Positions 1 through 64,000 of a stretch of 64,000 nt of DNA are shown piece by piece. The position numbers were made by a program, and so were the translations under genes. This DNA is from Pseudoclavibacter terrae (GTDB taxonomy: Bacteria; Actinomycetota; Actinomycetes; Actinomycetales; Microbacteriaceae), in the NCBI RefSeq assembly GCF_008831075.1, contig NZ_WBJX01000001.1, forward strand, positions 940,515 to 1,004,514, read 5' to 3'. The notes below the pieces were generated by a model. The model searched no databases, was not told the DNA's origin, and worked only from the letters and a program-made list of their open reading frames with translations. The number at the start of each line of letters is the position of its first letter. Position 1 is the first letter of the stretch.

Positions 1-560
1 CTGCGGGCTGAGGTCGTCGGCTTCCGCGAGGCCTGGTCGGTGACGCACCTGCCGAACTCAGTGGCAAGGGCTCCGCGCGGATGCGCCACGAGTACTTCCC
101 GCAGGAAGGCCTCGGGCAGTGCGTCGGGTTGGCTGCCCGTGATGTCGAGGCCGGTGGCGCGCTCGAGCAGGTACCCCTCGAGGTCGAGTTCGGGGTCGAC
201 GCTTGGCCAGTTGTGCCGCACGATGACGTCGAGGACCCGGTGGCGGCGTTCGGCGGGCCACCCGGCGCCGGCGGTCAGGGCGACGGCCACATGCCCGCTG
301 GCGTGCTCGTAGGAGACGGTGTGATTGTCGTACTCGGTGACCGTTCCTATGTCGTGCAGGACGGCGGCCACGTAGAGGAGCTCGTGGTCGACGCCGGTGC
401 GGCGCTCGGTCGCTGCGATGCCCTCGGCCCACAGCCACGACCGCAGGGCGTGCGTGGTGATGGCGGCCGACTGGTACTCGGTGGCCAGCTCGAGGGCACC
501 GCGAGCGGCGGTCGTGTCCGGCACGGGGAAGTCAGCGATGCGCATGGCCAACTCTCGCAT
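1..560 (-). CDS. HD domain-containing protein (3' end outside window)
   Basis: The minus-strand frame reads MRELAMRIADFPVPD at its start and runs off the left edge, so the C-terminus is missing. About 186 residues are visible. The HD metal-binding signature lies at residues 69-70 (VLHDIG), with an upstream His in THALRSW near residue 37 and a later YEHASGH. This layout matches the HD hydrolase group that includes cyanamide hydratase-like proteins, which are metal-dependent phosphohydrolases or hydratases. The substrate cannot be told from sequence. Two start codons are possible, ATG at 560 or ATG at 545; neither has a strong ribosome binding site. It lies downstream of the OYE reductase on the same strand, separated by a hairpin. 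Confidence 0.8.
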   Translation of the reverse strand, partial: MRELAMRIADFPVPDTTAARGALELATEYQSAAITTHALRSWLWAEGIAATERRTGVDHELLYVAAVLHDIGTVTEYDNHTVSYEHASGHVAVALTAGAGWPAERRHRVLDVIVRHNWPSVDPELDLEGYLLERATGLDITGSQPDALPEAFLREVLVAHPRGALATEFGRCVTDQASRKPTTSAR

Positions 561-603
561 AGTGGGAGGCCGGTGCCGTGAAGGAACGTCGTTCTTGCAG
601 GGA

Positions 604-642
604 GGGGCCCGCCCGATGACTTGACGTCTTCGAACGGGCCCC
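604..642 (-). terminator. Hairpin downstream of OYE reductase
   Basis: GGGGCCCG at 604-611 pairs with CGGGCCCC at 635-642 around a loop of about 23 nt. It sits just after the stop codon of the reductase, which is read leftwards, and before the HD-domain gene. There is no clear T tract, so termination is inferred. Confidence 0.4.
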
Positions 643-666
643 GCCGTGATGCTTGGTCGGTGGTGG

Positions 667-1740
667 CTACGCGGAGAGTCGCGGGTAGTCGGTGTACCCG
701 GTGGCGCCGGCTCCGTAGAAGGTCTCCGGGTTCGGCTCGTTCTCGGGGTGCTCGCCCAGCCAGCGCTCGACGAGGTCCGGGTTGGCGATGGCGAGGCGAC
801 CGACGGCGACGGCGTCCGCGTTGCCCTCCTTGACGAGGTTGACGGCTTCCTCGCGGGTCGTGACGCGACTGAAGCCGCTGTTCGCGATGAACGGCCCGCC
901 GAAGCGCGCGCGCAGGTCCTGCACGAGCTCACCCTCTGGGTCGCTGTGCAGCACGCTCAGGTAGGCGAGGCCGAGGGGTGCGAGGCCGTCGGCGACGGCG
1001 TCGTAGGTCGCGCGCACGTCGGCGTCGTCGGTCTCGACGACGTCCTGGATGTTGTGGGCGGGCGAGAGGCGCAGGCCCACGCGGCCGGCCCCGATCGCTT
1101 CCGCGACGGCCGCGGTGACCTCGACCACGAAACGGGCGCGTGCCTCGGGGGAGCCGCCGTACTCGTCGGTGCGCTGGTTCGATACGGGAGAGAGGAACTC
1201 GTGCAGGAGGTAGCCGTTGGCGCCGTGGATCTCGACACCGTCGAGGCCCGCCTCGATGGCGCGGCGGGCCGCATCCACGAACTCCTCGCGAACATCGGCG
1301 AGCTCGGCCGTCGTGAGGGCGTGGGGGACCGGGTACGGCTGCTTGCCGTTGGGGGTGCGAACCTCACCGTCGATCGCGATGGCGCTCGGGGCGACGATGC
1401 GGGGCGTGCCCGTGATGTCGGGGTGCGAGACGCGCCCGCCGTTCATGATCTGCATGACGATGCGGCCACCCCGGGCGTGCACGGCTTCGGCGACTCGACG
1501 CCAGCCCTCGGTCTGCTCGGGGGTGACGATGCCTGGCTGGCCGGGGTAGGAGCGAGACTCGGCGCTCGGGTACGTGCCCTCGGTGATGATGAGGCCCAGG
1601 CTGGCGCGCTGCGCGTAGTGCTCCGCCACGAGCTCACCCGGTACACCCTCCGCGCTCGCACGTGTGCGGGTCAGCGGCGCCATGACGACGCGGTTGGCGA
1701 GTTCGATGTCGCCGAGGGTCAAAGGAGAGAAGAGGTCCAA
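667..1740 (-). CDS. Alkene reductase, Old Yellow Enzyme family (NemA-like)
   Basis: Flavin-dependent NADPH ene-reductase of the Old Yellow Enzyme family; it reduces activated C=C bonds and often nitro compounds in the cytosol. The frame contains NRVVMAPLTRTRA near the N-terminus, LGLIITEGTYPSAESRSYPG, the substrate-binding HGANGYLLHEFLSP (His/Asn pair), QRTDEYGG and the C-terminal FMN-phosphate region ADAVAVGRLAIANPDLVERW. I chose the TTG at 1740, giving LDLFSPLTLGDI as in the family and 357 residues, because GAAAGG lies just upstream and the family usually has about 360 residues. An in-frame ATG at 1911 would add 57 residues without family resemblance. It follows the HNH gene on the same strand with a 137-nt gap. 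Confidence 0.88.
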   Translation of the reverse strand: MDLFSPLTLGDIELANRVVMAPLTRTRASAEGVPGELVAEHYAQRASLGLIITEGTYPSAESRSYPGQPGIVTPEQTEGWRRVAEAVHARGGRIVMQIMNGGRVSHPDITGTPRIVAPSAIAIDGEVRTPNGKQPYPVPHALTTAELADVREEFVDAARRAIEAGLDGVEIHGANGYLLHEFLSPVSNQRTDEYGGSPEARARFVVEVTAAVAEAIGAGRVGLRLSPAHNIQDVVETDDADVRATYDAVADGLAPLGLAYLSVLHSDPEGELVQDLRARFGGPFIANSGFSRVTTREEAVNLVKEGNADAVAVGRLAIANPDLVERWLGEHPENEPNPETFYGAGATGYTDYPRLSA

Positions 1741-1877
1741 AGGTAGGCCTTTCGGTTCGGGAGGAACGCGGCTGCGGCCCCACAGGTCGAACAGTGTTCT
1801 CTCCCGTCGCATTCCGACGGGTGTGTCGGGTTCTCCGAATGACGGCAGCAGTTCGTCGAGGCATGAGGGGCGACGGA

Positions 1878-3518
1878 TCAGAACGGTGGAGAGGCTGGGG
1901 GCCTCCGCCAAGGCAGGACCCCGGCGTCGTCGTCACGTGCCGAGCCCTCAGCTGGTGCGTCACCGTCCGCCTCGCCATCGGTAGACAGACTCCTGCCATC
2001 TGGTTGTCCCGAGCCATCTGGTTGTCCCGAGCCGGGACCAGGTTCGAGGCCGGCGGGAATCAGGGCCGGTGCACTGAATGGAGTCAAGGCCGGCGCGAAG
2101 AGTTGGTCGCTTGGTTTAAAGATCACCCCGTGTGGTTCGGGGCTGCTGATGTAGATCTTGCCGCTTGGTGTGGTCCATTCGAGGACGCCACCGCCTAACT
2201 GTCTGACTTTCCAGGCGGTGTGGTGTTTGACGATGTGGTGGTTCTTGCAGAAGTCGCTGAGGTTCCAGACCGCGGTCTTGCCGCCGTGCTGGTAGGCCTG
2301 GGTGTGGTCGAGTTCGCACCTCACCGCGGGTTGTCGGCAGCCGATGAAGCGGCAGTGGACGTCGCGGGCCTGCAGGAACGCGCGCATCGCCGCGGTCGGC
2401 TTGTAGGAGTCAACGGCCTGCACGGCCCCGGTGATGGGATGCGTGAGCACGCGGATGAAGGCTGGTGCGGTCGCGGCGAGGCGCTTCGCGTCCTCGATCG
2501 GCATTGGCGTCATCCCGTCGAGCAGCGCCGGCGCCTGTCCGGCCCCGGGGGTGTCGGCGAGGACGGTCGTGATCGGGATCGAGAGCTGCACGTTCGCCTG
2601 GATACCAGCGGCCGCGGAGTTGCCCATCGGGTCACTGGTGAGGAGCATGTCGGCGACGACGTCGGACATGACCTCGTTCAGACTCCGCTCGTCCGGCTCG
2701 TCGTCGGCAGCCGGCGCAGTGGCGCGAGAGTTGTCAACGCCGGCTCCGAACGCGCTGCCAGTTCCGGGCTCGGCCGGGTTCGCTGAACCTGAGGCGCTCT
2801 CGCCTGTCGTCTTCTGCCTCGCCTTGATGATCGCGAGCGCCTGCTTCCGCACCCGGTCCCGGATCGCGTGCGCGACGAACGTGTCCGTTGTGACACGGAT
2901 GAGGCTCATCCCGTCGCCGAGGTCTTCGACGGTCGCGCGGCGCTGCCGCCTCGCCCGCGCGTGCCGCGCATCGATGGACTCACCGGTCAGCTCCTCCGCG
3001 ACCCGCTCCGCCGCCTTCCGCAACGCCTGCGGCGGCAGAGGTTCCCGGCGCACCCGCTCGAGCATCACCTCCACGAACAGCGCCCGCCGCTCGGCCTGCT
3101 CGACCGGGTCCTCGTGGTTCACTTTGAACCCCACCTCGACGAGCTTGTGCACCTGCGCGGGCGTCACGACGTTCTCGTCCAACGCGACCGCCAGCGCCGG
3201 GAAGTCCTGCTGCGCTTTCGACGCGAGCGCGAGCTGCCCCTGCGCCACCCCGCAGGACACCTGCATGACCAGCGCCACCTCGTTCGCGATGGACCGCACG
3301 TGCATCGCCGACTCCGCGCATCCCTCAGCAACGTCCAACGCGTGGCCGAAGTCGTACGCCGCCGCGTGCGCCCGCAACTGCAACGCAGCGCCGCTCGCGA
3401 TCATCGCCGCCGCCTGCTCCTCCATCGCGAGGATCTCCGCCCGCCGCGCCGCAACCGACGCCGGGTCCGCAGGGTCAAACCCCGGGTCCGGAAGGTCGTG
3501 CTCGCGGTGCTGTTGCAT
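1878..3518 (-). CDS. DUF222 / HNH endonuclease domain protein (13E12-like family)
   Basis: Protein of 546 residues with an N-terminal DUF222-type helical region (AEILAMEEQAAAMIASGA, then ALASKAQQDFPALAVALDE) and a C-terminal HNH nuclease motif: CRFIGCRQPAVRCELDHT, HGGKTAVWNLSDFCKNHH and HHTAWKV. This family is multicopy in Actinomycetota (the 13E12 repeat family of mycobacteria). Its role is not established; mobility or DNA processing is suspected. The ATG at 3518 (MQQHREHDL) is chosen because GGAGAC directly precedes it. The frame stays open upstream to 3935, which is treated separately. The acidic, Gly/Ser/Asp-rich C-terminal tail is low complexity. Confidence 0.85.
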   Translation of the reverse strand: MQQHREHDLPDPGFDPADPASVAARRAEILAMEEQAAAMIASGAALQLRAHAAAYDFGHALDVAEGCAESAMHVRSIANEVALVMQVSCGVAQGQLALASKAQQDFPALAVALDENVVTPAQVHKLVEVGFKVNHEDPVEQAERRALFVEVMLERVRREPLPPQALRKAAERVAEELTGESIDARHARARRQRRATVEDLGDGMSLIRVTTDTFVAHAIRDRVRKQALAIIKARQKTTGESASGSANPAEPGTGSAFGAGVDNSRATAPAADDEPDERSLNEVMSDVVADMLLTSDPMGNSAAAGIQANVQLSIPITTVLADTPGAGQAPALLDGMTPMPIEDAKRLAATAPAFIRVLTHPITGAVQAVDSYKPTAAMRAFLQARDVHCRFIGCRQPAVRCELDHTQAYQHGGKTAVWNLSDFCKNHHIVKHHTAWKVRQLGGGVLEWTTPSGKIYISSPEPHGVIFKPSDQLFAPALTPFSAPALIPAGLEPGPGSGQPDGSGQPDGRSLSTDGEADGDAPAEGSARDDDAGVLPWRRPPASPPF

Positions 3519-3935
3519 GTCTCCAACGCTACGGACGACCACCGACATTCTGCAGACTCGTCGATAACTTTTCTTGAAACTCAGGCTCCCAAGGAGGCGC
3601 CCCCGTGGTCGTTGCCCAGGAATCACGACGATGCGACGAGTCGACCGTCGCAGCGCGTGGTGGGCGGTCATGCACGCTCCGTGCAGTCTGCCCTCGTCGA
3701 CTCCCGGTGGCAGGCTGATCTCCCAGTCGACGCCGAAGGGCTGTTCGGGAACGCCCGCATGAGCGAGGTACTCGGCGGTCATCTCATGGATGAGCGCGCG
3801 GATCTCATCCGTGGCGGGTTCCAGCGGGTGCCCGTCTCGGCTGTGGGTCGGGTACGTCGCGGGCCGCTGGGAGACGTATTCGGGACCCGCCAGGTAGGCG
3901 ATGAGCGCCGTCCACCCGTTCAGGTCGAGGTGCAC
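3519..3935 (-). other. In-frame open region between SDR gene and HNH gene; possible small ORF or remnant
   Basis: The frame that ends the SDR gene with TGA at 3981-3983 remains open after that stop and continues without interruption into the HNH gene. From a GTG at 3935 it encodes MHLDLNGWTALIAYLAG followed by a plausible helical stretch (TDEIRALIHEMTAEYLAHAG) and then an Arg-rich, less protein-like part. No ribosome binding site precedes 3935, and I recognise no family. It may be a decayed or truncated gene, or a 5' extension of the HNH protein. The last 60 nt before 3518 probably hold the HNH promoter. Confidence 0.3.
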
Positions 3936-3980
3936 GCGTGTCCCGGCTCGTTGGGTCTGGGCCGGGAAGTCGCTCCACCT

Positions 3981-4946
3981 TCAGGTTGGAAGCTCAGCTT
4001 CGGCGGGGCGGGACGCCTCGTCGGCGAGGAGCGACTCGGAGAGCTCCCACAGTCGGTGGGCGGCAGCTTCGTCCAGCGCGTGGGGGACGACGCCGTGCAC
4101 CCCGTCGACGATCTCGTCGACGACGTCCGCCGGGTGGCAGTCCTCGTAGTAGGCGGGCGTGCCGGGGCCGAGCGTCGCCCGCGTCGCGACGAACACCGAC
4201 GTCGCGGCGCCCTGCTCCGGGGTCTTGGTCGGGAAGCGCCGCTTCATGTCGGCGAGCACCTCCGGGTCCCAGTGCCGCTGCAGCTTCGTCCAGATCCCAC
4301 CGGGCATGAGCGCCGCCGCCGTGACGCCGCGGTCTGCCCAGCGCCTTGTCGCCTCGAGCGCGAACAGCACGTTCGCGGTCTTCGACTGGCCGTAGGCAAG
4401 TCCGCGGTCGTACGCGTCCCGCACGAAGAACGGGTCGTCGAAGCGGATGCCGCTCGAGGCGTGGCCGCTGGAGCTCACGACCACGATGCGCGCGTCGCCA
4501 GCCTCGGTGAGCGCGGGGAGGAGGGCGTTGGCGAGCGCGAAGTGTCCGAGGTGGTTGACGGCGAACTGCATCTCCCAGCCGTCAGGGGTGCGGAGCTCCG
4601 GGGTGTGCATGATCCCCGCGTTGTTGATGAGCAGATCCAGGGGCCCCGACCATGCGGAGGCCAGCTCGCGCACCGTGGCAAGATCGGCGAGGTCAAGGTG
4701 CACCACGCGCACGTCGTCGTTGCCGGTGGATGCCCGCAGCTCGGCCGCGGTGCGCTCGCCCGCTGCCGTGTCTCGCACGGCGAGCGTCACCTGCGCTCCC
4801 GCCGCCGCGAGCGCACGCGCGGCCTCGACGCCGATGCCCGAGCTCGCTCCGGTGACGAGCGCCCTCCTGCCGCTGAGGTCCACGCCCTCGACCACGTCGA
4901 GGGCGGTCGAGTCTGCACCGAACGTTGGGGAATCCGTTTCCGTCAT
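3981..4946 (-). CDS. Short-chain dehydrogenase/reductase (retinol dehydrogenase/WWOX-like)
   Basis: Protein of 321 residues with a classical SDR Rossmann fold: cofactor motif TGASSGIG at about residues 32-39, LDLADL at the adenine site, LINNAGIMHTP, and the catalytic YGQSK with the preceding Ser in VVVSSSGHASSG. The longer C-terminal half (KRRFPTKTPEQGAATSVFVA) is typical of the SDR subgroup annotated as oxidoreductases or retinol dehydrogenase-like. Arg in LAVRDTAAG suggests NADP(H). The substrate is unknown. It lies 46 nt from the end of the GH42 gene on the same strand, so the two may be co-transcribed. Confidence 0.85.
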   Translation of the reverse strand: MTETDSPTFGADSTALDVVEGVDLSGRRALVTGASSGIGVEAARALAAAGAQVTLAVRDTAAGERTAAELRASTGNDDVRVVHLDLADLATVRELASAWSGPLDLLINNAGIMHTPELRTPDGWEMQFAVNHLGHFALANALLPALTEAGDARIVVVSSSGHASSGIRFDDPFFVRDAYDRGLAYGQSKTANVLFALEATRRWADRGVTAAALMPGGIWTKLQRHWDPEVLADMKRRFPTKTPEQGAATSVFVATRATLGPGTPAYYEDCHPADVVDEIVDGVHGVVPHALDEAAAHRLWELSESLLADEASRPAEAELPT

Positions 4947-4992
4947 TGTCCGTTCCTACCAGTTCAGCTTCGCCGAGACCTGGCTGGGGGCG

Positions 4993-6993
4993 TCAGGGCT
5001 GCCCATGACGGACGGCCACGACGCGGACGCTGCCTGCACGCACTGGGTCGTCGGACGCGACCGACTTGTCCGTCAGCAGGTCGTGCCCCGAGATGCCGGC
5101 CCCCGCATCCTGGGCTCCGTGGTTGATCTGGAACACGTAGTCGACGCCATCACCGCGGCGCACGACGCTCTCGACGTCGCCGAGGGGGGAGTAGTCGACC
5201 GCCGCGCTGTCGAGCACCCGGGTCACGAAGCCATCGAGGTCGGCGCCGTCGAGCGCTGTGGCGAGGTACCAGGCCGCGCCGTCGCCGAAGCTGTGCTTGG
5301 TGACCGCGGGGCGGCCGACGCCCGGGCCATCGGCGAACTCGGCGACGCTCGTGGCGCCCCGCAGTTCGATGTCGTCGCTCCAGACGCGTCCGCGCCTGCC
5401 GTCGCTGAGCGTGACCTGCTCGCCGGCCCGCAGGGGAAGGAACTCCTCGATGACCAGGCCGAGCACATCCCGGAGCTGACCTGGGTATGGGCCCGTCGGG
5501 ACGTCGTCGTTCGTCGAGACGATGCCGGAGAAGTAGGAGAACGCCAGCGTGCCGCCCTGCGCCGCGTACTCGCGCAGGTTCGCTGCCGCGTCGTCCTCGA
5601 TGAGGTACAGGGCCGGGGCGAAGACGACGTCGTACCCCGTGAGGTCGGCGGCGGGATGCACGAAGTCGACCGTGACCCCGCGGCGCCAGAGGGCCGCGTA
5701 GAACGCCTCGATGCGCTCTCGGTGGTCGAGGTCGACGGAGGGCCGCCAGTCGAGGTCCTGCGCCCAGAATGACTCCCAGTCCCAGGCGATCGCGACCCGC
5801 GCATCCACTCGCGAGCCGAAGAGCGGGGCAAGGGCGGCGACGTCGGCGCCGAGCGCCACCGACTCCCGCCACTTGCGCGACGTCTCGCCGGCCTGCGGGA
5901 TGAGCGCCGAGTGGAACTTCTCGGCCCCCTTCTGCCCTGCCCGCACCTGGAAGAAGAGGACCGCGTCGGCGCCGCGGGCGGCGTGGGCGAGGCTGTTGCG
6001 TCGCATCTCGCCTGGTCGCTTCGCGATGTTTCGCGGCTGCCAGTTCACGGCGGAGGTCGAGTGCTCCATGAGGATCCACGGCTTGCCTCGGGCGAGCGAG
6101 CGGGTGAGGTCGGCGGCGCGGGACAGGTGGATGTGGTTGTCCGGCTGCTCGGCGGAGAGGTAGTGGTCGTTGGCGACGATGTCGACCTCGTCGGCCCACC
6201 GCCACAGGTCGACGCTCGGGCACATGCCCGCCATGAAGTTCGTGGTGATCGGCTGCGGTGCGTGTTCGCGGATCGCATCGCGTTCGGCTTTGAAGCACTC
6301 GAGCAGCGCCGCTGAGCTGAAGCGCGCGAAGTCGAGGCGGTGAGCCGGATTGCTCGCGGTGCCGGACGTTCGCGGCGCGTCGATCTCCTCCCAGGCGCCG
6401 TAGCGCTGCCCCCAGAAGTTCGTGCCCCAGGCGGCGTTGAGTGCATCGAGCGAGGCGTAGCGCTTCCGCAGCCAGGTCTGGAATGCGGTCACGGACGCGT
6501 CGTCGTAGCTCTCCGTGACCGGCGTCCCGTACTCGTTGTGGACGTGCCAGAGCACAACGGCCGGATGCTGGGCGTAGCGCTCGGCGAGCTTCGCCGCGAT
6601 CGCCGTCGCGGCCCGTCGGTACTCGGGGGAGCTCGGGCTGACGATGCCGCGCGACCCGAAGGCGAGCGGCATGCCGTCGCGTGTGACGGCTCTCGAGTGC
6701 GGGTACCTCCGGTAGAACCAGGCCGGCGGTGAGGCCGTCGGGGTGGCGAGGTCGACGTCGATGTCCGCGGCGTGCAGGCGGTCGATGATCTCGTCGAGCA
6801 TCGCGAAGTCGTAGACGCCTTCCTCTGGCTCGAGGAGCGCCCACGAGAAGATGCCGATGCTGACGAGGTTCACGCCGGCGTCCTGCATGAGGCGGATGTC
6901 TTCATCCCACACCTCGCGGGGCCACTGCTCTGGGTTGTAGTCGCCGCCGAAGCGGACTGTCTGGCGGCCGGGCATCCACGTCGATGTCTTCAC
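4993..6993 (-). CDS. Beta-galactosidase, glycoside hydrolase family 42
   Basis: Cytosolic retaining beta-galactosidase of 666 residues, the usual GH42 length. The N-terminus shows FGGDYNPEQWP; the acid/base Glu lies in HVHNEYG (about E154) and the nucleophile Glu in WILMEHSTSAVNWQ (about E310). A trimerisation region and a C-terminal beta domain follow. No signal peptide is present. It begins with GTG at 6993 (MKTSTWMPGR); ATG at 6975 is an alternative. No Shine-Dalgarno is visible, and an operator-like palindrome ends 11 nt upstream, so the mRNA may be leaderless. No sugar transporter or regulator gene is adjacent. It probably releases galactose from plant or microbial galactosides. Confidence 0.93.
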   Translation of the reverse strand: MKTSTWMPGRQTVRFGGDYNPEQWPREVWDEDIRLMQDAGVNLVSIGIFSWALLEPEEGVYDFAMLDEIIDRLHAADIDVDLATPTASPPAWFYRRYPHSRAVTRDGMPLAFGSRGIVSPSSPEYRRAATAIAAKLAERYAQHPAVVLWHVHNEYGTPVTESYDDASVTAFQTWLRKRYASLDALNAAWGTNFWGQRYGAWEEIDAPRTSGTASNPAHRLDFARFSSAALLECFKAERDAIREHAPQPITTNFMAGMCPSVDLWRWADEVDIVANDHYLSAEQPDNHIHLSRAADLTRSLARGKPWILMEHSTSAVNWQPRNIAKRPGEMRRNSLAHAARGADAVLFFQVRAGQKGAEKFHSALIPQAGETSRKWRESVALGADVAALAPLFGSRVDARVAIAWDWESFWAQDLDWRPSVDLDHRERIEAFYAALWRRGVTVDFVHPAADLTGYDVVFAPALYLIEDDAAANLREYAAQGGTLAFSYFSGIVSTNDDVPTGPYPGQLRDVLGLVIEEFLPLRAGEQVTLSDGRRGRVWSDDIELRGATSVAEFADGPGVGRPAVTKHSFGDGAAWYLATALDGADLDGFVTRVLDSAAVDYSPLGDVESVVRRGDGVDYVFQINHGAQDAGAGISGHDLLTDKSVASDDPVRAGSVRVVAVRHGQP

Positions 6994-7003
6994 CCGAACA
7001 AGC

Positions 7004-7049
7004 TTACGTCATCGTAAATTGGGCGCGCCGTTGACTTACGAATGCGAAA
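7004..7049 (-). promoter_or_regulatory. Paired operator-like palindromes upstream of GH42 gene
   Basis: TTACG-TCAT-CGTAA (7004-7017) is an inverted repeat with perfect 5-bp arms. TTACG-AATG-CGAAA (7036-7049) is the same motif with one mismatch. Their centres are 32 bp apart, about three helical turns. This is what a dimer-binding repressor, such as a LacI-family regulator, would need for cooperative binding. A possible -10 (TAAGCT on the minus strand) overlaps the first palindrome. The regulator is not in the window. Confidence 0.5.
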
Positions 7050-7207
7050 GTGACTCCCGGCGAGGTTGATGCAGGCGGAGCCTCGATCCTGAGCGTCCGC
7101 CGAGAGGCGCAAGAAGTTTGTGACGCTCCGGCACCGGCCCACGTCTCCTCTGTAACGCCCCCGATCGGTGCACACGCACCAGGGCTCGAACCCAAGGAGA
7201 CCCGCAC

Positions 7208-7708
7208 ATGTCGAACGTCACCCCCAACACGACTGCCACCCCGAGTGTCGTCGCTCCGTCCAAGGCGGGCACGGGGTCCACTGACAAGAGTGTCGTCCCC
7301 ACCGGCCACACCGGCTCGGAGGTCGCAACCGGCCACGGCACGACGACGGTCGTCGACAGCGTCGTCGCCCGCGTCGCCGGCATCGCCGCCCGCGAGGCGC
7401 ACGGCGTCTACGACCTCGGCGGCGGCGCGGCCCGCGCGATCGGCGCCATCCGCAGCGCCATCAACGCCACCGACCAGGGCCAGGGCGTGAGCGTCGAGGT
7501 CGGCGAGAAGCAGGTCGCCGTCGACGTGACGATCGTCGCCGAGTACCCGGTTGCGCTGCAGGATGTCGCCAACGGCGTGCGCGCCGACGTGATCCGCGCG
7601 ATCGAGACGATCGTCGGCCTCGAGGTCACCGAGGTCAACGTCACGATCAACGACGTGCACCTGCCGAGCGACGAGCAGGACGAGCCGGCCGAAGCTCGCG
7701 TCCAGTAG
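7208..7708 (+). CDS. Asp23/Gls24 family envelope stress response protein
   Basis: Protein of 166 residues. After a Thr/Ser-rich N-terminal stretch comes the Asp23 domain: VDSVVARVAGIAAREAHGVY, then VEVGEKQVAVDVTIVAEYP and VIRAIETIVGLEVTEVNVTI. Asp23/Gls24 proteins are abundant, membrane-associated (via AmaP) and linked to cell-envelope homeostasis in Gram-positive bacteria. It starts at ATG 7208 after AAGGAGACCCGCAC. A small basic protein follows 100 nt downstream on the same strand. No AmaP homologue is visible here, although actinobacterial loci often carry several Asp23 paralogues. Confidence 0.9.
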   Translation: MSNVTPNTTATPSVVAPSKAGTGSTDKSVVPTGHTGSEVATGHGTTTVVDSVVARVAGIAAREAHGVYDLGGGAARAIGAIRSAINATDQGQGVSVEVGEKQVAVDVTIVAEYPVALQDVANGVRADVIRAIETIVGLEVTEVNVTINDVHLPSDEQDEPAEARVQ

Positions 7709-7808
7709 CTCACACCGCTTCACCTCTTCAGCCGGCCTGGCCGCCGTTCGGTGGCCAGGCCGCGGCACTTAACCCCGAACGACCTCACCTCACCGAAAGC
7801 AGGCAACC

Positions 7809-7997
7809 ATGTTCCTCCGCATCGTCACATTCGTGCTCGGAATCGTCGTCAAGAAGCAGAGCGCCAAGAAGAAGCGCGAGCAGCAGGCGGCCGCACGCGC
7901 CAAGCAGACGAAGCGCTCGAAGCGCGGCACGTCCGCACGCGCTCATCGGGGCGGACGCTCGAAGCGCGTGTCGTCGAAGCGCAGCCGCCGGCGCTGA
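7809..7997 (+). CDS. Small very basic protein with N-terminal hydrophobic helix
   Basis: The 62-residue protein begins with a hydrophobic segment (FLRIVTFVLGIVV, residues 2-14), then turns extremely Lys/Arg-rich (KKQSAKKKREQQ, ending KRSRRR). A ribosome-binding-like AAAGCAGG precedes the ATG. I recognise no family. Its place 100 nt after the Asp23 gene suggests a shared transcript and perhaps a role at the membrane or with nucleic acid. A random antisense origin is less likely because the start signal and stop are well placed and no other gene occupies the region. Confidence 0.6.
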   Translation: MFLRIVTFVLGIVVKKQSAKKKREQQAAARAKQTKRSKRGTSARAHRGGRSKRVSSKRSRRR

Positions 7998-8266
7998 GCG
8001 AAGCTGAGCCGATCCCGCCGAGCGGCCCCGCACATCCCATGCTCGACGCGGCACCCGGCAACACGGTCTGGCGCCGGTTCGCGCCCGCCGACGGGAACGT
8101 GGGCGTAGGGTCGGTCCGCGCGGCAGTGACCTGCTCCGGTGGACGCCCCCTCAGTCGTCGTCGGGACCTGATAGCGTGCCCGTTCGGTGGGTCCGGGGGC
8201 GCATATCGCCGTCGCGGACTGCGGACGGGGCCTCACCGACATCCGACGCGCTAGGAGGGCAGCCCC

Positions 8267-9325
8267 ATGGCCTTGATCGACAACGGGATCTACGTGAACG
8301 GGCGTCGGTGCTTCACGCCGGCGACGCTCGACGAGACGTTCGAGAAGCTCCGCGAGCATGCGGGGATGGCCTGGATCGGCCTCTTCCAGCCAAGCAATGA
8401 GGAACTCGACGCCGTCGCCAAGGAGTTCGATCTGCATCCGCTCGCCGTCGAGGACGCGCGGGTCGGGCATCAGCGGCCGAAGATCGAACGCTACGGCAGC
8501 ACCCTCTTCGTGGTGCTCCGGCCCGCTTGGTACGTCGACGCCACCGAGACGGTGCACTTCGGGGAGATCCACCTGTTCGTCGGCCCCGAGTTCGTGGTCA
8601 CGGTCAGGCAGGCCGCGCGCCCGGAGCTGGGAGACGTTCGGCAGCGGATGGAGCAGAGCCCGGCGCTCCTGAGCTTCGGACCCGAGGCGGTCCTCTACTC
8701 GGTGCTCGACCAGGTCGTCGACGGATACGCGCCCGTGACTGCTGGCCTCGAGAACGACATCGACGAGATCGAGGACCAGCTGTTCGCGGGCGACGAGCGA
8801 GTCACACGCCGCATCTACGAGCTGCTCGGCGAGGTCATCAACTTCCAACGCGCGACGAGTCCGCTGCGGACCATCCTCGAAGCGCTCCTGCGGGGCGCCG
8901 AGAAGTACAACACCAGCGAGGAGATCCGCGCCCGCTACCGGGACGTCCTCGACCACGCGCTGCGCATCGCGGAGCGCGCCGACTCGTTCCGGGTGCTCCT
9001 CGAGAATGCGCTGACCGTGCACAGCACGCTGGTCACGCAGCAGCAGAACGAGGCGATGCGCGAACTCTCGGAGGCGAGCCTCGCGCAGAGCGAGGAGACG
9101 AAGAAGCTGTCGGAGCAGAGCATCGCGCAGAACGAGGAGATCAAGAAGATCACCAGCTGGGCGGCGATCATCTTCGCCCCGAGCCTCGTCGGCACGGTCT
9201 ACGGCATGAACTTCACGCACATGCCCGAGCTCGACTTCGAGTGGGGCTACCCGCTGTCGCTGCTTGCCATGCTCGGCGTCGCCGTCACGCTCTGGTCGGT
9301 CTTCAAGTGGAGGAAGTGGCTGTAG
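8267..9325 (+). CDS. corA: CorA family divalent cation (Mg2+/Co2+) channel
   Basis: Protein of 352 residues. The N-terminal cytosolic alpha/beta domain (LHPLAVEDARVGHQRPKIER is a family hallmark) is followed by a long stalk helix, TM1 containing the selectivity motif YGMNF (around residue 313), a short acidic loop (PELDFEWGYP), TM2 and the basic C-terminus FKWRKWL. The stalk carries a tandem 14-residue repeat, LSEASLAQSEETKK then LSEQSIAQNEEIKK (about 267-294), inserted just before the usual QNEEIKKIT junction. The ATG at 8267 follows AGGAGGGCAGCCCC, a strong ribosome binding site. Confidence 0.93.
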   Translation: MALIDNGIYVNGRRCFTPATLDETFEKLREHAGMAWIGLFQPSNEELDAVAKEFDLHPLAVEDARVGHQRPKIERYGSTLFVVLRPAWYVDATETVHFGEIHLFVGPEFVVTVRQAARPELGDVRQRMEQSPALLSFGPEAVLYSVLDQVVDGYAPVTAGLENDIDEIEDQLFAGDERVTRRIYELLGEVINFQRATSPLRTILEALLRGAEKYNTSEEIRARYRDVLDHALRIAERADSFRVLLENALTVHSTLVTQQQNEAMRELSEASLAQSEETKKLSEQSIAQNEEIKKITSWAAIIFAPSLVGTVYGMNFTHMPELDFEWGYPLSLLAMLGVAVTLWSVFKWRKWL

Positions 9326-9462
9326 TCGACGCGCCGACACCACGGCTGCGCGGCCGCACGACTGCGCGGCCGCATCGGACGGCCGGCGGCCGCCGCGTCG
9401 GTTCGGACTGTCCGGACCCCTACGTGGCCCTGACGCCCCCGCGCACGCGGCGGCCAGGCTGG

Positions 9463-9867
9463 TCAGACCGTCCGATTCGGTGTGGACCTGGTGCTCGAGC
9501 GTGCACCGGCAGTCCGGTCGGGAACGGCTGCGATGACGATCGCCGCGATGCCGACCACCAGGTGGAACCCGATGTCGAAGCCTGTGAAGCCTGTCGGCAG
9601 CAGCGTGAACATGGTCGGGTCGAAGAACGCCACGACCCCCATCGCGACGTACATGACGCCCACGATGGCGATGACGGTCCGCGCCGCCCGGGCGGATGCT
9701 CGCGTGAATCCGACGGCGAGGAGCGCGACGGCGAGCACGACGCGAATGAGATCGAGGGTGAGGTCCACATTCATGAGCCCCATCAGGTGCTCGCCTTCGA
9801 CGAAGAATCCGACGATGGCGAGGAGCCCGACGAGAACCCCGAGGATGCGTGCGGTGAGCTTGTGCAT
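9463..9867 (-). CDS. DUF4383 domain membrane protein
   Basis: Protein of 134 residues with four predicted membrane segments: ILGVLVGLLAIVGFFVEG, LIRVVLAVALLAVGF, VIAIVGVMYVAMGVVAFF and LVVGIAAIVIAAV. The pattern of glycines and the GF(D)IGFHLVVG stretch match DUF4383, a small actinobacterial membrane family of unknown function. ATG 9867 is fixed by the strong GGAGGTG seven nucleotides upstream; the longer in-frame ORF to 10005 has no such signal. It diverges from the nirB operon. Confidence 0.82.
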   Translation of the reverse strand: MHKLTARILGVLVGLLAIVGFFVEGEHLMGLMNVDLTLDLIRVVLAVALLAVGFTRASARAARTVIAIVGVMYVAMGVVAFFDPTMFTLLPTGFTGFDIGFHLVVGIAAIVIAAVPDRTAGARSSTRSTPNRTV

Positions 9868-10182
9868 GGGTACACCTCCGTGTGTGATCGAGAATGTTCC
9901 TTCAAGCGTGAGATCTGGCCGGATGTGCGGCAACGGGTTGCGCTTCGACCGTCGCTCGTTTAGGCGCGTGAGCGCCGGGCCCGGCCCACTCGCCCCGTTT
10001 CCCACTTCTCACACCCTCCCCGGATCCGTGTGCCAAGGAAGTTGCCTCGGGGAAACAGCAGCACGCACCCCGTGAAACATGCGGTTTCTACGCTCTGAGC
10101 ATGTCAGCGACCGACCGTCGCCGTTCATCCACGGAGGAGCCAGCATGCGCACACCAACTCGAAGCGACCGGGACGAGCTGTG
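9868..10182. other. Divergent intergenic region between DUF4383 gene and nirB
   Basis: 315 nt without a credible gene. It must hold divergent promoters. The only clear element is the four-pentamer GlnR-like box at 10041-10078. A GAAAC/GTTTC-type dyad (GAAACatgcGGTTTC) adjoins it at 10074-10087. Confidence 0.6.
10041..10078 (+). promoter_or_regulatory. GlnR-like operator upstream of nirB
   Basis: Four pentamers are spaced by exactly 6 nt: GTTGC (10041-10045), GAAAC (10052-10056), ACGCA (10063-10067) and GAAAC (10074-10078). This is the architecture of actinobacterial GlnR boxes (gTnAC-n6-GaAAc repeated). Both GAAAC half-sites are perfect and 22 bp apart; the alternating half-sites are weak. 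nirBD is a known GlnR target in Streptomyces and mycobacteria. It implies activation under nitrogen limitation. Confidence 0.55.
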
Positions 10183-12825
10183 ATGAGCACGAAACAATTG
10201 CCGCACGGTGACGAAACATCCCAGACCTACGCTCGCGACATGCTCCCCCCGGCGCCGCGCTCCCGTCACGTCGTGGTGATCGGCGCGGGCATGGTCGCGC
10301 ACCGCTTCGTCGAGTCGCTGCGCTCGCAGGACTCCGACGGGGTGTGGGCGATCACCGTCATCGGCGACGAGCCGTGGCGGCCGTACGACCGGGTGCAGCT
10401 CACGAGCACGTTCTCGGGCGTCGAGCCGGCCGCCCTGGAGCTGGGCAGGCCCCTCATGTGGTCGCACCCGAACGTCACGCTCCGCACCTCCGAGACGGTC
10501 ACGAGCATCCACCCAGGCACCCGCACGGTCGTGACGTCGCTCGGCGCGACCGAGCACTACGACGAGCTGGTCGTCGCCACCGGATCGTCCGCCGCGAAGC
10601 CGCCCATCGCCGGGGTGGATGCGCCCGGCGTGCACGTGTACCGCACCGTCCACGACGTGGTCGCGCTCAAGGCCGAGGTTGCCGAGTTGTCACAGCGGCT
10701 CGGCCGAACGGTGCGCGGCGCGGTTGTCGGCGGCGGCCTGCTCGGCCTCGAGGCCGCGGGGGCCATGGTCGCTCTCGGCGCGGAGTGCACCGTCGTGCAG
10801 TCCTCCGGCCACCTCATGTCGGCCCAGCTCGACGCGGGCGGCGGCGAGTCGCTGCGCCTCCTCATCGAGCACCTCGGGGTGGATGTGCGCACCGGGTCCC
10901 GCGCCAGTGCGGTCGTGCTCGACGCCGACGGCCGCGCGGCCGGCCTCGACTTCCCGGACGGCGAGCCCGAGCTCGCCGACCTCGTCGTCTTCGCCGTCGG
11001 CATCACGCCCCGCGACGAGCTGGCTCGCGACGCCGGGCTGACGCTCGGCGCTCGCGGTGGCATCGAGGTCGACGAGGCGTGCCGCGCATCCGCCGCCAGC
11101 ATCTGGGCGATCGGCGAGGTCGCCTCGATCGGCGGTGAGTGCTTCGGCCTCGTCGCCCCCGGCTACTCGATGGCCGAGGTCGTCGCCAACCGCCTCACCG
11201 GGGGAGCGGCGACGTTCCCCGGCGTCGACCTCTCGACGAAGCTCAAGCTCACGGGGGTCGACGTCGCGAGCTTCGGGGACGCCTTCGCTGAGTCGCCGGG
11301 CGCGCTCGAGGTCACGTACGCCGACCCGGTCGGCGGCGTCTACAAGAAGCTCGTCATGTCGGACGACGGCAAGGTGCTGCTCGGCGGCATGCTCGTCGGG
11401 GACGCCTCGGCCTACACCTCGCTGCGCCCCATGGTCGGGCGCGAGCTCGGTGCCGACCCGGCCGCCTACCTGCTCCCCGCCGACGGCATGCCCGAGGTGG
11501 GCGGCGACCTGCCGGACGACGCCACGGTCTGCTCCTGCAACAACGTCTCCGTCGGCGCGGTGCGCGGCGCCGTCACCGACCACGCCTGCACCGACCTCGC
11601 CGGAGTCAAGGCCTGCACGAACGCGGGCACCGCCTGCGGCTCCTGCGTGCCGCTCGTGAAGAAGATCTTCTCGACCGAGCTCGCCAAGACGGGCGTCGAG
11701 GTCAGCAACGCGCTCTGCGAGCACTTCGCGCTCTCCCGGGCGGGGCTCTTCGACGCCGTGCGCGTCACGGGACTCTCGACCTTCACGAGCATCATCGAAC
11801 GCCACGGCAACGGCGGCCGCGGCTGCGACATCTGCCGTCCCGTCGTCGCCTCGATCCTCGCCTCGCTCGGCAACGGGCACATCCTCAAGGGCGAGCAGGC
11901 GGCGCTGCAGGACACCAACGACCACGTCATGGCGAACATGCAGAAGGACGGCACCTACTCGGTCGTGCCGCGCATCCCCGGCGGCGAGGTCACCCCCGAC
12001 GGGCTCATCGCGATCGGCGCCGTGGCCAAGGAGTACGGGCTCTACACGAAGATCACGGGCGGCCAGCGCATCGACCTCTTCGGCGCCCGCATCGAGCAGC
12101 TGCCCGAGATCTGGAAGAAGCTCATCGACGCGGGCTTCGAGTCGGGCCAGGCCTACGGCAAGGCTCTGCGCAACGTGAAGTCGTGCGTGGGCTCGACCTG
12201 GTGCCGGTACGGCGTGCAGGACTCCGTCGCCATGGCGATCTTCCTCGAGCTCCGCTTCCGCGGCCTCCGTTCGCCGCACAAGCTGAAGTTCGGCGTCTCC
12301 GGATGCGCGCGCGAGTGCGCCGAGGCGCGCGCCAAGGACGTCGGCGTGATTGCCACCGAGAAGGGCTGGAACCTCTACGTCGGCGGCAACGGCGGCTTCA
12401 CGCCCCGCCACGCGGAACTGCTCGTGGAGGACCTCGACGACGAGCAGCTCATCACGGCCATCGACCGGTTCATCGGCTACTACATCCGCACCGCCGACCG
12501 GATGCAGCGCACCGCGCGCTGGATCGAGGACCTCGACGGCGGCATCGACGCGCTCCGGGCGGTCGTGCTCGAGGACAGCCTCGGCATCGCCGCCGACCTG
12601 GACGCCATGGTCGCGAACCACGTCGACAACTACAAAGACGAATGGCAGGAGGCGCTGAACGATCCCGAGGTCATGCAGCGGTTCGTGTCGTTCGTGAACG
12701 CGCCGACCACACCGGACCCCTCGCTCGGCTACGTGCCGGAACGCGGGCAGCTCCGCCCGGCAAACGAGGCCGACCGCAGCGCCGGCACCGTAATCGCAGG
12801 AACAACCCTGGAGGTCCGACGATGA
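10183..12825 (+). CDS. nirB: NADH-dependent assimilatory nitrite reductase large subunit
   Basis: Reduces nitrite to ammonium with NAD(P)H, using FAD, iron-sulfur clusters and siroheme. The 880 residues show a FAD-binding motif (VVVIGAGMVAHRF, about 30-42), a second dinucleotide fold (VRGAVVGGGLLGLEAAGAM), a BFD-type [2Fe-2S] domain (CSCNNVSVGAV near 450 and CGSC near 485), and the ferredoxin-sulfite/nitrite reductase half-domains. Four cysteines for the 4Fe-4S/siroheme centre lie in SCVGSTWC and GCARECAEA (near 668-712). The start may be GTG 10180 or ATG 10183. It heads an operon and overlaps nirD by ATGA. Confidence 0.96.
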   Translation: MSTKQLPHGDETSQTYARDMLPPAPRSRHVVVIGAGMVAHRFVESLRSQDSDGVWAITVIGDEPWRPYDRVQLTSTFSGVEPAALELGRPLMWSHPNVTLRTSETVTSIHPGTRTVVTSLGATEHYDELVVATGSSAAKPPIAGVDAPGVHVYRTVHDVVALKAEVAELSQRLGRTVRGAVVGGGLLGLEAAGAMVALGAECTVVQSSGHLMSAQLDAGGGESLRLLIEHLGVDVRTGSRASAVVLDADGRAAGLDFPDGEPELADLVVFAVGITPRDELARDAGLTLGARGGIEVDEACRASAASIWAIGEVASIGGECFGLVAPGYSMAEVVANRLTGGAATFPGVDLSTKLKLTGVDVASFGDAFAESPGALEVTYADPVGGVYKKLVMSDDGKVLLGGMLVGDASAYTSLRPMVGRELGADPAAYLLPADGMPEVGGDLPDDATVCSCNNVSVGAVRGAVTDHACTDLAGVKACTNAGTACGSCVPLVKKIFSTELAKTGVEVSNALCEHFALSRAGLFDAVRVTGLSTFTSIIERHGNGGRGCDICRPVVASILASLGNGHILKGEQAALQDTNDHVMANMQKDGTYSVVPRIPGGEVTPDGLIAIGAVAKEYGLYTKITGGQRIDLFGARIEQLPEIWKKLIDAGFESGQAYGKALRNVKSCVGSTWCRYGVQDSVAMAIFLELRFRGLRSPHKLKFGVSGCARECAEARAKDVGVIATEKGWNLYVGGNGGFTPRHAELLVEDLDDEQLITAIDRFIGYYIRTADRMQRTARWIEDLDGGIDALRAVVLEDSLGIAADLDAMVANHVDNYKDEWQEALNDPEVMQRFVSFVNAPTTPDPSLGYVPERGQLRPANEADRSAGTVIAGTTLEVRR

Positions 12826-13238
12826 CCATCGCACTCGACACCCGCAGCAGCATCCGCGAACACCCACCCGAGGACGCCGACCAGCACTGGATCGCCGTCT
12901 GCTCTCTCCACGCCCTGTACCCCGAGCGTGGCGTCGCCGCAATCCTGGATGGAACCCAGATCGCGCTGTTCCGGCTCCGCGACGAGCAGGTCTTCGCCAT
13001 CCAGCAGGCCGACCCGTACTCGGGTTCGCAGGTCATGAGCCGCGGCCTCGTCGGCTCTCGCGGCGGACGCGTCACCGTCGCCTCCCCGATGTTCAAACAG
13101 GTCTTCGACCTCGAGACCGGCGAGTGCCTCGACACCGTCGGCAAGGATCCGCGCACCCTCACGACCCACCCCGTGCGCATCGACCACGGCACCGTGCTGG
13201 TCGACATGAGCCGTCGCATCGCTGGTGGTGCCCGATGA
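12822..13238 (+). CDS. nirD: Nitrite reductase small subunit
   Basis: Rieske-fold subunit of 138 residues that partners NirB. The domain runs from WIAVCSLHALYPERGVAAIL through RDEQVFAIQQADPYSG to FKQVFDLETGECLD and YPVRI-like THPVRIDHGTVLV. As in other NirD proteins the Cys/His ligands of a true Rieske cluster are absent, so no cluster is expected. The ATG overlaps the nirB stop (ATGA), and its own stop overlaps cobA the same way, showing tight translational coupling. Confidence 0.94.
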   Translation: MTIALDTRSSIREHPPEDADQHWIAVCSLHALYPERGVAAILDGTQIALFRLRDEQVFAIQQADPYSGSQVMSRGLVGSRGGRVTVASPMFKQVFDLETGECLDTVGKDPRTLTTHPVRIDHGTVLVDMSRRIAGGAR

Positions 13239-14470
13239 GCACGCTCATGGCGCTCGACTTCACCGGCCGCGACGTCCTCATCGTGGGGGCAGGGGCCGTC
13301 TCCGCGAGACGCGCCCAGACGTTCGTCACGGCTGGCGCATCCGTCACCGTCGTGGCCCCAGAACTTGGCGGCGCACTCGGTGGGCTCGTCAGCGACGGGC
13401 TCGTGACCTGGCTGCAGGAGCCCGTGCAAGCCCACCACCTCGACGGCGCCTGGTTCGTGCACACTGCGACGGGTGACAGGGCCACCGACCTCCTCGTTGC
13501 CGAGTGGGCGAACGAGTGCCGGATCTGGTGCGTGAACGCGAGCGACGCCTCCGCCGGCAGCGCCAAGACACCAGCAACCTCGGACGCCGGCGCCGTCGAG
13601 ATCGGCGTCGTCTCCAAGGAGGGCGCCGACCCGCGCCGCAGCCGCCTCATCTGCGACCAGCTCGCCGAAGGACTCCGCGCCGGCCACATCGACCTGCGCA
13701 GGCACCGACCAGGTGCCGGCAGGGTTGTGCTCGTCGGCGGGGGACCGGGGGACGCCGACCTCATGACCCTCCGCGGGCGGCGCGCACTCGCGGAAGCCGA
13801 CGTCGTCGTGACGGACCGCCTCGGCCCCCGCTCCGTGCTCGCGGAGCTCCCCGCCGAGGTCGAGATCATCGACGTCGGCAAGCAGCCCAAGCACCACCCG
13901 GTGCCGCAGGAGGAGATCAACCGCATCCTCGTCGAGAAGGCCCAGCAGGGGCTCGTCGTCGTGCGGCTCAAGGGCGGCGACCCGTTCGTCTACGGACGCG
14001 GCGGCGAGGAGGTGCTCGCGTGCAACGCGGCCGGCGTCGCCGTCGAGGTCGTGCCCGGCATCAGCAGCGCCATCTCAGTGCCCGCGGCCGCCGGCATCCC
14101 CGTCACGCACCGCGGCGTCGCCAACTCCTTCCAGGTCGTGACCGGGCATCAGCGCCTGGGCGCCGAGCTGCTGCGCTCCGTCAAAGCCGACACCTGCACG
14201 CTCGTCGTGCTCATGGGCGTCTCGGCGCTCGGCCGCATCTGCGCCGAGCTCGTGGATGCGGGAGTGCGCGACGACATGCCCGTCGCCATCGTCGAGAACG
14301 GCCACACCCCTCGCCAGCGCGTCACGAGGGGAAGCCTCCGCACGATCGACGCCACGGCGCGCAGCGTCGGTGTCGCCAATCCCGCCATCATCGTCATCGG
14401 CGAGGTCGCCCAGTTCGGGCTCCTGCAGGCCACACGGTCGCTCCAGGAACAGAACGCACTGTCAGCATGA
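13235..14470 (+). CDS. cobA: Siroheme synthase-type fusion: precorrin-2 dehydrogenase domain and uroporphyrinogen-III C-methyltransferase
   Basis: Protein of 411 residues. The N-terminal Rossmann part (RDVLIVGAGAVSARRAQTF, then VTVVAPEL) resembles the CysG/Met8 NAD-dependent precorrin-2 dehydrogenase. From about residue 160 comes a complete SUMT domain: VLVGGGPGDADLMTLRG, VVVRLKGGDPFVYGRGGEE and PVTHRGVANSFQVVTGH. It methylates uroporphyrinogen III twice and may oxidise precorrin-2 towards sirohydrochlorin, supplying siroheme for NirB. The N-terminal domain is somewhat shortened relative to CysG, so dehydrogenase activity is inferred. ATGA overlaps link it to nirD and to the next gene. Confidence 0.9.
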   Translation: MSTLMALDFTGRDVLIVGAGAVSARRAQTFVTAGASVTVVAPELGGALGGLVSDGLVTWLQEPVQAHHLDGAWFVHTATGDRATDLLVAEWANECRIWCVNASDASAGSAKTPATSDAGAVEIGVVSKEGADPRRSRLICDQLAEGLRAGHIDLRRHRPGAGRVVLVGGGPGDADLMTLRGRRALAEADVVVTDRLGPRSVLAELPAEVEIIDVGKQPKHHPVPQEEINRILVEKAQQGLVVVRLKGGDPFVYGRGGEEVLACNAAGVAVEVVPGISSAISVPAAAGIPVTHRGVANSFQVVTGHQRLGAELLRSVKADTCTLVVLMGVSALGRICAELVDAGVRDDMPVAIVENGHTPRQRVTRGSLRTIDATARSVGVANPAIIVIGEVAQFGLLQATRSLQEQNALSA

Positions 14471-15663
14471 GTCCCGAACCCGCGAGCGGGGTGCGCGGCC
14501 GCGCACCCCAGGAACAGCACCTGGCCGGCGTCGTCGTGGTCGTGACGAGCGACCGCCGCTCCGGTGAGCTCGCGACGGCACTCGAGCGACGAGGTGCGAT
14601 CATCCGCCACTCCCCGTCGCTCAGCATGACCGCGGTCGAAGACGACGCCGATCTCCTCGACGCGACGAAGCGCGTCATCGCCAACCCGCCCGACATCGTC
14701 GTCGCGACCACGGGCGTCGGCTTCCGTGGCTGGATCGACGCTGCGGATGCACACGGGCTGGCCGAGGATCTGGTCGCGGTGCTCTCCCGCGCGCGGATCG
14801 TGGCGAGAGGCCCGAAGGCACGCGGCGCGATCCAGGCAGCCGGACTCAACGCCGACTGGGTCGCCGAATCGGAGACCTCCGCGGAGCTCGCCCAGTTCCT
14901 TCTCGCAGAGGGCGTCGATGGTGCGCGCATCGCGCTTCAGCACCATGGCTCGGGAGCCGACGGCCTCGACGAGGAGTTCGCCGCAGCCGGTGCCGAGGTC
15001 GAGAGCCTCATCGTCTACAAGTGGGGCCCGCCCGCCGACCCCGCGCTGCTTGCCCGCTGGGCGCTCAAGGCCGCAGACGGCGAGGTCGACGCCATCGTCT
15101 TCACCTCGGCTCCCGGGGTCTCCGCGTGGCTCGAATCCTTCTCGGACGGGTCCGCCCCGGCAGACGGCGACGACGCGTCCGGCACGGGCGCTTCCGGAGC
15201 CCTCGAGCGGCTCAAGGCGCGCTGCCGGGACGGGTCCCTCGTCACCGTCGCGGTCGGCCCCATCACCGCGGCACCCCTGCGCGCCGTCGGCATCGAGCCG
15301 ATCGTGCCGAAGCGCGGACGACTCGGTGCGCTCATCCGAGAGCTCATCGAGCACTACGCCCAGCGCGCGGCCGAGGGCATCGAGACCGAAGCGGGCCGCC
15401 TCTTCCTCCGCTCGAGCTGCGCCGTCATCGGCGACGACGTCGTCGAGCTCTCGCCCGGAGCGCTGCGCGTGCTGCGGCTGCTCGCCGGCAACCCGGGCGG
15501 TGTCGTGAGCCGCGAGCAGATCCTCGCCAGGCTGCCAGGCAACCCGACCACCAACCATGCGGCCGACGTCGCCGTCGCGCGCCTGCGCGAGTCGTTCGGC
15601 GACCGGGCCATCGTGCAGACCGTCGTGAAGCGCGGCTACCGGCTGCGCGTCCACGCGACGTGA
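14467..15663 (+). CDS. nnaR: Uroporphyrinogen-III synthase-like domain fused to winged-helix DNA-binding domain (NnaR-like regulator)
   Basis: Protein of 398 residues. Residues about 20-280 form a HemD fold (VVVVVTSDRRSGELATALERRG, IVVATTGVGFRGWIDAA, IVFTSAPGVSAWLESF). After a linker, residues about 310-398 form an OmpR/PhoB-type winged helix (VVELSPGALRVLRLLAG, VSREQILARLPG, ADVAVARLRESFGD, VKRGYRLRVHAT). This fusion is the NnaR family of Streptomyces and mycobacteria, a regulator that works with GlnR on nitrate/nitrite genes. Its position inside the nir operon supports that. A biosynthetic HemD role cannot be excluded. The ATG overlaps the cobA stop. Confidence 0.88.
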   Translation: MSPEPASGVRGRAPQEQHLAGVVVVVTSDRRSGELATALERRGAIIRHSPSLSMTAVEDDADLLDATKRVIANPPDIVVATTGVGFRGWIDAADAHGLAEDLVAVLSRARIVARGPKARGAIQAAGLNADWVAESETSAELAQFLLAEGVDGARIALQHHGSGADGLDEEFAAAGAEVESLIVYKWGPPADPALLARWALKAADGEVDAIVFTSAPGVSAWLESFSDGSAPADGDDASGTGASGALERLKARCRDGSLVTVAVGPITAAPLRAVGIEPIVPKRGRLGALIRELIEHYAQRAAEGIETEAGRLFLRSSCAVIGDDVVELSPGALRVLRLLAGNPGGVVSREQILARLPGNPTTNHAADVAVARLRESFGDRAIVQTVVKRGYRLRVHAT

Positions 15664-15773
15664 GCGCGCAGCGCGATGCGCCCGCAGCCCGGACGAGGTC
15701 ACACCGCCGTGTGACCGCGCGCGTCGACGGACGAGCATCAGCAACGAGCATCAGCACGGAGAGCGAGCACCGG

Positions 15774-16508
15774 ATGAACCAGCAGCACCCTCGGCCGACG
15801 ATCCTGGTGGGCGCGTCCCACGGCACCGACAACGTCGACGGTCAGGCCGTCATCCGCGAGCTGCTGCGCCGAGTGCAGGCGATACGAACGAGCGTGCAGG
15901 TCGTCGAGGCGTTCGTCGACGTGCAGCAGCCGAGCCTCGTCGACGTCCTCGCGGGCCTGCCCGCCGACGCCGAGGTCATCATCGTCCCCGTGCTCCTCAC
16001 CGTCGGCTTCCACACGCAGGTCGACATCGCGGAAGCCGCGGCCGCCCGACCCGGCACCTCGGTCGCGGCGCCCCTCGGACCGGACCCCAGACTCTCGCAG
16101 CTGCTCTGGGACCGGTTCCTCGAAGCCGGCGGCAGTGCCGACGACGGGGTCGTCATCGCCGTCGCGGGTTCTACGGCCGCTGCAGCCGTGCCCCGCTTCC
16201 ACGAGCTGCGCGAGCAGTTCAACGCCATCGGAGGTGCGGATGCGCTGCTCGGCTACGGAGCGGCCCTCGACCCGCGGGTGCCAGCGGCCGTGGAGCTCGC
16301 TCGAGGCGCGACTGGCGCGCATCACGGCGACGCCCAGGCGCGCCGGGTCAGCATCGCCAGCTACCTGCTCACCCCCGGCTTCTTCCACGACCGCGTCACC
16401 GAGGCGGGCGCCGACATCGTGGCCGCGCCCCTCGGCGTCGACGACAGCATCGCGCACATCATCCTCGAGCGCTTCGATGCCGTCGTCCCCGCCGCGGCCC
16501 CCATCTGA
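15774..16508 (+). CDS. Sirohydrochlorin chelatase (CbiX/SirB-like)
   Basis: Protein of 244 residues that should insert Fe2+ into sirohydrochlorin to complete siroheme. It has two half-domains of the CbiX fold. The first begins TILVGASHGTDNVDGQAVI with the metal-binding His, then EAFVDVQQPSLVDVLAGL and PVLLTVGFHTQVDI. The second ends SIASYLLTPGFFHDRVTEAG followed by APLGVDDSIAHIILERFD. The ATG at 15774 is chosen because the family sequence starts there; GGAGAG lies about 12 nt upstream. It lies 110 nt after nnaR in the nir operon. Confidence 0.88.
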   Translation: MNQQHPRPTILVGASHGTDNVDGQAVIRELLRRVQAIRTSVQVVEAFVDVQQPSLVDVLAGLPADAEVIIVPVLLTVGFHTQVDIAEAAAARPGTSVAAPLGPDPRLSQLLWDRFLEAGGSADDGVVIAVAGSTAAAAVPRFHELREQFNAIGGADALLGYGAALDPRVPAAVELARGATGAHHGDAQARRVSIASYLLTPGFFHDRVTEAGADIVAAPLGVDDSIAHIILERFDAVVPAAAPI

Positions 16509-16549
16509 TCGCACTTCTCACAGCCCCGCCGCGAGGGCGAGAGGGAAAA

Positions 16550-16587
16550 GAAACCAGAACGCACCGCACGAGCCACGGGGCCGAAAC
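16550..16587 (+). promoter_or_regulatory. Weak GAAAC half-site pair upstream of FNT transporter
   Basis: GAAAC occurs at 16550-16554 and 16583-16587, 33 bp apart, which is three times the 11-bp period of GlnR half-sites. GCCAC at 16572-16576 stands 6 nt before the second GAAAC. The arrangement is a partial match to a GlnR box only. Confidence 0.25.
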
Positions 16588-16657
16588 TGCACCCGAATAG
16601 CTTGTGGACATCGGGCCGAACATGGCCGCAGAGCATCGCCAGAGCGAAAGGGAACCC

Positions 16658-17512
16658 GTGTCCTACGTCAAGCCGAATGACCTCGTCACCACCATGATCG
16701 ATGCCGGGGAGAGCAAGATCTTCCTGTCGACCCGCGACACCATCATCCGCTCGACCATGGGCGGCGCGTTCCTCACCATCGCCGCCGCCTTCGCCGTGAC
16801 CGTCAGCGTCACGACCGGCGTCCCGCTGCTCGGCGCGCTGCTCTTCCCCGTCGGCTTCATCATGCTGTACCTGCTCGGCTACGACCTCCTCACGGGAGTG
16901 TTCGTGCTCGGCCCGCTCGCCTGGCTCGACAAGCGGCCAGGCGTCACCCTCCGCGGCGTGCTCCGCAACTGGGGCCTCGTGTTCGTCGGCAACTTCCTCG
17001 GCGCCTTCACCATCGCAGTCCTCATGGCCATCGTCGTGACGAACGGCTTCGCGACACCGCCGAACGAGGTCGGCGAGGCCATCGGGCACATCGGCGAGGG
17101 CCGGACCGTGGGCTACGCCGAGCATGGCGCCTCCGGCATGCTCACCCTCTTCGTCCGCGCCGTGCTCTGCAACGCCATGGTCGCGACCGGAGTGGCCCTC
17201 GCCATGATCTCCAAGAGCGTCTCCGGCAAGGTCATCGCCATGTGGATGCCCATCATGCTGTTCTTCTTCATGGGCTTCGAGCACTCCATCGTGAACATGT
17301 TCCTGTTCCCCTCAGGCCTGCTCCTCGGCGCCGACTTCACGCTCATGGACTACCTGATCTGGAACGAGATCCCCACGGTCGTCGGCAATCTCGTCGGCGG
17401 ACTGCTGTTCGTCGGACTCCCGCTCTACTTCACGCACGGCCGCACGCGAGCATCCCGGGCCGTCTCACCGAAGGTCGCAGCGAGCGACGCGAAGACCCCC
17501 GCCGCCGTCTAA
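16658..17512 (+). CDS. Formate/nitrite transporter (FNT) family channel, probably nitrite uptake
   Basis: Membrane protein of 284 residues with six predicted helices and FNT hallmarks: GGAFLTIAAAFAVTV, LGYDLLTGVFVLGPLAWLD, NWGLVFVGNFLGAF, and RAVLCNAMVATGVALA before FMGFEHSIVNMFLFP. FNT channels move formate, nitrite or hydrosulfide. Following nirBD and siroheme genes, nitrite import (NirC-like) is the best reading. The GTG at 16658 is preceded by AAAGGGAACCC; the in-frame GTG at 16604 lacks this. A 149-nt gap with possible GlnR half-sites separates it from the chelatase, so it may have its own promoter. Confidence 0.92.
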   Translation: MSYVKPNDLVTTMIDAGESKIFLSTRDTIIRSTMGGAFLTIAAAFAVTVSVTTGVPLLGALLFPVGFIMLYLLGYDLLTGVFVLGPLAWLDKRPGVTLRGVLRNWGLVFVGNFLGAFTIAVLMAIVVTNGFATPPNEVGEAIGHIGEGRTVGYAEHGASGMLTLFVRAVLCNAMVATGVALAMISKSVSGKVIAMWMPIMLFFFMGFEHSIVNMFLFPSGLLLGADFTLMDYLIWNEIPTVVGNLVGGLLFVGLPLYFTHGRTRASRAVSPKVAASDAKTPAAV

Positions 17513-17513
17513 G

Positions 17514-17611
17514 TCCCCTCCTCCTCGTCCTCCTCGTCCTCCTCGTCCTCCTCGTCCTCCTCCTCTTCCTCCCTGCCTCCTCCCTGCCTCCTCCCTGCCT
17601 CCTCCTCCCTG
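17514..17611. repeat. Pyrimidine-rich tandem repeat tract
   Basis: The plus strand is almost entirely C and T with periodic G. It comprises about five copies of a 9-nt unit (CTCGTCCTC) followed by about four copies of CTCCCTGC-type units. It begins right after the FNT stop codon. Such strand-asymmetric tracts can form triplex structures and vary in length by slippage. Confidence 0.8.
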
Positions 17612-17668
17612 AAAAGTCAGCCAGATGCATCCTCCTTCGCGCGGGAGCCTGCATCTGGCTGACTTTTC
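17611..17668. repeat. Intergenic hairpin repeat, copy 1 (perfect 19-bp arms)
   Basis: Arms at 17611-17629 and 17650-17668 are perfect reverse complements; the right arm reads TGCATCTGGCTGACTTTTC. The 20-nt loop contains CTCC/GGAG that can pair again. The T-rich right end means it could also terminate the nir operon. Two diverged copies follow within 310 bp. Confidence 0.85.
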
Positions 17669-17755
17669 GCCCTCGCCTGCCTGACTCCGCCCGCCTCACT
17701 CCGCCTGCCGCCCCTCCGCCTGCTGCCCCTCCGCCTGCTGCCCCCACCCTGGATG

Positions 17756-17808
17756 AGTGAGCCAGAAGCAGGTTCCTCCGCGCGGGAGCCCGCATCTGGC
17801 TGACTTTT
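17756..17808. repeat. Intergenic hairpin repeat, copy 2 (imperfect arms)
   Basis: The right arm GCATCTGGCTGACTTTT is identical to copy 1 and the loop TCCTCCGCGCGGGAGCC is nearly identical. The left arm (GTGAGCCAGAAGCAGG) has several mismatches, so pairing is partial. Confidence 0.75.
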
Positions 17809-17919
17809 CCAGTGTTTTGGCGCTGGTTTCAGTTGCATGCCTGCGCCTGCGCCTGTGTTTGCTCGCCAGCCTTCATCCGGCCATCCGCCCCCTAGCTGGC
17901 CCACCCCCCCCCAGGCAAC

Positions 17920-17975
17920 AGAAGTTGGTGAGATGCACGCTCACATCGTTGTGAAGGTGCGTCTGGCTGACTTCT
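17920..17975. repeat. Intergenic hairpin repeat, copy 3 (diverged)
   Basis: The right arm GTGCGTCTGGCTGACTTCT matches copies 1 and 2 at most positions. The left arm AGAAGTTGGTGAGATGCAC pairs with mismatches. The loop is different and holds its own small stem, CACA-tcgt-TGTG. Confidence 0.65.
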
Positions 17976-18040
17976 GAGGACGCGGATACGGATGCGGACG
18001 TGGATGCGGCAGCAGATGCAGCAGCGCGGTTAACCCAGAA

Positions 18041-18078
18041 GGCCCCGGCCCTCAGGCGGTTGCCTGAGAGCCGGGGCC
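18041..18078 (-). terminator. Strong hairpin terminator of gnd
   Basis: GGCCCCGGC (18041-18049) pairs with GCCGGGGCC (18070-18078), continued inside by CTCAGGC/GCCTGAG around a GGTT loop. It lies 22 nt beyond the gnd stop codon, read leftwards. Confidence 0.8.
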
Positions 18079-18099
18079 GTCTGCTGCTCGCCGAGCTGG

Positions 18100-19572
18100 C
18101 TACGCGCTGCGCTCGGTGCGGTCGCCGGACCAGTCGGTGTGGAAGACGCCGTCGCGGTCGACGCGCTTGTAGGTGTGGGCGCCGAAGAAGTCGCGCTGTC
18201 CCTGGATGAGGGCGGCGGGGAGGCGCTCGGCGCGCAGCCCGTCGTAGTACGACAGGCTGGAGGAGAAGGCGGGCGCGGGGATGCCGGCCTGCGCTGCCTG
18301 CACGACGACGCGGCGCCACGCGGCCTGGGCCGTGTCGACGGCGTCGCGGAAGAAGGGCGCGGTGACGAGCGCGACGAGGTTCGGGTCCTCGGCGTACGCC
18401 TCGGTGATGCGGTTCAGGAAGCGGGCGCGGATGATGCAGCCGGCTCGCCAGATCGCGGCGATGTCGCCCTTCTTGATGTCCCACCCGTACTGCTCGGCGC
18501 CGGCGATGATGGCGTCGAAGCCCTGCGAGTAGGCGATGATCTTGGACGCGTAGAGCGCGAGGCGCACGTCCTCGACGAAGCCGTCGGCGTCCTCGACCTG
18601 GAAGCCGTCGGGGCCGGGGAGCGTTCGGGATGCGGCGCGCTGCTCGAGCTTGGAGGACACGGAGCGCGCGAACACGGCTTCGGCGATGCCGGAGACGGGC
18701 ACGCCGAGGTCGAGGGCGGTCTGCACGGTCCACGCGCCGGTGCCCTTGGCGCCGGCGGCGTCGAGGATGACATCAACGAGCGGCAGCTGCGTGTCGGCGT
18801 CGACCTGGCGGAGCACCTCTGCGGTGATCTCGATGAGGTACGACTCGAGCTCGCCCTTGTTCCACTCGGCGAAGATCTCGGCGATCTCGGCGGGGGACTT
18901 GCCGGTGCCGCGGCGGATGAGGTCGTAGGCCTCGGCGATGAGCTGCATGTCGGCGTACTCGATGCCGTTGTGGATCATCTTCACGAAGTGGCCGGCGCCG
19001 TCGGTGCCGACGTGGGTGACGCAGGGCTCGCCCTCGGCGACCGCGGCGATGCTGCGCAGGATGGGGCCGAGGGTCTCGTACGACTCGGCGGTGCCGCCCG
19101 GCATGAGGGAGGGGCCGTTGAGGGCGCCCTCTTCGCCGCCGGAGATGCCGCAGCCCACGAAGTGGATGCCCGTCTCTCGCACGGCTGCCTCGCGGCGGCG
19201 GGTGTCGGTGAAGAGGGCGTTGCCGCCATCCACGATGATGTCGCCCGGCTCGAACGCGTCGACGAGCTGGTTGATGACCGCGTCGGTGCCGGCGCCTGCC
19301 TGGACCATGATGATCGCGGTGCGGGGCTTCTGGAGTGACGCTGCGAAGTCGGCGATCGACTCGGACGGCACGAAGCCTGCTTCCGGGTGCTCGCTCACGA
19401 GCGTGCGGGTGCGCTCGGGGGAGCGGTTGTAGACCGCGACGGTGTTGCCCTCGCGGCTCGCGAGGTTCCTGGCGAGGTTGGAGCCCATGACGGCCATGCC
19501 GACAACGCCGATGTTCGCGCTGGGGGACGAGCCGGTTTCCGAGGAGATCGAGGGGGCAGCGTCAGTGGTCAT
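18100..19572 (-). CDS. gnd: 6-phosphogluconate dehydrogenase, decarboxylating (NADP-dependent)
   Basis: Oxidises and decarboxylates 6-phosphogluconate to ribulose 5-phosphate with NADPH production in the oxidative pentose phosphate pathway. The 490 residues include the NADP motif IGVVGMAVMGSNLARNLA (about 21-38), YNRSPERT for the 2'-phosphate, the signature GISGGEEGALNGPSLMPGG, the catalytic GHFVKMIHNGIEYADMQLI and the C-terminal FRTDWSG-like FHTDWSGDR. This is the long dimeric GndA form. It starts at ATG 19572 after AAAGAGACG. It is monocistronic, with its own terminator. Confidence 0.97.
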   Translation of the reverse strand: MTTDAAPSISSETGSSPSANIGVVGMAVMGSNLARNLASREGNTVAVYNRSPERTRTLVSEHPEAGFVPSESIADFAASLQKPRTAIIMVQAGAGTDAVINQLVDAFEPGDIIVDGGNALFTDTRRREAAVRETGIHFVGCGISGGEEGALNGPSLMPGGTAESYETLGPILRSIAAVAEGEPCVTHVGTDGAGHFVKMIHNGIEYADMQLIAEAYDLIRRGTGKSPAEIAEIFAEWNKGELESYLIEITAEVLRQVDADTQLPLVDVILDAAGAKGTGAWTVQTALDLGVPVSGIAEAVFARSVSSKLEQRAASRTLPGPDGFQVEDADGFVEDVRLALYASKIIAYSQGFDAIIAGAEQYGWDIKKGDIAAIWRAGCIIRARFLNRITEAYAEDPNLVALVTAPFFRDAVDTAQAAWRRVVVQAAQAGIPAPAFSSSLSYYDGLRAERLPAALIQGQRDFFGAHTYKRVDRDGVFHTDWSGDRTERSA

Positions 19573-19785
19573 AGATGCGTCTCTTTCAGAGTGGATGCTT
19601 GTCTCCCGTCAGGGCGATGCACGGGACACTCCACGGTATTGCACGACGGGCAGTCGTACCCTGACTTGTGGCACGAGCACGGCAACCATTTCCGCACATG
19701 ACGAGACGGCGCCGAACTCGGCGCACAGCCAGGACCATATCTGGCTGCGCGCGCGACCGCGAGCACCTAGACAGGGAGACACTCA

Positions 19786-20619
19786 GTGGCTGATCACGAC
19801 GCCCGCACGAGAGCCTACGATTTCGGGCGCCCAGACGATGACGGCGACGCCATCACCGACCAGCAGCCGACGACGGCGATGCCGAGGACGCGTGCGACGC
19901 CGAGCGCCCCATCCGCTCGCTCGTCGTCGAGTCTCTACGCCGGCAACGAGGAGTCCACCCGGGTCATCCCGCAGCAGGCACCACCGCCCGCGGCGGCACC
20001 CGTCGCTCCGAGCCGCACAGCCAAGGAGGGCGTCCAGCAGCCGCCCGCCGCGCAGAAGTCGGGACTGACGGATGCGCGGGGACAGGCGAGCAGGTACGGT
20101 CGCGCCCGCGAGTCCGCCAGCCCCAACGTGTGGGCGCGCATCGGCTCCGTCTTCCTGGCCGTGCCCTTGTACGTGATCTGCGTCGCCGCCTTCAGCGCCA
20201 TCCCCCTGCTCATCATCGTGTCGGGGATCTCGTCGTCGGCTGGCAGCTTCCTCGGCGACGGTGCCGGGGTCTCGCCCGTCTGGACGATGCTCGTCACCAT
20301 GCTGGCCGCCGTCGGCTTCTTCCTCATGGCGCTCACGATGCGGTTGTCCGGCACCGGGGCGGTCGTCGCGGGTGCCCTTTCCGTGCTCGCGGGGCTCGCC
20401 TCCTTCCTCCTCCACGCTCAACTCACCGCGGCCATCGCCGGGCTCCCGCTGTGGCAGGACGAGCTCTCGACGTTCGCGCTCTTCGCCGGGCCCGCATCCG
20501 GAATGGCCGTGTCCCTGCTCGCAGCTGAGCTGGTGGTCTTCGGGTTCGCGATGCTGGGGGCCGGCGCCGCCGTGAGCAGCGCTCGTCGCCACGGCTGGCG
20601 CAAGGCCGTCGGCTTCTGA
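19786..20619 (+). CDS. Uncharacterised membrane protein with disordered N-terminus
   Basis: Protein of 277 residues starting at GTG 19786 after AGGGAGACACTCA. Residues 1-115 are polar and Pro/Ala/Ser-rich, probably disordered and cytosolic. Four hydrophobic segments follow: VFLAVPLYVICVAAFSAIPL, WTMLVTMLAAVGFFLMALTM, VVAGALSVLAGLASFLL and AVSLLAAELVVFGFAMLGA. I recognise no family or catalytic motif. It is divergent from gnd and 177 nt before rplY, with its own start signal. Confidence 0.7.
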   Translation: MADHDARTRAYDFGRPDDDGDAITDQQPTTAMPRTRATPSAPSARSSSSLYAGNEESTRVIPQQAPPPAAAPVAPSRTAKEGVQQPPAAQKSGLTDARGQASRYGRARESASPNVWARIGSVFLAVPLYVICVAAFSAIPLLIIVSGISSSAGSFLGDGAGVSPVWTMLVTMLAAVGFFLMALTMRLSGTGAVVAGALSVLAGLASFLLHAQLTAAIAGLPLWQDELSTFALFAGPASGMAVSLLAAELVVFGFAMLGAGAAVSSARRHGWRKAVGF

Positions 20620-20795
20620 CGGGAAGGTCATCGCGGCTTTCTCAGAACGTGCACATCCTGGCGCTCCATGACGTAAAGTGGGGGGCTGAACTTCGGCGAG
20701 GGGCCGTGAGGCCCGTGATCGACGCGGTGATGTGTCCTTGAACGGGCCTCCACACGCTTCCTCAGTCTGTCGAGAACCACCACCAAGGAGACAAC

Positions 20796-21395
20796 ATGGC
20801 AGAGACCAACAAGCTCAGCGTTGAACTGCGCAACCAGTTCGGCAAGGGCGCGGCACGCAAGATCCGCGCCGCAGGCAAGATCCCCGCGGTCCTCTACGGC
20901 CACGGCACCGAGCCCCGCCACCTGACCCTCCCGGGTCACGAGACGATGCTGCTCATCCGCAAGGCGAACGCGCTCATCGAGCTCGACATCGAAGGCGACA
21001 AGCAGCTCGCGCTCGTCCGCGACGTCCAGCGTGACCCGGTGCGCCAGATCATCGAGCACCTCGACCTCGCGGTCATCCGCAAGGGCGAGCGCGTCGAGGT
21101 CGACGTGCCGCTGCACCTCGTGGGCGACCCGTTCCCCGGCACGATCGCCGTGCAGGACGCGACGACGATCCTGGTCTCGGCCGACGCGACCACCATCCCG
21201 AGCTTCATCGAGGTCTCGGTCGAGGGCCTCGAGGACGGCACGCTCATCCACCGCGAAGACCTCAAGCTGCCCGAGGGCACCGAGCTCGTCGACCTCGCGG
21301 AAGACGCAGAAGAGGTTGCCCTCGTCTCGATCCAGACGCCTCGCGGCGAGGACGAGGATGAGGACGAAGAGTCCGAAGAAGCAGCCGCCGAGTAA
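20796..21395 (+). CDS. rplY: 50S ribosomal protein L25/general stress protein Ctc
   Basis: 5S rRNA-binding ribosomal protein of the long Ctc type, 199 residues. The N-terminal L25 domain begins NKLSVELRNQFGKGAARKIR and contains IPAVLYGHGTEPRHLTLPG; the C-terminal TL5-like beta domain includes VEVDVPLHLVGDPFPGTIAV and ends in an acidic tail (EDEDEDEESEEAAAE). ATG 20796 follows AAGGAGACAAC. It lies just before pth, the common bacterial arrangement, and a hairpin terminator separates them. Confidence 0.96.
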   Translation: MAETNKLSVELRNQFGKGAARKIRAAGKIPAVLYGHGTEPRHLTLPGHETMLLIRKANALIELDIEGDKQLALVRDVQRDPVRQIIEHLDLAVIRKGERVEVDVPLHLVGDPFPGTIAVQDATTILVSADATTIPSFIEVSVEGLEDGTLIHREDLKLPEGTELVDLAEDAEEVALVSIQTPRGEDEDEDEESEEAAAE

Positions 21396-21433
21396 TCTCG
21401 CGTCTGGCGTCGTCGATTCGACGCATCTTCGTC

Positions 21434-21465
21434 GAAAGGCGGGCGGCTCCGGCCGTCCGCCTTTC
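21434..21465 (+). terminator. Hairpin terminator after rplY
   Basis: GAAAGGCGGGCGG pairs with CCGTCCGCCTTTC around CTCCGG, with one G-T pair. It lies 39 nt after the rplY stop and before pth, so pth may have its own promoter or receive only read-through. Confidence 0.7.
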
Positions 21466-21527
21466 GCGTCCCAGAGATCCGACGGGTCGTCACCCAGCGC
21501 ATCCCGTCGCATGAAAGGCTTTGCAGC

Positions 21528-22121
21528 ATGGCAGCAGACACCTGGCTCGTGGTCGGACTCGGCAATCCCGGCGAGAAGTACGCGAAGAACCGGCACAACG
21601 TCGGGCAGTTCGTCGTGGACGAGCTCGCGAAACGGCTCGGGGCCAGCTTCTCCAGGCACACCAAGGCCAACGCGCGTGTCGCAGAGGGGCGCACGGCGCC
21701 TGGTGGGCCGAAGCTCGTGCTTGCGAAGTCGAACGGCTACATGAACACCTCGGGCGGACCGGTCTCGCAGCTCGTCGCCTACTACGGGGTCGACGTCGAC
21801 CACGTGATCGTCGTGCACGACGAGCTCGATCTCCCGTTCGACACCCTCAAGCTGAAGGTCGGTGGCGGACACGGCGGCCACAACGGTCTCCGCGACATCA
21901 GCGCGGCTCTCGGCGACCCGGGTTACCTTCGTGTCCGAGTCGGCATCGGGCGTCCTCCCGGCCGGCAGGATGCGGCCGACTTCGTGCTCAAGGACTTCGC
22001 GGGCAGCGAGCGCGACGTCCTTCCCGTGCTCGTCGGCGACGCGGCGGACGCCGTCGAGCTGATCGCGGGCGAAGGCATCCAGGCAGCGCAGCTTCGCGTG
22101 CACACGGCAGCGGGCGCGTGA
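21528..22121 (+). CDS. pth: Peptidyl-tRNA hydrolase
   Basis: Releases tRNA from peptidyl-tRNA dropped during translation. The 197 residues begin [20 protein letters not shown] (catalytic His in NRHNVG), followed by [13 protein letters not shown] and the [20 protein letters not shown] signature with the catalytic Asp, then [11 protein letters not shown] 21528 follows GAAAGGCTTTGCAGC. The stop overlaps the dtd GTG by four nucleotides. Confidence 0.96.
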
Positions 22122-22555
22122 AGCTCGTCATCCAGCGGGTCACGGAGGCGAGCGTCACCGTCGACGAGCGGATCGTCGGCCTCATCGCCGCCCCTGGGCT
22201 CCTGGTCCTCGTCGGCGTCACGCACACCGACACCGCTGCGGATGCGGCGAAGCTCGCCCGCAAGGTGCTCGGGCTGCGCATCCTGAACGACGAGAAGTCC
22301 GTGCTCGACACCGGCGCACCGGTGCTGGTCGTCAGCCAGTTCACGCTCTACGGGGATGCGCGCAAGGGGCGACGGCCGTCGTGGTCGCTCGCGAGCGGCA
22401 GGGCGCACTCGGAGCCACTCGTGGATGCCTTCGTCGACGCGCTCCGCGAGGGCGGAGCGCACGTCGAGACCGGCGAGTTCGGCGCCATGATGAAGGTCGC
22501 GAGCATCAACGACGGCCCCTTCACCGTGCTCCTCGAGTCGGCGGACCTGGCGTAG
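22118..22555 (+). CDS. dtd: D-aminoacyl-tRNA deacylase
   Basis: Proofreading enzyme of 145 residues that removes D-amino acids mischarged on tRNA. It begins [20 protein letters not shown] (GTG start at 22118) and contains the conserved [19 protein letters not shown], where the SQ pair lies at the active site, plus the C-terminal [11 protein letters not shown], containing the Gly-Pro-like specificity region. It is translationally coupled to pth by a GTGA overlap, uniting two tRNA quality-control functions. Confidence 0.95.
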
Positions 22556-22612
22556 ATCGCTGGCAGCGGGGCAGCGAGCCGCCGCTGTAGGAAGTATCTT
22601 CGCCTCGGCGCG

Positions 22613-22618
22613 TACAAT
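22613..22618 (+). promoter_or_regulatory. -10-like hexamer before mfd (leaderless start)
   Basis: TACAAT ends 7 nt before the GTG of mfd and no Shine-Dalgarno is present, so transcription probably starts at the start codon itself. Confidence 0.5.
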
Positions 22619-22625
22619 TCCCCGA

Positions 22626-25600
22626 GTGACTCTGCACGGCTTCGTACGCTCCATCCAGTCCACCCCTTCCTTCGAGCGCGCCATGGGGCGTGCCGGTCGT
22701 GACACCGACTTCTCGCTCGTCGACGGGGCGAGGGCGCCGCTCATCGCGAACCTCCTCGCCGCGCGCCAGGCAGAGCTCGGCGCGGCGCCCATGCTGTTCG
22801 TGCTCACGGCGACGAGCCGCGAGACCGAGCAGTTCGGCACAGACCTGCAGACGTTCGTCCCGAATGCGCACATCGCCGAGTTCCCCGCGTGGGAGACGCT
22901 CCCGCACGAGCGCCTGAGCCCATCGGTCGAGACGACGGGCAAGCGACTGCGCGCGATGCGCGAGCTCACCGAGTGGAAGGCCGGCGACCGCACGGCGCCG
23001 TTCGTGCTCCTCGCCTCGGTTCGCGCGGCACTGCAGCCGCTCCTGCCCGGGCTCGACGCGGCGACGACCATCCGCCTCGAGCGCGGCTCCCGCGGCAACG
23101 ACCTCTCGAGCCTCGCCCTGCAGCTCGTCGACCTCGCCTACTCTCGCGTCGACATGGTCACCCGCCGCGGCGAGTTCGCCGTTCGCGGCGGCATCCTCGA
23201 CGTGTTCCCGCCGGACGCCTCGCACGCGCTGCGCATCGACTTCTTCGGCGACGAGGTCGACGAGATCCGCGTGTTCTCGGTCGCCGACCAGCGCTCGCTC
23301 GAGTCCGAGGTGACGGAGGCGCTCATCACGCCAGCACGCGAGCTGCTGCTCACGGAGAGCGTTCGGCAGCGGGCGCGCGAGATGCAGCACGAGTTCCCGA
23401 ACCTGCAGCAGATGCTCGCCAAGATCGCCGAGGGCATCCCGTCCGAGGGCATGGAGTCGCTCGCGCCGGCGCTCGTGAGCGAGCTCGTGCCCATCACCAG
23501 CTACCTGCCGGAGGACGCCGCCATGGCGGTGCTCTCGCCCGAGCGAGTCGCAACGCGCGCCGTGCACCTCTCCGAGACGAACCACGAGTTCCTCGAGGCC
23601 GCGTGGAGCGCGGCGACGGCCGGCGCCGACGCGCCCATCGATCTCAGCTCCGGAGACTTCCTCACCGTCTCAGGACTGCGGGATGCGCGTGGCGGCCGGC
23701 CGTGGTGGTCGCTGTCGCCGTTCCAGTCGCTGGAGATCCCGGAGGAGCAGCTCGACGCCAGCGAGATCCTCGCCGTCAAGATCGAGGGCGACGCGGTGCC
23801 GAGCTTCGCCGGGAACGCAGACGGCGCCATCGAGCACGTGTCGGCTCTGCTCAAGGACGGCTGGCGGGTCGTCGTCACGAGCCAGGGGCCAGGGCTCGTC
23901 GAACGTGCGAGCCAGCTGCTCTCCGAGCACGGCGACGGGGCGAGGCTCGTCGACGAGCTGCCGGACGAGCTCGAGACCGGCGTCGCCTACCTGACCCAGT
24001 CGCCCGTCTCCACCGGCGTGCAGGTCCCCGGGCAGAAGCTCGCGCTCGTCACCGAGACCGACTTCTTCGGCCGTTCCGTCGGCTACGACTCCAGGCAGCC
24101 GAAGAAGCTCGCGCGGCGACGCACGAATTCAGTTGTCGACCCCCTGCAGCTCAAAGCGGGCGACTTCGTCGTGCACGAGACGCACGGCATCGGCAAGTTC
24201 ATCGAGCTGCGTCAGCGCGAGGTGCAGGCAGGTGGCCGCAACGCCCCGAAGACCGTGCGCGAGTACCTCCTCATCGAATACGCGCCGTCGAAGCGAGGGC
24301 AGCCCGGAGACAAGCTCTACATCCCGACTGAACAGCTCGACCAGCTCACGAAGTACGTCGGCGGCGAGGCGCCAGCCCTGTCGAAGATGGGCGGCTCCGA
24401 CTGGTCCGCCGCCAAGGGCAAGGCGCGCAAGGCGGTCCGCGACATCGCCGTGGAGCTCGTGAAGCTCTACAGCACGCGCATGGCGTCGAAGGGGCACGCC
24501 TTCGGGCCGGACACGCCATGGCAGCACGAGCTCGAGGAGGCGTTCCCGTTCGTGGAGACGCCCGACCAGCTGCAGACCGTCGACGAGATCAAGCGCGACA
24601 TGGAGCGGCCCATCCCCATGGACCGCCTCGTCTCGGGAGACGTCGGCTTCGGCAAGACCGAGGTCGCCGTGCGCGCGGCGTTCAAGGCAGTGCAGGACGG
24701 CAAGCAGGTGGTCATCCTCGTGCCGACGACGCTGCTCGTGCGCCAGCACCACGAGACGTTCTCGGAGCGCATGGCCGGCTTCCCCGTCACCATCAAGCCG
24801 CTGAGCCGCTTCCAGTCGAAGAAGGAGTCTGAGGAGACGATCCGCGGACTCGCAGACGGCTCCGTCGACATCGTCATCGGCACGCATCGCCTGCTCACCG
24901 ACTCGATCGCGTACAAGGACGTGGGACTCATCGTCATCGACGAGGAGCAGCGGTTCGGCGTCGAGCACAAGGACGCCCTCAAGAAGCTCAAGGCCAACGT
25001 CGACATCCTCGCCATGAGCGCGACGCCCATCCCGCGAACGCTCGAGATGGCGGTCACGGGCATCCGCGAGATGTCGACGCTCGCGACCCCGCCGGAGGAC
25101 CGACACCCGATCCTCACGTTCGTCGGCGCGAAGTCCGACCGCCAGGTGGCGGCGGCGATCCGCCGCGAGCTGCTCCGCGAAGGGCAGGTCTTCTACGTGC
25201 ACAACCGCACCGCATCCATCAACCGGGTCGCCGCCGAGATCGCTGAGCTCGTCCCGGAGGCGCGCGTCGCGGTCGCCCACGGCAAGCTCAGCGAGGCGAG
25301 GCTCGAGCAGATCATCGTCGACTTCTGGGAGCGCAAGTTCGATGTGCTCGTGTCGACGACGATCGTGGAAACCGGCCTCGACATCGCCAACGCCAACACG
25401 CTCATCATCGACGACGCGGAGCGGTACGGGCTCAGCCAGCTGCACCAGCTGCGCGGACGCGTCGGCCGAGGCCGCGAACGCGCCTACGCGTACCTGCTCT
25501 ACGACGGAACGCGTCCGCTCACGGAGACCGCCACCGACCGCCTCGAGACGATCGCCGCGAACAACGAGCTCGGCTCCGGCATGCAGGTCGCGCTCAAGGA

Positions 25601-26240
25601 CCTCGAGATCCGTGGCGCCGGAAACCTGCTCGGCGGCGAGCAGTCCGGGCACATCGCAGGCGTCGGGTTCGACCTCTACCTGCGCATGATCGGCGAGGCC
25701 GTCAACACGTTCCGCGGCGAGGTCGCGGAGGGGCAGACCGAGCTGCGCCTCGAGATCCCCGTGGATGCTCGCGTGCCGGAGGACTACGTCGCGAGCGAGC
25801 GGCTGCGCCTCGAGGCCTACCAGAAGCTGTCGAGCGCCTCGAGCCCGAACGCGAAGCCCGGCCAGATCGGGCTCGTTCTCGAGGAGCTCCAGGACCGCTA
25901 CGGCGAACCGCCCATCGAGGTCCAGCGCCTCATCGAGGTCTCGAAGCTGCGTCGCCTCGCCGTGAAGGCCGGTCTCGGCGAGCTCGTCGTGTTCGGCAAG
26001 ACGCTGCGCATCGGACCGGCCGAGCTGAGCGACTCGAAGCAGATGCGCCTGCGCCGCATGTACCCCGGGTCGAAGGTCGTCGACGCGACGCACTCGCTCG
26101 CCATCCCCGTGCTCGAAGGTCGGGACGGCAACCAGCCCAGCGACGAGGAGATGCTGATCTGGGTGCGCGGCATCCTCAAGGCGATCTTCGAGGTCGAGGA
26201 TGAGGTCGTCGAGGTGCCGAGCGACACGGAGGCGAAGTAG
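22626..26240 (+). CDS. mfd: Transcription-repair coupling factor
   Basis: ATP-dependent translocase that removes RNA polymerase stalled at DNA damage and recruits UvrA. The 1204 residues show the UvrB-like N-terminal modules (FPAWETLPHERLSPS; GGILDVFPPDASHALRIDFF), the CarD-like RNA polymerase-interacting domain (LKAGDFVVHETHGIGKFIEL), then helicase motifs: Walker A GDVGFGKTEVA, DEEQRFGVEHKD, motif III MSATPIPRTL, and the C-terminal LHQLRGRVGRGRERAYAYL followed by the UvrA-regulatory domain. The length is normal. It starts with GTG 22626, probably leaderless. mazG follows after 2 nt. Confidence 0.97.
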   Translation: MTLHGFVRSIQSTPSFERAMGRAGRDTDFSLVDGARAPLIANLLAARQAELGAAPMLFVLTATSRETEQFGTDLQTFVPNAHIAEFPAWETLPHERLSPSVETTGKRLRAMRELTEWKAGDRTAPFVLLASVRAALQPLLPGLDAATTIRLERGSRGNDLSSLALQLVDLAYSRVDMVTRRGEFAVRGGILDVFPPDASHALRIDFFGDEVDEIRVFSVADQRSLESEVTEALITPARELLLTESVRQRAREMQHEFPNLQQMLAKIAEGIPSEGMESLAPALVSELVPITSYLPEDAAMAVLSPERVATRAVHLSETNHEFLEAAWSAATAGADAPIDLSSGDFLTVSGLRDARGGRPWWSLSPFQSLEIPEEQLDASEILAVKIEGDAVPSFAGNADGAIEHVSALLKDGWRVVVTSQGPGLVERASQLLSEHGDGARLVDELPDELETGVAYLTQSPVSTGVQVPGQKLALVTETDFFGRSVGYDSRQPKKLARRRTNSVVDPLQLKAGDFVVHETHGIGKFIELRQREVQAGGRNAPKTVREYLLIEYAPSKRGQPGDKLYIPTEQLDQLTKYVGGEAPALSKMGGSDWSAAKGKARKAVRDIAVELVKLYSTRMASKGHAFGPDTPWQHELEEAFPFVETPDQLQTVDEIKRDMERPIPMDRLVSGDVGFGKTEVAVRAAFKAVQDGKQVVILVPTTLLVRQHHETFSERMAGFPVTIKPLSRFQSKKESEETIRGLADGSVDIVIGTHRLLTDSIAYKDVGLIVIDEEQRFGVEHKDALKKLKANVDILAMSATPIPRTLEMAVTGIREMSTLATPPEDRHPILTFVGAKSDRQVAAAIRRELLREGQVFYVHNRTASINRVAAEIAELVPEARVAVAHGKLSEARLEQIIVDFWERKFDVLVSTTIVETGLDIANANTLIIDDAERYGLSQLHQLRGRVGRGRERAYAYLLYDGTRPLTETATDRLETIAANNELGSGMQVALKDLEIRGAGNLLGGEQSGHIAGVGFDLYLRMIGEAVNTFRGEVAEGQTELRLEIPVDARVPEDYVASERLRLEAYQKLSSASSPNAKPGQIGLVLEELQDRYGEPPIEVQRLIEVSKLRRLAVKAGLGELVVFGKTLRIGPAELSDSKQMRLRRMYPGSKVVDATHSLAIPVLEGRDGNQPSDEEMLIWVRGILKAIFEVEDEVVEVPSDTEAK

Positions 26241-26242
26241 CC

Positions 26243-27385
26243 GTGGCCGACGCGGGCGAGCGCTCGGGGCGCCGCGAGCATCCGGAGCTGCTCCGCCTGC
26301 TCGAAGTCGTCGAGGCCTTTCGCGGTGAGGGCGGATGCGCCTGGTATGAGGAGCAGACGCACGCGACGCTCGTGAAGTACCTCACGGAGGAGACCGCGGA
26401 GCTCGTCGAGGCGCTCGAGGACGACGACCCGACCGATATCCGCGAGGAGCTCGGCGACGTGCTCTTCCAGGTGCTCTTCCACTCCGACATCGCCTCCACG
26501 CGGGGGAGCGGCGCGTTCACGCTCGAGGACGTCGCCCGAGAGCAGGCGGACAAGCTCGTGCGCCGCAACCCGCACGTCTTCGGGCCGACGCCCACGCGTG
26601 ACATCGACGAGATCATCCGCCTGTGGCAGGAGGCGAAAGCCGTCGAGAAGCGCGACCGCACGAGCGTCCTCGATGGCGTGCCGCGCGACATGTCGGCGCT
26701 CGCGCTCGCCCAGAAGCTCCTCGGCAAGGAACGCCAGGTCGCCGCGGCGGTGTCGCCCGCCGTCGCGGCTGACACCGCATCCGTCTCCACCACTCTCGAT
26801 TCGGGATGGGAAAGTCACCTCGGGATGGGAAACAAGCCATCCGGAAGCGAGAAAGCCATCCCGAAACCTGGGGTGGAGGGGGTCGCCACTGGCGACGTGG
26901 ATTCGGGATGGGAAAGTCACCTCGGGATGGGAAACAAGCCATCCGGAAGCGAGAAAGCCATCCCGAAACCCGGGGTGGAGGGGGTCGCCACGGGCGACGT
27001 CGATTCGGGATGGGGAAATCACCTCGGGATGGGAAACAAGCCATCCGGAAGCGAGGAAGCCATCCCGAAACCCGGGGTGGAGGAGGTCGCCGCGGGCGAC
27101 GTGGTTTCGGGATGGGAAAATCACCTCGGGATGGAAAACAAGCCATCCGGAAGCGAGAAAGCCATCCCGAAACCCGGGGCGGGGCAGGTTCGCTCCGAGG
27201 GCGGCCGGGCTGGAGCCGGCCCAGCCGACAGGGAAGAGTCCGACGCCGAGCTCGAGTTGGGGCGGACGCTGCTGGCGCTCGTGCGAGACGCGGATGCGCG
27301 CGGTCTCGACGCCGAACGTGCGATGCGGCTCGCGAACCGCGAACTCGAGCGGCGCATCCGCTCGGCAGAAACCCCACCGGCCTGA
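26243..27385 (+). CDS. mazG: MazG family nucleoside triphosphate pyrophosphohydrolase with in-frame repeat insertion
   Basis: All-alpha NTP pyrophosphohydrolase thought to clean the nucleotide pool. The 380 residues begin with the MazG core: GGCAWYEEQTHATLVKYLTE, EETAELVEALEDDD and the metal-binding EELGDVLFQVLFHSDIA, followed by RRNPHVFG and WQEAKAVEK. About residues 186-315 are four copies of a 34-residue repeat (DSGWESHLGMGNKPSGSEKA then IPKPGVEGVATGDV). The normal C-terminal helical tail (LGRTLLALVRDADARGLDAE) then resumes. Most homologues are 200-260 residues, so the repeats are an insertion in the linker. GTG 26243 lies 2 nt after mfd. Confidence 0.92.
   Translation: MADAGERSGRREHPELLRLLEVVEAFRGEGGCAWYEEQTHATLVKYLTEETAELVEALEDDDPTDIREELGDVLFQVLFHSDIASTRGSGAFTLEDVAREQADKLVRRNPHVFGPTPTRDIDEIIRLWQEAKAVEKRDRTSVLDGVPRDMSALALAQKLLGKERQVAAAVSPAVAADTASVSTTLDSGWESHLGMGNKPSGSEKAIPKPGVEGVATGDVDSGWESHLGMGNKPSGSEKAIPKPGVEGVATGDVDSGWGNHLGMGNKPSGSEEAIPKPGVEEVAAGDVVSGWENHLGMENKPSGSEKAIPKPGAGQVRSEGGRAGAGPADREESDAELELGRTLLALVRDADARGLDAERAMRLANRELERRIRSAETPPA
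26798..27185 (+). repeat. Four tandem 102-bp palindromic repeats inside mazG
   Basis: Units start at 26798, 26900, 27002 and 27104, each exactly 102 bp (34 codons). Within each unit TTCGGGATGG and CCATCCCGAA are inverted repeats about 66 nt apart (26800-26809 and 26856-26865 in unit 1), with a second nested CGGGATGG/CCATCCG pair. Units differ at a few positions, mostly single substitutions. The frame is kept in all copies. Confidence 0.92.
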
Positions 27386-27515
27386 CCTGCGCGCCCCAAC
27401 GTCGGGCTCGCGAGCATCCCGCCGGACCGCCACTTCTCGGCGATCACCGCCAGTCAGATGGCCGCTCTGGCGCGACCTAACGGGCGCATTGGCTGGCAGC
27501 GTTGGCTTTCGGTCG

Positions 27516-27620
27516 GGCGCTCCCTGTCAGCGCGCCTGTCAGGGAGTCGGGTGACCGCGCCCTGTCAGGGAGTCGGGTCACCGCGCCACGTCAGCGCGCC
27601 CGGTCAGGGAGCTTTGCCAG
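27516..27620. repeat. Short tandem and inverted repeats after mazG
   Basis: A 26-bp unit (CCTGTCAGGGAGTCGGGTGA plus CCGCGC) occurs at 27535-27560 and 27561-27586 with one difference. Partial copies (GTCAGGGAG, GTCAGCGCGC) flank it on both sides. Inverted parts such as GGTGACC/GGTCACC could form hairpins. The 236-nt gap between mazG and the convergent YcaQ-like gene holds nothing else that I can see. Confidence 0.75.
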
Positions 27621-27621
27621 G

Positions 27622-28842
27622 TCAGGTCGTGAGTTCACTCGCGAGGTCGCGGGCGAGGGTGCCGCGGTCGGCGACGACGATGTCGTCGAGGTTCTGCCAC
27701 GCCGCCGCCTCGCGCAAGAGGAGCGCCGTGCGTTCGGCGATGTCTGCGGGCGCATCCGCTTCGCTCCACGCCGACTGCACTCGCAGGACGCGCGACTGTC
27801 GGTCGTTCTTCAGGTCGACGCGTCCGACGACGGCGTCGCCGAGGAGGATGGGCAGCGAGTAGTAGCCGTACACGCGCTTGTGGGCGGGGGTGTAGATCTC
27901 GATGCGGTAGTGGAAGTCGTGCATCCGCTCGGCTCTCGGCCGGTACCAGACGACGGGGTCGAACGGTGAGAGGAGCGCGGCCGCGTCCATCGCGCGTGGG
28001 CGGCGGGCGTCCCGGTGCAGCCACGCGAGGCCGGGCTGGCCGTCCTTGCCCCACTCGGCGACTCGCACGGGGAGGACCTCGCCAGAGTCGGAGAGCTCTT
28101 CGAGCGCGGTCTTCGTGAGCGCCATCGGCACGCGGAAGTAGTCGGCCAGGTCAGCCGTGGTGCCGATGCCGTGGGCGGCGGCGGCCATGGCGGTCAACTC
28201 GCGGACGGCGTCGCGCGCGCTCACCTCGGTGCCGAGCACCTCGGGAGGGAGCACCTGCGCGGGCAGGGCGTAACGACGCTCGAAGCCCTTGCGCGGGGCG
28301 GATGCGAGTTCGCCCCACCGGAAGAGGTACTCGAGCACGATCTTGACGTCGGACCACTCCCACCACGATCCGCGCCGCTTGTTCGCCTCGTGCTCGAACT
28401 CGCTGGCCGCGAGCGGTCCGCGCTCGAGGAGCTCGGCGCGCAGCCAGGCGATCGTCGCCGCGTGGCCCTCGAGGAACGCCGCGTTCTTGCGGCGGTCTCG
28501 TTCCGCTTTGTCGCGCATCCGCCACGCGAACAGCGGGAGTGACGAGACGGGAAGCAGCGCCGCCTCGTGGGCCCAGTACTCGGTGAGCCGCGGGGTGCGG
28601 CCCGACGCGAGCCGGTCGAGCACCGCCTTGTCGTAGCCGCCGAGGCGCGAGAAGACGGGCATGTAGTGGCTCCGCTCCCACACGTTGACGGAGTCGATCT
28701 GCAGCAGGTGGATGCGCGAGAGCAGCGAGCCGAGCTGCCTGGTGCCGACGTCGGTCGCGGCACTGCGGGTACCGAAGCCCTGGGCTGCGAGCGCGATGCG
28801 GCGCGCCTGGGCTGCGCTGATGAGGGGCGGTTGCGCGGTCAT
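27622..28842 (-). CDS. YcaQ-like DNA glycosylase (winged-helix HTH_42 family)
   Basis: Protein of 406 residues in the HTH_42/DUF1006 family, DNA glycosylases that act on bulky alkylation and interstrand crosslinks. Recognisable parts are LISAAQARRIALAAQGF, IHLLQIDSVNVWERSHYMP, YWAHEAALLP, FEHEANKRRGSWWEWSDVK, FERRYALP and LLSPFDPVVWYRPRAERMHD. The LQID segment carries a Q-x-D motif, as in E. coli YcaQ (AlkX), rather than the Q-x-Q of AlkZ. It starts at ATG 28842, overlapping the upstream small gene by ATGA. Confidence 0.85.
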   Translation of the reverse strand: MTAQPPLISAAQARRIALAAQGFGTRSAATDVGTRQLGSLLSRIHLLQIDSVNVWERSHYMPVFSRLGGYDKAVLDRLASGRTPRLTEYWAHEAALLPVSSLPLFAWRMRDKAERDRRKNAAFLEGHAATIAWLRAELLERGPLAASEFEHEANKRRGSWWEWSDVKIVLEYLFRWGELASAPRKGFERRYALPAQVLPPEVLGTEVSARDAVRELTAMAAAAHGIGTTADLADYFRVPMALTKTALEELSDSGEVLPVRVAEWGKDGQPGLAWLHRDARRPRAMDAAALLSPFDPVVWYRPRAERMHDFHYRIEIYTPAHKRVYGYYSLPILLGDAVVGRVDLKNDRQSRVLRVQSAWSEADAPADIAERTALLLREAAAWQNLDDIVVADRGTLARDLASELTT

Positions 28843-29117
28843 GCCTCGTCGCGCCGTCCGAGCGTGATCTCGACGCGCCCGCTCTCAACTGGCAGCGGGC
28901 CACCGGCGACGGGGGAGGGAGCGGGCATCACGCGCTCCGCGTCGAGCGTCGCCGCGGCCTCGGCGTGGGTCGGGGCGAAGGCCTGGTCGACCCCGGTCAT
29001 GGCGCCAGAGAGTGCTCCTCCGACGCGTGGGCGGCCCGGGCGGCCGATGCGCGAGAAGCTCCAGAACATGCAGGCAGCGAAGAGAAGCGCTGCCGAGAGG
29101 ATGACGAGGCCGGTCAC
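28839..29117 (-). CDS. Small membrane protein upstream of YcaQ-like gene
   Basis: Protein of 92 residues beginning with GTG 29117, with one N-terminal transmembrane helix (LVILSAALLFAACMFWSF, about residues 4-21), a basic stretch RIGRPGRPR and an Ala/Pro-rich C-terminal tail ending GRVEITLGRRDEA. I recognise no family. It is translationally coupled to the YcaQ-like gene (ATGA overlap) and divergent from hisS with 49 nt between starts. Confidence 0.62.
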   Translation of the reverse strand: MTGLVILSAALLFAACMFWSFSRIGRPGRPRVGGALSGAMTGVDQAFAPTHAEAAATLDAERVMPAPSPVAGGPLPVESGRVEITLGRRDEA

Positions 29118-29166
29118 AGCGCGCCCCCGAATCCGTCGCGTGCGATCATCCTGCGAGAATAGTGCA

Positions 29167-30483
29167 ATGGCTTCTCAGATCACTCCGCCTCGTGGCATGC
29201 GCGATTTCCTCCCGGCAGACAAGCGCAGGCGCGAGCGCATCCTCGGCACGATCCGCGAGGTGTACACGAGGCACGGCTTCGATGAGATCGAGACGCCCGT
29301 CGTCGAGGACTCCGCCCGGCTGCACTCGGGGCTCGGTGGTGACAACGAGAAGCTCTCGTTCGCCGTCATGAAGCGGGCCCTCGACGCGGACGCGCTTGCG
29401 GCGGCTGCGGAGGCGGGCGACCCGCTCGCGCTCAGCGACCTCGGCCTGCGCTTCGACCTGACGGTGCCGCTCGCCCGATTCGTGGCGACGCACCGCGGAA
29501 CGCTGCCCGGTGTCTTCCGCAGCCTGCAGATGGCGCCCGTCTGGCGAGCAGAGCGCCCCCAGAAGGGCCGATACCGGCAGTTCGTGCAGTGCGACATCGA
29601 CATCATCGGCGAGCCGGGGGCGCTCGCGGAGGTCGAGCTGCTCGTGGCCTCGTCGGCCGCGCTCGTGGAGCTCGGCCTGGACGACTGCACCATGCGAGTC
29701 AACGACCGACGCCTGCTGACCGCGCTGCTCGTGCACTGCGGGTTCGCGGATGCCGAGCACGGCGCCGCGCTCATCACCATCGACAAGCTCGACAAGATCG
29801 GACCGGAGGGGGTCGCCGCGGAGCTCGCGACGATCAACGCGACGGCGGCCCTGCAGCTCGCGGCGGCGCTCGCCACCTGGGCTCCGCTGCTCGAGTCGGG
29901 CATCCGCTTCGACCGCGAGACGATTCTCACGAGCCTGCCCGGCGCGCTCCGCGAGGACCCGGCCGTCGTCGAGGTCGTCGAGGGCATGGTCGAGATCGCG
30001 GATGCTGCTGCCGCTGCTGGCGCGTCGACTCGGCTCGTGTTCGACCCGAGCCTCGTCCGCGGGATGGGCTACTACACGGGCACGATCTTCGAGGCCGCCC
30101 ACCCGGAGTCCGGTTCGTCGGTCGGTGGCGGCGGTCGGTACGACGGCATGATCGGCCGCTTCCTCGGCCAGGATGTTCCGGCTTGCGGCTTCTCGATCGG
30201 CTTCGAGCGCATCGTCGATCTGGCGCAGCTGCCGGAGACGGGGGAGGAACGGGCCATCGCTCTGCTCTTCGACAAGCGCGCATCCGTCGCCGACATCGCG
30301 AAGGTCAAGGGTGCGGTCGTGCGCTCGGGGGCCTCGCGAGTGCGCGTCGCGAAGAAGCCCAAGAACGTGCGTGGCCTCCTCGCCTCGCTGGCCGAGCAGG
30401 GGTTCACGCACGTCGCCCACGTGCGGGACGAGCACGTCGAGGCGCCGGAGACGCTCAGCTTCGAAGCGCTCCAGGACTCGTAG
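29167..30483 (+). CDS. hisS: Histidyl-tRNA synthetase
   Basis: Class II aminoacyl-tRNA synthetase charging tRNA-His; 438 residues. Motif 1 region is RGMRDFLPADKRRRERI; motif 2 reads FRSLQMAPVWRAERPQKGRY followed by RQFVQCDID; the His-specific loop is LVFDPSLVRGMGYYTGTIFE; motif 3 is CGFSIGFERI. A C-terminal anticodon-binding domain follows (VRSGASRVRVAKKPKNVRG). ATG 29167 has no Shine-Dalgarno; a weak -10-like GAGAAT ends 6 nt upstream, compatible with a leaderless transcript. Confidence 0.96.
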   Translation: MASQITPPRGMRDFLPADKRRRERILGTIREVYTRHGFDEIETPVVEDSARLHSGLGGDNEKLSFAVMKRALDADALAAAAEAGDPLALSDLGLRFDLTVPLARFVATHRGTLPGVFRSLQMAPVWRAERPQKGRYRQFVQCDIDIIGEPGALAEVELLVASSAALVELGLDDCTMRVNDRRLLTALLVHCGFADAEHGAALITIDKLDKIGPEGVAAELATINATAALQLAAALATWAPLLESGIRFDRETILTSLPGALREDPAVVEVVEGMVEIADAAAAAGASTRLVFDPSLVRGMGYYTGTIFEAAHPESGSSVGGGGRYDGMIGRFLGQDVPACGFSIGFERIVDLAQLPETGEERAIALLFDKRASVADIAKVKGAVVRSGASRVRVAKKPKNVRGLLASLAEQGFTHVAHVRDEHVEAPETLSFEALQDS

Positions 30484-30510
30484 TCTGGCACCTCCGAACG
30501 AGGGGGCGCC

Positions 30511-31191
30511 TTGGGGACGACGCACAGGTACGGGACAGCGGCCGGCGGAAATCGCACGCGGTGGCTGGCGGCTGCCTGCGTTGCCGCGGTCTCAACGGCC
30601 TCGCTCAGCGGATGCTCACTGCTGGGCGAGTGGGACGAGCCGTTCACGTACCACGAGGTCGTGATCCCGGAGTCCGTTGCCGAGCCGGGTAGTCGGTTCG
30701 AGTATCAGGAGACCGCGCTGCTCCCGCTCGAGGACGGTCGCGAGGTCGCCGTCACGTTCACGACGTTGTCGATCGGCGGCCCGGAGAACGCTGGCCTCGC
30801 GGAGATCGGCGACGAGTGGACGCACCCGGAATCGGTGAACATCGAAGTCGGGATGCAGGGCGACGCGCACGATGGGACGTCGGCGCTCCCACCGGATCTG
30901 GTCGGCATCCTCGACGACGGTTCCGTGGCGCCGCGCGCGACCGTCGACGAAGCGCCCGAGGCGATCGTCTGCGAAGAAGCCCTGGGTGTCCCGAAGCAGG
31001 ACGAAGCCGACTCGCAGCAGCTTCGCTGCGCTCTCTATCTCGTACCTCCCGGCAGGGCGCTCGTCGAATTGCAGTGGGGCCCTCCGGGCGCAGCTGCCGC
31101 GTACGCGGAGGACCCGGTCGTGTGGCGAGTCCCGAGCATGGCAGAGCTGATGGCGGGGGAGACTGCCGGGTTGCCGTCGCCCACCTCGTGA
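30511..31191 (+). CDS. Uncharacterised lipoprotein
   Basis: Protein of 226 residues from a TTG at 30511 preceded by GAGGGGGCGCC. The N-terminus is a lipoprotein signal: Arg in NRTRW, a hydrophobic stretch LAAACVAAVSTASLSGC with lipobox LSGC (Cys at about 35). The mature part is acidic and secreted, with two Cys (IVCEEALG and LRCALYLV) that could form a disulfide. No catalytic motif or family recognised. It lies 27 nt after hisS on the same strand. Confidence 0.7.
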   Translation: MGTTHRYGTAAGGNRTRWLAAACVAAVSTASLSGCSLLGEWDEPFTYHEVVIPESVAEPGSRFEYQETALLPLEDGREVAVTFTTLSIGGPENAGLAEIGDEWTHPESVNIEVGMQGDAHDGTSALPPDLVGILDDGSVAPRATVDEAPEAIVCEEALGVPKQDEADSQQLRCALYLVPPGRALVELQWGPPGAAAAYAEDPVVWRVPSMAELMAGETAGLPSPTS

Positions 31192-31240
31192 GCTCGTCGA
31201 GCCCCTCCTTCCTCCCGTTCCACCGACCCCGATACACTGA

Positions 31241-32595
<1,355 letters not shown>

Positions 32596-32626
32596 GGTAC
32601 TGCGCCGCGCTGATCAGCGCGACACA

Positions 32627-32659
32627 CGAACGGGTCGGGGCAAGTCCCCGGCCCGTTCG
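32627..32659 (+). terminator. Hairpin terminator after eno
   Basis: CGAACGGGTCGGGG pairs with CCCCGGCCCGTTCG around CAAGT, with one T-G pair. It lies 51 nt after the eno stop codon and before the DivIC-like gene. Confidence 0.75.
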
Positions 32660-32689
32660 GCATGATGGAGGATCGACACGGAGAGGGGG

Positions 32690-33394
32690 ATGAGCATGCC
32701 CAACTCGACAGGCAAGTCCGGCGCAGGCAGGAAGACGGGCGCAGCTGGGAAGCCGACCACGAGCGCGGGTTCGCGAGCTGGCTCGAAGTCCACTCCGAAC
32801 ACGAGGTCGAAGGCGCGGCCGGCTGCCGCCACGCCGCTCACATCGAGTGCGCCGTCCCAATCGAACGCGAAGCCCAAGTCGAACGCGAAGCCCAAGTCGA
32901 ACGCCAAGCCCAAGTCGAAGCCTCGCGCCAAGACTGCGTCCGCCTCGCCCCGCACATCCCGGCAGGGCGCTTCCGGCTCGCGCAGCCGCATCCCGACCGT
33001 GCGCCCGAACGGCGCGACCGTGCTCGTCGCCCTCGTGGTGATCCTCGGCATCGCCGTGCTCGCGCCCACAGCCCAGCGCTACATCGCGCAGCGGCAGTAC
33101 GTGGCGCAGCTGCAGGCCGAGCTCACCCAGACGCAGCAGAGCGTGGACGAGATCGCCACGGAACGCGACAGGTGGAGCGACCCCGCGTACATCCAGTCGC
33201 AGGCCCGCGGCCGGCTCCTCTTCGTCATGCCGGGGGACACGAGCTACCTCGTGCTCGACCCGCCGGCGACCACCAAGCAGCAGCAGAGCAACATCAGCAC
33301 CGACCTCCACGAGACGCAGTCGAGCTGGCTCGACAGCTTCGCCGAGTCGCTTGTGACCGCGGGCACGGCCCCGGCGCCCACTCCGACCGACTAG
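32690..33394 (+). CDS. FtsB/DivIC-like septum formation initiator protein
   Basis: Bitopic division protein of 234 residues. Residues 1-100 are a basic, Ser/Lys/Pro-rich cytosolic region with three SNAKPK repeats. One transmembrane helix follows (TVLVALVVILGIAVLAPTA), then a coiled coil (YIAQRQYVAQLQAELTQTQQ) and the family motif DRWSDPAYIQSQARGRLLFV, then MPGDTSYLVL. FtsB/DivIC proteins join FtsL and FtsQ/DivIB in the divisome. The position between eno and DUF501 is typical in actinobacteria. ATG 32690 follows GGAGAGGGGG. Confidence 0.88.
   Translation: MSMPNSTGKSGAGRKTGAAGKPTTSAGSRAGSKSTPNTRSKARPAAATPLTSSAPSQSNAKPKSNAKPKSNAKPKSKPRAKTASASPRTSRQGASGSRSRIPTVRPNGATVLVALVVILGIAVLAPTAQRYIAQRQYVAQLQAELTQTQQSVDEIATERDRWSDPAYIQSQARGRLLFVMPGDTSYLVLDPPATTKQQQSNISTDLHETQSSWLDSFAESLVTAGTAPAPTPTD
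32861..32914 (+). repeat. Three 18-bp repeats encoding SNAKPK in the DivIC-like gene
   Basis: TCGAACGCGAAGCCCAAG occurs three times in tandem (32861, 32879, 32897; the third with one change). Each unit adds SNAKPK to the basic cytosolic tail. Confidence 0.9.
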
Positions 33395-33464
33395 CAGCAG
33401 ACGCACCACCACGATCAGTGGATGCGCGTGAACGCGCATCCGCCCGCACAGCCGAAAGCGACCA

Positions 33465-33995
33465 ATGCTCGAGTACTCAGAAGCCACCGAACGCGACCTC
33501 GACGTCATGCGCGAACAGCTCGGCCGCCCCATGCGGGGGGTCGTCGGCATCGGCGCGCGCTGCGTGTGCGGCAACCCGACCGTCGTCGTCACCCGCCCGC
33601 GCCTTCCCGACGGCACGCCGTTCCCCACGCTCTACTACCTCTCCCACCCGGCCGCGACCATCGCCATGTCGCAGATCGAGGCGGACCAGATCATGCCCGA
33701 GATGCAGCAGCGCCTCAGCGACGACGACGAGTTCGGTGCCGCCTACCTCGCGGCGCACGAGCGCTACCTGGCGGAACGCGAATCCCTCGAGGTCGTCGAG
33801 GAGATCGCGGGCGTCACCGCGGGGGGCATGCCGACACGCGTCAAGTGCCTGCACGCGCTCGCCGCCCATTCCCTCGTCGCGGGGCCCGGTGTGAACCCGG
33901 TCGGCGACTGGGCCCTCGAGCTGTCCACGTGGTCACCGCAGCGCTGCGTGTGCGCCAACCCCGGTGATGCACTCACCGGTGACGCGCAGGAGTAG
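33465..33995 (+). CDS. DUF501 domain-containing protein
   Basis: Protein of 176 residues. The match to DUF501 rests on RDLDVMREQLGRPMRGVVGI, RCVCGNPTVVVTRPRLPDGT, FPTLYYLSHPAA, MSQIEADQIMPEMQQRL and KCLHALAAHSLVAGPGVNPV. The family is confined mainly to actinobacteria, next to eno and ftsB, and its function is unknown. Paired Cys (CVC twice) might bind a metal; that is inference. In many relatives a Ppx/GppA phosphatase gene comes next; here it is replaced by a NADH dehydrogenase gene. Confidence 0.88.
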   Translation: MLEYSEATERDLDVMREQLGRPMRGVVGIGARCVCGNPTVVVTRPRLPDGTPFPTLYYLSHPAATIAMSQIEADQIMPEMQQRLSDDDEFGAAYLAAHERYLAERESLEVVEEIAGVTAGGMPTRVKCLHALAAHSLVAGPGVNPVGDWALELSTWSPQRCVCANPGDALTGDAQE

Positions 33996-33997
33996 AC

Positions 33998-34003
33998 TTG
34001 ACA
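33998..34003 (+). promoter_or_regulatory. -35-like TTGACA before ndh
   Basis: A perfect TTGACA consensus lies 43 nt before the ndh GTG, immediately after the DUF501 stop. The matching -10 is poor, so the promoter is only tentative. Confidence 0.35.
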
Positions 34004-34046
34004 AGGTTTTCCTCGCCCAACCATCGCATGCAGGGAGTACAAGTAC

Positions 34047-35573
34047 GTGACTAAGATTCTCATCGTTGGCGGAGGTTACGCCGGCTTCTACACGGCATGG
34101 CAGCTCGAGAAGCAGCTGAACCCGGGCGAAGCCCAGGTCACGGTTGTCGACCCACTGCCGTACATGACGTACCAGCCGTTCCTTCCCGAGGTCATCAGCG
34201 GAAACATCGAGCCGCGTCACGCGGTCGTCTCGCTGCGACGTCACCTCAAGCGCTCGCGTGTCATCACGGCTGAGGTCACGAACATCGACCACGCCACGAA
34301 GACGGCGACCATCACGCCTGAGATCGGCGAGCCATACACGGTCAACTACGACATCATCGTGGTCACCGCGGGCGCTGTATCGCGCACGTTCCCGATCCCG
34401 GGCATCGCCGACAACGCCATCGGCGTGAAGACGGTCGAAGAGGCCACGTGGATCCGCGACACGATGATCGACAACTTCAACAAGGCGTCGACGATGGCCC
34501 CCGGCCCGGAGCGCACGCGCCTCCTGACCTTCGTGGTCGTCGGCGGTGGCTTCGCCGGCATCGAGTCGTTCGCTGAGATGCGCTCGCTCGCGACCGCGCT
34601 GCTCGAGGACTACCCGTCCCTGCAGTTCGACGACGTGCACTTCCACCTCATCGAAGCCGCCGGGCGCATCATGCCCGAGGTCTCCGAGGACACGGCTCTC
34701 TGGGTCATCAAGAACCTCGCCGAGCGCGGCGCGACCGTGCACCTCAACACGCAGGTCACCTCTGCTGTCGACGGTGTCGTCGAGACGTCGGCTGGCGACA
34801 AGTTCCCCACGGACGTCATCGTCTGGACGGCTGGCGTCATGGCCGCTCCGATCATCAAGAGCAACAGCGACCTTCCCGTCGACGAGCGCGGACGCCTCCG
34901 CGCCCGCGCCGACCTCCGGGTCGAGGGCGACAACGGCATCGTGCAGGACGCCTGGGCGGCCGGCGACGTGTCCGCCGTTCCCGACCTCTCCGGTGGCGGA
35001 GTCGGCGGCTTCTGCGTGCCGAACGCGCAGCACGCCGTTCGCCAGGGCAAGCTCATGGCCTCGAACCTCGTCGCGACGCTTCGCGGCGGAACGCCGAAGG
35101 ACTACTACCACGAGAACATGGGTGCGGTTGCCGGCCTCGGTATCGGCGTCGGCGCCTTCCAGTCGGGCACCTTCGCCCTGACCGGGGTGCTCGCCTGGCT
35201 CGCGCACCGCGGCTACCACGACCTCGCGATCCCGACCGTCGAGCGCAAGATCCGCGTGCTCACGGGCTGGATCAACAACTTCGTGCTCGGCCGCGACTTC
35301 GTGTCGCTCAGCGCCCGCGAGACGCCTCGCGCCGGCTTCGAGCGGTTCGCTTCGCGTCCCCGCCCGGCCGCCGCCGAGACGAAGAAGGACGCGCCTGAGA
35401 AGCTCCCCGCGTCGAGCGAGCACGGCGGCGGCAAGCCCGCAGCGCCGTCGGACAAGCCCGCCGCCGACACGAGCGGCAAGAGCACCGCCGAGAAGGTCAC
35501 GGCTGAGGCAGGTGCGGCAGCTCCCAAGCCCGCCGCCCGCTCGGCGAAGGCTCCCGCTGGCGACAGCAAGTAG
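34047..35573 (+). CDS. ndh: Type II NADH dehydrogenase (NAD(P)/FAD oxidoreductase)
   Basis: Single-subunit, non-proton-pumping NADH:quinone oxidoreductase on the inner face of the membrane; 508 residues. The FAD motif TKILIVGGGYAGFYTAW starts the protein; MTYQPFLPEVISGNIEPRHA is the NDH-2 quinone-site region; the NADH motif is FVVVGGGFAGIESFAEM; WAAGDVSAVPD and VPNAQHAVRQGKLMASNL complete the fold. A membrane-associating segment (VLAWLAHRGYHDLAIPT) is followed by an unusual Ala/Lys/Pro-rich tail of about 85 residues. It is the likely main NADH entry to the respiratory chain. GTG 34047 follows GCAGGGAGTACAAGTAC. Confidence 0.92.
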   Translation: MTKILIVGGGYAGFYTAWQLEKQLNPGEAQVTVVDPLPYMTYQPFLPEVISGNIEPRHAVVSLRRHLKRSRVITAEVTNIDHATKTATITPEIGEPYTVNYDIIVVTAGAVSRTFPIPGIADNAIGVKTVEEATWIRDTMIDNFNKASTMAPGPERTRLLTFVVVGGGFAGIESFAEMRSLATALLEDYPSLQFDDVHFHLIEAAGRIMPEVSEDTALWVIKNLAERGATVHLNTQVTSAVDGVVETSAGDKFPTDVIVWTAGVMAAPIIKSNSDLPVDERGRLRARADLRVEGDNGIVQDAWAAGDVSAVPDLSGGGVGGFCVPNAQHAVRQGKLMASNLVATLRGGTPKDYYHENMGAVAGLGIGVGAFQSGTFALTGVLAWLAHRGYHDLAIPTVERKIRVLTGWINNFVLGRDFVSLSARETPRAGFERFASRPRPAAAETKKDAPEKLPASSEHGGGKPAAPSDKPAADTSGKSTAEKVTAEAGAAAPKPAARSAKAPAGDSK

Positions 35574-35581
35574 CAACGCTT

Positions 35582-35619
35582 GTCGGGGCCGCCTCATCTC
35601 CGGATGGGGCGGCCCCGAC
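35582..35619 (+). terminator. Strong hairpin terminator after ndh
   Basis: GTCGGGGCCGCC (35582-35593) pairs with GGCGGCCCCGAC (35608-35619), with CATC/GATG continuing inside. It lies between ndh and the tRNA gene. Confidence 0.8.
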
Positions 35620-35625
35620 GTGTAC

Positions 35626-35699
35626 GCCCCTATAGCCCAACTGGCAGAGGCAGAGGACTTAAAATCCTTGTGTTCTGGGTTCGAATCCCAGTGGGGGCA
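35626..35699 (+). tRNA. tRNA with UAA anticodon (tRNA-Leu), short variable loop
   Basis: A 74-nt cloverleaf. The acceptor GCCCCTA pairs with TGGGGGC (35692-35698), with discriminator A at 35699. The anticodon stem GAGGA/TCCTT encloses CTTAAAA, giving anticodon TAA at 35660-35662, which reads UUA. The T arm CTGGG-TTCGAAT-CCCAG is perfect; the D loop has GG. The variable loop is only GTGTT. Bacterial Leu tRNAs normally have a long variable arm, so this is atypical. CCA is not encoded. It lies between the ndh terminator and the shikimate dehydrogenase gene. Confidence 0.88.
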
Positions 35700-35757
35700 C
35701 GTCGCTCGCTCTGCGCGTGCTTCGAGGTCCGCGTGGCAAGGCGGGCTTGTTGCGCGC

Positions 35758-35763
35758 CATACT
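35758..35763 (+). promoter_or_regulatory. -10-like CATACT before shikimate dehydrogenase gene
   Basis: CATACT ends 6 nt before the ATG with no Shine-Dalgarno between, compatible with a leaderless transcript. Confidence 0.35.
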
Positions 35764-35769
35764 GGCGTC

Positions 35770-36588
35770 ATGCCGATTCTGAACAAGGACATGACCCTCT
35801 GCATCTCGCTCGCCGCCCGGCCGTCGAATCTCGGGACGCGGTTCCACAATTTCCTCTACGACGAGCTCGGCCTGAACTTCATCTACAAGGCGTTCACCAC
35901 GGAGGACATCGAGGGCGCCGTCCGCGGAGTTCGTGCACTCGGTATCCGCGGCTGCTCGGTGTCCATGCCGTTCAAGGAAGCTGTCATCCCGCTCGTTGAC
36001 GAGCTGGACGCGTCAGCGCTCGCGATCGAGTCGGTCAACACCATCGTGAACGACGGAGGGAAGCTCGTCGCCTCCAACACCGACTACGAAGCGATCGCCG
36101 CTCTCATCGCGGAGCACGACATCCGCCCGTCGCTGCCCGTCGTCGTGCGCGGGGCGGGCGGCATGGCGAAGGCCGTCGTGGCTGCGTTCCGCGATGCGGG
36201 CTTCGCGGAGGTCACGGTCGTCGCGCGCAACGAGGGGACGGGCTCCGCACTCGCCGAGAAGTACGGATTCCGGTGGCAGGCAGTGGACCCCTCGCCTGGC
36301 CCGTTCGCACTCGTCAATGTCACCCCGCTCGGCATGACGGGCGCCGACGAGGGGGCGCTGTCGTTCAGCGAGGAGCACGTCGCCGCAGCCGAGCTGGTCT
36401 TCGATGTCGTCGCGTTCCCCGCGGAGACCCCGCTCATCCGTCTCGCACGTGCTCGTGGAGTCCCCGTGATCACGGGGGCGGCCGTGGCTGCGCTGCAGGC
36501 GGCGCGTCAGTTCGAGAAGTACACGGGGATGTCGATCACCGCTGACCAGGTGGAGCGTGCCGCGGCGTTCTCGCGGCAGGCTGTCTAG
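35770..36588 (+). CDS. Shikimate 5-dehydrogenase family protein (AroE-like)
   Basis: Protein of 272 residues. The N-terminal substrate domain has CISLAARPSNLGTRFHNFLY and the catalytic Lys in SVSMPFKEAVIP, with SVNTIVNDGG and SNTDYEAI, where the conserved Asn-Thr-Asp lies. The Rossmann domain shows VVVRGAGGMAKAVVAAFRD and VTPLGMTG. It reduces 3-dehydroshikimate or a related quinate-type substrate. The start LNKDMTLCISLAARPSNLG differs from canonical AroE, so it may be a paralogue rather than the main aro enzyme. Its stop shares a CTAG with the convergent ABC gene. Confidence 0.85.
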   Translation: MPILNKDMTLCISLAARPSNLGTRFHNFLYDELGLNFIYKAFTTEDIEGAVRGVRALGIRGCSVSMPFKEAVIPLVDELDASALAIESVNTIVNDGGKLVASNTDYEAIAALIAEHDIRPSLPVVVRGAGGMAKAVVAAFRDAGFAEVTVVARNEGTGSALAEKYGFRWQAVDPSPGPFALVNVTPLGMTGADEGALSFSEEHVAAAELVFDVVAFPAETPLIRLARARGVPVITGAAVAALQAARQFEKYTGMSITADQVERAAAFSRQAV

Positions 36589-38081
36589 GCGGTGATCGCT
36601 GCTCGGCGTCCGACGCGCTCGGGTCGCTGGGCGCCGAGCATGGCGTGCACGATCATGTCCTCGTCGAGCAGCTCGGAGCGGCCTTCGAGTGCGGTGCGTC
36701 CGTTGGCGAGCACCACGACCCGGTGGCTCCACTGCAGGAGCTCGGTCATGTCCGTGCCGAGGAACACCACCGCGGTGCCCGTCTCGGCGAGGCTGTGGAG
36801 GAACGCGAACACGGACCGTCGCGCACCGACGTCGACGCCCTGCGTCGGGTGAGCCAGCACCAGGACGCTGCCTCCGCGTTCCACGGCGCGAATGAACTCC
36901 GCCTTCTGCTGGTCACCGCCGGAGAGCTCGTCGAGCGCGGCGTGGATGTTCGTCGTATTGATGCGCAGACGGTGGACGAGGTCGATCATCTTCCGAGCCC
37001 GCGTGATCTCGGCGCTGAGCGAGCTGTCGGTCGGGTCGACGCCCTGGCTGAGGCTCCGGTTCGAGTCGAACGAGGGGACGGCGTCCGGCAGGAAGCTCAC
37101 CCCGTGTGCTTCCGCCGCCCCTGATTGCGTCAGGTCGACCGGCTCCCCGAAGAGCTCCACGTGACCTTGCCCGGGGTGCGTGGCGCCGCCGAGGATCTCG
37201 ATGAGCTGGCGGACGCCGGAGTCGTGTGTGCCGGTGATGCCGACGACCTCGCCTGGGCGGACATGCAGATCGACGCCGTGCAGGAGCTGGCCGTCTCCGA
37301 CGCCGAAGGCCGCGAGTGCCGCTCGATGGGCGTCATCGGCGGCGACCGCGAGCGTCGCGTCGGGGTCCGGCAGCTCGCCGAGGAGCATGATCGTGAGCTC
37401 TTCCGAGCTGAGCCCCGCGATGGGGGTGTCGATGGCGATCCTGCCCTCGCGGAGCACGAGGACGCGATCGACGATGGACTGCACCTCGTCCATCCGGTGC
37501 GTGATGTAGAGGATGCCCCGTCCTTGCTCGGCAAGTTGGCGCAGGACGCGGTGGAGCAGTGCGATCTCGTGGTCCGCGAGCGTGACGGCCACCTCGTCGA
37601 TGACCACGAGCTGCGCCTCCTCTGCGAGCATGCGCACGACCTCGACGAGCGCGCGTCGACCACGATCGAGCTCGCTGACCATGGCGCCGAGGTCCAGCTC
37701 GGCACCGGTCTGCTCGAGGAGCTCGGTCGCGCGTTCGAGGACCTCCTCGTGCGTCTCGCCCGCCCGGTAGGTGTTCCGGAAGAGGGCTTGCGCAACCGTC
37801 AGGCCCGTCGGCGGCTCCGCATTCTGCGTGATGACGCCGACTCCGCATGCCTGCGCTTCGTCGAGCGACTCCGGCGCGTACGGCTCGTCACCGAGAATCA
37901 TGGTTCCGGAATCGAGCTGGTGGCGTCCGACGAGCGTGTTGACGAGCGTGCTCTTCCCGGCCCCGTTGACCCCGATCAGACCGACGATCTGCCCCCTGTA
38001 CAGGGTGAGGTCGATGTCTCGAAGGACGTGTCGGTTGCCGTACGAAGCGGTCGCATCGGTCATGTGCACAAGAGTGTCCAT
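36585..38081 (-). CDS. Orphan sugar-type ABC transporter ATPase (two fused nucleotide-binding domains)
   Basis: Protein of 498 residues with the RbsA/MglA layout of two ATPase domains. Domain 1 has Walker A GVNGAGKST (near residue 40) and Walker B LVVIDE, but its signature is degenerate (VSELDRGRRALVE). Domain 2 has a canonical signature LSGGDQQKAEF, but a broken Walker A (GITGTHDSGVRQL) and a Walker B lacking acidic residues (VLVLAHPTQGVDVG where DEPT is usual). Only one composite ATP site is therefore complete. No permease or binding-protein gene is adjacent. ATG 38081 follows GAGGGGGAACG. Confidence 0.85.
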   Translation of the reverse strand: MDTLVHMTDATASYGNRHVLRDIDLTLYRGQIVGLIGVNGAGKSTLVNTLVGRHQLDSGTMILGDEPYAPESLDEAQACGVGVITQNAEPPTGLTVAQALFRNTYRAGETHEEVLERATELLEQTGAELDLGAMVSELDRGRRALVEVVRMLAEEAQLVVIDEVAVTLADHEIALLHRVLRQLAEQGRGILYITHRMDEVQSIVDRVLVLREGRIAIDTPIAGLSSEELTIMLLGELPDPDATLAVAADDAHRAALAAFGVGDGQLLHGVDLHVRPGEVVGITGTHDSGVRQLIEILGGATHPGQGHVELFGEPVDLTQSGAAEAHGVSFLPDAVPSFDSNRSLSQGVDPTDSSLSAEITRARKMIDLVHRLRINTTNIHAALDELSGGDQQKAEFIRAVERGGSVLVLAHPTQGVDVGARRSVFAFLHSLAETGTAVVFLGTDMTELLQWSHRVVVLANGRTALEGRSELLDEDMIVHAMLGAQRPERVGRRAAITA

Positions 38082-38564
38082 CGTTCCCCCTCGATAGCTC
38101 TGCGACGCGTGATTCTGGGATCGACGACGCGTCGTTTGTCCGCCCCCTCCGCAGCGGACTGCGAACTCGGACGAGCCAAATCTATACGATCGCCGACCTC
38201 TGCCGCGTGTTTCCGGGCTCCAAGTGTGGGTTATGGTCATGTCGGCTGCCGTCGGCGGCCATCACCGACTGGATCTTCGATGCGGCTGAGGTTTGACGTG
38301 CGGACACCCGATTCACTGCCGTGGTGGCGGCGCGTTCTGGGCTTGGCTGGCGCGGATGTCGCCGTCAGGGCTGAAGTAACGTCTGCTGCGGAGCCTTCTC
38401 CGGGTGGGCCGAGCGATGGCTCGGATGCGCTGGTGGATCTGGTCGGCAAGGGGGAGTCGGACGACGAAACCACTTCGGAATGGACGATAACGCAGGACGA
38501 TCTTTCGCCTGCCGTTCTCGATGGTGTGGAGTCGCCGACTCGAAACGCAAAGGGGAAACACCAC
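38082..38564. other. Divergent intergenic region between ABC ATPase and Roadblock gene
   Basis: 483 nt with somewhat lower GC than its neighbours. The frame of the Roadblock gene stays open upstream; an ATG at 38280 would add 95 residues (MRLRFDVRTPDSLPWWRRVL, then an acidic Ser/Asp-rich stretch). The codons there are less GC-biased and no start signal is strong. Divergent promoters must lie here. Confidence 0.5.
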
Positions 38565-38933
38565 ATGAGTTCACTTGACGAGGCCATCAGGCAGCTGCTC
38601 AGCATCGAAGGCGCCACCGGCGCTGCGATCGTCGACTACGCGAGCGGCATGGCGCTCGCGCAGGGCGGCAACCCGTCCTTCGATCTCGGCATCGCGGCCG
38701 CCGGCAACTCGAACGTCGTGCGGGCGAAGCTCGCGACGATGAGCGAGCTCGGCGTCACCGACGAGATCGACGACATCCTGATCACGCTGAGCTCGCAGTA
38801 CCACCTGATCAACGTGCTCAACACGCAGGGGTCGAACGGCCTGTTCATCTACCTCGTGCTGAGCCGTACGAGCGCGAACCTGGCGCTCGCGCGTCACAAG
38901 CTGAAGGCGGTCTCCTCGCAGATCGCTATGTGA
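38565..38933 (+). CDS. Roadblock/LC7 domain protein
   Basis: Small protein of 122 residues that fills a single Roadblock/LC7 fold: [52 protein letters not shown], then [19 protein letters not shown] and [20 protein letters not shown]. Bacterial Roadblock proteins regulate small GTPases (MglB, CvnB-type); no GTPase or histidine kinase partner is adjacent here. ATG 38565 follows AAAGGGG with a 9-nt spacer. An upstream in-frame start at 38280 would give 217 residues. Confidence 0.82.
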
Positions 38934-38953
38934 CGCCCGGCGGCGAGCACGCG

Positions 38954-38980
38954 GAGGGGCGACCCATGGTCGCCCCTCTT
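38954..38980 (+). terminator. Hairpin terminator after Roadblock gene
   Basis: GAGGGGCGACC (38954-38964) pairs with GGTCGCCCCTC (38968-38978) around CAT and is followed by TTT. It lies 20 nt after the stop codon. Confidence 0.85.
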
Positions 38981-39009
38981 TGCGCATCCCGACTTTGTTG
39001 TACCGCGTC

Positions 39010-39015
39010 TAGAAT
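39010..39015 (+). promoter_or_regulatory. -10-like TAGAAT before lipB
   Basis: TAGAAT lies 16 nt before the lipB ATG. No good -35 is seen at 17 nt. A small palindrome, GACAC-tg-GTGTC, lies between it and the start codon. Confidence 0.35.
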
Positions 39016-39031
39016 ATGCGACACTGGTGTC

Positions 39032-39679
39032 ATGATGCATGTGCTGACACCGGGATTCGGGCCAGAGGCCGTCGAGTACGTGGAGGCGCTCAGGATGCAG
39101 CGCGCGCTGCACGCCGAGCGGGTGTCCGGTGCGCGCGCCGACACGCTGGTGCTGCTCGAGCACCCGAGCGTCTACACCGCAGGGCGGCTCACGCGGGCCA
39201 GCGAGCGCCCCGTGGACGGGACCCCCGTCGTCGAGGCGGATAGGGGCGGTCGGCTCACGTGGCATGGGCCGGGGCAGCTCGTCGGGTATCCGATCGTGCG
39301 GCTGGCGGAACCGATCGATGTCGTGGCGCACGTCCGTCGGCTCGAGGTGGCGCTCATCGAGGTGATCGACGAACTCGGCATCACTGGCCGACAAGTGGCT
39401 GGGCGGTCGGGAGTGTGGGTGGGGCCCGTGGATGCACCACGGAAGATCGCCTCGATCGGCGTTCGCGTGGTCGAGGCGTGCACCATGCACGGCTTCGCCC
39501 TGAACTGCTCCAATGAGCTCGAGCCGTTCCAGCGCATCGTGCCGTGCGGGATCAGCGACGCAGGCGTCACCTCCCTGAGCGTGGAGCTCGGACGGGTGGT
39601 CACGCCAGCCGAGATCGCCCCACGAGTCGCCGAGCTGCTCACCGAGCACCTCGTCATCGGAAACGGGGTAGCCGCGTGA
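39032..39679 (+). CDS. lipB: Octanoyl-[acyl-carrier-protein]:protein octanoyltransferase
   Basis: Transfers octanoyl groups from ACP to lipoyl domains, the first step of lipoate synthesis. The 215 residues contain [34 protein letters not shown] (family signature), the KIASIGVRV region with the catalytic Lys, and [20 protein letters not shown] with the active-site Cys (C in VPCGI). ATG 39032 or the adjacent ATG 39035 may be used. The stop overlaps the lipA GTG. Confidence 0.95.
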
Positions 39680-40668
39680 CGATCAGGCCAGAAGGGCGGA
39701 AGCTGCTCCGTGTCGAGGCGCGCAACGCGGAGACGCCGATCGAGCGCAAGCCGGAGTGGATCAAGACGAGAGCCAAGATGGGGCCCGAGTTCACGAGGGT
39801 CTCCGAGCTCGTGAAGGAAGGTGGTCTGCACACGGTCTGCCAGGAGGCAGGGTGCCCCAACATCTACGAGTGCTGGGAAGACAGGGAGGCCACGTTCCTC
39901 ATCGGAGGATCGCAGTGCACGCGCCGGTGCGACTTCTGCCAGATCGACACGGGCAAGCCGGCGGAGTACGACACCGACGAACCGCGGAGGGTCGCCGAGT
40001 CGGTGACCTCGATGGGGCTCCGCTACGCGACGGTGACGGGTGTCGCTCGAGACGACCTGCCGGACGAGGGCGCATGGCTGCACGCGGAGACGGTGCGGCG
40101 CATCCACGCCGGCAACCCCGCAACGGGGGTTGAGATCCTCGCGACCGACTTCTCCGGAAACCCGGAGCTGCTCGCAGAGGTCTTCTCGTCGCGGCCGGAG
40201 GTGTTCGCACACAACGTCGAGACCGTGCCGCGCATCTTCAAACGCATCCGCCCCGCGTTCCGGTATGAGCGGTCCCTCGGTGTCATTTCCCAGGCGAGGA
40301 ACGCGGGCCTCGTCACGAAGTCGAATCTGATCCTCGGAATGGGGGAGGAGCGGCGCGAGATCGAGCAGGCGCTCACCGACCTTCACGAGGCTGGCTGCGA
40401 CATCATCACGCTCACGCAGTACCTGCGTCCAAGTCCACGGCACCTGCCGGTGGACCGTTGGGTGAAGCCGCAGGAGTTCGTCGAGCTGAAGTCGGTCGCC
40501 GAGGAGATCGGCTTCCTCGCCGTCCTGGCCGGCCCGCTCGTCCGATCGTCGTACCGGGCGGGGCGCCTGTGGGCGCAGGCCGCTCGCCGCCGCGGGATGC
40601 CCATCCCCGAGCACCTCAGGCACCTCGCAGAGTCGGCGTCCAGTGAATTCGCTCAAGCGGTGAGCTGA
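39676..40668 (+). CDS. lipA: Lipoyl synthase (radical SAM)
   Basis: Inserts two sulfurs into octanoyl groups on lipoyl domains. The 330 residues carry both Fe-S motifs: the auxiliary cluster [12 protein letters not shown] and the radical-SAM CTRRCDFC, plus [59 protein letters not shown] and the C-terminal [12 protein letters not shown] with the essential RSSY. GTG 39676 overlaps the lipB stop (GTGA), so the pair is coupled. Confidence 0.97.
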
Positions 40669-40695
40669 TCCCGCTGCCTCGCAGTCGATGCGGGT

Positions 40696-40701
40696 TACCA
40701 T
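40696..40701 (+). promoter_or_regulatory. -10-like TACCAT before LemA gene
   Basis: TACCAT ends 6 nt before the ATG; no Shine-Dalgarno is present, so a leaderless transcript is likely. Confidence 0.45.
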
Positions 40702-40707
40702 TCCGGC

Positions 40708-41277
40708 ATGCTCGAAGTCTGGATCGCCGTCGGAGCCGTGCTCCTCATCGTCATTGCCATCGCCGTGTACGCGGTCGCCACGAGCCGCTCGTTGAAGCGG
40801 CTGCAGGCACGCGTGGATGCAGCCTGGACTGACATCACCGCGCAGCTCGTCGCGCGCGAGGAACTCCTTCCCCAGCTCGAGAGCAGCGTACGAACCTTCG
40901 CAACGCACGAGGACAAGGCCTTCGCCGCGTTCGACGAGGCGCGTCAGGCCAGCTCCCAGGCGGAGACACCGGAAGAGGTGAGCGCTGCCGAGAACCGCGT
41001 GCAGGGCGCGCTCCGCGGTCTCTTCGCCGCCGCAGAGGCATACCCGCAGCTGCAGGCGAGTCGGGAGTTCCTGCAGCTGCAATCCGACCTCGTCGACGTG
41101 GAGAACCGCATCCAGGCATCGCGCCGCTTCTACAACGGAGGCGTTCGCGAGTACAACACCAAGGTCAAGGTGTTCCCGAACAATCTCGTCGCGGGCCCGC
41201 TCCACTACGAGCAGCGGTCGTTCTTCGAAGTGGCCGACCGGGCCGCCATCTCGCAGCCCCCACGGGTGCAGTTCTAG
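40708..41277 (+). CDS. LemA family protein
   Basis: Protein of 189 residues. An N-terminal transmembrane helix (VWIAVGAVLLIVIAIAVYAV) is followed by the LemA four-helix domain: LKRLQARVDAAWTDITAQLV, RREELLP-like AREELLPQLESSVRTF, AAAEAYPQLQASREFLQLQS and NRIQASRRFYNGGVREYNT, ending KVFPNNLVAG. LemA proteins are membrane-anchored with the domain outside or periplasmic; their biochemical role is unclear. It stands alone between lipA and the AI-2E family gene. Confidence 0.92.
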   Translation: MLEVWIAVGAVLLIVIAIAVYAVATSRSLKRLQARVDAAWTDITAQLVAREELLPQLESSVRTFATHEDKAFAAFDEARQASSQAETPEEVSAAENRVQGALRGLFAAAEAYPQLQASREFLQLQSDLVDVENRIQASRRFYNGGVREYNTKVKVFPNNLVAGPLHYEQRSFFEVADRAAISQPPRVQF

Positions 41278-41304
41278 TGGCACCGACGCGCCAGCGGGCG
41301 CTCC

Positions 41305-41310
41305 TAGTAT
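41305..41310 (+). promoter_or_regulatory. -10-like TAGTAT before AI-2E family gene
   Basis: TAGTAT ends 7 nt before the ATG at 41318, with no ribosome binding site, again indicating a leaderless mRNA. Confidence 0.5.
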
Positions 41311-41317
41311 TGAACCT

Positions 41318-42550
41318 ATGACCGAACGAGACCTCGACGAGACGACCGCCACGGCGGCCTCGACGAGAACCGGCTCCACGCTGGCGCAGAATCCCTCGCC
41401 AGCGCTGCGCAACGAGAGCGAAGACGAGCTCGTCCCACGAGGCCTTCGCATCGGCGCTGCCTGGGCCTGGCGCAGCGTGGCGATCCTGCTCGCGCTCATC
41501 CCGCTCGGCTGGCTCGTCACCCAGGCGTCGCTCCTCGTGATCCCCCTGCTCGTGGCCGCACTGCTCGCATCGCTGCTGGCCCCACTCATGAAGTGGCTGG
41601 TGGGGAGCGGGCTGCCGCGCTGGGCCGCGCTCATCCTGTCGCTCATCGTGCTGCTGGTCGCCATAGGCACCCTCATCACGCTCGTGATCAGCCAGTTCGC
41701 GCAGGGATTCAACCTTGACCTCGGGAAGCTCGAGGCGCAATACCAGCTGGCCCTGCAGTTCCTCAGGGACTCCCCGCTGCACGTCACCGAGGAACAGGTC
41801 GACGCCGGTCTGAGCGAGATCGTCGACTGGGTGCAGTCGAACGTCAACTCCATCGCATCGCAGGCTGTCTCTGTCGGGTCCAACGTCGCCGCGTTCCTCG
41901 CCGGGACGCTCGTCACCGCGTTCGCGCTGATCTTCTACCTGCTCGACGGCCGCAGCATCTGGCTCTTCATCGTGTCGATCTTCCCCAAGAAGGCGCGCGC
42001 CGCCATCGACGGAGCCGGGCAGCGCGGGTGGATCTCCGTGGGCCACTACGTGCGGGTGCAGGTGCTGGTCGCCCTCATCGATGCTGTCGGCATCTACCTC
42101 GGTGCCGTCATCCTCCAGGTGCCGTTCGCGCTGCCGATCGGCGTCATCGTGTTCCTCGCCTCGTTCGTGCCCTACATCGGAGCGATCTCGGCCGGCACGA
42201 TCGCCGTCGCGGTCGCACTGGCGTACAACGGCTTCCTCAACGCCCTCATCATGCTCATCGTCGTCGTGGCCGTCATGCAGATCGAGTCGCACATCCTCCA
42301 GCCGCTGATCATGGGCAGCGCCGTCAAGCTGCATCCGCTCGCCGTGCTGCTGTCGGTGAGTGCCGGAACCATCTTCGGCGGCATCGCCGGAGCCGTCTTC
42401 GCGGTCCCGCTCGTCGCAGCGGGCAAGGTCATGGTCCAGTACATCTCGCGGGGCTCCTGGCGAGACGAACCCGACCCGACCAAGATCACGAAGCCCCCAA
42501 CACCCCAGCGCGAGAAGTCGCAGCGCGAACAGAAGGCAAGCACGGTATGA
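41318..42550 (+). CDS. AI-2E family transporter (TqsA/YdiK-like)
   Basis: Membrane protein of 410 residues with about eight helices. Family features are LLVIPLLVAALLASLLAPLM after the first helix, a middle amphipathic region (LQFLRDSPLHVTEEQVDAGL), RGWISVGHYVRVQVLVALID, and the conserved IVFLASFVPYIGAISAGTIA, then LIMLIVVVAVMQIESHILQP with HPLAVLLSVSAG. Members export diverse small molecules and the AI-2 name is historical; the substrate is unknown. The stop overlaps ilvA by ATGA. Confidence 0.9.
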   Translation: MTERDLDETTATAASTRTGSTLAQNPSPALRNESEDELVPRGLRIGAAWAWRSVAILLALIPLGWLVTQASLLVIPLLVAALLASLLAPLMKWLVGSGLPRWAALILSLIVLLVAIGTLITLVISQFAQGFNLDLGKLEAQYQLALQFLRDSPLHVTEEQVDAGLSEIVDWVQSNVNSIASQAVSVGSNVAAFLAGTLVTAFALIFYLLDGRSIWLFIVSIFPKKARAAIDGAGQRGWISVGHYVRVQVLVALIDAVGIYLGAVILQVPFALPIGVIVFLASFVPYIGAISAGTIAVAVALAYNGFLNALIMLIVVVAVMQIESHILQPLIMGSAVKLHPLAVLLSVSAGTIFGGIAGAVFAVPLVAAGKVMVQYISRGSWRDEPDPTKITKPPTPQREKSQREQKASTV

Positions 42551-43794
42551 CCGCTCCCACCATCACGCTGGACCAGATCGTCGCGGCACGCGAAATCGTG
42601 CGGCAGGTCATCTCGCAGACGCCCATCGACTCGGCGCGCTTCCTCTCGGAGAAGCTCGGCTCGCCCGTGCTGCTCAAGTGCGAGAACATGCAGCGCACCG
42701 GGTCGTACAAGATTCGCGGCGCGACGTACCGCCTCTCGCAGCTGAGCGAGGAGCAGCGGTCTCGCGGCGTCGTCGCCGCCTCGGCAGGAAACCATGCGCA
42801 GGGCGTCGCGTTCGCTGCGCGAGAGCTCGGCATCAAGGCGACGATCTTCATGCCCGTCGGCGTTCCGCTTCCCAAGCTGCAGGCCACGCGTGGCTACGGC
42901 GCCGACGTGGTCCTGACCGGTGTCAACGTCGCCGACGCTCTGGTCGCGGCGAAGCAGTTCGCGGTCGACACCGGGGCGGAGTTCATCCACCCCTACGACC
43001 ACGCCGACATCATCACGGGGCAGGCCACGCTCGCGCTCGACATCCTCGAGCAGGCACCCGACGTCGACACGATCATCGTGCCCATCGGCGGCGGCGGCCT
43101 CATCTCGGGCGTCAGCGTCGCGGCGTCGCTCCTCGGCGAGCAGCGCGGCCGACCGATCCGCATCATCGGAGTCCAGGCCGCGAACTCCGCGCCCTTCCCG
43201 GTCTCACTCGAGGCGGGCTACCCGGTGAAGATCCAGGCGCGGCCGACGATCGCCGACGGCATCGCCGTCGACGTGCCAGGGGACATCACGTTCGAGGTCG
43301 TGCGCAACCTCGTTGATGAGGTGGTCACGGTCTCCGAGGACGACATCTCGCGGGCGATCCTGCTGCTCGTCGAGCGCGCCAAGCTCGTCGCCGAGCCAGC
43401 AGGGGCGACTGCCGTCGCGGCGATCCTCGCCGGCAAGATCAAGGACGCGGGCACGACCGTTGCGATCCTCTCCGGCGGCAACATCGACCCGCTCATGCTC
43501 GAGAAGGTGCTGAGCCGCGGACTCGCCGCATCCGATCGCTACCTGAAGCTCGTCATCGAGCTGCAGGACGTGCCGGGACAGCTCGCGCTCATCGCGAAGA
43601 CCATCAGCGAGGTCAACGCGAACGTGGTCGAAGTCCTGCACACGCGCCACAACAAGGGCCTGCAGGTGAGCCACGTCGAGCTCGAGGTCTCGGTCGAGAC
43701 GCGCGGCACCGAGCACTCTCATCAGGTGATGGATGCGCTTCGCGCGCTCGGCTACCAGCCCCGCACCAGCCGCGACGCGGCCCCGATGCCGTGA
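42547..43794 (+). CDS. ilvA: Threonine ammonia-lyase
   Basis: PLP enzyme converting threonine to 2-oxobutanoate and ammonia, the entry to isoleucine synthesis; 415 residues. The PLP Lys lies in TGSYKIRGATYRL; also seen are ASAGNHAQGVAFAAREL, GQATLALDI, the phosphate loop PIGGGGLISGVSVA, and EPAGATAVAAIL. Residues about 335-415 form one ACT domain (KLVIELQDVPGQLALIAKTI). This is the short single-ACT type often called catabolic, but it is common as the only IlvA in actinobacteria. It overlaps the upstream transporter gene by ATGA. Confidence 0.94.
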   Translation: MTAPTITLDQIVAAREIVRQVISQTPIDSARFLSEKLGSPVLLKCENMQRTGSYKIRGATYRLSQLSEEQRSRGVVAASAGNHAQGVAFAARELGIKATIFMPVGVPLPKLQATRGYGADVVLTGVNVADALVAAKQFAVDTGAEFIHPYDHADIITGQATLALDILEQAPDVDTIIVPIGGGGLISGVSVAASLLGEQRGRPIRIIGVQAANSAPFPVSLEAGYPVKIQARPTIADGIAVDVPGDITFEVVRNLVDEVVTVSEDDISRAILLLVERAKLVAEPAGATAVAAILAGKIKDAGTTVAILSGGNIDPLMLEKVLSRGLAASDRYLKLVIELQDVPGQLALIAKTISEVNANVVEVLHTRHNKGLQVSHVELEVSVETRGTEHSHQVMDALRALGYQPRTSRDAAPMP

Positions 43795-43818
43795 CCCGAG
43801 CATCCGGCCAGCCCTGAC

Positions 43819-43854
43819 ACAGAAGAGGACCTCCCGCGGGAGGTCCTCTTCTGT
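43819..43854. terminator. Bidirectional terminator between ilvA and greA
   Basis: A perfect 36-bp palindrome (arms 43819-43836 and 43837-43854, centred on CCCGCGGG) between two convergent genes, 24 nt after ilvA and 27 nt after greA. Each end carries an A/T-rich tail (ACAGAAG / CTTCTGT). Confidence 0.85.
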
Positions 43855-43881
43855 TGCACCGCGCGAGCGCTGCGGCGGATG

Positions 43882-44367
43882 CTACGGGTGGAAGGTCTCG
43901 ACCTCGACGATCTCGACGTCGATGGAGTTGCCGTTCGGCGCCTCGTAGCTCGTGGATGCGCCGACCGCGAGGCCCAGGATCGAAGCCCCGAGCGGGCTCT
44001 CACCCGAGTACACACGCAACTGCGTCTGCGAGGCCATCTCGCGGCTGCCGAGGAGGAACTTCTGCTCCTTGCCGCCGATCTTGGCCGTCACGACCGTTCC
44101 GGTCTCGACGATGCCGGACGCTTCTGGCGCCTCGCGGACCTCGGAGTTCCTCAGCATCGTCTCGAGCTGATTGATGCGGGCCTCGATCTTGCCCTGCTCG
44201 TCCTTCGCCGCGTGATAGCCGGCGTTCTCCTTGAGGTCGCCGTCTTCGCGCGCCTCTTCGATGCGCTTGGCGATCTCTTCACGACCGTTCACTGCGAGCT
44301 CGTCGAGCTCCGCCTTGAGGCGGTCATACGTCTCCTGGGTGAGCCAGGTCACCGATGGGTTAGCCAT
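43882..44367 (-). CDS. greA: Transcription elongation factor GreA
   Basis: Stimulates transcript cleavage by backtracked RNA polymerase; 161 residues, normal length. It begins MANPSVTWLTQETYDRLKAE. The coiled-coil finger has the acidic tip GDLKENAGYHAAKDEQG, where the conserved Asp and Glu act in the polymerase secondary channel. The C-terminal FKBP-like domain includes GSREMASQTQLRVYSGESPL and GASILGLAVGA. ATG 44367 follows AAGGAGTTCCAGC. Confidence 0.96.
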   Translation of the reverse strand: MANPSVTWLTQETYDRLKAELDELAVNGREEIAKRIEEAREDGDLKENAGYHAAKDEQGKIEARINQLETMLRNSEVREAPEASGIVETGTVVTAKIGGKEQKFLLGSREMASQTQLRVYSGESPLGASILGLAVGASTSYEAPNGNSIDVEIVEVETFHP

Positions 44368-44401
44368 GCTGGAACTCCTTGTGCAGCCGGATACGACCAA
44401 A

Positions 44402-44421
44402 GCCCTGACGCGAGTCAGGGC
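44402..44421 (-). terminator. Short hairpin after the DUF4307 gene
   Basis: GCCCTGAC (44402-44409) pairs with GTCAGGGC (44414-44421) around GCGA. It lies between the DUF4307 stop and greA on the minus strand. Confidence 0.55.
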
Positions 44422-44434
44422 CTCGAGCGCCATT

Positions 44435-44890
44435 CTACGGCAACCAGCATTCCTTCACCAAAGCTGTCGTGCCCGCCTTCGTCGTCCGGACCTGGGCATT
44501 CAGCACCTGGGACGCCTCATCGGTGGGCGGGACGTCCACGACATCCCAGCCGACGACTGCCTGCTGCTCGTCGCGGATCTCGATAGCGCACGTCACCTCG
44601 GTGCCCGCCGGGGCCGTGATGCGGTAGTCGAAGCTCACGTTCGCGTCGTCCAGGATCGAGAACCGGACGGTGTCGGCACGGATCGCCGACGAGGAGACCG
44701 GGCCGACGGTCGTCGTCGCCCAGAACGCGACGACCGCGATGACGAAGATCCCGACCACCATCCAGATCCACCGCTCCGGCTTCTTCTCGGAACGGGGGGC
44801 GCGCGCGCCATATCGATCGGCGAGATCAGCCCGATCGACGAGGTCAGCTGCGGGGGTGGTCGCGGCGACGGTTTCGCGTTCAGCTGACAC
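44435..44890 (-). CDS. DUF4307 domain membrane protein
   Basis: Protein of 151 residues: an N-terminal cytosolic part (LADRYGARAPRSEKKPERW), one transmembrane helix (IWMVVGIFVIAVVAFWAT), then an extracellular beta-rich domain with VRFSILDDANVSFDYRITAP, a Cys in VTCAIEIRDE and the C-terminal TTALVKECWLP. This is the DUF4307 pattern; the family is actinobacterial and regularly found divergent from mca, as here. The two Cys could form a disulfide. Function is unknown. Confidence 0.85.
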   Translation of the reverse strand: MSAERETVAATTPAADLVDRADLADRYGARAPRSEKKPERWIWMVVGIFVIAVVAFWATTTVGPVSSSAIRADTVRFSILDDANVSFDYRITAPAGTEVTCAIEIRDEQQAVVGWDVVDVPPTDEASQVLNAQVRTTKAGTTALVKECWLP

Positions 44891-44986
44891 TGGGGGTTCC
44901 TCTCGGCGGGAGGGTGTGCACGGCCAGAAACTGGCGGCCGCGCGAGATAGGCTCTGTACCTAGGTTAACGTTCCACGAGGAGACCA

Positions 44987-45883
44987 GTGACACTTCGACT
45001 GATGGCGGTCCACGCCCATCCCGATGACGAGTCCAGCAAGGGCGCGGCGACCTACGCTGCGTACCGCGCGAGGGGTGCTGAGGTCATGGTGGTCAGCTGC
45101 ACCGGTGGCGAGGCTGGCGACATCCTCAACCCGGGGCTCGAGTCCGTCTTCCACGCGCAGCGTGACCTCGCTGGCCTCCGCCGCGTCGAGATGGCCGCAG
45201 CGCAGGAGTTCCTCGGCGTCGAGCACCGGTGGCTCGGGTACGTCGACTCCGGGATGGCGTCGGAAGATGGCTCGCTGCCCGTGAACTCGTTCGCGAGCAT
45301 CCCACTCGACATCTCCGCGCGACCGCTGCTGCGCCTCGTGCGCGAGTTCCGCCCGCACGTGCTCGTCACGTACGACGAGAATGGCGGCTACCCGCACCCG
45401 GACCACATCCGCACGCACGACGTCTCCATGCGCGTCTGGCGCGAGTCCGGACTCGCGTCGCACCCCGAGCTCGGCCCGCCCTGGCGCATCTCGAAGCTCT
45501 ACTACGACCGTACGATGAACGGGAAGCGGGCGGACAGCCTCCTGCAGCACATCAAGGGGCTCGACCCTGAATCCCCGCTCCTCGAGCGCCTCGAGCAGAT
45601 GCTCGCCTGGATGCGCGACAAGCCGAGCAACGTCACGACCCAGATCCAGATCGACCAGTTCTTCGACGCCCGCGACTCGGCCCTGCGTTCGCACGCGAGC
45701 CAGGTGGCGCCCGACAGCGGCTTCTTCGCGATTCCGCGCGACATCGAGGCGGCGGCCTACCCCTACGACGACTTCGAGCTGGTGGACTCACGCGTTGATG
45801 CGCCGACGCCGGAGACCGACCTGTTCAGCGGTGTCGACGAGCGCAACGACGACAAGCAGCGCGCCCAGGGGGCTTCCGAGTGA
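44987..45883 (+). CDS. mca: Mycothiol S-conjugate amidase
   Basis: Zn amidase that cleaves mycothiol-toxin conjugates into a mercapturic acid and GlcN-inositol. The 298 residues begin LRLMAVHAHPDDESSKGAA (Zn ligands His, Asp, Asp), then SCTGGEAGDILNPGL, FLGVEHRWLGYVDSGM, VTYDENGGYPHPDHIRTHD (second Zn His) and YYDRTMN. The absence of MshB-specific features and the C-terminal PRDIEAAAYPYDDFELV favour Mca. It shows that the organism uses mycothiol. GTG 44987 follows AGGAGACCA. Confidence 0.93.
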   Translation: MTLRLMAVHAHPDDESSKGAATYAAYRARGAEVMVVSCTGGEAGDILNPGLESVFHAQRDLAGLRRVEMAAAQEFLGVEHRWLGYVDSGMASEDGSLPVNSFASIPLDISARPLLRLVREFRPHVLVTYDENGGYPHPDHIRTHDVSMRVWRESGLASHPELGPPWRISKLYYDRTMNGKRADSLLQHIKGLDPESPLLERLEQMLAWMRDKPSNVTTQIQIDQFFDARDSALRSHASQVAPDSGFFAIPRDIEAAAYPYDDFELVDSRVDAPTPETDLFSGVDERNDDKQRAQGASE

Positions 45884-46251
45884 TGCTCGTCGCACAGGCC
45901 CAGACCTGGGTGCTTGCACTCGCCGCGACCGCGCCGACGCCGGGGGAGGAACTGCCCTTCAACCCGGATGACGTGACTCCGGGCCCGCTCGGCTTCTTCG
46001 TCTTCATCTTCGTCGCGGTCGCGACCGGACTGCTCGTGATGGACCTGATCCGCCGGACGAGCCGCGTCCAGGCGCGAGCGCGCATCCGCGAGCAGCTGCA
46101 GGCCGAGATCGCTGCGGGAAAGGCGGCTGACACCGCGGCCGGCGAAGGGCCGGAAGGCTCGGGCGCCGCGGTGCCGGCAGATGCCCACCCGGACGGCCAG
46201 GCCGCACCGGAGGCGCAGCCAGCCGCAGACGAGAAGAAGACCGCCGACTAG
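45880..46251 (+). CDS. Small membrane protein coupled to mca
   Basis: Protein of 123 residues beginning at GTG 45880 or ATG 45883, overlapping the mca stop. It has a signal-like N-terminus (MMLVAQAQTWVLALAATAP), a central transmembrane helix (LGFFVFIFVAVATGLLVMDL), a basic cytosolic helix RRTSRVQARARIREQLQAE and an Ala/Pro/Glu-rich tail. Small proteins of this shape follow mca in many actinobacteria; their role is unknown. Confidence 0.72.
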   Translation: MMLVAQAQTWVLALAATAPTPGEELPFNPDDVTPGPLGFFVFIFVAVATGLLVMDLIRRTSRVQARARIREQLQAEIAAGKAADTAAGEGPEGSGAAVPADAHPDGQAAPEAQPAADEKKTAD

Positions 46252-46261
46252 GCCGGTCCGC

Positions 46262-47005
46262 CTATCCGGTGAAGACCGGCGGGTCGATGCACAAGAGCAG
46301 GATGCCCGTCCACTGGCTCAGGAACGCCAGCACGGTGAAGACGTGGAACAGCTCATGGAAGCCGAAGTGGCCTGGCCAGAAGTTCGGACGCTTGAGCGCG
46401 TAGAAGACCGCGCCCACGGTGTAGAAGAGGCCTCCGACGACGATGAGCACCACCGTCGCCACGTTGACCGCCGCGATATCGCCGAGGTACGCGACGGCCG
46501 CCCACCCGAGAGCGATGTACAGGGCCACGTAGAGCCAGCGCGGCGCGCCGATCCAGAACACGCGGAAGCAGATGCCGAGCAGCGCGGCGCCCCAGACGAC
46601 GGTGAACAGCGGCCACCCCTTCTCCGGCGGCAACGCGACCAGCGCAATGGGGGCGTACGTCCCCGAGATGAGCAGGAAGATGTTGGCGTGATCGAAGCGC
46701 TTGAGCGCGACACGGGTCCTCTCGCTCCAGTTGAAGCGGTGGTAGAGCGCTGAGATGCCGAACAGCAGCCACGAGCAGAGGGCGTACAGCGCGCAGGCGA
46801 GCTTCGCGGTGGTGCCCTCAGCGAGCACGATGAGCACGATGCCAGCCACGACCGACACGGGAAGCGTGCCGGCGTGCACCCAGCCGCGCCAGGACGGCTT
46901 CGCCTCCATGACCGGCGCCCCTGACTCCGCCTCGAGCACGGGCAGGTGCACCGCGGGCTCGGGCCCCGGGTCGAGTTCATCGTCTGCGTGATGTTCTGAA
47001 GCCAC
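46262..47005 (-). CDS. Hemolysin III / PAQR family membrane protein
   Basis: Protein of 247 residues with seven predicted helices. The conserved metal-site motifs of HlyIII/PAQR are present: SALYHRFNWSERTR, KRFDHANIFLLISGTYAP and the C-terminal GFHELFHVFTVLA (His-x3-His). Bacterial members affect membrane lipid homeostasis; the haemolysin name is historical. It has an acidic 45-residue N-terminal extension before GWVHAGTLP, a GTG start at 47005, and is convergent with the mca operon (10-nt gap). Confidence 0.88.
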   Translation of the reverse strand: MASEHHADDELDPGPEPAVHLPVLEAESGAPVMEAKPSWRGWVHAGTLPVSVVAGIVLIVLAEGTTAKLACALYALCSWLLFGISALYHRFNWSERTRVALKRFDHANIFLLISGTYAPIALVALPPEKGWPLFTVVWGAALLGICFRVFWIGAPRWLYVALYIALGWAAVAYLGDIAAVNVATVVLIVVGGLFYTVGAVFYALKRPNFWPGHFGFHELFHVFTVLAFLSQWTGILLLCIDPPVFTG

Positions 47006-47069
47006 CCTCGAACTCTACGCGGCCCCGTGCACGTGCATCCGACCCGTGGTCCGGTACGTTGGCTGAACC

Positions 47070-47852
47070 ATGTCGATGATTCCCACCAGCTTGCGGAGCT
47101 TCCTGTACGGGTTGTACACGAGGCGGCTGCGTCGATCTCTGCACGGACGTCCCAAGCCGAAGCACGTCGCGATGATCATCGACGGCAACCGGCGCTGGGC
47201 CAAGCAGCTCGGCCTGCGCGACGCCGCGCAGGGGCACGCGGCGGGCGCGGCCAAGATGATGGAGTTCCTCGCCTGGTGCGACCGGGAGGGAGTGCAGGTC
47301 GTCACGCTCTACCTGCTCTCGAACGACAACCTCAGGAACCGCAGCAGCGAGGAGCTCGACGCCCTCATCGACATCATCGAGAAGCTCGCGATGCAGATCG
47401 CCGACAACGCGCGCTGGCGCGTGCACCACGCAGGGTCGTCGGAGCATCTCCCGGCCGGACTCGGGGCGACGCTCGAGCGCCTGCAGCGTGACACGGCTCA
47501 GCGTCGCGGCATGCACGTGAACCTCGCCGTGGGCTATGGCGGGCGCAGCGAGATCGTCGACGCGATGCGTCGGATCGTTCGCGCGCACGCCGCAGACGGA
47601 GGCGATGTCGCCGCACTCGCGGACATCCTCACCCCCGACCTCATCGCGGAGCACCTCTACACGGGCGGGCAGCCGGACCCCGACCTCGTGATCCGCACCT
47701 CGGGTGAGCAGCGGCTCAGCGACTTCATGCTGTGGCAGTCGGCCCACTCGGAGTTCTACTTCGTCGAGGCGCTCGGACCCGACCTGCGGGAGGTCGACTT
47801 CCTGCGCGCCCTGCGCGATTTCGCATCGCGCCAACGCCGCTACGGGCAGTAG
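47070..47852 (+). CDS. uppS: Isoprenyl transferase (cis-prenyltransferase, UppS-like)
   Basis: Condenses isopentenyl diphosphate with an allylic diphosphate to make the polyprenyl carrier for cell-wall synthesis; 260 residues. Signatures are HVAMIIDGNRRWAKQLGL (catalytic Asp in IIDGNRRW), GHAAGAAKMMEFLAWC, LYLLSNDNLRNRS, VNLAVGYGGRSEIVDA and DLVIRTSGEQRLSDFMLWQS followed by EFYF. Actinobacteria often have two paralogues (short and long chain), and which this is cannot be told. TACGTT lies 9 nt before the ATG. Confidence 0.93.
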   Translation: MSMIPTSLRSFLYGLYTRRLRRSLHGRPKPKHVAMIIDGNRRWAKQLGLRDAAQGHAAGAAKMMEFLAWCDREGVQVVTLYLLSNDNLRNRSSEELDALIDIIEKLAMQIADNARWRVHHAGSSEHLPAGLGATLERLQRDTAQRRGMHVNLAVGYGGRSEIVDAMRRIVRAHAADGGDVAALADILTPDLIAEHLYTGGQPDPDLVIRTSGEQRLSDFMLWQSAHSEFYFVEALGPDLREVDFLRALRDFASRQRRYGQ

Positions 47853-48108
47853 CGGCCGCGCTCCCAGACACGAGCCAAGATTTAACGTTCGCCTGCGCGT
47901 GGCGTGCTCGGCATCGTCGTACGTTAATGCCATCAGGTACGGTGCCTGATCGAAACGGCCACAGGTTCCCGAAGTTCGTTTCACCCTACCGAGTGTCCCT
48001 GTGGTCGACGTAACCCAACGACGAGCGAGAGCTTGGCGAAGGAGCGGAACTGCCGTGACACCCGCACAGCGCAACACCGACCACCTCGAGAACGAGGAAG
48101 GGAGCGCC

Positions 48109-49428
48109 GTGCACGTCGCGGTTCCCGACACCGCGACCTCGACCCGCACCTACGTGCTCGACACGTCGGTGCTCCTCAGCGATCCGAGGGCCCTGTTCCG
48201 TTTCGCGGAGCATGCCGTCGTCATTCCCGTCGTCGTCATCACGGAGCTCGAGAAGAAGCGGCACGACCCGGAGATCGGGTACTTCGCACGCCAGGCGCTC
48301 CGGTTCCTCGATGAGCTGCGCATGAAGCACGAGCGCCTCGACTTCCCGATCGCCATCGGCGAGGCGGGTGGCACGTTGCGTGTCGAGCTCAACCACTCGA
48401 ACATGAGCGTGCTGCCCAGCGGGATGCAGCTCGGAGACAACGACACGCGCATCCTGGCCGTCGCGCAGAACCTGGCAGGTGAGGGGCTGGCGGTCACCGT
48501 CGTCTCCAAGGACCTTCCGATGCGCGTCAAGGCGTCGGCGATCGGCCTCGCCGCCGAGGAGTACCGGGCCGAGCTGGCTCGCGACACCGGCTACACGGGG
48601 GTGGCGGAGATCTCGCTCGGGGCGGACGAGCTCGACACGCTGTACACCGACGAGACGGTCGCCACCGGGGCTGTCGACGAGCTGCCCGTCAACACGAGCC
48701 TCGTGATCCACTCGGATCGAGGCTCCGCGCTCGGACGCGTGTCGGGGAAGGGCGCCGTCCGACTCGTCCGAGGGGATCTGGATGTGTTCGGCGTGCACGG
48801 GCGTTCGGCGGAGCAGCGCCTCGCGATCGACCTGCTCCTCGACCAGTCGATCGGCATCGTGTCGCTCGGAGGTCGCGCGGGTACTGGGAAGAGTGCCCTC
48901 GCCCTGGCCGCGGGACTCGAGTCGGTCCTCGAACGCGGGCTGCATCGCAAGATCATGGTCTTCCGCCCTCTCTTCGCGGTGGGCGGGCAGGAGCTCGGCT
49001 TCCTGCCCGGTGACCAAGGCGAGAAGATGAATCCATGGGGGCAGGCGGTCTACGACGCCCTGTCGGCGATCGTCTCCGAGAACGTCATCGACGAGGTCAT
49101 GGATCGCGGCATGCTCGAGATCCTTCCGCTCACGCACATCCGCGGGCGGTCGCTCCACGACGCCTTCGTGATCGTGGATGAGGCGCAGTCGCTCGAACGG
49201 AACGTGCTGCTCACGATGCTCTCCCGTATCGGCAAGAACTCGCGCGTGGTGCTCACCCACGACGTCGCCCAGCGCGACAACCTGCGTGTCGGCCGGCATG
49301 ACGGCGTCGCCTCGGTGATCGAGACGCTCAAGGGGCACAAGCTCTTCGCCCACATGACGCTGACGAGGTCAGAGCGCAGCGACATCGCCGCGCTGGTCAC
49401 CGAGCTGCTGGGAGACTACGAGGTGTGA
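48109..49428 (+). CDS. PhoH family ATPase with N-terminal PIN domain
   Basis: Protein of 439 residues. The PIN ribonuclease domain ([38 protein letters not shown]) spans about residues 15-150. A linker leads to a PhoH ATPase with Walker [16 protein letters not shown] and Walker [12 protein letters not shown], plus [22 protein letters not shown]-PhoH (PhoH2-type) proteins can unwind and cut RNA. GTG 48109 is chosen because GAGGAAGGGAGCGCC precedes it; GTG 48055 and GTG 48001 are in-frame alternatives. No antitoxin-like gene is next to it. Confidence 0.92.
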
Positions 49429-49442
49429 GGCTGAGCATGTCC

Positions 49443-49464
49443 GTGCGTTCTGCCCGGAACGCAC
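49443..49464 (+). terminator. Short hairpin after PhoH gene
   Basis: GTGCGTTC (49443-49450) pairs with GAACGCAC (49457-49464) around TGCCCG, 15 nt after the stop codon. No T tract follows, so it is a weak candidate. Confidence 0.4.
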
Positions 49465-49525
49465 TCCGGGCGGTCACGGCGCTCTCGGGCTGTGGATAAC
49501 TTCTGCGGTGCACGAGTGAGGTGAC

Positions 49526-49531
49526 TAGCGT
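49526..49531 (+). promoter_or_regulatory. -10-like TAGCGT before prepilin peptidase gene
   Basis: TAGCGT ends 6 nt before the ATG with no ribosome binding site. A single TGTGGATAA, the complement of the DnaA-box consensus, lies at 49491-49499. Confidence 0.4.
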
Positions 49532-49537
49532 TCTGGC

Positions 49538-50167
49538 ATGGCAGAGAGAGCGAGGGGGAGCTCTCCTGCTGTGACGCGGCTGGGCTCCGCGCGCGAACAC
49601 GGGGGAGCGCGGGGCCCAGCCTCATCGTCACAGCGGTGGGGTTTCGGAGGGTTGCTGTGCGGAGGCGCCCTGGTCGCCGTGGCGATCGCCGCGGCGGCTG
49701 CCGGGCACCTCGGCGAGCTCCCGGTGATGGTCGCGCTCGCGATCGTCACGCCCCCTCTCGTCGTCACCGACGTCAGGGAGCACCGACTGCCGAACCCGCT
49801 CGTGGCGTTCGCCGCGCTCGGCCTGCTGCTCGCATATTGCCTCGACTGGCTCCTCACCGGGAGCCTCGACCCGGGGGCGATCATCATCGGCATGCTGGTC
49901 GGAGCGGCGCTCCTGCTCTGCTCGGTGCTTGGCGGGCTCGGCATGGGCGACGTGAAGCTCGGGGCCGTCCTCGCGTCCGCGGCGGCTCTCGTGCATCCCT
50001 CCCTCGCAGGTGTCCTGGTCTTCCTCGCCATCCTGTTCGGGGGGCTGCAGAGCATCATCGTGCTCGTGTGGACCCGGGATCGGCGGCGGAGCATCGCGCT
50101 CGGGCCGGCGCTGCTCGCCGGGTACTGGCTCCCCGTGGCGTGGCTGGCCGCGGCCCACTGGGTGTGA
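49538..50167 (+). CDS. Prepilin peptidase (A24 family, TadV/CpaA-like)
   Basis: Membrane aspartic protease of 209 residues that cleaves type IV/Flp prepilin leaders. The two catalytic Asp lie in VVTDVREHRLPNPLVAF and GGLGMGDVKLGAVLAS, the latter being the GxGD motif. Six hydrophobic segments are visible. The N-terminal methylase domain of PilD is absent, as in the short TadV/CpaA type. No pilus genes adjoin it; they are probably elsewhere. The N-terminal 35 residues are polar and Arg/Gly-rich. Confidence 0.88.
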   Translation: MAERARGSSPAVTRLGSAREHGGARGPASSSQRWGFGGLLCGGALVAVAIAAAAAGHLGELPVMVALAIVTPPLVVTDVREHRLPNPLVAFAALGLLLAYCLDWLLTGSLDPGAIIIGMLVGAALLLCSVLGGLGMGDVKLGAVLASAAALVHPSLAGVLVFLAILFGGLQSIIVLVWTRDRRRSIALGPALLAGYWLPVAWLAAAHWV

Positions 50168-50218
50168 GCCACTCGCTTGCGACGCTGCCCGCCCGTTCGA
50201 GGACGACGCCGGGGGATG

Positions 50219-50260
50219 ACAGCAATGACCCGCCGTGTCTCCACGGCGGGTCATTGCTGT
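50219..50260. terminator. Bidirectional terminator between prepilin peptidase gene and fumC
   Basis: Perfect 19-bp arms (50219-50237 and 50242-50260; left arm ACAGCAATGACCCGCCGTG) around TCTC, between convergent genes. Confidence 0.88.
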
Positions 50261-50272
50261 GCAGACGCGCGC

Positions 50273-51676
50273 CTACAGGTTCGGCGAGGTCATGCTGAGC
50301 ACGTCGAGCTTCTCGTCGAGCTGCTCTTCCGTGATGTCGCCGCGCTCGACGTAGCCGAGGTCGATGACGGCCTGGCGCACGGTGACCTTGTTGGCGACCG
50401 AGTACTTCGCGATCTTCGCGGCAGCCTCGTACCCGATGATGCGGTTGAGCGGAGTGACGATGGACGGGGACGACTCGGCGAGGGCGCGAGCACGCTCTTC
50501 GTTGGCGACGAGGCCGTCGACGGTCTTGTCGGCGAGCACGCGCACGCTGTTCGCGAGGAGGCGGATGGACTCGAGCAGCGCGGTTCCCATGACGGGGATC
50601 TGCACGTTCAGCTCGAACGAGCCGGAGGCTCCGCCGAAGACGATGGCTGCGTCGTTGCCGATGACGCGTGAGGCCACCATGAGGACCGCCTCCGGCACGA
50701 CCGGGTTGACCTTGCCCGGCATGATCGAGGAGCCCGGCTGCAGGTCGGGGATCAGGATCTCGCCGAGGCCGGTGTTCGGCCCGGATCCCATCCAGCGGAG
50801 GTCGTTGTTGATCTTGATGAGGCTCACCGCGATGGTCCGCAGCGCGCCCGAGGCTTCGACGAGGCCGTCGCGTGCACCCTGTGCCTCGAAGTGGTCGAGC
50901 GCCTCGGTGAGCGGGAGCTTCGAGTCGTCGGCCAGCTCGGCGATGACCTGCTGCGAGAATCCTGCCGGGGTGTTGATGCCGGTGCCCGTCGCGGTGCCGC
51001 CGAGGGGCACCTCGGCGACGCGTGAGATCGTCGACTGCACGCGCTCGATCCCGAGGCGGATCTGCCTGGCGTACCCGGCGAACTCCTGGCCGAGCGTGAC
51101 CGGGGTCGCATCCATGAGGTGCGTGCGGCCGGCCTTCACGGTGGTCGCCCACTGCTGGGCTTTGCGCTCAAGAGCCTCAGCGAGGTGCTCGAGACCGGGG
51201 ACGAGGTTGTTGAGCAGCGCGTCCGTGACGGCGACGTGCACCGATGTCGGGAACACGTCGTTCGACGACTGCGACGCGTTGACGTGATCGTTCGGGTGAA
51301 CGGTCTCGCCGAGGCCTCGTGTCGCGAGTGTCGCGAGGACCTCGTTGATGTTCATGTTCGACGAGGTGCCGGAGCCGGTCTGGTAGACGTCGATCGGGAA
51401 CTGGTCGAGGTGCTCTCCGTCGATGATCTGCTGCGCGGCAGCCACGATGGCGTCGGCCACGGGCTGCTCGATGATGCCGAGCTTGGCGTTCACGATCGCG
51501 GCGGCGCGCTTGATGCGCGCAAGGGCGATGATCTGGCCCGCTTCGAGGCCCGCACCGGAGATGGGGAAGTTCTCGACGGCGCGCTGGGTCTGCGCAGCGT
51601 AGAGGGCGTTCTTCGGAACGCGGACCTCGCCCATCGTGTCGTGCTCGATGCGGTACTCGTCTTGATTTTCCACCAC
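50273..51676 (-). CDS. fumC: Fumarate hydratase, class II
   Basis: Iron-independent fumarase of the TCA cycle; 467 residues. It begins [20 protein letters not shown] and contains [37 protein letters not shown] (B site), [19 protein letters not shown] (catalytic His) and the superfamily signature [12 protein letters not shown]. The full length matches FumC. GTG 51676 follows GGAAAGGTCACACAAC. The DUF4245 gene lies upstream on the same strand with a 59-nt gap. Confidence 0.96.
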
Positions 51677-51735
51677 GTTGTGTGACCTTTCCAGGTAGCC
51701 GATCTCTGTAGAAGCCAGCCTACCGAGTGCTGGCC

Positions 51736-52383
51736 TCAGCCGAGGTCGGCGGCGACGAGCTCCGCCAGTTTCGTGACGGTCTCCGGCCTGTTGTTGCCGT
51801 AGACGAGGTATGCCTGGTCGCCCTGCTCGTGAACGAGCATGTACGCACGGTTGCCGGCGTCTTCCGGGCTCAGGTTCGTTGCGTCGTACTCGACCCAGTC
51901 AAGGCCGCCGACCTGCACGGTGCCCGTCGGCGTGCGCTCGCGCGTCGCGTCCAGCAGCCAGGTCGGGTTGATGCCGATGCCCTGGCTCACACCCACGTAC
52001 TCCGTCGGGGCCTCCTTCGGGCCGACGAGGAAGCCGATGTACCACTCGCTCACGCCGTCGGCGCTGGTGCGGATCTCCGCCTCGTTCGCGGTCCAGTCAG
52101 CGGGAACCTGCGGCACGACGAGCGGCTCGGCGAAGTCGCCCTGCGCGCTCTGCGCTTCCGAGGCGAAGTCGACGTCGAAGGACACCGGCGTCTCGTTGCG
52201 GGGCACGATCGCGACGATGAAGATCACGAGGCCGAGCGAGACGAGGAGCGAGTAGACCAGGTTGTTGATGGTCTTCCGCTTGCGGTAGAGGCGCGAGGAC
52301 TCAGCTTTGCGGGCGAAGGTCTCCTCCGGAGTCTCCGGTCGGCCGAGCTCAGCGACGATCGGGGGCTGCTTCGGCTTGGCCAT
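51736..52383 (-). CDS. DUF4245 domain membrane protein
   Basis: Protein of 215 residues. A basic N-terminus ([11 protein letters not shown]) leads to one transmembrane helix ([20 protein letters not shown]), then an extracellular domain: [41 protein letters not shown] and [20 protein letters not shown]. This is the DUF4245 pattern, an actinobacterial family of unknown function commonly placed between xseAB and fumC or glpX. Its ATG overlaps the xseB stop by one nucleotide (TGATG). Confidence 0.86.
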
Positions 52384-52616
52384 CAGGACTCGTCGGTGTC
52401 GTCGGTGCGCCGGCGTGCCGCCTCGAGGCGCTTGCGTGCGCCGAGAAGCCACGACTCGCAGTGAGCCGCCAGCTGCTCGCCGCGTTCCCAGAGCTTGAGC
52501 GAGGCCTCCAGCGAGGCGCTGCCCTGTTCGAGCTGGCTCACGACGGAGATGAGCTCGTCGCGTGCCTGCTCGTAGCTGAGCTCTGTGATGTCGGACTGTT
52601 CCTGCATGGTGGTCAT
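52383..52616 (-). CDS. xseB: Exodeoxyribonuclease VII small subunit
   Basis: Small helical subunit of 77 residues with the family core LSYEQARDELISVVSQLEQG, SASLEASLKLWERGEQLAAH and CESWLLGARKRLEAA. Several XseB copies bind each XseA in the nuclease. The ATG at 52616 overlaps the xseA stop (ATGA) and its stop overlaps the DUF4245 gene, so the three genes form one transcript. A second ATG at 52607 is possible. Confidence 0.94.
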   Translation of the reverse strand: MTTMQEQSDITELSYEQARDELISVVSQLEQGSASLEASLKLWERGEQLAAHCESWLLGARKRLEAARRRTDDTDES

Positions 52617-53893
52617 TCTACGTTCGCCTCCGTTGCGTCGTTCGAGACGCCGGTCGTGATGATGGGCTCGCCGCCGAGGGACGAGGCCGTGATGCGGCCG
52701 TCGGCCGTGCGGATGCGGAGCTCTGCGGATGCCGGGGCGTCCTGCCACGCCGTGACGAGCGTCCGAGTGGCGCCGTCGACGCGCTCGACGATCGAGTATC
52801 CGCGCTCGAGCGTGCCCTGCGGGGAGAGGCCGCGCAGGTGTCGGGCCAGCGACTCGAGCTTGTCCTGTTCTCGGTCGATGCGTCGGGTGATGAGCTCTTC
52901 GCCGCGCTGCGAGGCGCGCATGAGTTCCTCTCCGCGCTGGTCGATGATCCACGACGGGTTGGCGAGCGCCGGGCGAGACACGAGGGACTCGAGCGCGTTC
53001 GACTCGCTGCGAACGCGGTCGACGATGCGCTGCAGGATTCGGGACCTCGCCTGCTGGACGCCAGCGAGTTCTTCCGCCACGTCTGGCACGACGCGCTTGG
53101 CGGCGTCCGTCGGGGTGGAGGCTCGAAGGTCGGCGACGTCGTCGAGGATCGGGCGATCGGCTTCGTGGCCGATGGCGCTGACGACGGGTGTCGACAGCTC
53201 GGAGACGAGCCGCACGAGGCTCTCGTCGCTGAAGGGGAGGAGGTGCTGGAAGTCGCCGCCGCCCCGCGCGACGATGATGACGTCGACCTCTGGGTCTGCG
53301 TCGAGCGCCAGCAATGCGGCCGAGACCTCGGCGACCGTGCGCTCGCCCTGCACGGAGGTGTGGATCGTGCGGAACTGCACTGCTGGCCAGCGGAGCTCCG
53401 AATTGCGTCGCACGTCCTTCTCAGCATCGGACTCGCGCCCGGTGATGAGTCCGATCGTGCCTGGCAGGAAGGGGAGCGCCTTCTTTCGGCCATCGGCGAA
53501 GAGGCCCTCGGAGGCCAGCTGCTTGCGGAGCCGTTCGAGTCGTTCGAGGAGGTCGCCGAGGCCGACGTGCCGCAGGTCGGAGACCTGCATGGAGAGCGTG
53601 CCTCCCTTGACCCAGAAGTCGGGCTTGACGCTCGCGATGACCCGATCGCCTTGCTTGAACTCGCCGTCGAGACGCTGGACGACGCTGCGCCAGGCGGTGA
53701 CCGAGAGCGTGGCGTCCGCGTCGAGGTCCTTGATCTTGCCGTAGGCGTGCCCGCCTCGGATGCTCCAGCCGGTGAGCTCGCCCTCGATCCAGACGGAGCC
53801 GAGGCGCGCGATCCAGTCTCGGACGAGTTCGGAGACGACGCTGACCGGCCAGGGTGCATCCGGTGTCGACTTCGGGGGCTGGATGACGACCAC
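52613..53893 (-). CDS. xseA: Exodeoxyribonuclease VII large subunit
   Basis: Catalytic subunit of the single-strand-specific exonuclease that degrades DNA to oligonucleotides in repair. The 426 residues begin with the OB fold (PVSVVSELVRDWIARLGSVW; GHAYGKIKD) and continue with the nuclease core: RHVGLGDLLERLERLRKQLA, LPFLPGTIGLITGRESDAEK, DVIIVARGGGDFQHLLPFSD, TPVVSAIGHEADRPILDDVA and RASTPTDAAKRVVP. A coiled-coil region that binds XseB follows. GTG 53893 is preceded by AAAGAGGCAC. Confidence 0.95.
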   Translation of the reverse strand: MVVIQPPKSTPDAPWPVSVVSELVRDWIARLGSVWIEGELTGWSIRGGHAYGKIKDLDADATLSVTAWRSVVQRLDGEFKQGDRVIASVKPDFWVKGGTLSMQVSDLRHVGLGDLLERLERLRKQLASEGLFADGRKKALPFLPGTIGLITGRESDAEKDVRRNSELRWPAVQFRTIHTSVQGERTVAEVSAALLALDADPEVDVIIVARGGGDFQHLLPFSDESLVRLVSELSTPVVSAIGHEADRPILDDVADLRASTPTDAAKRVVPDVAEELAGVQQARSRILQRIVDRVRSESNALESLVSRPALANPSWIIDQRGEELMRASQRGEELITRRIDREQDKLESLARHLRGLSPQGTLERGYSIVERVDGATRTLVTAWQDAPASAELRIRTADGRITASSLGGEPIITTGVSNDATEANVE

Positions 53894-53962
53894 GTGCCTC
53901 TTTCGCAGATCTGGGCTGTCCCGCGCGGACGCGGTCGGGACTGCGCGTCAGGACCGACAGAT

Positions 53963-54007
53963 TCGGCCCTGGCTCGCGATATCGAGGATATCGCGAGCCA
54001 GGGCCGA
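53963..54007. terminator. Long perfect hairpin between fba operon and xseA
   Basis: Perfect 21-bp arms (53963-53983 and 53987-54007) around a 3-nt loop GAG. The inner part reads CGATATC-gag-GATATCG. It lies 57 nt after the membrane protein stop and 70 nt before the xseA start, so it probably ends the fba transcript. No T tract is present. The symmetry and length would also suit a protein-binding site. Confidence 0.65.
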
Positions 54008-54063
54008 GTTCTCGTCCCTGTGGAGAGCGCGAGGCGCTCGTCGGCGCCGTCGCGCGTGTCCCG

Positions 54064-54510
54064 TCAGGTGGACGTCGGCGTCGCGGTCGGCAGTGCGCCG
54101 CTCGAGAGCGCCTGGAGCAGTTCCCCGTGCAGCAGGATCGCGGTCAACGTGAGACCGAAGATCGTGACGAGGGTGACGACGGCACCGATGATGGGGATCC
54201 ACATGGCGCGCTTGCCTGCTTTCCAGCGGATGAGCGTGAGGTACAGCGTGAGCGCGTAGATCGCGGGAAGCACGAGGATCGCCGTCGTTGACAGCAGACC
54301 GAGCCCTTCAGGCCGGACGTAGTCGCTGATCCCGAAGTCCTCGTAGAGCAGAGCCATCTGGCCTGCCAGCGAGTTCTCCGTGAACGTCGTCATGTTCAGG
54401 ATCGTGGCGACGAGGCCGAGCACCAGGAACCCGATGCCGAGGAAGCGGTCGTTCTTTCGCTTCGCCTCCTGCAACGAGTCCTGCTGCTCGGCTCCCGGCG
54501 TCACGCTCAC
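54064..54510 (-). CDS. Uncharacterised membrane protein coupled to fba
   Basis: Protein of 148 residues from GTG 54510, whose first bases overlap the fba stop codon (GTGA). After a polar N-terminus (EQQDSLQEAKRKNDR) there are four helices: FLGIGFLVLGLVATILNMTT, LLYEDFGISDYV-adjacent region, STTAILVLPAIYALTLYLTL, WIPIIGAVVTLVTIFGLTLT. It ends in a Thr/Pro-rich tail. I do not recognise the family. Its strict coupling to fructose-bisphosphate aldolase suggests co-expression rather than a shared pathway. Confidence 0.75.
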   Translation of the reverse strand: MSVTPGAEQQDSLQEAKRKNDRFLGIGFLVLGLVATILNMTTFTENSLAGQMALLYEDFGISDYVRPEGLGLLSTTAILVLPAIYALTLYLTLIRWKAGKRAMWIPIIGAVVTLVTIFGLTLTAILLHGELLQALSSGALPTATPTST

Positions 54511-55532
54511 GCGGCTGAGTGACCGAACGAGCCGAGCTGCTTGGTGGCTTCGACGACTCGAGCCGCCATCGCGGTCTCGGCCTTCTTGCCCCACGAGCGG
54601 GGGTCGTAGACCTTCTTGTTGCCGACTTCCCCGTCGATCTTGAGGAAGCCGTCGTAGTTCTTGAGTACCGTGTCGGCAACCGAACGGCTGAACGCGTACT
54701 GCGTGTCCGTGTCGATGTTCATCTTGATGACGCCGTTGCGGACTGCTTCGGCGATCTCTTCGTCGGTGGAACCCGAGCCGCCGTGGAAGACGAGGTCGAG
54801 CGGCTTGGCCGCGGTGCCGTACTTCTCGGCCAGGCCCGCCTGGATCTCTGCGAGGAGTTCGGGACGGAGCTTGACATTGCCGGGCTTGTAGACGCCGTGG
54901 ACGTTGCCGAACGTGAGCGCGGCCATGTAGCGGCCGCGGTCGCCGAGACCGAGGGCTTCGACGGTCGCGATCGCGTCATCGAGCGTCGTGTAGAGGTGCT
55001 CGTTGATCTCGTGGGCGACACCGTCTTCTTCGCCGCCGACGACACCGATCTCGACCTCGAGGATCTGGTTGTTGGCCTGGGTGAGCTTGAGGATCTTCGA
55101 CGCGATCTCGAGGTTCTCGGCGAGCGGCACAGCCGAGCCGTCCCACATGTGCGACTGGAAGATCGGCTCGCCGCCGCGCTTGATCTGCTCGGCGGATGCC
55201 TCGAGGAGCGGGTAGACGAATCCGTCGAGCGCGTCCTTCGGGCAGTGGTCGGTGTGCAGCGCGACCGTGATGGGGTAGTTCTTCGCGACCTCGTGTGCGA
55301 ATGCGGCCATGGCGAGCGCGCCGGAGGCGCGTGCCTTCACGGACTGGCCGGCGAAGTAGTCGGCGCCGCCCGTCGTGACCTGGAGGATGCCGTCAGAGCC
55401 GGCTTCGGTGAGACCCTGGAGGACGGAGTTGATGGTCGACGAGCTGGAGACGTTGATCGCGGGGTACGCGAAGCCGCCTTCCTTGGCTCGGTTCAGCATC
55501 TCGGCGTACTGGTCCGGTGTTGCGATGGGCAT
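54507..55532 (-). CDS. fbaA: Class II fructose-bisphosphate aldolase
   Basis: Zn-dependent aldolase of glycolysis and gluconeogenesis; 341 residues. It begins MPIATPDQYAEMLNRAKEGG and contains FAYPAINVSSSSTINSVLQG, the Zn/catalytic ALHTDHCPKDALDGFVYP, EVEIGVVGGEEDGVAHE, FGNVHGVYKPGN and the Zn ligand LVFHGGSGSTDEEI, then KMNIDTDTQYAFSR. This is the long class IIa form. It is divergent from glpX, the phosphatase of the reverse pathway, across 160 nt. Confidence 0.97.
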   Translation of the reverse strand: MPIATPDQYAEMLNRAKEGGFAYPAINVSSSSTINSVLQGLTEAGSDGILQVTTGGADYFAGQSVKARASGALAMAAFAHEVAKNYPITVALHTDHCPKDALDGFVYPLLEASAEQIKRGGEPIFQSHMWDGSAVPLAENLEIASKILKLTQANNQILEVEIGVVGGEEDGVAHEINEHLYTTLDDAIATVEALGLGDRGRYMAALTFGNVHGVYKPGNVKLRPELLAEIQAGLAEKYGTAAKPLDLVFHGGSGSTDEEIAEAVRNGVIKMNIDTDTQYAFSRSVADTVLKNYDGFLKIDGEVGNKKVYDPRSWGKKAETAMAARVVEATKQLGSFGHSAA

Positions 55533-55692
55533 GTGTGCTCCTTCAGCGCTTGGAACTTACGCGTGAAGTCTAGCCAGGGCCGCCGACTTTCTCCGAGCGC
55601 GCGTACTAGGGTTGGGAACTGGATAGCGCGGAGCAATGGTGTCGTGTGATTGCTCGGCGAGAACGTCCACAACGCCAGCGAAAGGGACCCCT

Positions 55693-56697
55693 GTGACCTC
55701 AACTTCCGCCACTCCGACTCCTGAGCACGGGCAGCTCTTTGCGAACCCGGACCGCAACCTCGCTATGGAGTTGGTGCGCGCAACCGAGGCCGCTGCCATC
55801 CGAGCGACGCCGTTCATCGGGCGAGGCGACAAGAACGCGGCCGATGGTGCCGCGGTCGACGCCATGCGCAAATTCCTCTCGACCGTCGACTTCGCCGGCG
55901 TCGTCGTGATCGGCGAGGGCGAGAAGGATGAAGCCCCGATGCTGTTCAACGGGGAGCAGGTCGGCAACGGGCAGGGCCCTGACTGCGACATCGCGGTCGA
56001 TCCGATCGACGGGACGAGCTTGACCGCCGCTGGGCGCCAGAACGCCTTGAGCGTCATCGCCGTCGCTGACCGCGGTTCGATGTACAACCCGAAGGATCTC
56101 TTCTACATGGAGAAGATCGTGACCGGCCCGGAGGGGGTCGGTGTCATCGATCTCGCTCGCCCGATCGGCGAGAACATCCGTGCGCTGTCGAAGGCGAAGA
56201 ACAAGCCCGTCGAGGACATGGTCATCGCCGTCCTCGATCGGCCGCGCCACGAAGAGCTCATCAACGAGATCCGCGAGGCCGGTGCGGGCACGCAGCTCAT
56301 GCTCGACGGTGATGTCGCTGGCGGCATCAACGCGGCGCGGGGTACCGGGCGCATCGACATGTGCGTCGGCATCGGCGGAACGCCGGAGGGCATCATCACG
56401 GCCTGCGCGATCAAGGCCCTCGGCGGCGTGCTCCAGGGCCGCTGGTACCCGCGCAATGCGGAGGAGCGCGAGCGGGCGATCGCGGCTGGACATGATCTGG
56501 ATGCCGTGCTCACGCAGGACGACCTGGTCCGCACCGAGAACACGTACTTCGTCGCCACGGGTGTCACCGACGGCGGTCTGTGTGCGGGTGTCCGCCGCGT
56601 CGGCAACCGCATCATGACGGATTCGGTTGTGCTCCGCTCGCGTTCGGGCACGGTCCGCAGGGTCACGGCCGAGCACCTCGCTGACAAGTGGCTCTGA
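55693..56697 (+). CDS. glpX: Fructose-1,6-bisphosphatase, class II
   Basis: Dephosphorylates fructose 1,6-bisphosphate in gluconeogenesis; 334 residues. Metal and substrate sites are in IGRGDKNAADGAAVDAMR, VVVIGEGEKDEAPMLFNGEQ, DIAVDPIDGTSLTAAG, LMLDGDVAGGINAA and CVGIGGTPEGIITACAI. GTG 55693 is chosen because AAAGGGACCCCT precedes it; an in-frame start at 55636 would add 19 residues without family support. GlpX is the sole FBPase in most actinobacteria. Confidence 0.96.
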   Translation: MTSTSATPTPEHGQLFANPDRNLAMELVRATEAAAIRATPFIGRGDKNAADGAAVDAMRKFLSTVDFAGVVVIGEGEKDEAPMLFNGEQVGNGQGPDCDIAVDPIDGTSLTAAGRQNALSVIAVADRGSMYNPKDLFYMEKIVTGPEGVGVIDLARPIGENIRALSKAKNKPVEDMVIAVLDRPRHEELINEIREAGAGTQLMLDGDVAGGINAARGTGRIDMCVGIGGTPEGIITACAIKALGGVLQGRWYPRNAEERERAIAAGHDLDAVLTQDDLVRTENTYFVATGVTDGGLCAGVRRVGNRIMTDSVVLRSRSGTVRRVTAEHLADKWL

Positions 56698-56729
56698 CCC
56701 GGATCTCTTCCTGACATATTCGCTGTTCT

Positions 56730-56769
56730 CCGACTGCGACGCCCGCCACCAGGCCGGCGCAGCAGTCGG
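56730..56769. terminator. Candidate hairpin between glpX and rmuC
   Basis: CCGACTGC (56730-56737) pairs with GCAGTCGG (56762-56769); GCC/GGC can pair inside. It lies between convergent genes and could serve both. Confidence 0.45.
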
Positions 56770-56808
56770 GGAGCAGCGATGTTTCGTCCAGGCGGGTCGG
56801 ACTGGGCG

Positions 56809-58041
56809 TCAGCGCCCGCTCGGCCCGCTCTCTGCCGCTGCGGACAGCGCGGTCTCGGTCAGCTCTGGTGCCGTGAGCCCACGGAGCTGGTCCTCGACTG
56901 CGCGCGGGGTGGAGATCGGCGAGCCGATGTTGAGCGCGTCGAGTTTTCGGGCGGTTGGCAGCACGCGTGTCTCGAGCGAGCCGAGGAACGCGTTGTAGCT
57001 GGTCGTCGCCCCTGCGAGCGACCGACCGAGCTTGTCGATATGGGTCGCGAGGGTGCCGAGGCGTGCGTGGAGTTGCGTGCTCAGCTCGAAGATCTCGTGT
57101 GCGCGGTCTTCGAGGACGTCCTGCTGCCAGGCGTACGCGATCGCGCGGAGCGTGGCCCACAGCGAGACTGGCGAGGTGACCGCGACGCCACGGTGGATGG
57201 CGTCCTCGAGCAGCGAGGGATCGGCGGCCACGGCTGCTGAGAGCGCCGACTCGCTCGGCACGAACGCGATGACGAGCTCGGGCGAACCGGAGACCGCACC
57301 GGGGTATCCTCGCGCGGCAAGCGCCGTGACGTGCGCCCGGAGGGCTTTCGCATGCTCGCCGAGGAGGGTGCGCCGCCTGCTGGTCTCCTCCTCGTCGCCG
57401 AGCTCGCTGAGCTGGCTCGCTGCGAGGTACTTGGCCATAGGCGCCTTCGCGTCGATGACGAGGTGCTTGTCGCCCGGAAGGTGCACGAGCATGTCGGGGC
57501 GCCCCGCTCCCTGCTCGCCGCTGACGCTGACCTGCGTGTCGAAGTCGACCCGTTCGAGCATGCCGGAGGCCTCGACGATGTTGCGAAGCTGTGCCTCGCC
57601 CCACACGCCCCGTGCCTGATTCGACTGAAGTGCAGAGGCGAGCGAGTCGGTCGTCGCTCTGAGTCGTTCGTCTGCCTCGTGCTGGTTGCGGAGCTGCTCG
57701 CTGAGCTCGCCATGCTGCTGGAGTCGCTGCTCTTCGATGGATGCGACGGCGCGGCGCATGAGCTCGAGCTGCTTGTTCACCGGGGCGAGGGCCGTGAGCA
57801 CCTGCTGCTCACCGACCTCCTTCGCTCTGCGTGCCTCGAGCTGGGCTCGCTCACGCGCGAGGACCCCCTCGAGGTGATGTTCCGCGGTCGCACGCGCCTC
57901 GTCTGCCCCTTCGGCTCGAGCGCTCGCGCCGGCAAGCTCGGTTGCGAGCTGCTGGCGCTGCGCCGCGCCGCGCATCGCGGCGACGGCGTAGCCGACGACG
58001 AGGCCGAGGAGGAGCCCGATGGCGAGGAGAAGAAGGTCCAT
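56809..58041 (-). CDS. rmuC: DNA recombination protein RmuC
   Basis: Protein of 410 residues with an N-terminal transmembrane helix (LLLLAIGLLLGLVVGYAVAA), a long coiled coil (about 25-140) and a RmuC nuclease-like domain: ARGVWGEAQLRNIVEASGML, RPDMLVHLPGDKHLVIDAKA (PD-(D/E)XK-type core with the IDAK), and LVIAFVPSESALSAAVAADP. RmuC limits inversions between short repeats in E. coli. It follows the DnaQ-like exonuclease gene by 30 nt on the same strand, suggesting a DNA-metabolism pair. Confidence 0.93.
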   Translation of the reverse strand: MDLLLLAIGLLLGLVVGYAVAAMRGAAQRQQLATELAGASARAEGADEARATAEHHLEGVLARERAQLEARRAKEVGEQQVLTALAPVNKQLELMRRAVASIEEQRLQQHGELSEQLRNQHEADERLRATTDSLASALQSNQARGVWGEAQLRNIVEASGMLERVDFDTQVSVSGEQGAGRPDMLVHLPGDKHLVIDAKAPMAKYLAASQLSELGDEEETSRRRTLLGEHAKALRAHVTALAARGYPGAVSGSPELVIAFVPSESALSAAVAADPSLLEDAIHRGVAVTSPVSLWATLRAIAYAWQQDVLEDRAHEIFELSTQLHARLGTLATHIDKLGRSLAGATTSYNAFLGSLETRVLPTARKLDALNIGSPISTPRAVEDQLRGLTAPELTETALSAAAESGPSGR

Positions 58042-58071
58042 ATGTCCACCCTCGCAGGTGCCACCGACATT

Positions 58072-58701
58072 TCAGGCGAAGGTGGCCGCCGCGGTGAGTG
58101 TCGCCGCGCGTTCCCGCTCCTGATCGAGTTCGATCCGCTCGATGGCGACGTCACGGCTCGTGGCCAGTGAGGCGAGGTCCGGAGCGCCGAACCGGCGTGC
58201 GGTGTCGATGACGATGGCGGCGCTCGCCTCTGCATCCGACACCGGGTCGTGGTGGACCAGCGTCCGGAATCCTGCGGCTTCGGCAGCGACCGGGAGCCGA
58301 TACGAGTGCAGCTCGTAGCTTCGGCGCGCCAGCCGGAGCGAGCAGAAGTAGCGCAGGGCCGGCAACGCGGTCTTCGTCGCGAGGCTCGTCGCCAGCAGGA
58401 CGCCGATGTCGAACCTCGCGTTGTGCGCGACGAGCACGTCGTCGCCGAGGAAGGCGAGCAGCGCAGGCAGCTGTCGCTCCCAGGGTTGGGCCGCGCGGGT
58501 CATCTCCCGGCTGATGCCGTGCAGCTGGACGTTGAACGGGCGGAACTCATCGTGAGCGCTCGGCGGTCGGATGAGCCAGGTCGCGCGATCGGCGACGCGT
58601 CCGTCGCGGATTCGGACCAGACCGACCGCGCACGCCGAGGCGGGGGAGCCGTTGGCGGTCTCGAAATCGATCGCCGTGAAGTCGATGGTCACGTCGTCCA
58701 T
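58072..58701 (-). CDS. DnaQ-like 3'-5' exonuclease (DEDDh)
   Basis: Protein of 209 residues with all three exonuclease motifs: Exo I FTAIDFETANG, Exo II VLVAHNARFDIGVL and Exo III HHDPVSDAEASA (His and Asp), giving the DEDDh set. It resembles stand-alone epsilon-like exonucleases of actinobacteria that proofread or process RNA/DNA ends. The C-terminal 60 residues are helical. ATG 58701 begins MDDVTIDFTAID. It is probably co-transcribed with rmuC. Confidence 0.9.
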   Translation of the reverse strand: MDDVTIDFTAIDFETANGSPASACAVGLVRIRDGRVADRATWLIRPPSAHDEFRPFNVQLHGISREMTRAAQPWERQLPALLAFLGDDVLVAHNARFDIGVLLATSLATKTALPALRYFCSLRLARRSYELHSYRLPVAAEAAGFRTLVHHDPVSDAEASAAIVIDTARRFGAPDLASLATSRDVAIERIELDQERERAATLTAAATFA

Positions 58702-58859
58702 GCTCGCATGAGGGGCTGTGGACGGATGCTCTTCGACCAGATTCGAGCAGATGTTGGACTAACTTGGCGGACTAGTGCGCCGGACCTGTGAGGGTGGGGG
58801 AGAAGTGCCCACACTCCGCTCGATAGCGACCTGTCGGCCCGGGATATCATTCCGATTCG

Positions 58860-59825
58860 ATGCAGGACAGTTCGACCCTGCGCAGGAAAAGTTGGAGAAT
58901 CTCCATGATCGTCGCGGTCCTCGGGGCTTCAGCGTGTCTGGGCTTGACCCTCTACGTCGCCGTACGCATGGACCGGGCGCTGGTATCGGCGGAAGTCGGA
59001 GCTCCGGTGCGCTGGATGCTGCTGCTCTTCGCGAGCGTGCTCGGGCTCGGCTACTTCTTCCTGATCTTCCACGCTCCGGGAGTTCCCCATACGCCAACGC
59101 AGCTGGAGGTCCTCGGCACGGTCGCGCTCTGCCTGGTCACGGCTCTGTTCGTGGTCTTCATCGAGGCGGTGCACGCCAGGAGGTCACCCGACGCGCAGTC
59201 GAAGCGAGTCCTCGTGGTCGGCGCGCATCCCGATGATCTGGAGCTCGCATGCGGCGGCACCGTCGCGTCGTACGTGGACGGAGGGCACCAGGTGAAGGTC
59301 CTCGTCATGAGCCGTGGTCAGCAGGGCGGGAACCCGTCCGTGCGTCTTCGCGAGGCGCACGCGGGCGCAGCGCTCCTCGGGGTCCACGACGTCACCGTGC
59401 ATGATTTTCCCGACACACAGCTCTCGAACGCCAATGGCGGCATGATCCGCACCATCGAGCGCGCCATCTCGACGTTCGCGCCGACGGTCATCCTCACGCA
59501 CTCAGAGCACGATCACCACCAGGATCACCAGGCTGTGCACCGTGCGGTCCTCCGAGCGGGCCGACAGGCATCCTCCATCCTCTGCTTCGAGTCGCCATCC
59601 GTCACCAGGCACTTCAATCCGGCGATGTTCGTGGACATCGACGCGTTCATCGACGTCAAGGTCAAGGCAGTCCAGACCCACCGCGACCAGGCAGGAAAGC
59701 CCTACATGAGCTCGAACCGGGTGCGCGGCATCGCGGCGTTCCGTGGCGCGCAGGCCAAATGCGACTACGCGGAGGGCTTCGAGCTCGTGCGGTATCTGCA
59801 GAACACAGGAGGACGGATCTCATGA
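58860..59825 (+). CDS. Membrane-anchored PIG-L family deacetylase
   Basis: Protein of 321 residues. Residues 1-105 hold three hydrophobic helices (MIVAVLGASACLGLTLYVAV, WMLLLFASVLGLGYFFLIF, LGTVALCLVTALFVVFIEAV). The PIG-L Zn deacetylase domain follows: VLVVGAHPDDLELACGGTVA (ligands His, Asp, Asp), RLREAHAGAALLGVHDV, and HSEHDHHQDHQAVHRAVL. Such enzymes remove N-acetyl groups from GlcNAc-type sugars. The side of the membrane on which the domain lies is ambiguous. It is the first gene of a four-gene operon and its stop overlaps the next ATG. A TATCAT hexamer ends 9 nt before the ATG. Confidence 0.88.
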   Translation: MQDSSTLRRKSWRISMIVAVLGASACLGLTLYVAVRMDRALVSAEVGAPVRWMLLLFASVLGLGYFFLIFHAPGVPHTPTQLEVLGTVALCLVTALFVVFIEAVHARRSPDAQSKRVLVVGAHPDDLELACGGTVASYVDGGHQVKVLVMSRGQQGGNPSVRLREAHAGAALLGVHDVTVHDFPDTQLSNANGGMIRTIERAISTFAPTVILTHSEHDHHQDHQAVHRAVLRAGRQASSILCFESPSVTRHFNPAMFVDIDAFIDVKVKAVQTHRDQAGKPYMSSNRVRGIAAFRGAQAKCDYAEGFELVRYLQNTGGRIS

Positions 59826-60745
59826 TGAGGACAGTGGTGGTCACGGGGGCCGGGGGGCCAGCAGGGAAGGCGCTCGGAAGGCAGCTGGCCGCTCTGCGTG
59901 CCAAGGGCTGCGAGCTCCTCTCGATCGGCACCGACACCCGCGCCCTTGTGGATGCCAACTTCGCCATGACGGTGCAGGTGCCGAGAGCGGATTCAGCGCA
60001 GTACGCCCCCGCGCTTCGCGAACTCGTCGCCCAGACGCGGGCGGACGTCGTCATTCCGACGGTGTCGGAGGAACTCGTCCGGATCGCCGGGATAGCCCAC
60101 CTGCTGGGGGAAGACGAGCGCGCTCCGGCTGTTGTCGTGTCCACCCCCGCGGCGACCACGTTGTGCGAGGACAAGCTCTTCACCATGTGGGCGCTGGAGG
60201 CCGCTGGCGTCGCCGTCCCGAAGTTCGCCGGTGGCACCGAGCACGGAACAGCCAGGAGTGCGCTCGACGCCTTCGGTGGACCGGTCATCGTGAAGCCACG
60301 CGTCTCCCGCGGCGGGAGGGGGGTCCGGCTCGTGGAGGATCCCCGCGACGACTGGGGAGGGGTGGACGCTCGAAGCCTCATCCAATCCTTCGCACCCGGT
60401 GTCGAGTACGCCCCGCAGGTGTACCGCTCCCCAAGGACCGGTGCGGTCAGCATCGTCGTGCTCGAGAAGACGGTGCTCAGGGAGGGTCGTGTGGGGAATG
60501 CCGTCGAGACGAGACGGCTGCCCGCGCACGAGGCCGCCGATGTCGCCTGGCTCGCGGCATCCGCCGTCACCAAGCTGGGGCTCGTGGGTCCGATCGATCT
60601 GGACATTCGTCGAGATGAGCAGGGAGTACCCGTCGTGCTCGAGGTGAACGCTCGTTTCGGTGCCAACTCCGAGCACGCTCCTGAGCTGCTCGACCTGGTG
60701 CTCGATGACTGGGCTCCCGCCATGGAGGAGCTGGCCACTGCATGA
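59822..60745 (+). CDS. ATP-grasp ligase (carbamoyl-phosphate synthase-like)
   Basis: Protein of 307 residues. An N-terminal Rossmann-like domain (RTVVVTGAGGPAGKALGRQL) precedes an ATP-grasp fold: TTLCEDKLFTMWALEAAGVA, the ATP-binding VIVKPRVSRGGRGVRLVEDP, LIQSFAPGVEYAPQVY and the metal-binding IDLDIRRDEQGVPVVLEVNA followed by RFGANS. ATP-grasp enzymes join a carboxylate to an amine or thiol via an acyl phosphate. The substrate is unknown; the setting suggests acylation of a deacetylated amino sugar or of a precursor. It is coupled at both ends by 4-nt overlaps. Confidence 0.85.
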   Translation: MMRTVVVTGAGGPAGKALGRQLAALRAKGCELLSIGTDTRALVDANFAMTVQVPRADSAQYAPALRELVAQTRADVVIPTVSEELVRIAGIAHLLGEDERAPAVVVSTPAATTLCEDKLFTMWALEAAGVAVPKFAGGTEHGTARSALDAFGGPVIVKPRVSRGGRGVRLVEDPRDDWGGVDARSLIQSFAPGVEYAPQVYRSPRTGAVSIVVLEKTVLREGRVGNAVETRRLPAHEAADVAWLAASAVTKLGLVGPIDLDIRRDEQGVPVVLEVNARFGANSEHAPELLDLVLDDWAPAMEELATA

Positions 60746-62040
60746 CTCCGTGGATCCACTGGCCGCTCCTGGTGCTGGGGACGATCATCCTCGTGCTCGG
60801 TGCGCTCAAGCTGATCTATCTGCCACTCGCGGCCGGGTTCGAGCTCGCAGGGTGGCACAGGCGTCGCCGACGTCGGCGACGCCATGTTGCGACGACGATC
60901 TTCGGCGATCGCGCCCCGTTCGTCAGCGTCGTCGTTCCCGCCTTCAACGAGGCGAACGTGCTCGAGAACTGCGTCAGGTCGCTGATGCGCTCGAGGTATC
61001 CGGCGTTCGAGGTCATCCTGGTCGATGACGGATCAACCGACTCGACGTTCTCGCGCATGCAGGAGCTGGCCGCCGAGCATCCGGGCGTCACGGCGCTGAC
61101 GAAGGCGAACGGCGGCAAGGGCTCAGCGCTGAACGTCGGCATCAGGGCATCCCGGGGTGAGGTGCTGCTGCTGAGCGACGCCGATGGTGTCTTCGGTCAG
61201 GACGCGCTCGCCACCATGGTCGACGCGTTCACCGACACGTCGGTTGGTGCGGTGTGCGGCGATGATCGGCCGGTGAATCTCGACCGCGTGCAGACCCGGT
61301 TCCTTGCCGTCATCAGCCACGTCGGCACGGGTCTCGTGCGGCGTGCCATGCACGTGCTGCGCTGCCTCCCGATCGTCTCAGGGAACATCGGTGCCTTCCG
61401 TCGCGACGTGCTCGAACGCAGCGGCCTCCTTGCCGAGGACACGCTCGGCGAGGATCTCGAGCTGACCTGGCGTATCTATCGAGCCGGGTATCGGGTGGCG
61501 TTCGCACCGACGGCTGTCGTCTATGCGGAGAGCCCTTCGACGCTCAAGGGGCTGTGGCGCCAACGGGTGAGGTGGGGGCGTGGTCTGCTGCAGACCTGCC
61601 GCAGGCACGCCGACATGATCGGGAACCCTCGCTACAGGGCCTTCGGCCTGTCACTGCTCTATCTCGTGGGCACGTCGATCGTCGTCCCGATCGCGCAGCT
61701 CATGATCGTGCCCTTGCTCATCATCGCGCTGATCCTCGGTGACAGCTCTGCCGTCGCGGCTGATGTGTGGCAGTTCGTGCTCTGGCTGGGGCTGCCGGTC
61801 GCCGTCCTCTTCCTGCTCGTCGCCCTTGCGCTCAACCGCGCATGGGGAGATCTGCGCTTCGCGTGGACGCTCCTCTTCTGGCCTGCCTACTCGGCGCTCA
61901 TGAGCCTCGTGTTCGTGCGGGCGCTTTCCCTTGAACTCCGAAAGGCCCCCCAACGATGGAACAAGCTCGAACGAACCGGCGTCGTCTCCCGCACGGGCAC
62001 GGAACTCGAGCTCGCCGGCTTGTCGCTCTCGGCCTCGTGA
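60742..62040 (+). CDS. Processive-type GT2 glycosyltransferase (PgaC/IcaA-like)
   Basis: Protein of 432 residues. An N-terminal helix (PLLVLGTIILVLGALKLIYL) and a poly-Arg stretch precede the GT-A domain: SVVVPAFNEANVLENCVRSL, VILVDDGSTDSTFSRM, GEVLLLSDADGVF, EDTLGEDLELTWRIYRAG and LWRQRVRWGRGLLQT. The D, D, D, (R)xxRW pattern is that of processive synthases such as PgaC/IcaA and hyaluronan synthase. Three further helices near the C-terminus could form a translocation channel. It probably polymerises a HexNAc-type glycan. The 3' end overlaps the next gene by 85 nt. Confidence 0.88.
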   Translation: MTPWIHWPLLVLGTIILVLGALKLIYLPLAAGFELAGWHRRRRRRRRHVATTIFGDRAPFVSVVVPAFNEANVLENCVRSLMRSRYPAFEVILVDDGSTDSTFSRMQELAAEHPGVTALTKANGGKGSALNVGIRASRGEVLLLSDADGVFGQDALATMVDAFTDTSVGAVCGDDRPVNLDRVQTRFLAVISHVGTGLVRRAMHVLRCLPIVSGNIGAFRRDVLERSGLLAEDTLGEDLELTWRIYRAGYRVAFAPTAVVYAESPSTLKGLWRQRVRWGRGLLQTCRRHADMIGNPRYRAFGLSLLYLVGTSIVVPIAQLMIVPLLIIALILGDSSAVAADVWQFVLWLGLPVAVLFLLVALALNRAWGDLRFAWTLLFWPAYSALMSLVFVRALSLELRKAPQRWNKLERTGVVSRTGTELELAGLSLSAS

Positions 62041-63122
62041 GCACGGTCATGTTCGTGGGCCTGAACGCCTGCGCTGAAGAAACGCAGCTCGTCTATCCGG
62101 AGGTACGGGCGGTGAGCCTCGGCTTCGAGGACGTCGCAGATGCCGACACGGATTGGGCCGCGGTCCGAGCCGACCTCGAGTCCGTGCATGCGAATGCCGT
62201 GCATCTCGCAGTGGGGCGTGTCGAATGGTCGGCCTTCCCCTGGGCGAAGCACGCCGATCGCACTGCCTCGATCGTCGAGGAGACCGGCACCGACTACGTG
62301 CAGCGCGCGATCGACGAAGTTGGCACCCAGCCGGATGGGACACCTCGGCGGATCGTGCTGACGATCGACGCGCTGGTCCCTGAGCTCATCGCCGCAGATC
62401 CCGAACTCGCCGGGGTGGACGCGTCTGGCCGCCGGTCGGAGTCGTTCGCATCGGCGTCGGCGCTCGCGGAGGGGACCGTGGGGGACAGGCTCGTGGAGAT
62501 GGTCGAGTATGTGGCGAGGACGTACGACGCCGACGAGGTCACGCTCACGGAGCTCATGTTCGACGGGTCCACGTTCGGTGACGATGACCTCGAGCTCTAC
62601 TCGGGAATGTTCGGGGCGGTCGACTGGCCGCGAGACGGCGACGGCGAGATCGACAGTGCCCATCCGTCGATCGGCGCCTGGCGCTCACAGGTGATCGCGC
62701 AGCTCGCGTCCCGTGCCCGCGAGGCGGCGAATGCGGCCGGCAGCGAGCTGGCGTTGGACGTGCGGACATCCTGGGTCGATCCGGTCTCTGGACGCGCGGA
62801 GAGCGGCCACGACCTGACCGTGGTGGCGGGCTCGGTCGATCGGATCATCGTCTGGAACTACTTCGGCATGAGCGGTGCGTCCGGCGGCGACTCCACCGAC
62901 CTCACGCGCGCGTACCGGGACGCGGGTATCGATCCCGCGATGGTGACGATGTCGGTGGGGATGTGGACCGATCGCGGTGCGGAGCTGGTCGACCCGGCTG
63001 ACTTCGGAGATGGCGTGCGTGCATCCGCGAGCCACGGGGTGACGAGTGTCGCCGTCACGCCACGTTCGCTCATGACGCGCGCGCACTGGGACGCGCTCGC
63101 CTCGGTCTGGAGTGCCGAATGA
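61956..63122 (+). CDS. Lipoprotein with predicted TIM-barrel (glycoside hydrolase-like) domain
   Basis: Protein of 388 residues. The signal peptide has an Arg-rich n-region (RTNRRRLPHGHGTRARR), h-region LVALGLVSTVMFVGL and lipobox LNAC. The mature part shows eight regularly spaced beta strands (AVSLGF, AVHLAV, RIVLTIDA, EVTLTELMF, ELALDVRTSW, RIIVWNYFGM, MVTMSVGMW, SVAVTPRS) alternating with helices, as in a TIM barrel. EVTLTELMFD and DVRTSWVDP offer possible acidic catalytic residues. It resembles the glycoside-hydrolase-like half of PgaB. ATG 61956 is required for a complete signal peptide; GTG 62037 would truncate it. Confidence 0.78.
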   Translation: MEQARTNRRRLPHGHGTRARRLVALGLVSTVMFVGLNACAEETQLVYPEVRAVSLGFEDVADADTDWAAVRADLESVHANAVHLAVGRVEWSAFPWAKHADRTASIVEETGTDYVQRAIDEVGTQPDGTPRRIVLTIDALVPELIAADPELAGVDASGRRSESFASASALAEGTVGDRLVEMVEYVARTYDADEVTLTELMFDGSTFGDDDLELYSGMFGAVDWPRDGDGEIDSAHPSIGAWRSQVIAQLASRAREAANAAGSELALDVRTSWVDPVSGRAESGHDLTVVAGSVDRIIVWNYFGMSGASGGDSTDLTRAYRDAGIDPAMVTMSVGMWTDRGAELVDPADFGDGVRASASHGVTSVAVTPRSLMTRAHWDALASVWSAE

Positions 63123-63134
63123 CGCTCGGCCCCG

Positions 63135-63140
63135 TACGAT
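63135..63140 (+). promoter_or_regulatory. -10-like TACGAT before ychF
   Basis: TACGAT ends 8 nt before the ychF GTG; no ribosome binding site is seen, indicating a leaderless mRNA. Confidence 0.45.
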
Positions 63141-63148
63141 AGACCCTC

Positions 63149-64000
63149 GTGGCTCTTACTCTTGGCATCGTCGGCCTGCCCAACGTCGGCAAATCGACCC
63201 TTTTCAACGCACTCACGAAGAACCAGGTTCTCGCGGCGAACTACCCGTTCGCGACGATCGAGCCGAACGTGGGGGTCGTCGAGCTGCCCGACGCTCGCCT
63301 GAAGGTGCTCGCGGAGATCTTCGGCTCGGAGCGCATCCTCCCGGCCGCGGTGTCGTTCGTCGACATCGCAGGCATCGTGCGCGGTGCGAGCGAGGGTGAG
63401 GGGCTCGGCAACCAGTTCCTCGCGAACATCCGTGAAGCGGATGCGATCGTGCAGGTCGTGCGCGGCTTCGAAGACGGCGACGTGGTGCACGTCGACGGCA
63501 AGGTCGAGCCGGCCAGCGACATGGAGACGATCAACACCGAGCTGATCCTCGCCGATCTGCAGACCATCGAGAAGGCGCTCCCGCGGTTCGAGAAGGAAGT
63601 CAAGCAGAAGCGTCTTGACTCGTCCGTGCTCGAGGCGGCGAACGAGGCCAAGGCGGCGCTCGACGAGGGAACGCTGCTCTCGGCGACGAAGATCGATCTC
63701 GAGCCCATCAAGGAGCTCGGCTTGCTGACGGCCAAGCCCATGATCTTCGTCTTCAACATCGACGAGGCCGCGCTGAGCAGCGAGGAGAAGCTGGCCGAGC
63801 TGGCCGCGCTCGTCGCACCCGCGAAGGCGATCTTCCTCGACGCGCAGACCGAGTCGGAGCTCATCGACCTGGACCCGGAGGAGGCGGCAGAGCTGCTCGC
63901 GTCGCTCGGTCAGGACGAGTCGGGCCTCAGCCAGCTCGCGCGCATCGGCTTCGACACGCTCGGCCTGCAGACGTACCTCACCGCCGGCCCCAAGGAGTCG
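63149..64000 (+). CDS. ychF: YchF/OLA1 family ribosome-binding ATPase (3' end outside window)
   Basis: The first 284 residues are present; the full protein is usually about 360. The G domain begins [20 protein letters not shown] (G1), with [39 protein letters not shown] (G3) and the altered G4 region FVFNIDEA, in which NxxE-type sequence replaces NKxD and favours ATP. The coiled-coil insertion lies between [20 protein letters not shown] and LLTAKPMI. The C-terminal TGS domain is beyond the edge. YchF binds ribosomes and responds to oxidative stress. Confidence 0.96.

Follow-up and report, generated by a model that had tools for sequence, protein, structure and literature searches.

In the biosynthesis of mycothiol (MshA-B-C) and bacillithiol (BshA-B-C), glycosyl transfer is followed by deacetylation of GlcNAc by a PIG-L family enzyme and then by formation of an amide on the amine. 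In the PNAG systems (pgaABCD and icaADBC), deacetylation takes place outside the cell through the CE4 enzymes PgaB and IcaB, and the glycoside hydrolase (GH) domain is described, in the accessible text of one source, as exclusive to the Gram-negative pga operons (PMC7112194). The Nod factor pathway (NodC-NodB-NodA), as the available part of another source presents it, combines oligomer synthesis by a GT2 enzyme, N-deacetylation and N-acylation of the freed amine (PMC5080398). Moreover, the C. jejuni capsule enzyme Cj1438 physically couples a GT2 to an amide-forming ATP-grasp, a TupA-like amidoligase that amidates the carboxylate of a uronic acid, according to the accessible portion of the relevant study (PMC11800379).

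Here we analyze a four-gene cassette of Pseudoclavibacter terrae located in a window of 64,000 nucleotides (the whole stretch of DNA that was analyzed). Like the PNAG systems, the cassette encodes a GT2 whose best model is PgaC/IcaA, a predicted extracytoplasmic barrel with a PgaB-like fold and a deacetylase; however, this deacetylase is a PIG-L enzyme predicted to be cytoplasmic, not an external CE4 enzyme, an ATP-grasp enzyme is added, the GT2 stays under the PgaC cut-off, and the barrel has no detected sequence kinship with PgaB. The logic of deacetylation, acylation of the freed amine and chain synthesis by a GT2 is that of the Nod factor pathway, but PIG-L stands in place of the CE4 enzyme NodB and ATP-grasp in place of the acyltransferase NodA, the NodC cut-off is not reached, and no CE4 or NodA family is among the Pfam and NCBIfam matches listed for the PIG-L, ATP-grasp and barrel proteins. 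Mycothiol and bacillithiol synthesis follow the same step logic as that proposed for the cassette, whereas the cassette has no thiol ligase, encodes a membrane GT2 rather than a soluble glycosyltransferase, and its PIG-L scores under the BshB1 and MshB cut-offs. Cj1438, in the text available on it, has neither a PIG-L domain nor a barrel and by Pfam carries an ATP-grasp of another family. Our literature searches found no paper naming both PIG-L and ATP-grasp and no description of the four-family combination; a search for Pseudoclavibacter with exopolysaccharide gave nothing relevant among the matches listed, and one for PIG-L, GT2, operon and exopolysaccharide gave nothing relevant.

Sampling of loci and tree construction

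Loci were gathered through the barrel protein, and the counts below refer to barrel-bearing loci. The single collecting pattern could not find loci of type II (see below), because the seven type II barrels in the alignment have FDW where FPW stands in the others. Duplicates, confirmed by shared sequence, were removed before counting, namely L006 and L010 (same as L020), L007 and L015 (L021), L008 and L014 (L012), L009 and L013 (L031), L016 and L032 (L018), L017 (L019), L095 and L103 (L022), L096 (L104), L097 (L102), L098 (L101), L099 (L100) and L035-L041 (L042-L048), whereas L011 was equated with L021 by place only; the 28 loci other than the window hold no further duplicates by shared sequence. 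The GT2 tree used 17 system GT2s, 5 of 22 having been dropped beforehand as near-duplicates; the tree also leaves out L050 and L100-L104, a single repeat, OpgH and the seven own-genome GT2 loci for which BLAST gave no hit.

Gene order and two forms of the cassette

Between positions 58860 and 63122, four ORFs lie on one strand in the order PIG-L, ATP-grasp, GT2 and barrel lipoprotein (Table 1). The first-pass annotation had described four coupled genes in this order, and the ORFs, their junction overlaps and the recurrence of the arrangement at 19 distinct loci bear this out. The first two junctions are 4-nt ATGA overlaps (59822-59825 and 60742-60745). The 85-nt overlap previously given for the GT2 and lipoprotein genes holds with ATG 61956, and the alternative GTG 62037 reduces it to 4 nt (GTGA); the lipoprotein signal is better with the former start, which yields an arginine-rich n-region followed by LNAC. 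The conserved N-terminal "MEQ.." of the barrel proteins is an other-frame reading of the invariant WNK motif of the GT2, and its conservation is therefore no proof of the barrel start codon. Promoter and terminator scans yielded nothing informative. Among the genes of the cassette we saw none for a flippase or for attachment of a glycan.

Table 1. Coordinates of the cassette genes and their neighbors in the window
Feature	Position	Strand	Basis
PIG-L family N-deacetylase, membrane-anchored; 3 predicted TM segments, then predicted cytoplasmic catalytic domain	58905..59825	+	PF02585, E 9.8e-29; BshB1, 89.7 bits; AHPDD..HxDH residues; charge topology
ATP-grasp enzyme lacking TM segments; amide-bond formation expected from its family	59822..60745	+	PF02655, PF14397, AlphaFold2, Foldseek
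Membrane GT2 glycosyltransferase, PgaC/IcaA-like; D, D, ED, QRVRW motifs	60742..62040	+	PF13641, E 8.8e-36; TIGR03937, 189.9 bits
Predicted lipoprotein, glycoside-hydrolase-like TIM barrel; candidate acid E199	61956 (or 62037)..63122	+	AlphaFold2, Foldseek
Left flank: exonuclease-like gene, divergently oriented to the cassette, outside the system	58072..58701	-	Named by eye
Right flank: presumed YchF-type GTPase, outside the system, continues past the window end	63149..64000	+	

All four functions are present at 27 of the 29 distinct barrel loci, so the linkage in relatives on which the earlier reading depended is found. At 19 loci (type I) the gene order is that of the window; at eight (type II) PIG-L is instead fused to a response regulator, which together with a sensor kinase faces the genes for ATP-grasp, GT2 and barrel. 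In 56 of the 57 type I junctions an in-frame start lies within 30 nt of the preceding stop, a count that shows coupling to be possible rather than actual start usage, given that the junction script favors starts near a 4-nt overlap. The fusion of a receiver (REC) domain with PIG-L (E <= 1e-60) occurs in 7/7 barrel genomes versus 1/142 others within one family sample (Fisher p 2.9e-11).

The deacetylase and its predicted sidedness

The PIG-L protein belongs to its family by profile (100.9 bits on PF02585, cut-off 28.2) and by the residues of the family motif AHPDD..HxDH: D125, D126, E128, H220, D222 and H223 are kept in 27/27 aligned rows and H123 in 26, the remaining row being truncated. The best curated model, under its cut-off of 182.5 bits, is BshB1, the GlcNAc-malate deacetylase; BshB2 (51.2 bits, cut-off 195.25), MshB (24.8, 224.35) and Mca (35.2, 277.15) also fall below theirs. 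The earlier assignment as a membrane deacetylase stands, but the start codon given with it, at 58860, is possible yet less likely than ATG 58905, which is probably the true start because GGAG sits directly upstream, because similarity to an 87% identical relative starts near there (the alignment runs from residue 14, and earlier codons differ) and because an uncharged start then precedes TM1, as in most relatives.

Of 15 rows, 14 can be read, and in these the charge pattern predicts a cytoplasmic catalytic domain. Six Arthrobacter rows have a weak third TM segment (peak hydropathy 1.31-1.58), and the domain would be outside in these six if that segment does not cross the membrane. The proposal of the first-pass annotation that PIG-L replaces the CE4 deacetylase, read as deacetylation of an exported polymer, is not supported, given this predicted sidedness and the receiver fusion at eight loci. 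A split PNAG system, with PIG-L taking over from PgaB/IcaB the deacetylation of nascent or exported PNAG, would account for the PgaC-like GT2 and the PgaB-like barrel fold and could draw on the six Arthrobacter rows if the weak segment does not cross. This reading is weakened, however, because a cytoplasmic PIG-L would act before export; type II enzymes are fused to a receiver, and the Pga and Ica systems, in the accessible text cited above, deacetylate via PgaB/IcaB, with the GH domain confined to Gram-negative pga operons (PMC7112194). We regard it as the least probable of the readings considered here, and extracellular PNAG-like deacetylation was dropped as the leading view on account of the PIG-L sidedness.

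The ATP-grasp enzyme and its possible substrate

Assignment of the second protein to the ATP-grasp superfamily follows from its profile score (PF02655, E 4.8e-13, 49.9 bits, cut-off 23.2), fold and conserved residues. It also matches the 'sugar-transfer associated ATP-grasp' family PF14397, narrowly above the cut-off (32.5 versus 31.4 bits). K158, E274 and N276, which we take to be nucleotide/metal residues, are invariant in 27/27 rows. Foldseek matches of the AlphaFold2 model (pLDDT 91.7) are CPS-like 2pn1, PurK, L-amino acid ligase 3vot, Ddl, PylC and biotin carboxylases; the fold also fits carboxylases and peptide ligases.

Our best guess is that this enzyme acts on the amine freed by PIG-L. 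Alternatively, it could leave that amine alone as the final charge of the product and amidate a sugar carboxylate, as Cj1438C does on glucuronic acid, or make some other precursor. The characterized GT2-coupled ATP-grasp does amidate the GlcA carboxylate, in the available text of that study (PMC11800379), but no uronate-forming gene was seen within the cassette, and the TupA-like family is absent from the ten Pfam families listed for the ATP-grasp protein at E <= 1, so we consider this alternative improbable.

A PgaC-like glycosyltransferase

The GT2 protein (Table 1) reaches its best curated score on the PgaC/IcaA model, short of the cut-off of 422.3 bits; four system GT2s among the relatives score 182-192 bits on it, and in none of 30 genomes was there a match above cut-off. 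The motifs previously read as D,D,D,RxxRW are present and can be refined to D, D, ED and Q-R-V-R-W, with the checked residues invariant in 27/27 rows. The combination of D, D, ED with Q(Q/R)xRW is typical of processive GT2 synthases, and hydropathy indicates three strong TM segments, so that by motif and membrane segments the protein is predicted to be of this kind. On the NodC model the protein scores 79.6 bits (cut-off 550). Scores on MftF (99.8 bits) and HpnI (51.3 bits), both under cut-off, are far lower than that on PgaC/IcaA; thus, profile scores do not favor the lipid-linked monosaccharide transferases that would have undermined the earlier interpretation, although the tree neither joins the protein to PgaC nor resolves its place. 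In that tree the 17 system GT2s lie on one side of a weakly supported branch (SH-aLRT 74), E. coli PgaC grouping apart from them with six other GT2s; many branches are long, and the tree is therefore not relied on for placement.

These scores bear on a glycolipid or small-molecule pathway in which the GT2 would put GlcNAc on a lipid or small acceptor, PIG-L would deacetylate it and ATP-grasp would cap the amine, as in mycothiol, bacillithiol or HpnI-type glycolipids, with the barrel acting on the exported product or elsewhere. The sub-threshold matches to MftF and HpnI, the BshB1-like PIG-L and its predicted membrane-tethered cytoplasmic position, which suits a membrane-bound acceptor, all agree with such a route; in contrast, the invariant QRVRW motif typical of processive synthases, the much higher PgaC score, the apparently soluble REC-PIG-L form and the predicted glycosidase fold of the barrel, which is easier to reconcile with a chain than with a small product, speak against it. 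The presence of a barrel at every cassette is no evidence here because the loci were found through the barrel. On balance, we consider this route unlikely, but the most credible of the alternatives.

A predicted TIM-barrel lipoprotein

The lipoprotein of the window alone has no Pfam (E <= 1), NCBIfam or PDB sequence match. Its AlphaFold2 model is confident (mean pLDDT 86.2; residues 1-42 below 50) and predicts a TIM barrel; DSSP finds ten strands of at least 3 residues, eight of them assigned to the barrel, in line with the eight-strand pattern noticed originally. Foldseek retrieves TIM-barrel glycosidases, namely GH14, GH20, GH153 (PgaB) and GH42, and the PgaB GH domain (4p7q, TM 0.63/0.68) is among the closest folds, so that the expected fold is recovered in the prediction; 339 PDB chains match at E <= 0.001, however, and the barrel fold alone is therefore not specific. 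The GH14, GH20 and GH42 neighbors are similar to those given for PgaB's own GH domain in the accessible text of a published analysis (PMC5933820).

Sequence kinship with PgaB was considered but not detected: hhalign of the barrel profile against the C-terminal part of E. coli PgaB gives a probability of 0.1, and the 16 matches of the family profile among PDB sequences (best E 0.0012) comprise 14 designed armadillo-repeat proteins and two acetyltransferase chains, with no glycosidase. Among 24 barrel relatives, five match GHL10 weakly (best E 0.00098), and GHL6 and DUF4015 are matched by one each, alongside unrelated single matches; by profile score, the barrel falls in none of the known GH and GHL families. 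A candidate catalytic acid is E199, located where strand 4 ends: the residue is E in 27/27 cassette barrels and S in both lone barrels. The lipobox cysteine was not seen in 8/8 type II barrels and in one type I barrel (L018).

A possible pathway for an N-modified amino-sugar glycan

We consider it an even call that these genes form a gain-or-loss cassette with which actinobacteria make a surface glycan containing an N-modified amino sugar. PIG-L would act on the cytoplasmic side, stripping the N-acetyl group from a GlcNAc-type residue, on a nucleotide sugar or a membrane-bound acceptor; the ATP-grasp enzyme would spend ATP to link a carboxylate, perhaps an amino acid, onto the freed amine; the PgaC-like GT2 would polymerize the product and probably translocate it; and the membrane-tethered GH-like barrel would bind or trim the chain outside the cell, as the PgaB C-terminal domain does on PNAG. 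In type II, a histidine kinase would directly control deacetylation through the REC-PIG-L response regulator. A precedent is the fusion of a polymerizing GT2 to an amide-forming ATP-grasp domain in Cj1438, as the accessible text describes it (PMC11800379). Weighing against the pathway are the breadth of folds matched by the ATP-grasp enzyme, the sub-threshold PgaC score of the GT2 and its separate place in the tree, the unspecific barrel fold with no detected kinship to PgaB, the barrels in which the lipobox cysteine was not seen, the weak third TM segment of the Arthrobacter rows and the lack of flippase and glycan-attachment genes among those seen in the cassette. What was computed is the linkage and co-occurrence of the genes, the folds and sidedness predicted for their products and the conservation of catalytic residues, whereas the sugar, the ligated group, the step order, export, trimming and control are inferred. 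The original interpretation as a whole is partly supported, and none of the three refuting conditions stated with it came out against it.

A bolder and more doubtful version, which we advance tentatively, is that the product represents a new glycan class made by intracellular PIG-L de-N-acetylation, ATP-grasp re-acylation (e.g., with an amino acid), PgaC-like polymerization and an unrecognized GH family, one form being switched on directly by a two-component system, since the output domain of the response regulator is the deacetylase itself. If correct, the cassette would specify an unnamed actinobacterial glycan pathway combining four enzyme families, the barrel would be a candidate for a new glycoside hydrolase family, and the response regulator would have a sugar-modifying enzyme as its output. 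With four genes, one predicted reaction apiece, found in Arthrobacter species, the scheme is directly testable.

Distribution of the cassette

The hosts are scattered actinobacteria, including Arthrobacter species. No compositional anomaly was found in G+C between the cassette (0.65-0.68 throughout) and the left flank (0.65-0.70). The plasmid search returned one Arthrobacter megaplasmid, whose stretch in question carries no annotated features. In 4 of 6 cassette-free congeners the flanking genes (exonuclease-like and ychF) are adjacent, and therefore the cassette is gained or lost as a unit.

Gene linkage and the two forms of the cassette

All four open reading frames of the operon described in the first-pass annotation were found, matching its description, in a 3.9 Mb actinobacterial genome whose closest named relative at the cassette locus is Pseudoclavibacter sp. 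RFBB5 (barrel protein 85% identical). The PIG-L gene probably starts at window position 58905 rather than 58860, because a GGAG precedes 58905, an 87% identical relative aligns only from about there, and the resulting three-TM protein has an uncharged start, as in most relatives. At window 61956-62040, the first barrel-gene codons overlap the invariant WNK codons of the GT2 gene; the MEQ-type start of the barrel protein is therefore an other-frame reading of the GT2 motif.

Coordinates of cassette genes and related features (L-numbers denote collected loci)
Feature	Location	Strand	Remark
ATP-grasp gene	window, start 59822	+	
GT2 gene	window, start 60742	+	
Barrel gene	window, start 61956 or 62037	+	
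REC-PIG-L response regulator	L094:6862-7797	-	genome G676
Lone barrel homologue	L033:9001-10017		Gulosibacter-group genome
Lone barrel homologue	L019:10387-11403		Gulosibacter-group genome
Second ATP-grasp gene	L023:12464-13420		Arthrobacter
Second ATP-grasp gene	L027:12570-13538		Arthrobacter
Second ATP-grasp gene	L028:12429-13382		Arthrobacter
Second ATP-grasp gene	L029:12435-13391		Arthrobacter

Barrel homologues were collected from a non-exhaustive search of 84,980 named species with one sequence pattern (14 loci), from whole genomes (5/60 relatives, 6/299 of the family, 4/394 of the class, 7/149 of a second family, 1/396 of the phylum and 6/248 of the order) and from a plasmid record. The window's own genome is counted in the relatives, family, class, phylum and order samples, and is the sole match in the phylum sample. 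Removal of duplicates left 29 distinct loci, in Microbacteriaceae, Micrococcaceae and two other families; since they were collected by the barrel, the counts show its neighbours, not how often the other genes have a barrel. Nineteen loci (type I) carry PIG-L, ATP-grasp, GT2 and barrel in this order on one strand, one of them (L024) beginning at a contig end with a truncated PIG-L. By a script that favours starts near -4, the nearest in-frame start lies at -4 in 14/19 and -1 in 5/19 after PIG-L, at -4 in 11, at -14 in six and at 0 and +81 in single loci after ATP-grasp, and at -4 in 16 and +2, -11 and +26 once each after GT2. At eight further loci (type II), ATP-grasp, GT2 and barrel face a histidine kinase and a response regulator in which a receiver domain is fused to PIG-L (REC-PIG-L), the Pfam assignment having been made for two of the eight. 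One family holds both forms, type I in two genomes and type II in one; thus, they look like variants of one system. The two remaining barrels are lone, with no further cassette member detected in their stretches.

Among the 149 second-family genomes, a REC-PIG-L match (E <= 1e-60) occurs in eight, namely all 7/7 with a barrel and one without; going by the rows listed, both searches sampled the same genomes. Fisher's exact test gives p 2.9e-11, which overstates the strength because the genomes are related. The barrel-less REC-PIG-L (locus L094) and a kinase-like gene adjoin genes named by eye as flagellin, FlgK/FlgL-like and CsrA-like, and the 19-kb stretch contains no match to ATP-grasp, GT2 or barrel; this REC-PIG-L is perhaps linked to flagellin glycosylation.

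The enzymes and the predicted side of deacetylation

Gene 1 encodes a PIG-L protein (Pfam, E 9.8e-29), with BshB1 as best curated NCBIfam model (89.7 bits, under the cut-off of 182.5). Gene 2 encodes an ATP-grasp_3 protein (Pfam, E 4.8e-13) that barely exceeds the cut-off of the Pfam sugar-transfer associated ATP-grasp model (32.5 against 31.4 bits); its predicted fold (pLDDT 91.7) is nearest to a CPS-like protein, PurK, L-amino acid ligase, biotin carboxylases, Ddl and PylC. Gene 3 encodes a GT2 enzyme with PgaC_IcaA as best curated model (189.9 bits), ahead of TIGR03111 (105.3), MftF (99.8), NodC (79.6) and an ArnC-type model (33.2); direct comparison gives 139 bits with E. coli PgaC, 65.5 with BcsA and 48.5 with ArnC. 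Across 30 genomes, the GT2s of the system score 182-192 bits with the PgaC model, against 136.7 for the highest-scoring other GT2; none passes the model's cut-off. No row long enough to include them departs from the checked catalytic residues of PIG-L and GT2, or from K158, E274 and N276 of ATP-grasp.

A second PIG-L domain in the window (45002-45433, + strand, E 2.6e-26) is perhaps a thiol-pathway deacetylase. Roughly 2.5 kb downstream, another ATP-grasp gene is present at four Arthrobacter loci; judging by its sequence, in which LGVCATLG or LGVCATMG replaces the conserved LEVNARFG motif, it is likely an inactive paralogue.

At a hydropathy threshold of 1.6, seven of 15 membrane PIG-L rows show three TM segments, seven (six Arthrobacter and L012) show two, and the truncated L024 shows none; at 1.2, the Arthrobacter rows gain a weak third segment (1.31-1.58). 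At this lower threshold, 13 rows have 2-9 K/R in the loop after TM1, 0-1 in the loop after TM2 and 3-5 in the stretch after TM3, which places the catalytic domain inside, as do the two segments of L012 with 12 K/R ahead of the first. The Arthrobacter domains would lie outside if the weak third segment fails to cross the membrane. The REC fusion in type II is consistent with the enzyme being cytoplasmic. Thus, deacetylation would come before export. This is our main correction to the first-pass proposal of a split PNAG system in which PIG-L replaces the CE4 deacetylase, a model that requires deacetylation outside, as carried out by PgaB/IcaB (PMC7112194).

The barrel protein

Gene 4 has no sequence match in Pfam, NCBIfam or PDB. 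Its AlphaFold2 model (17-sequence alignment as input; pLDDT 86.2) has ten DSSP strands, of which eight are assigned to a predicted barrel. Foldseek places GH14 beta-amylase, GH20 hexosaminidases, the GH153 domain of PgaB (4p7q; TM 0.63 by query and 0.68 by target), GH156 and GH42 at the top among PDB structures; since 339 PDB chains match at E <= 0.001, this fold lacks specificity. In excerpts of PMC5933820, the structural neighbours named for the PgaB domain itself are GH42, GH35, GH14, GH18 and GH20. No sequence kinship with PgaB was shown (hhalign probability 0.1), and GHL10 matches weakly in 5/24 barrel relatives (best E 0.00098).

Position E199, directly after strand 4, is glutamate in 27/27 cassette barrels (26 alignment rows, plus L021, gapped there and read from another alignment) and serine in both lone homologues, which makes it a candidate catalytic acid; the lone homologues also have serine at the conserved tyrosine Y302. 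A lipobox-position cysteine is present in 13 alignment rows and L021 and absent from L018, a type I barrel, the remaining type I rows being truncated or unaligned there. The type II barrels, eight in all, lack this cysteine and have a TM anchor.

Proposed pathway and its history

In the pathway that we consider likely, PIG-L would expose the amine on a GlcNAc-type sugar, ATP-grasp would make an amide on the freed amine, GT2 would polymerise and export the glycan, and the barrel would trim or guide the chain; the match between this order of steps and the gene order is only suggestive. Deacetylation followed by amide formation is the known logic of the mycothiol and bacillithiol pathways. NodC-NodB-NodA is a known pathway with such logic (part of PMC5080398), and in C. 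jejuni capsule synthesis a GT2 is fused to an amide-forming ATP-grasp (part of PMC11800379). A search of 5.39 million papers, a set that lacks most subscription journals and all preprints, found no paper combining 'PIG-L' and 'ATP-grasp', and none that appears related for 'PIG-L', 'response regulator' and 'histidine kinase'; the treatment of ATP-grasp and surface polymers in a portion of PMC2824669 concerns eukaryotes. We regard the cassette as a putative amino-sugar glycan pathway, with precedents for its logic and none found for its combination.

The cassette-flanking genes are directly adjacent in four of six barrel-less congeners checked; in the remaining two, no left flank gene turned up within 1.5 kb. 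The G+C content of the cassette is not unusual. In other genomes placed in the window's genus, the cassette sits elsewhere (gene names by eye). In a Pseudoclavibacter-group MAG (L031/L013, 6310-12787), what comes after it, judged only by eye, is a GNAT-like gene together with non-ribosomal-peptide-synthetase-like ORFs.
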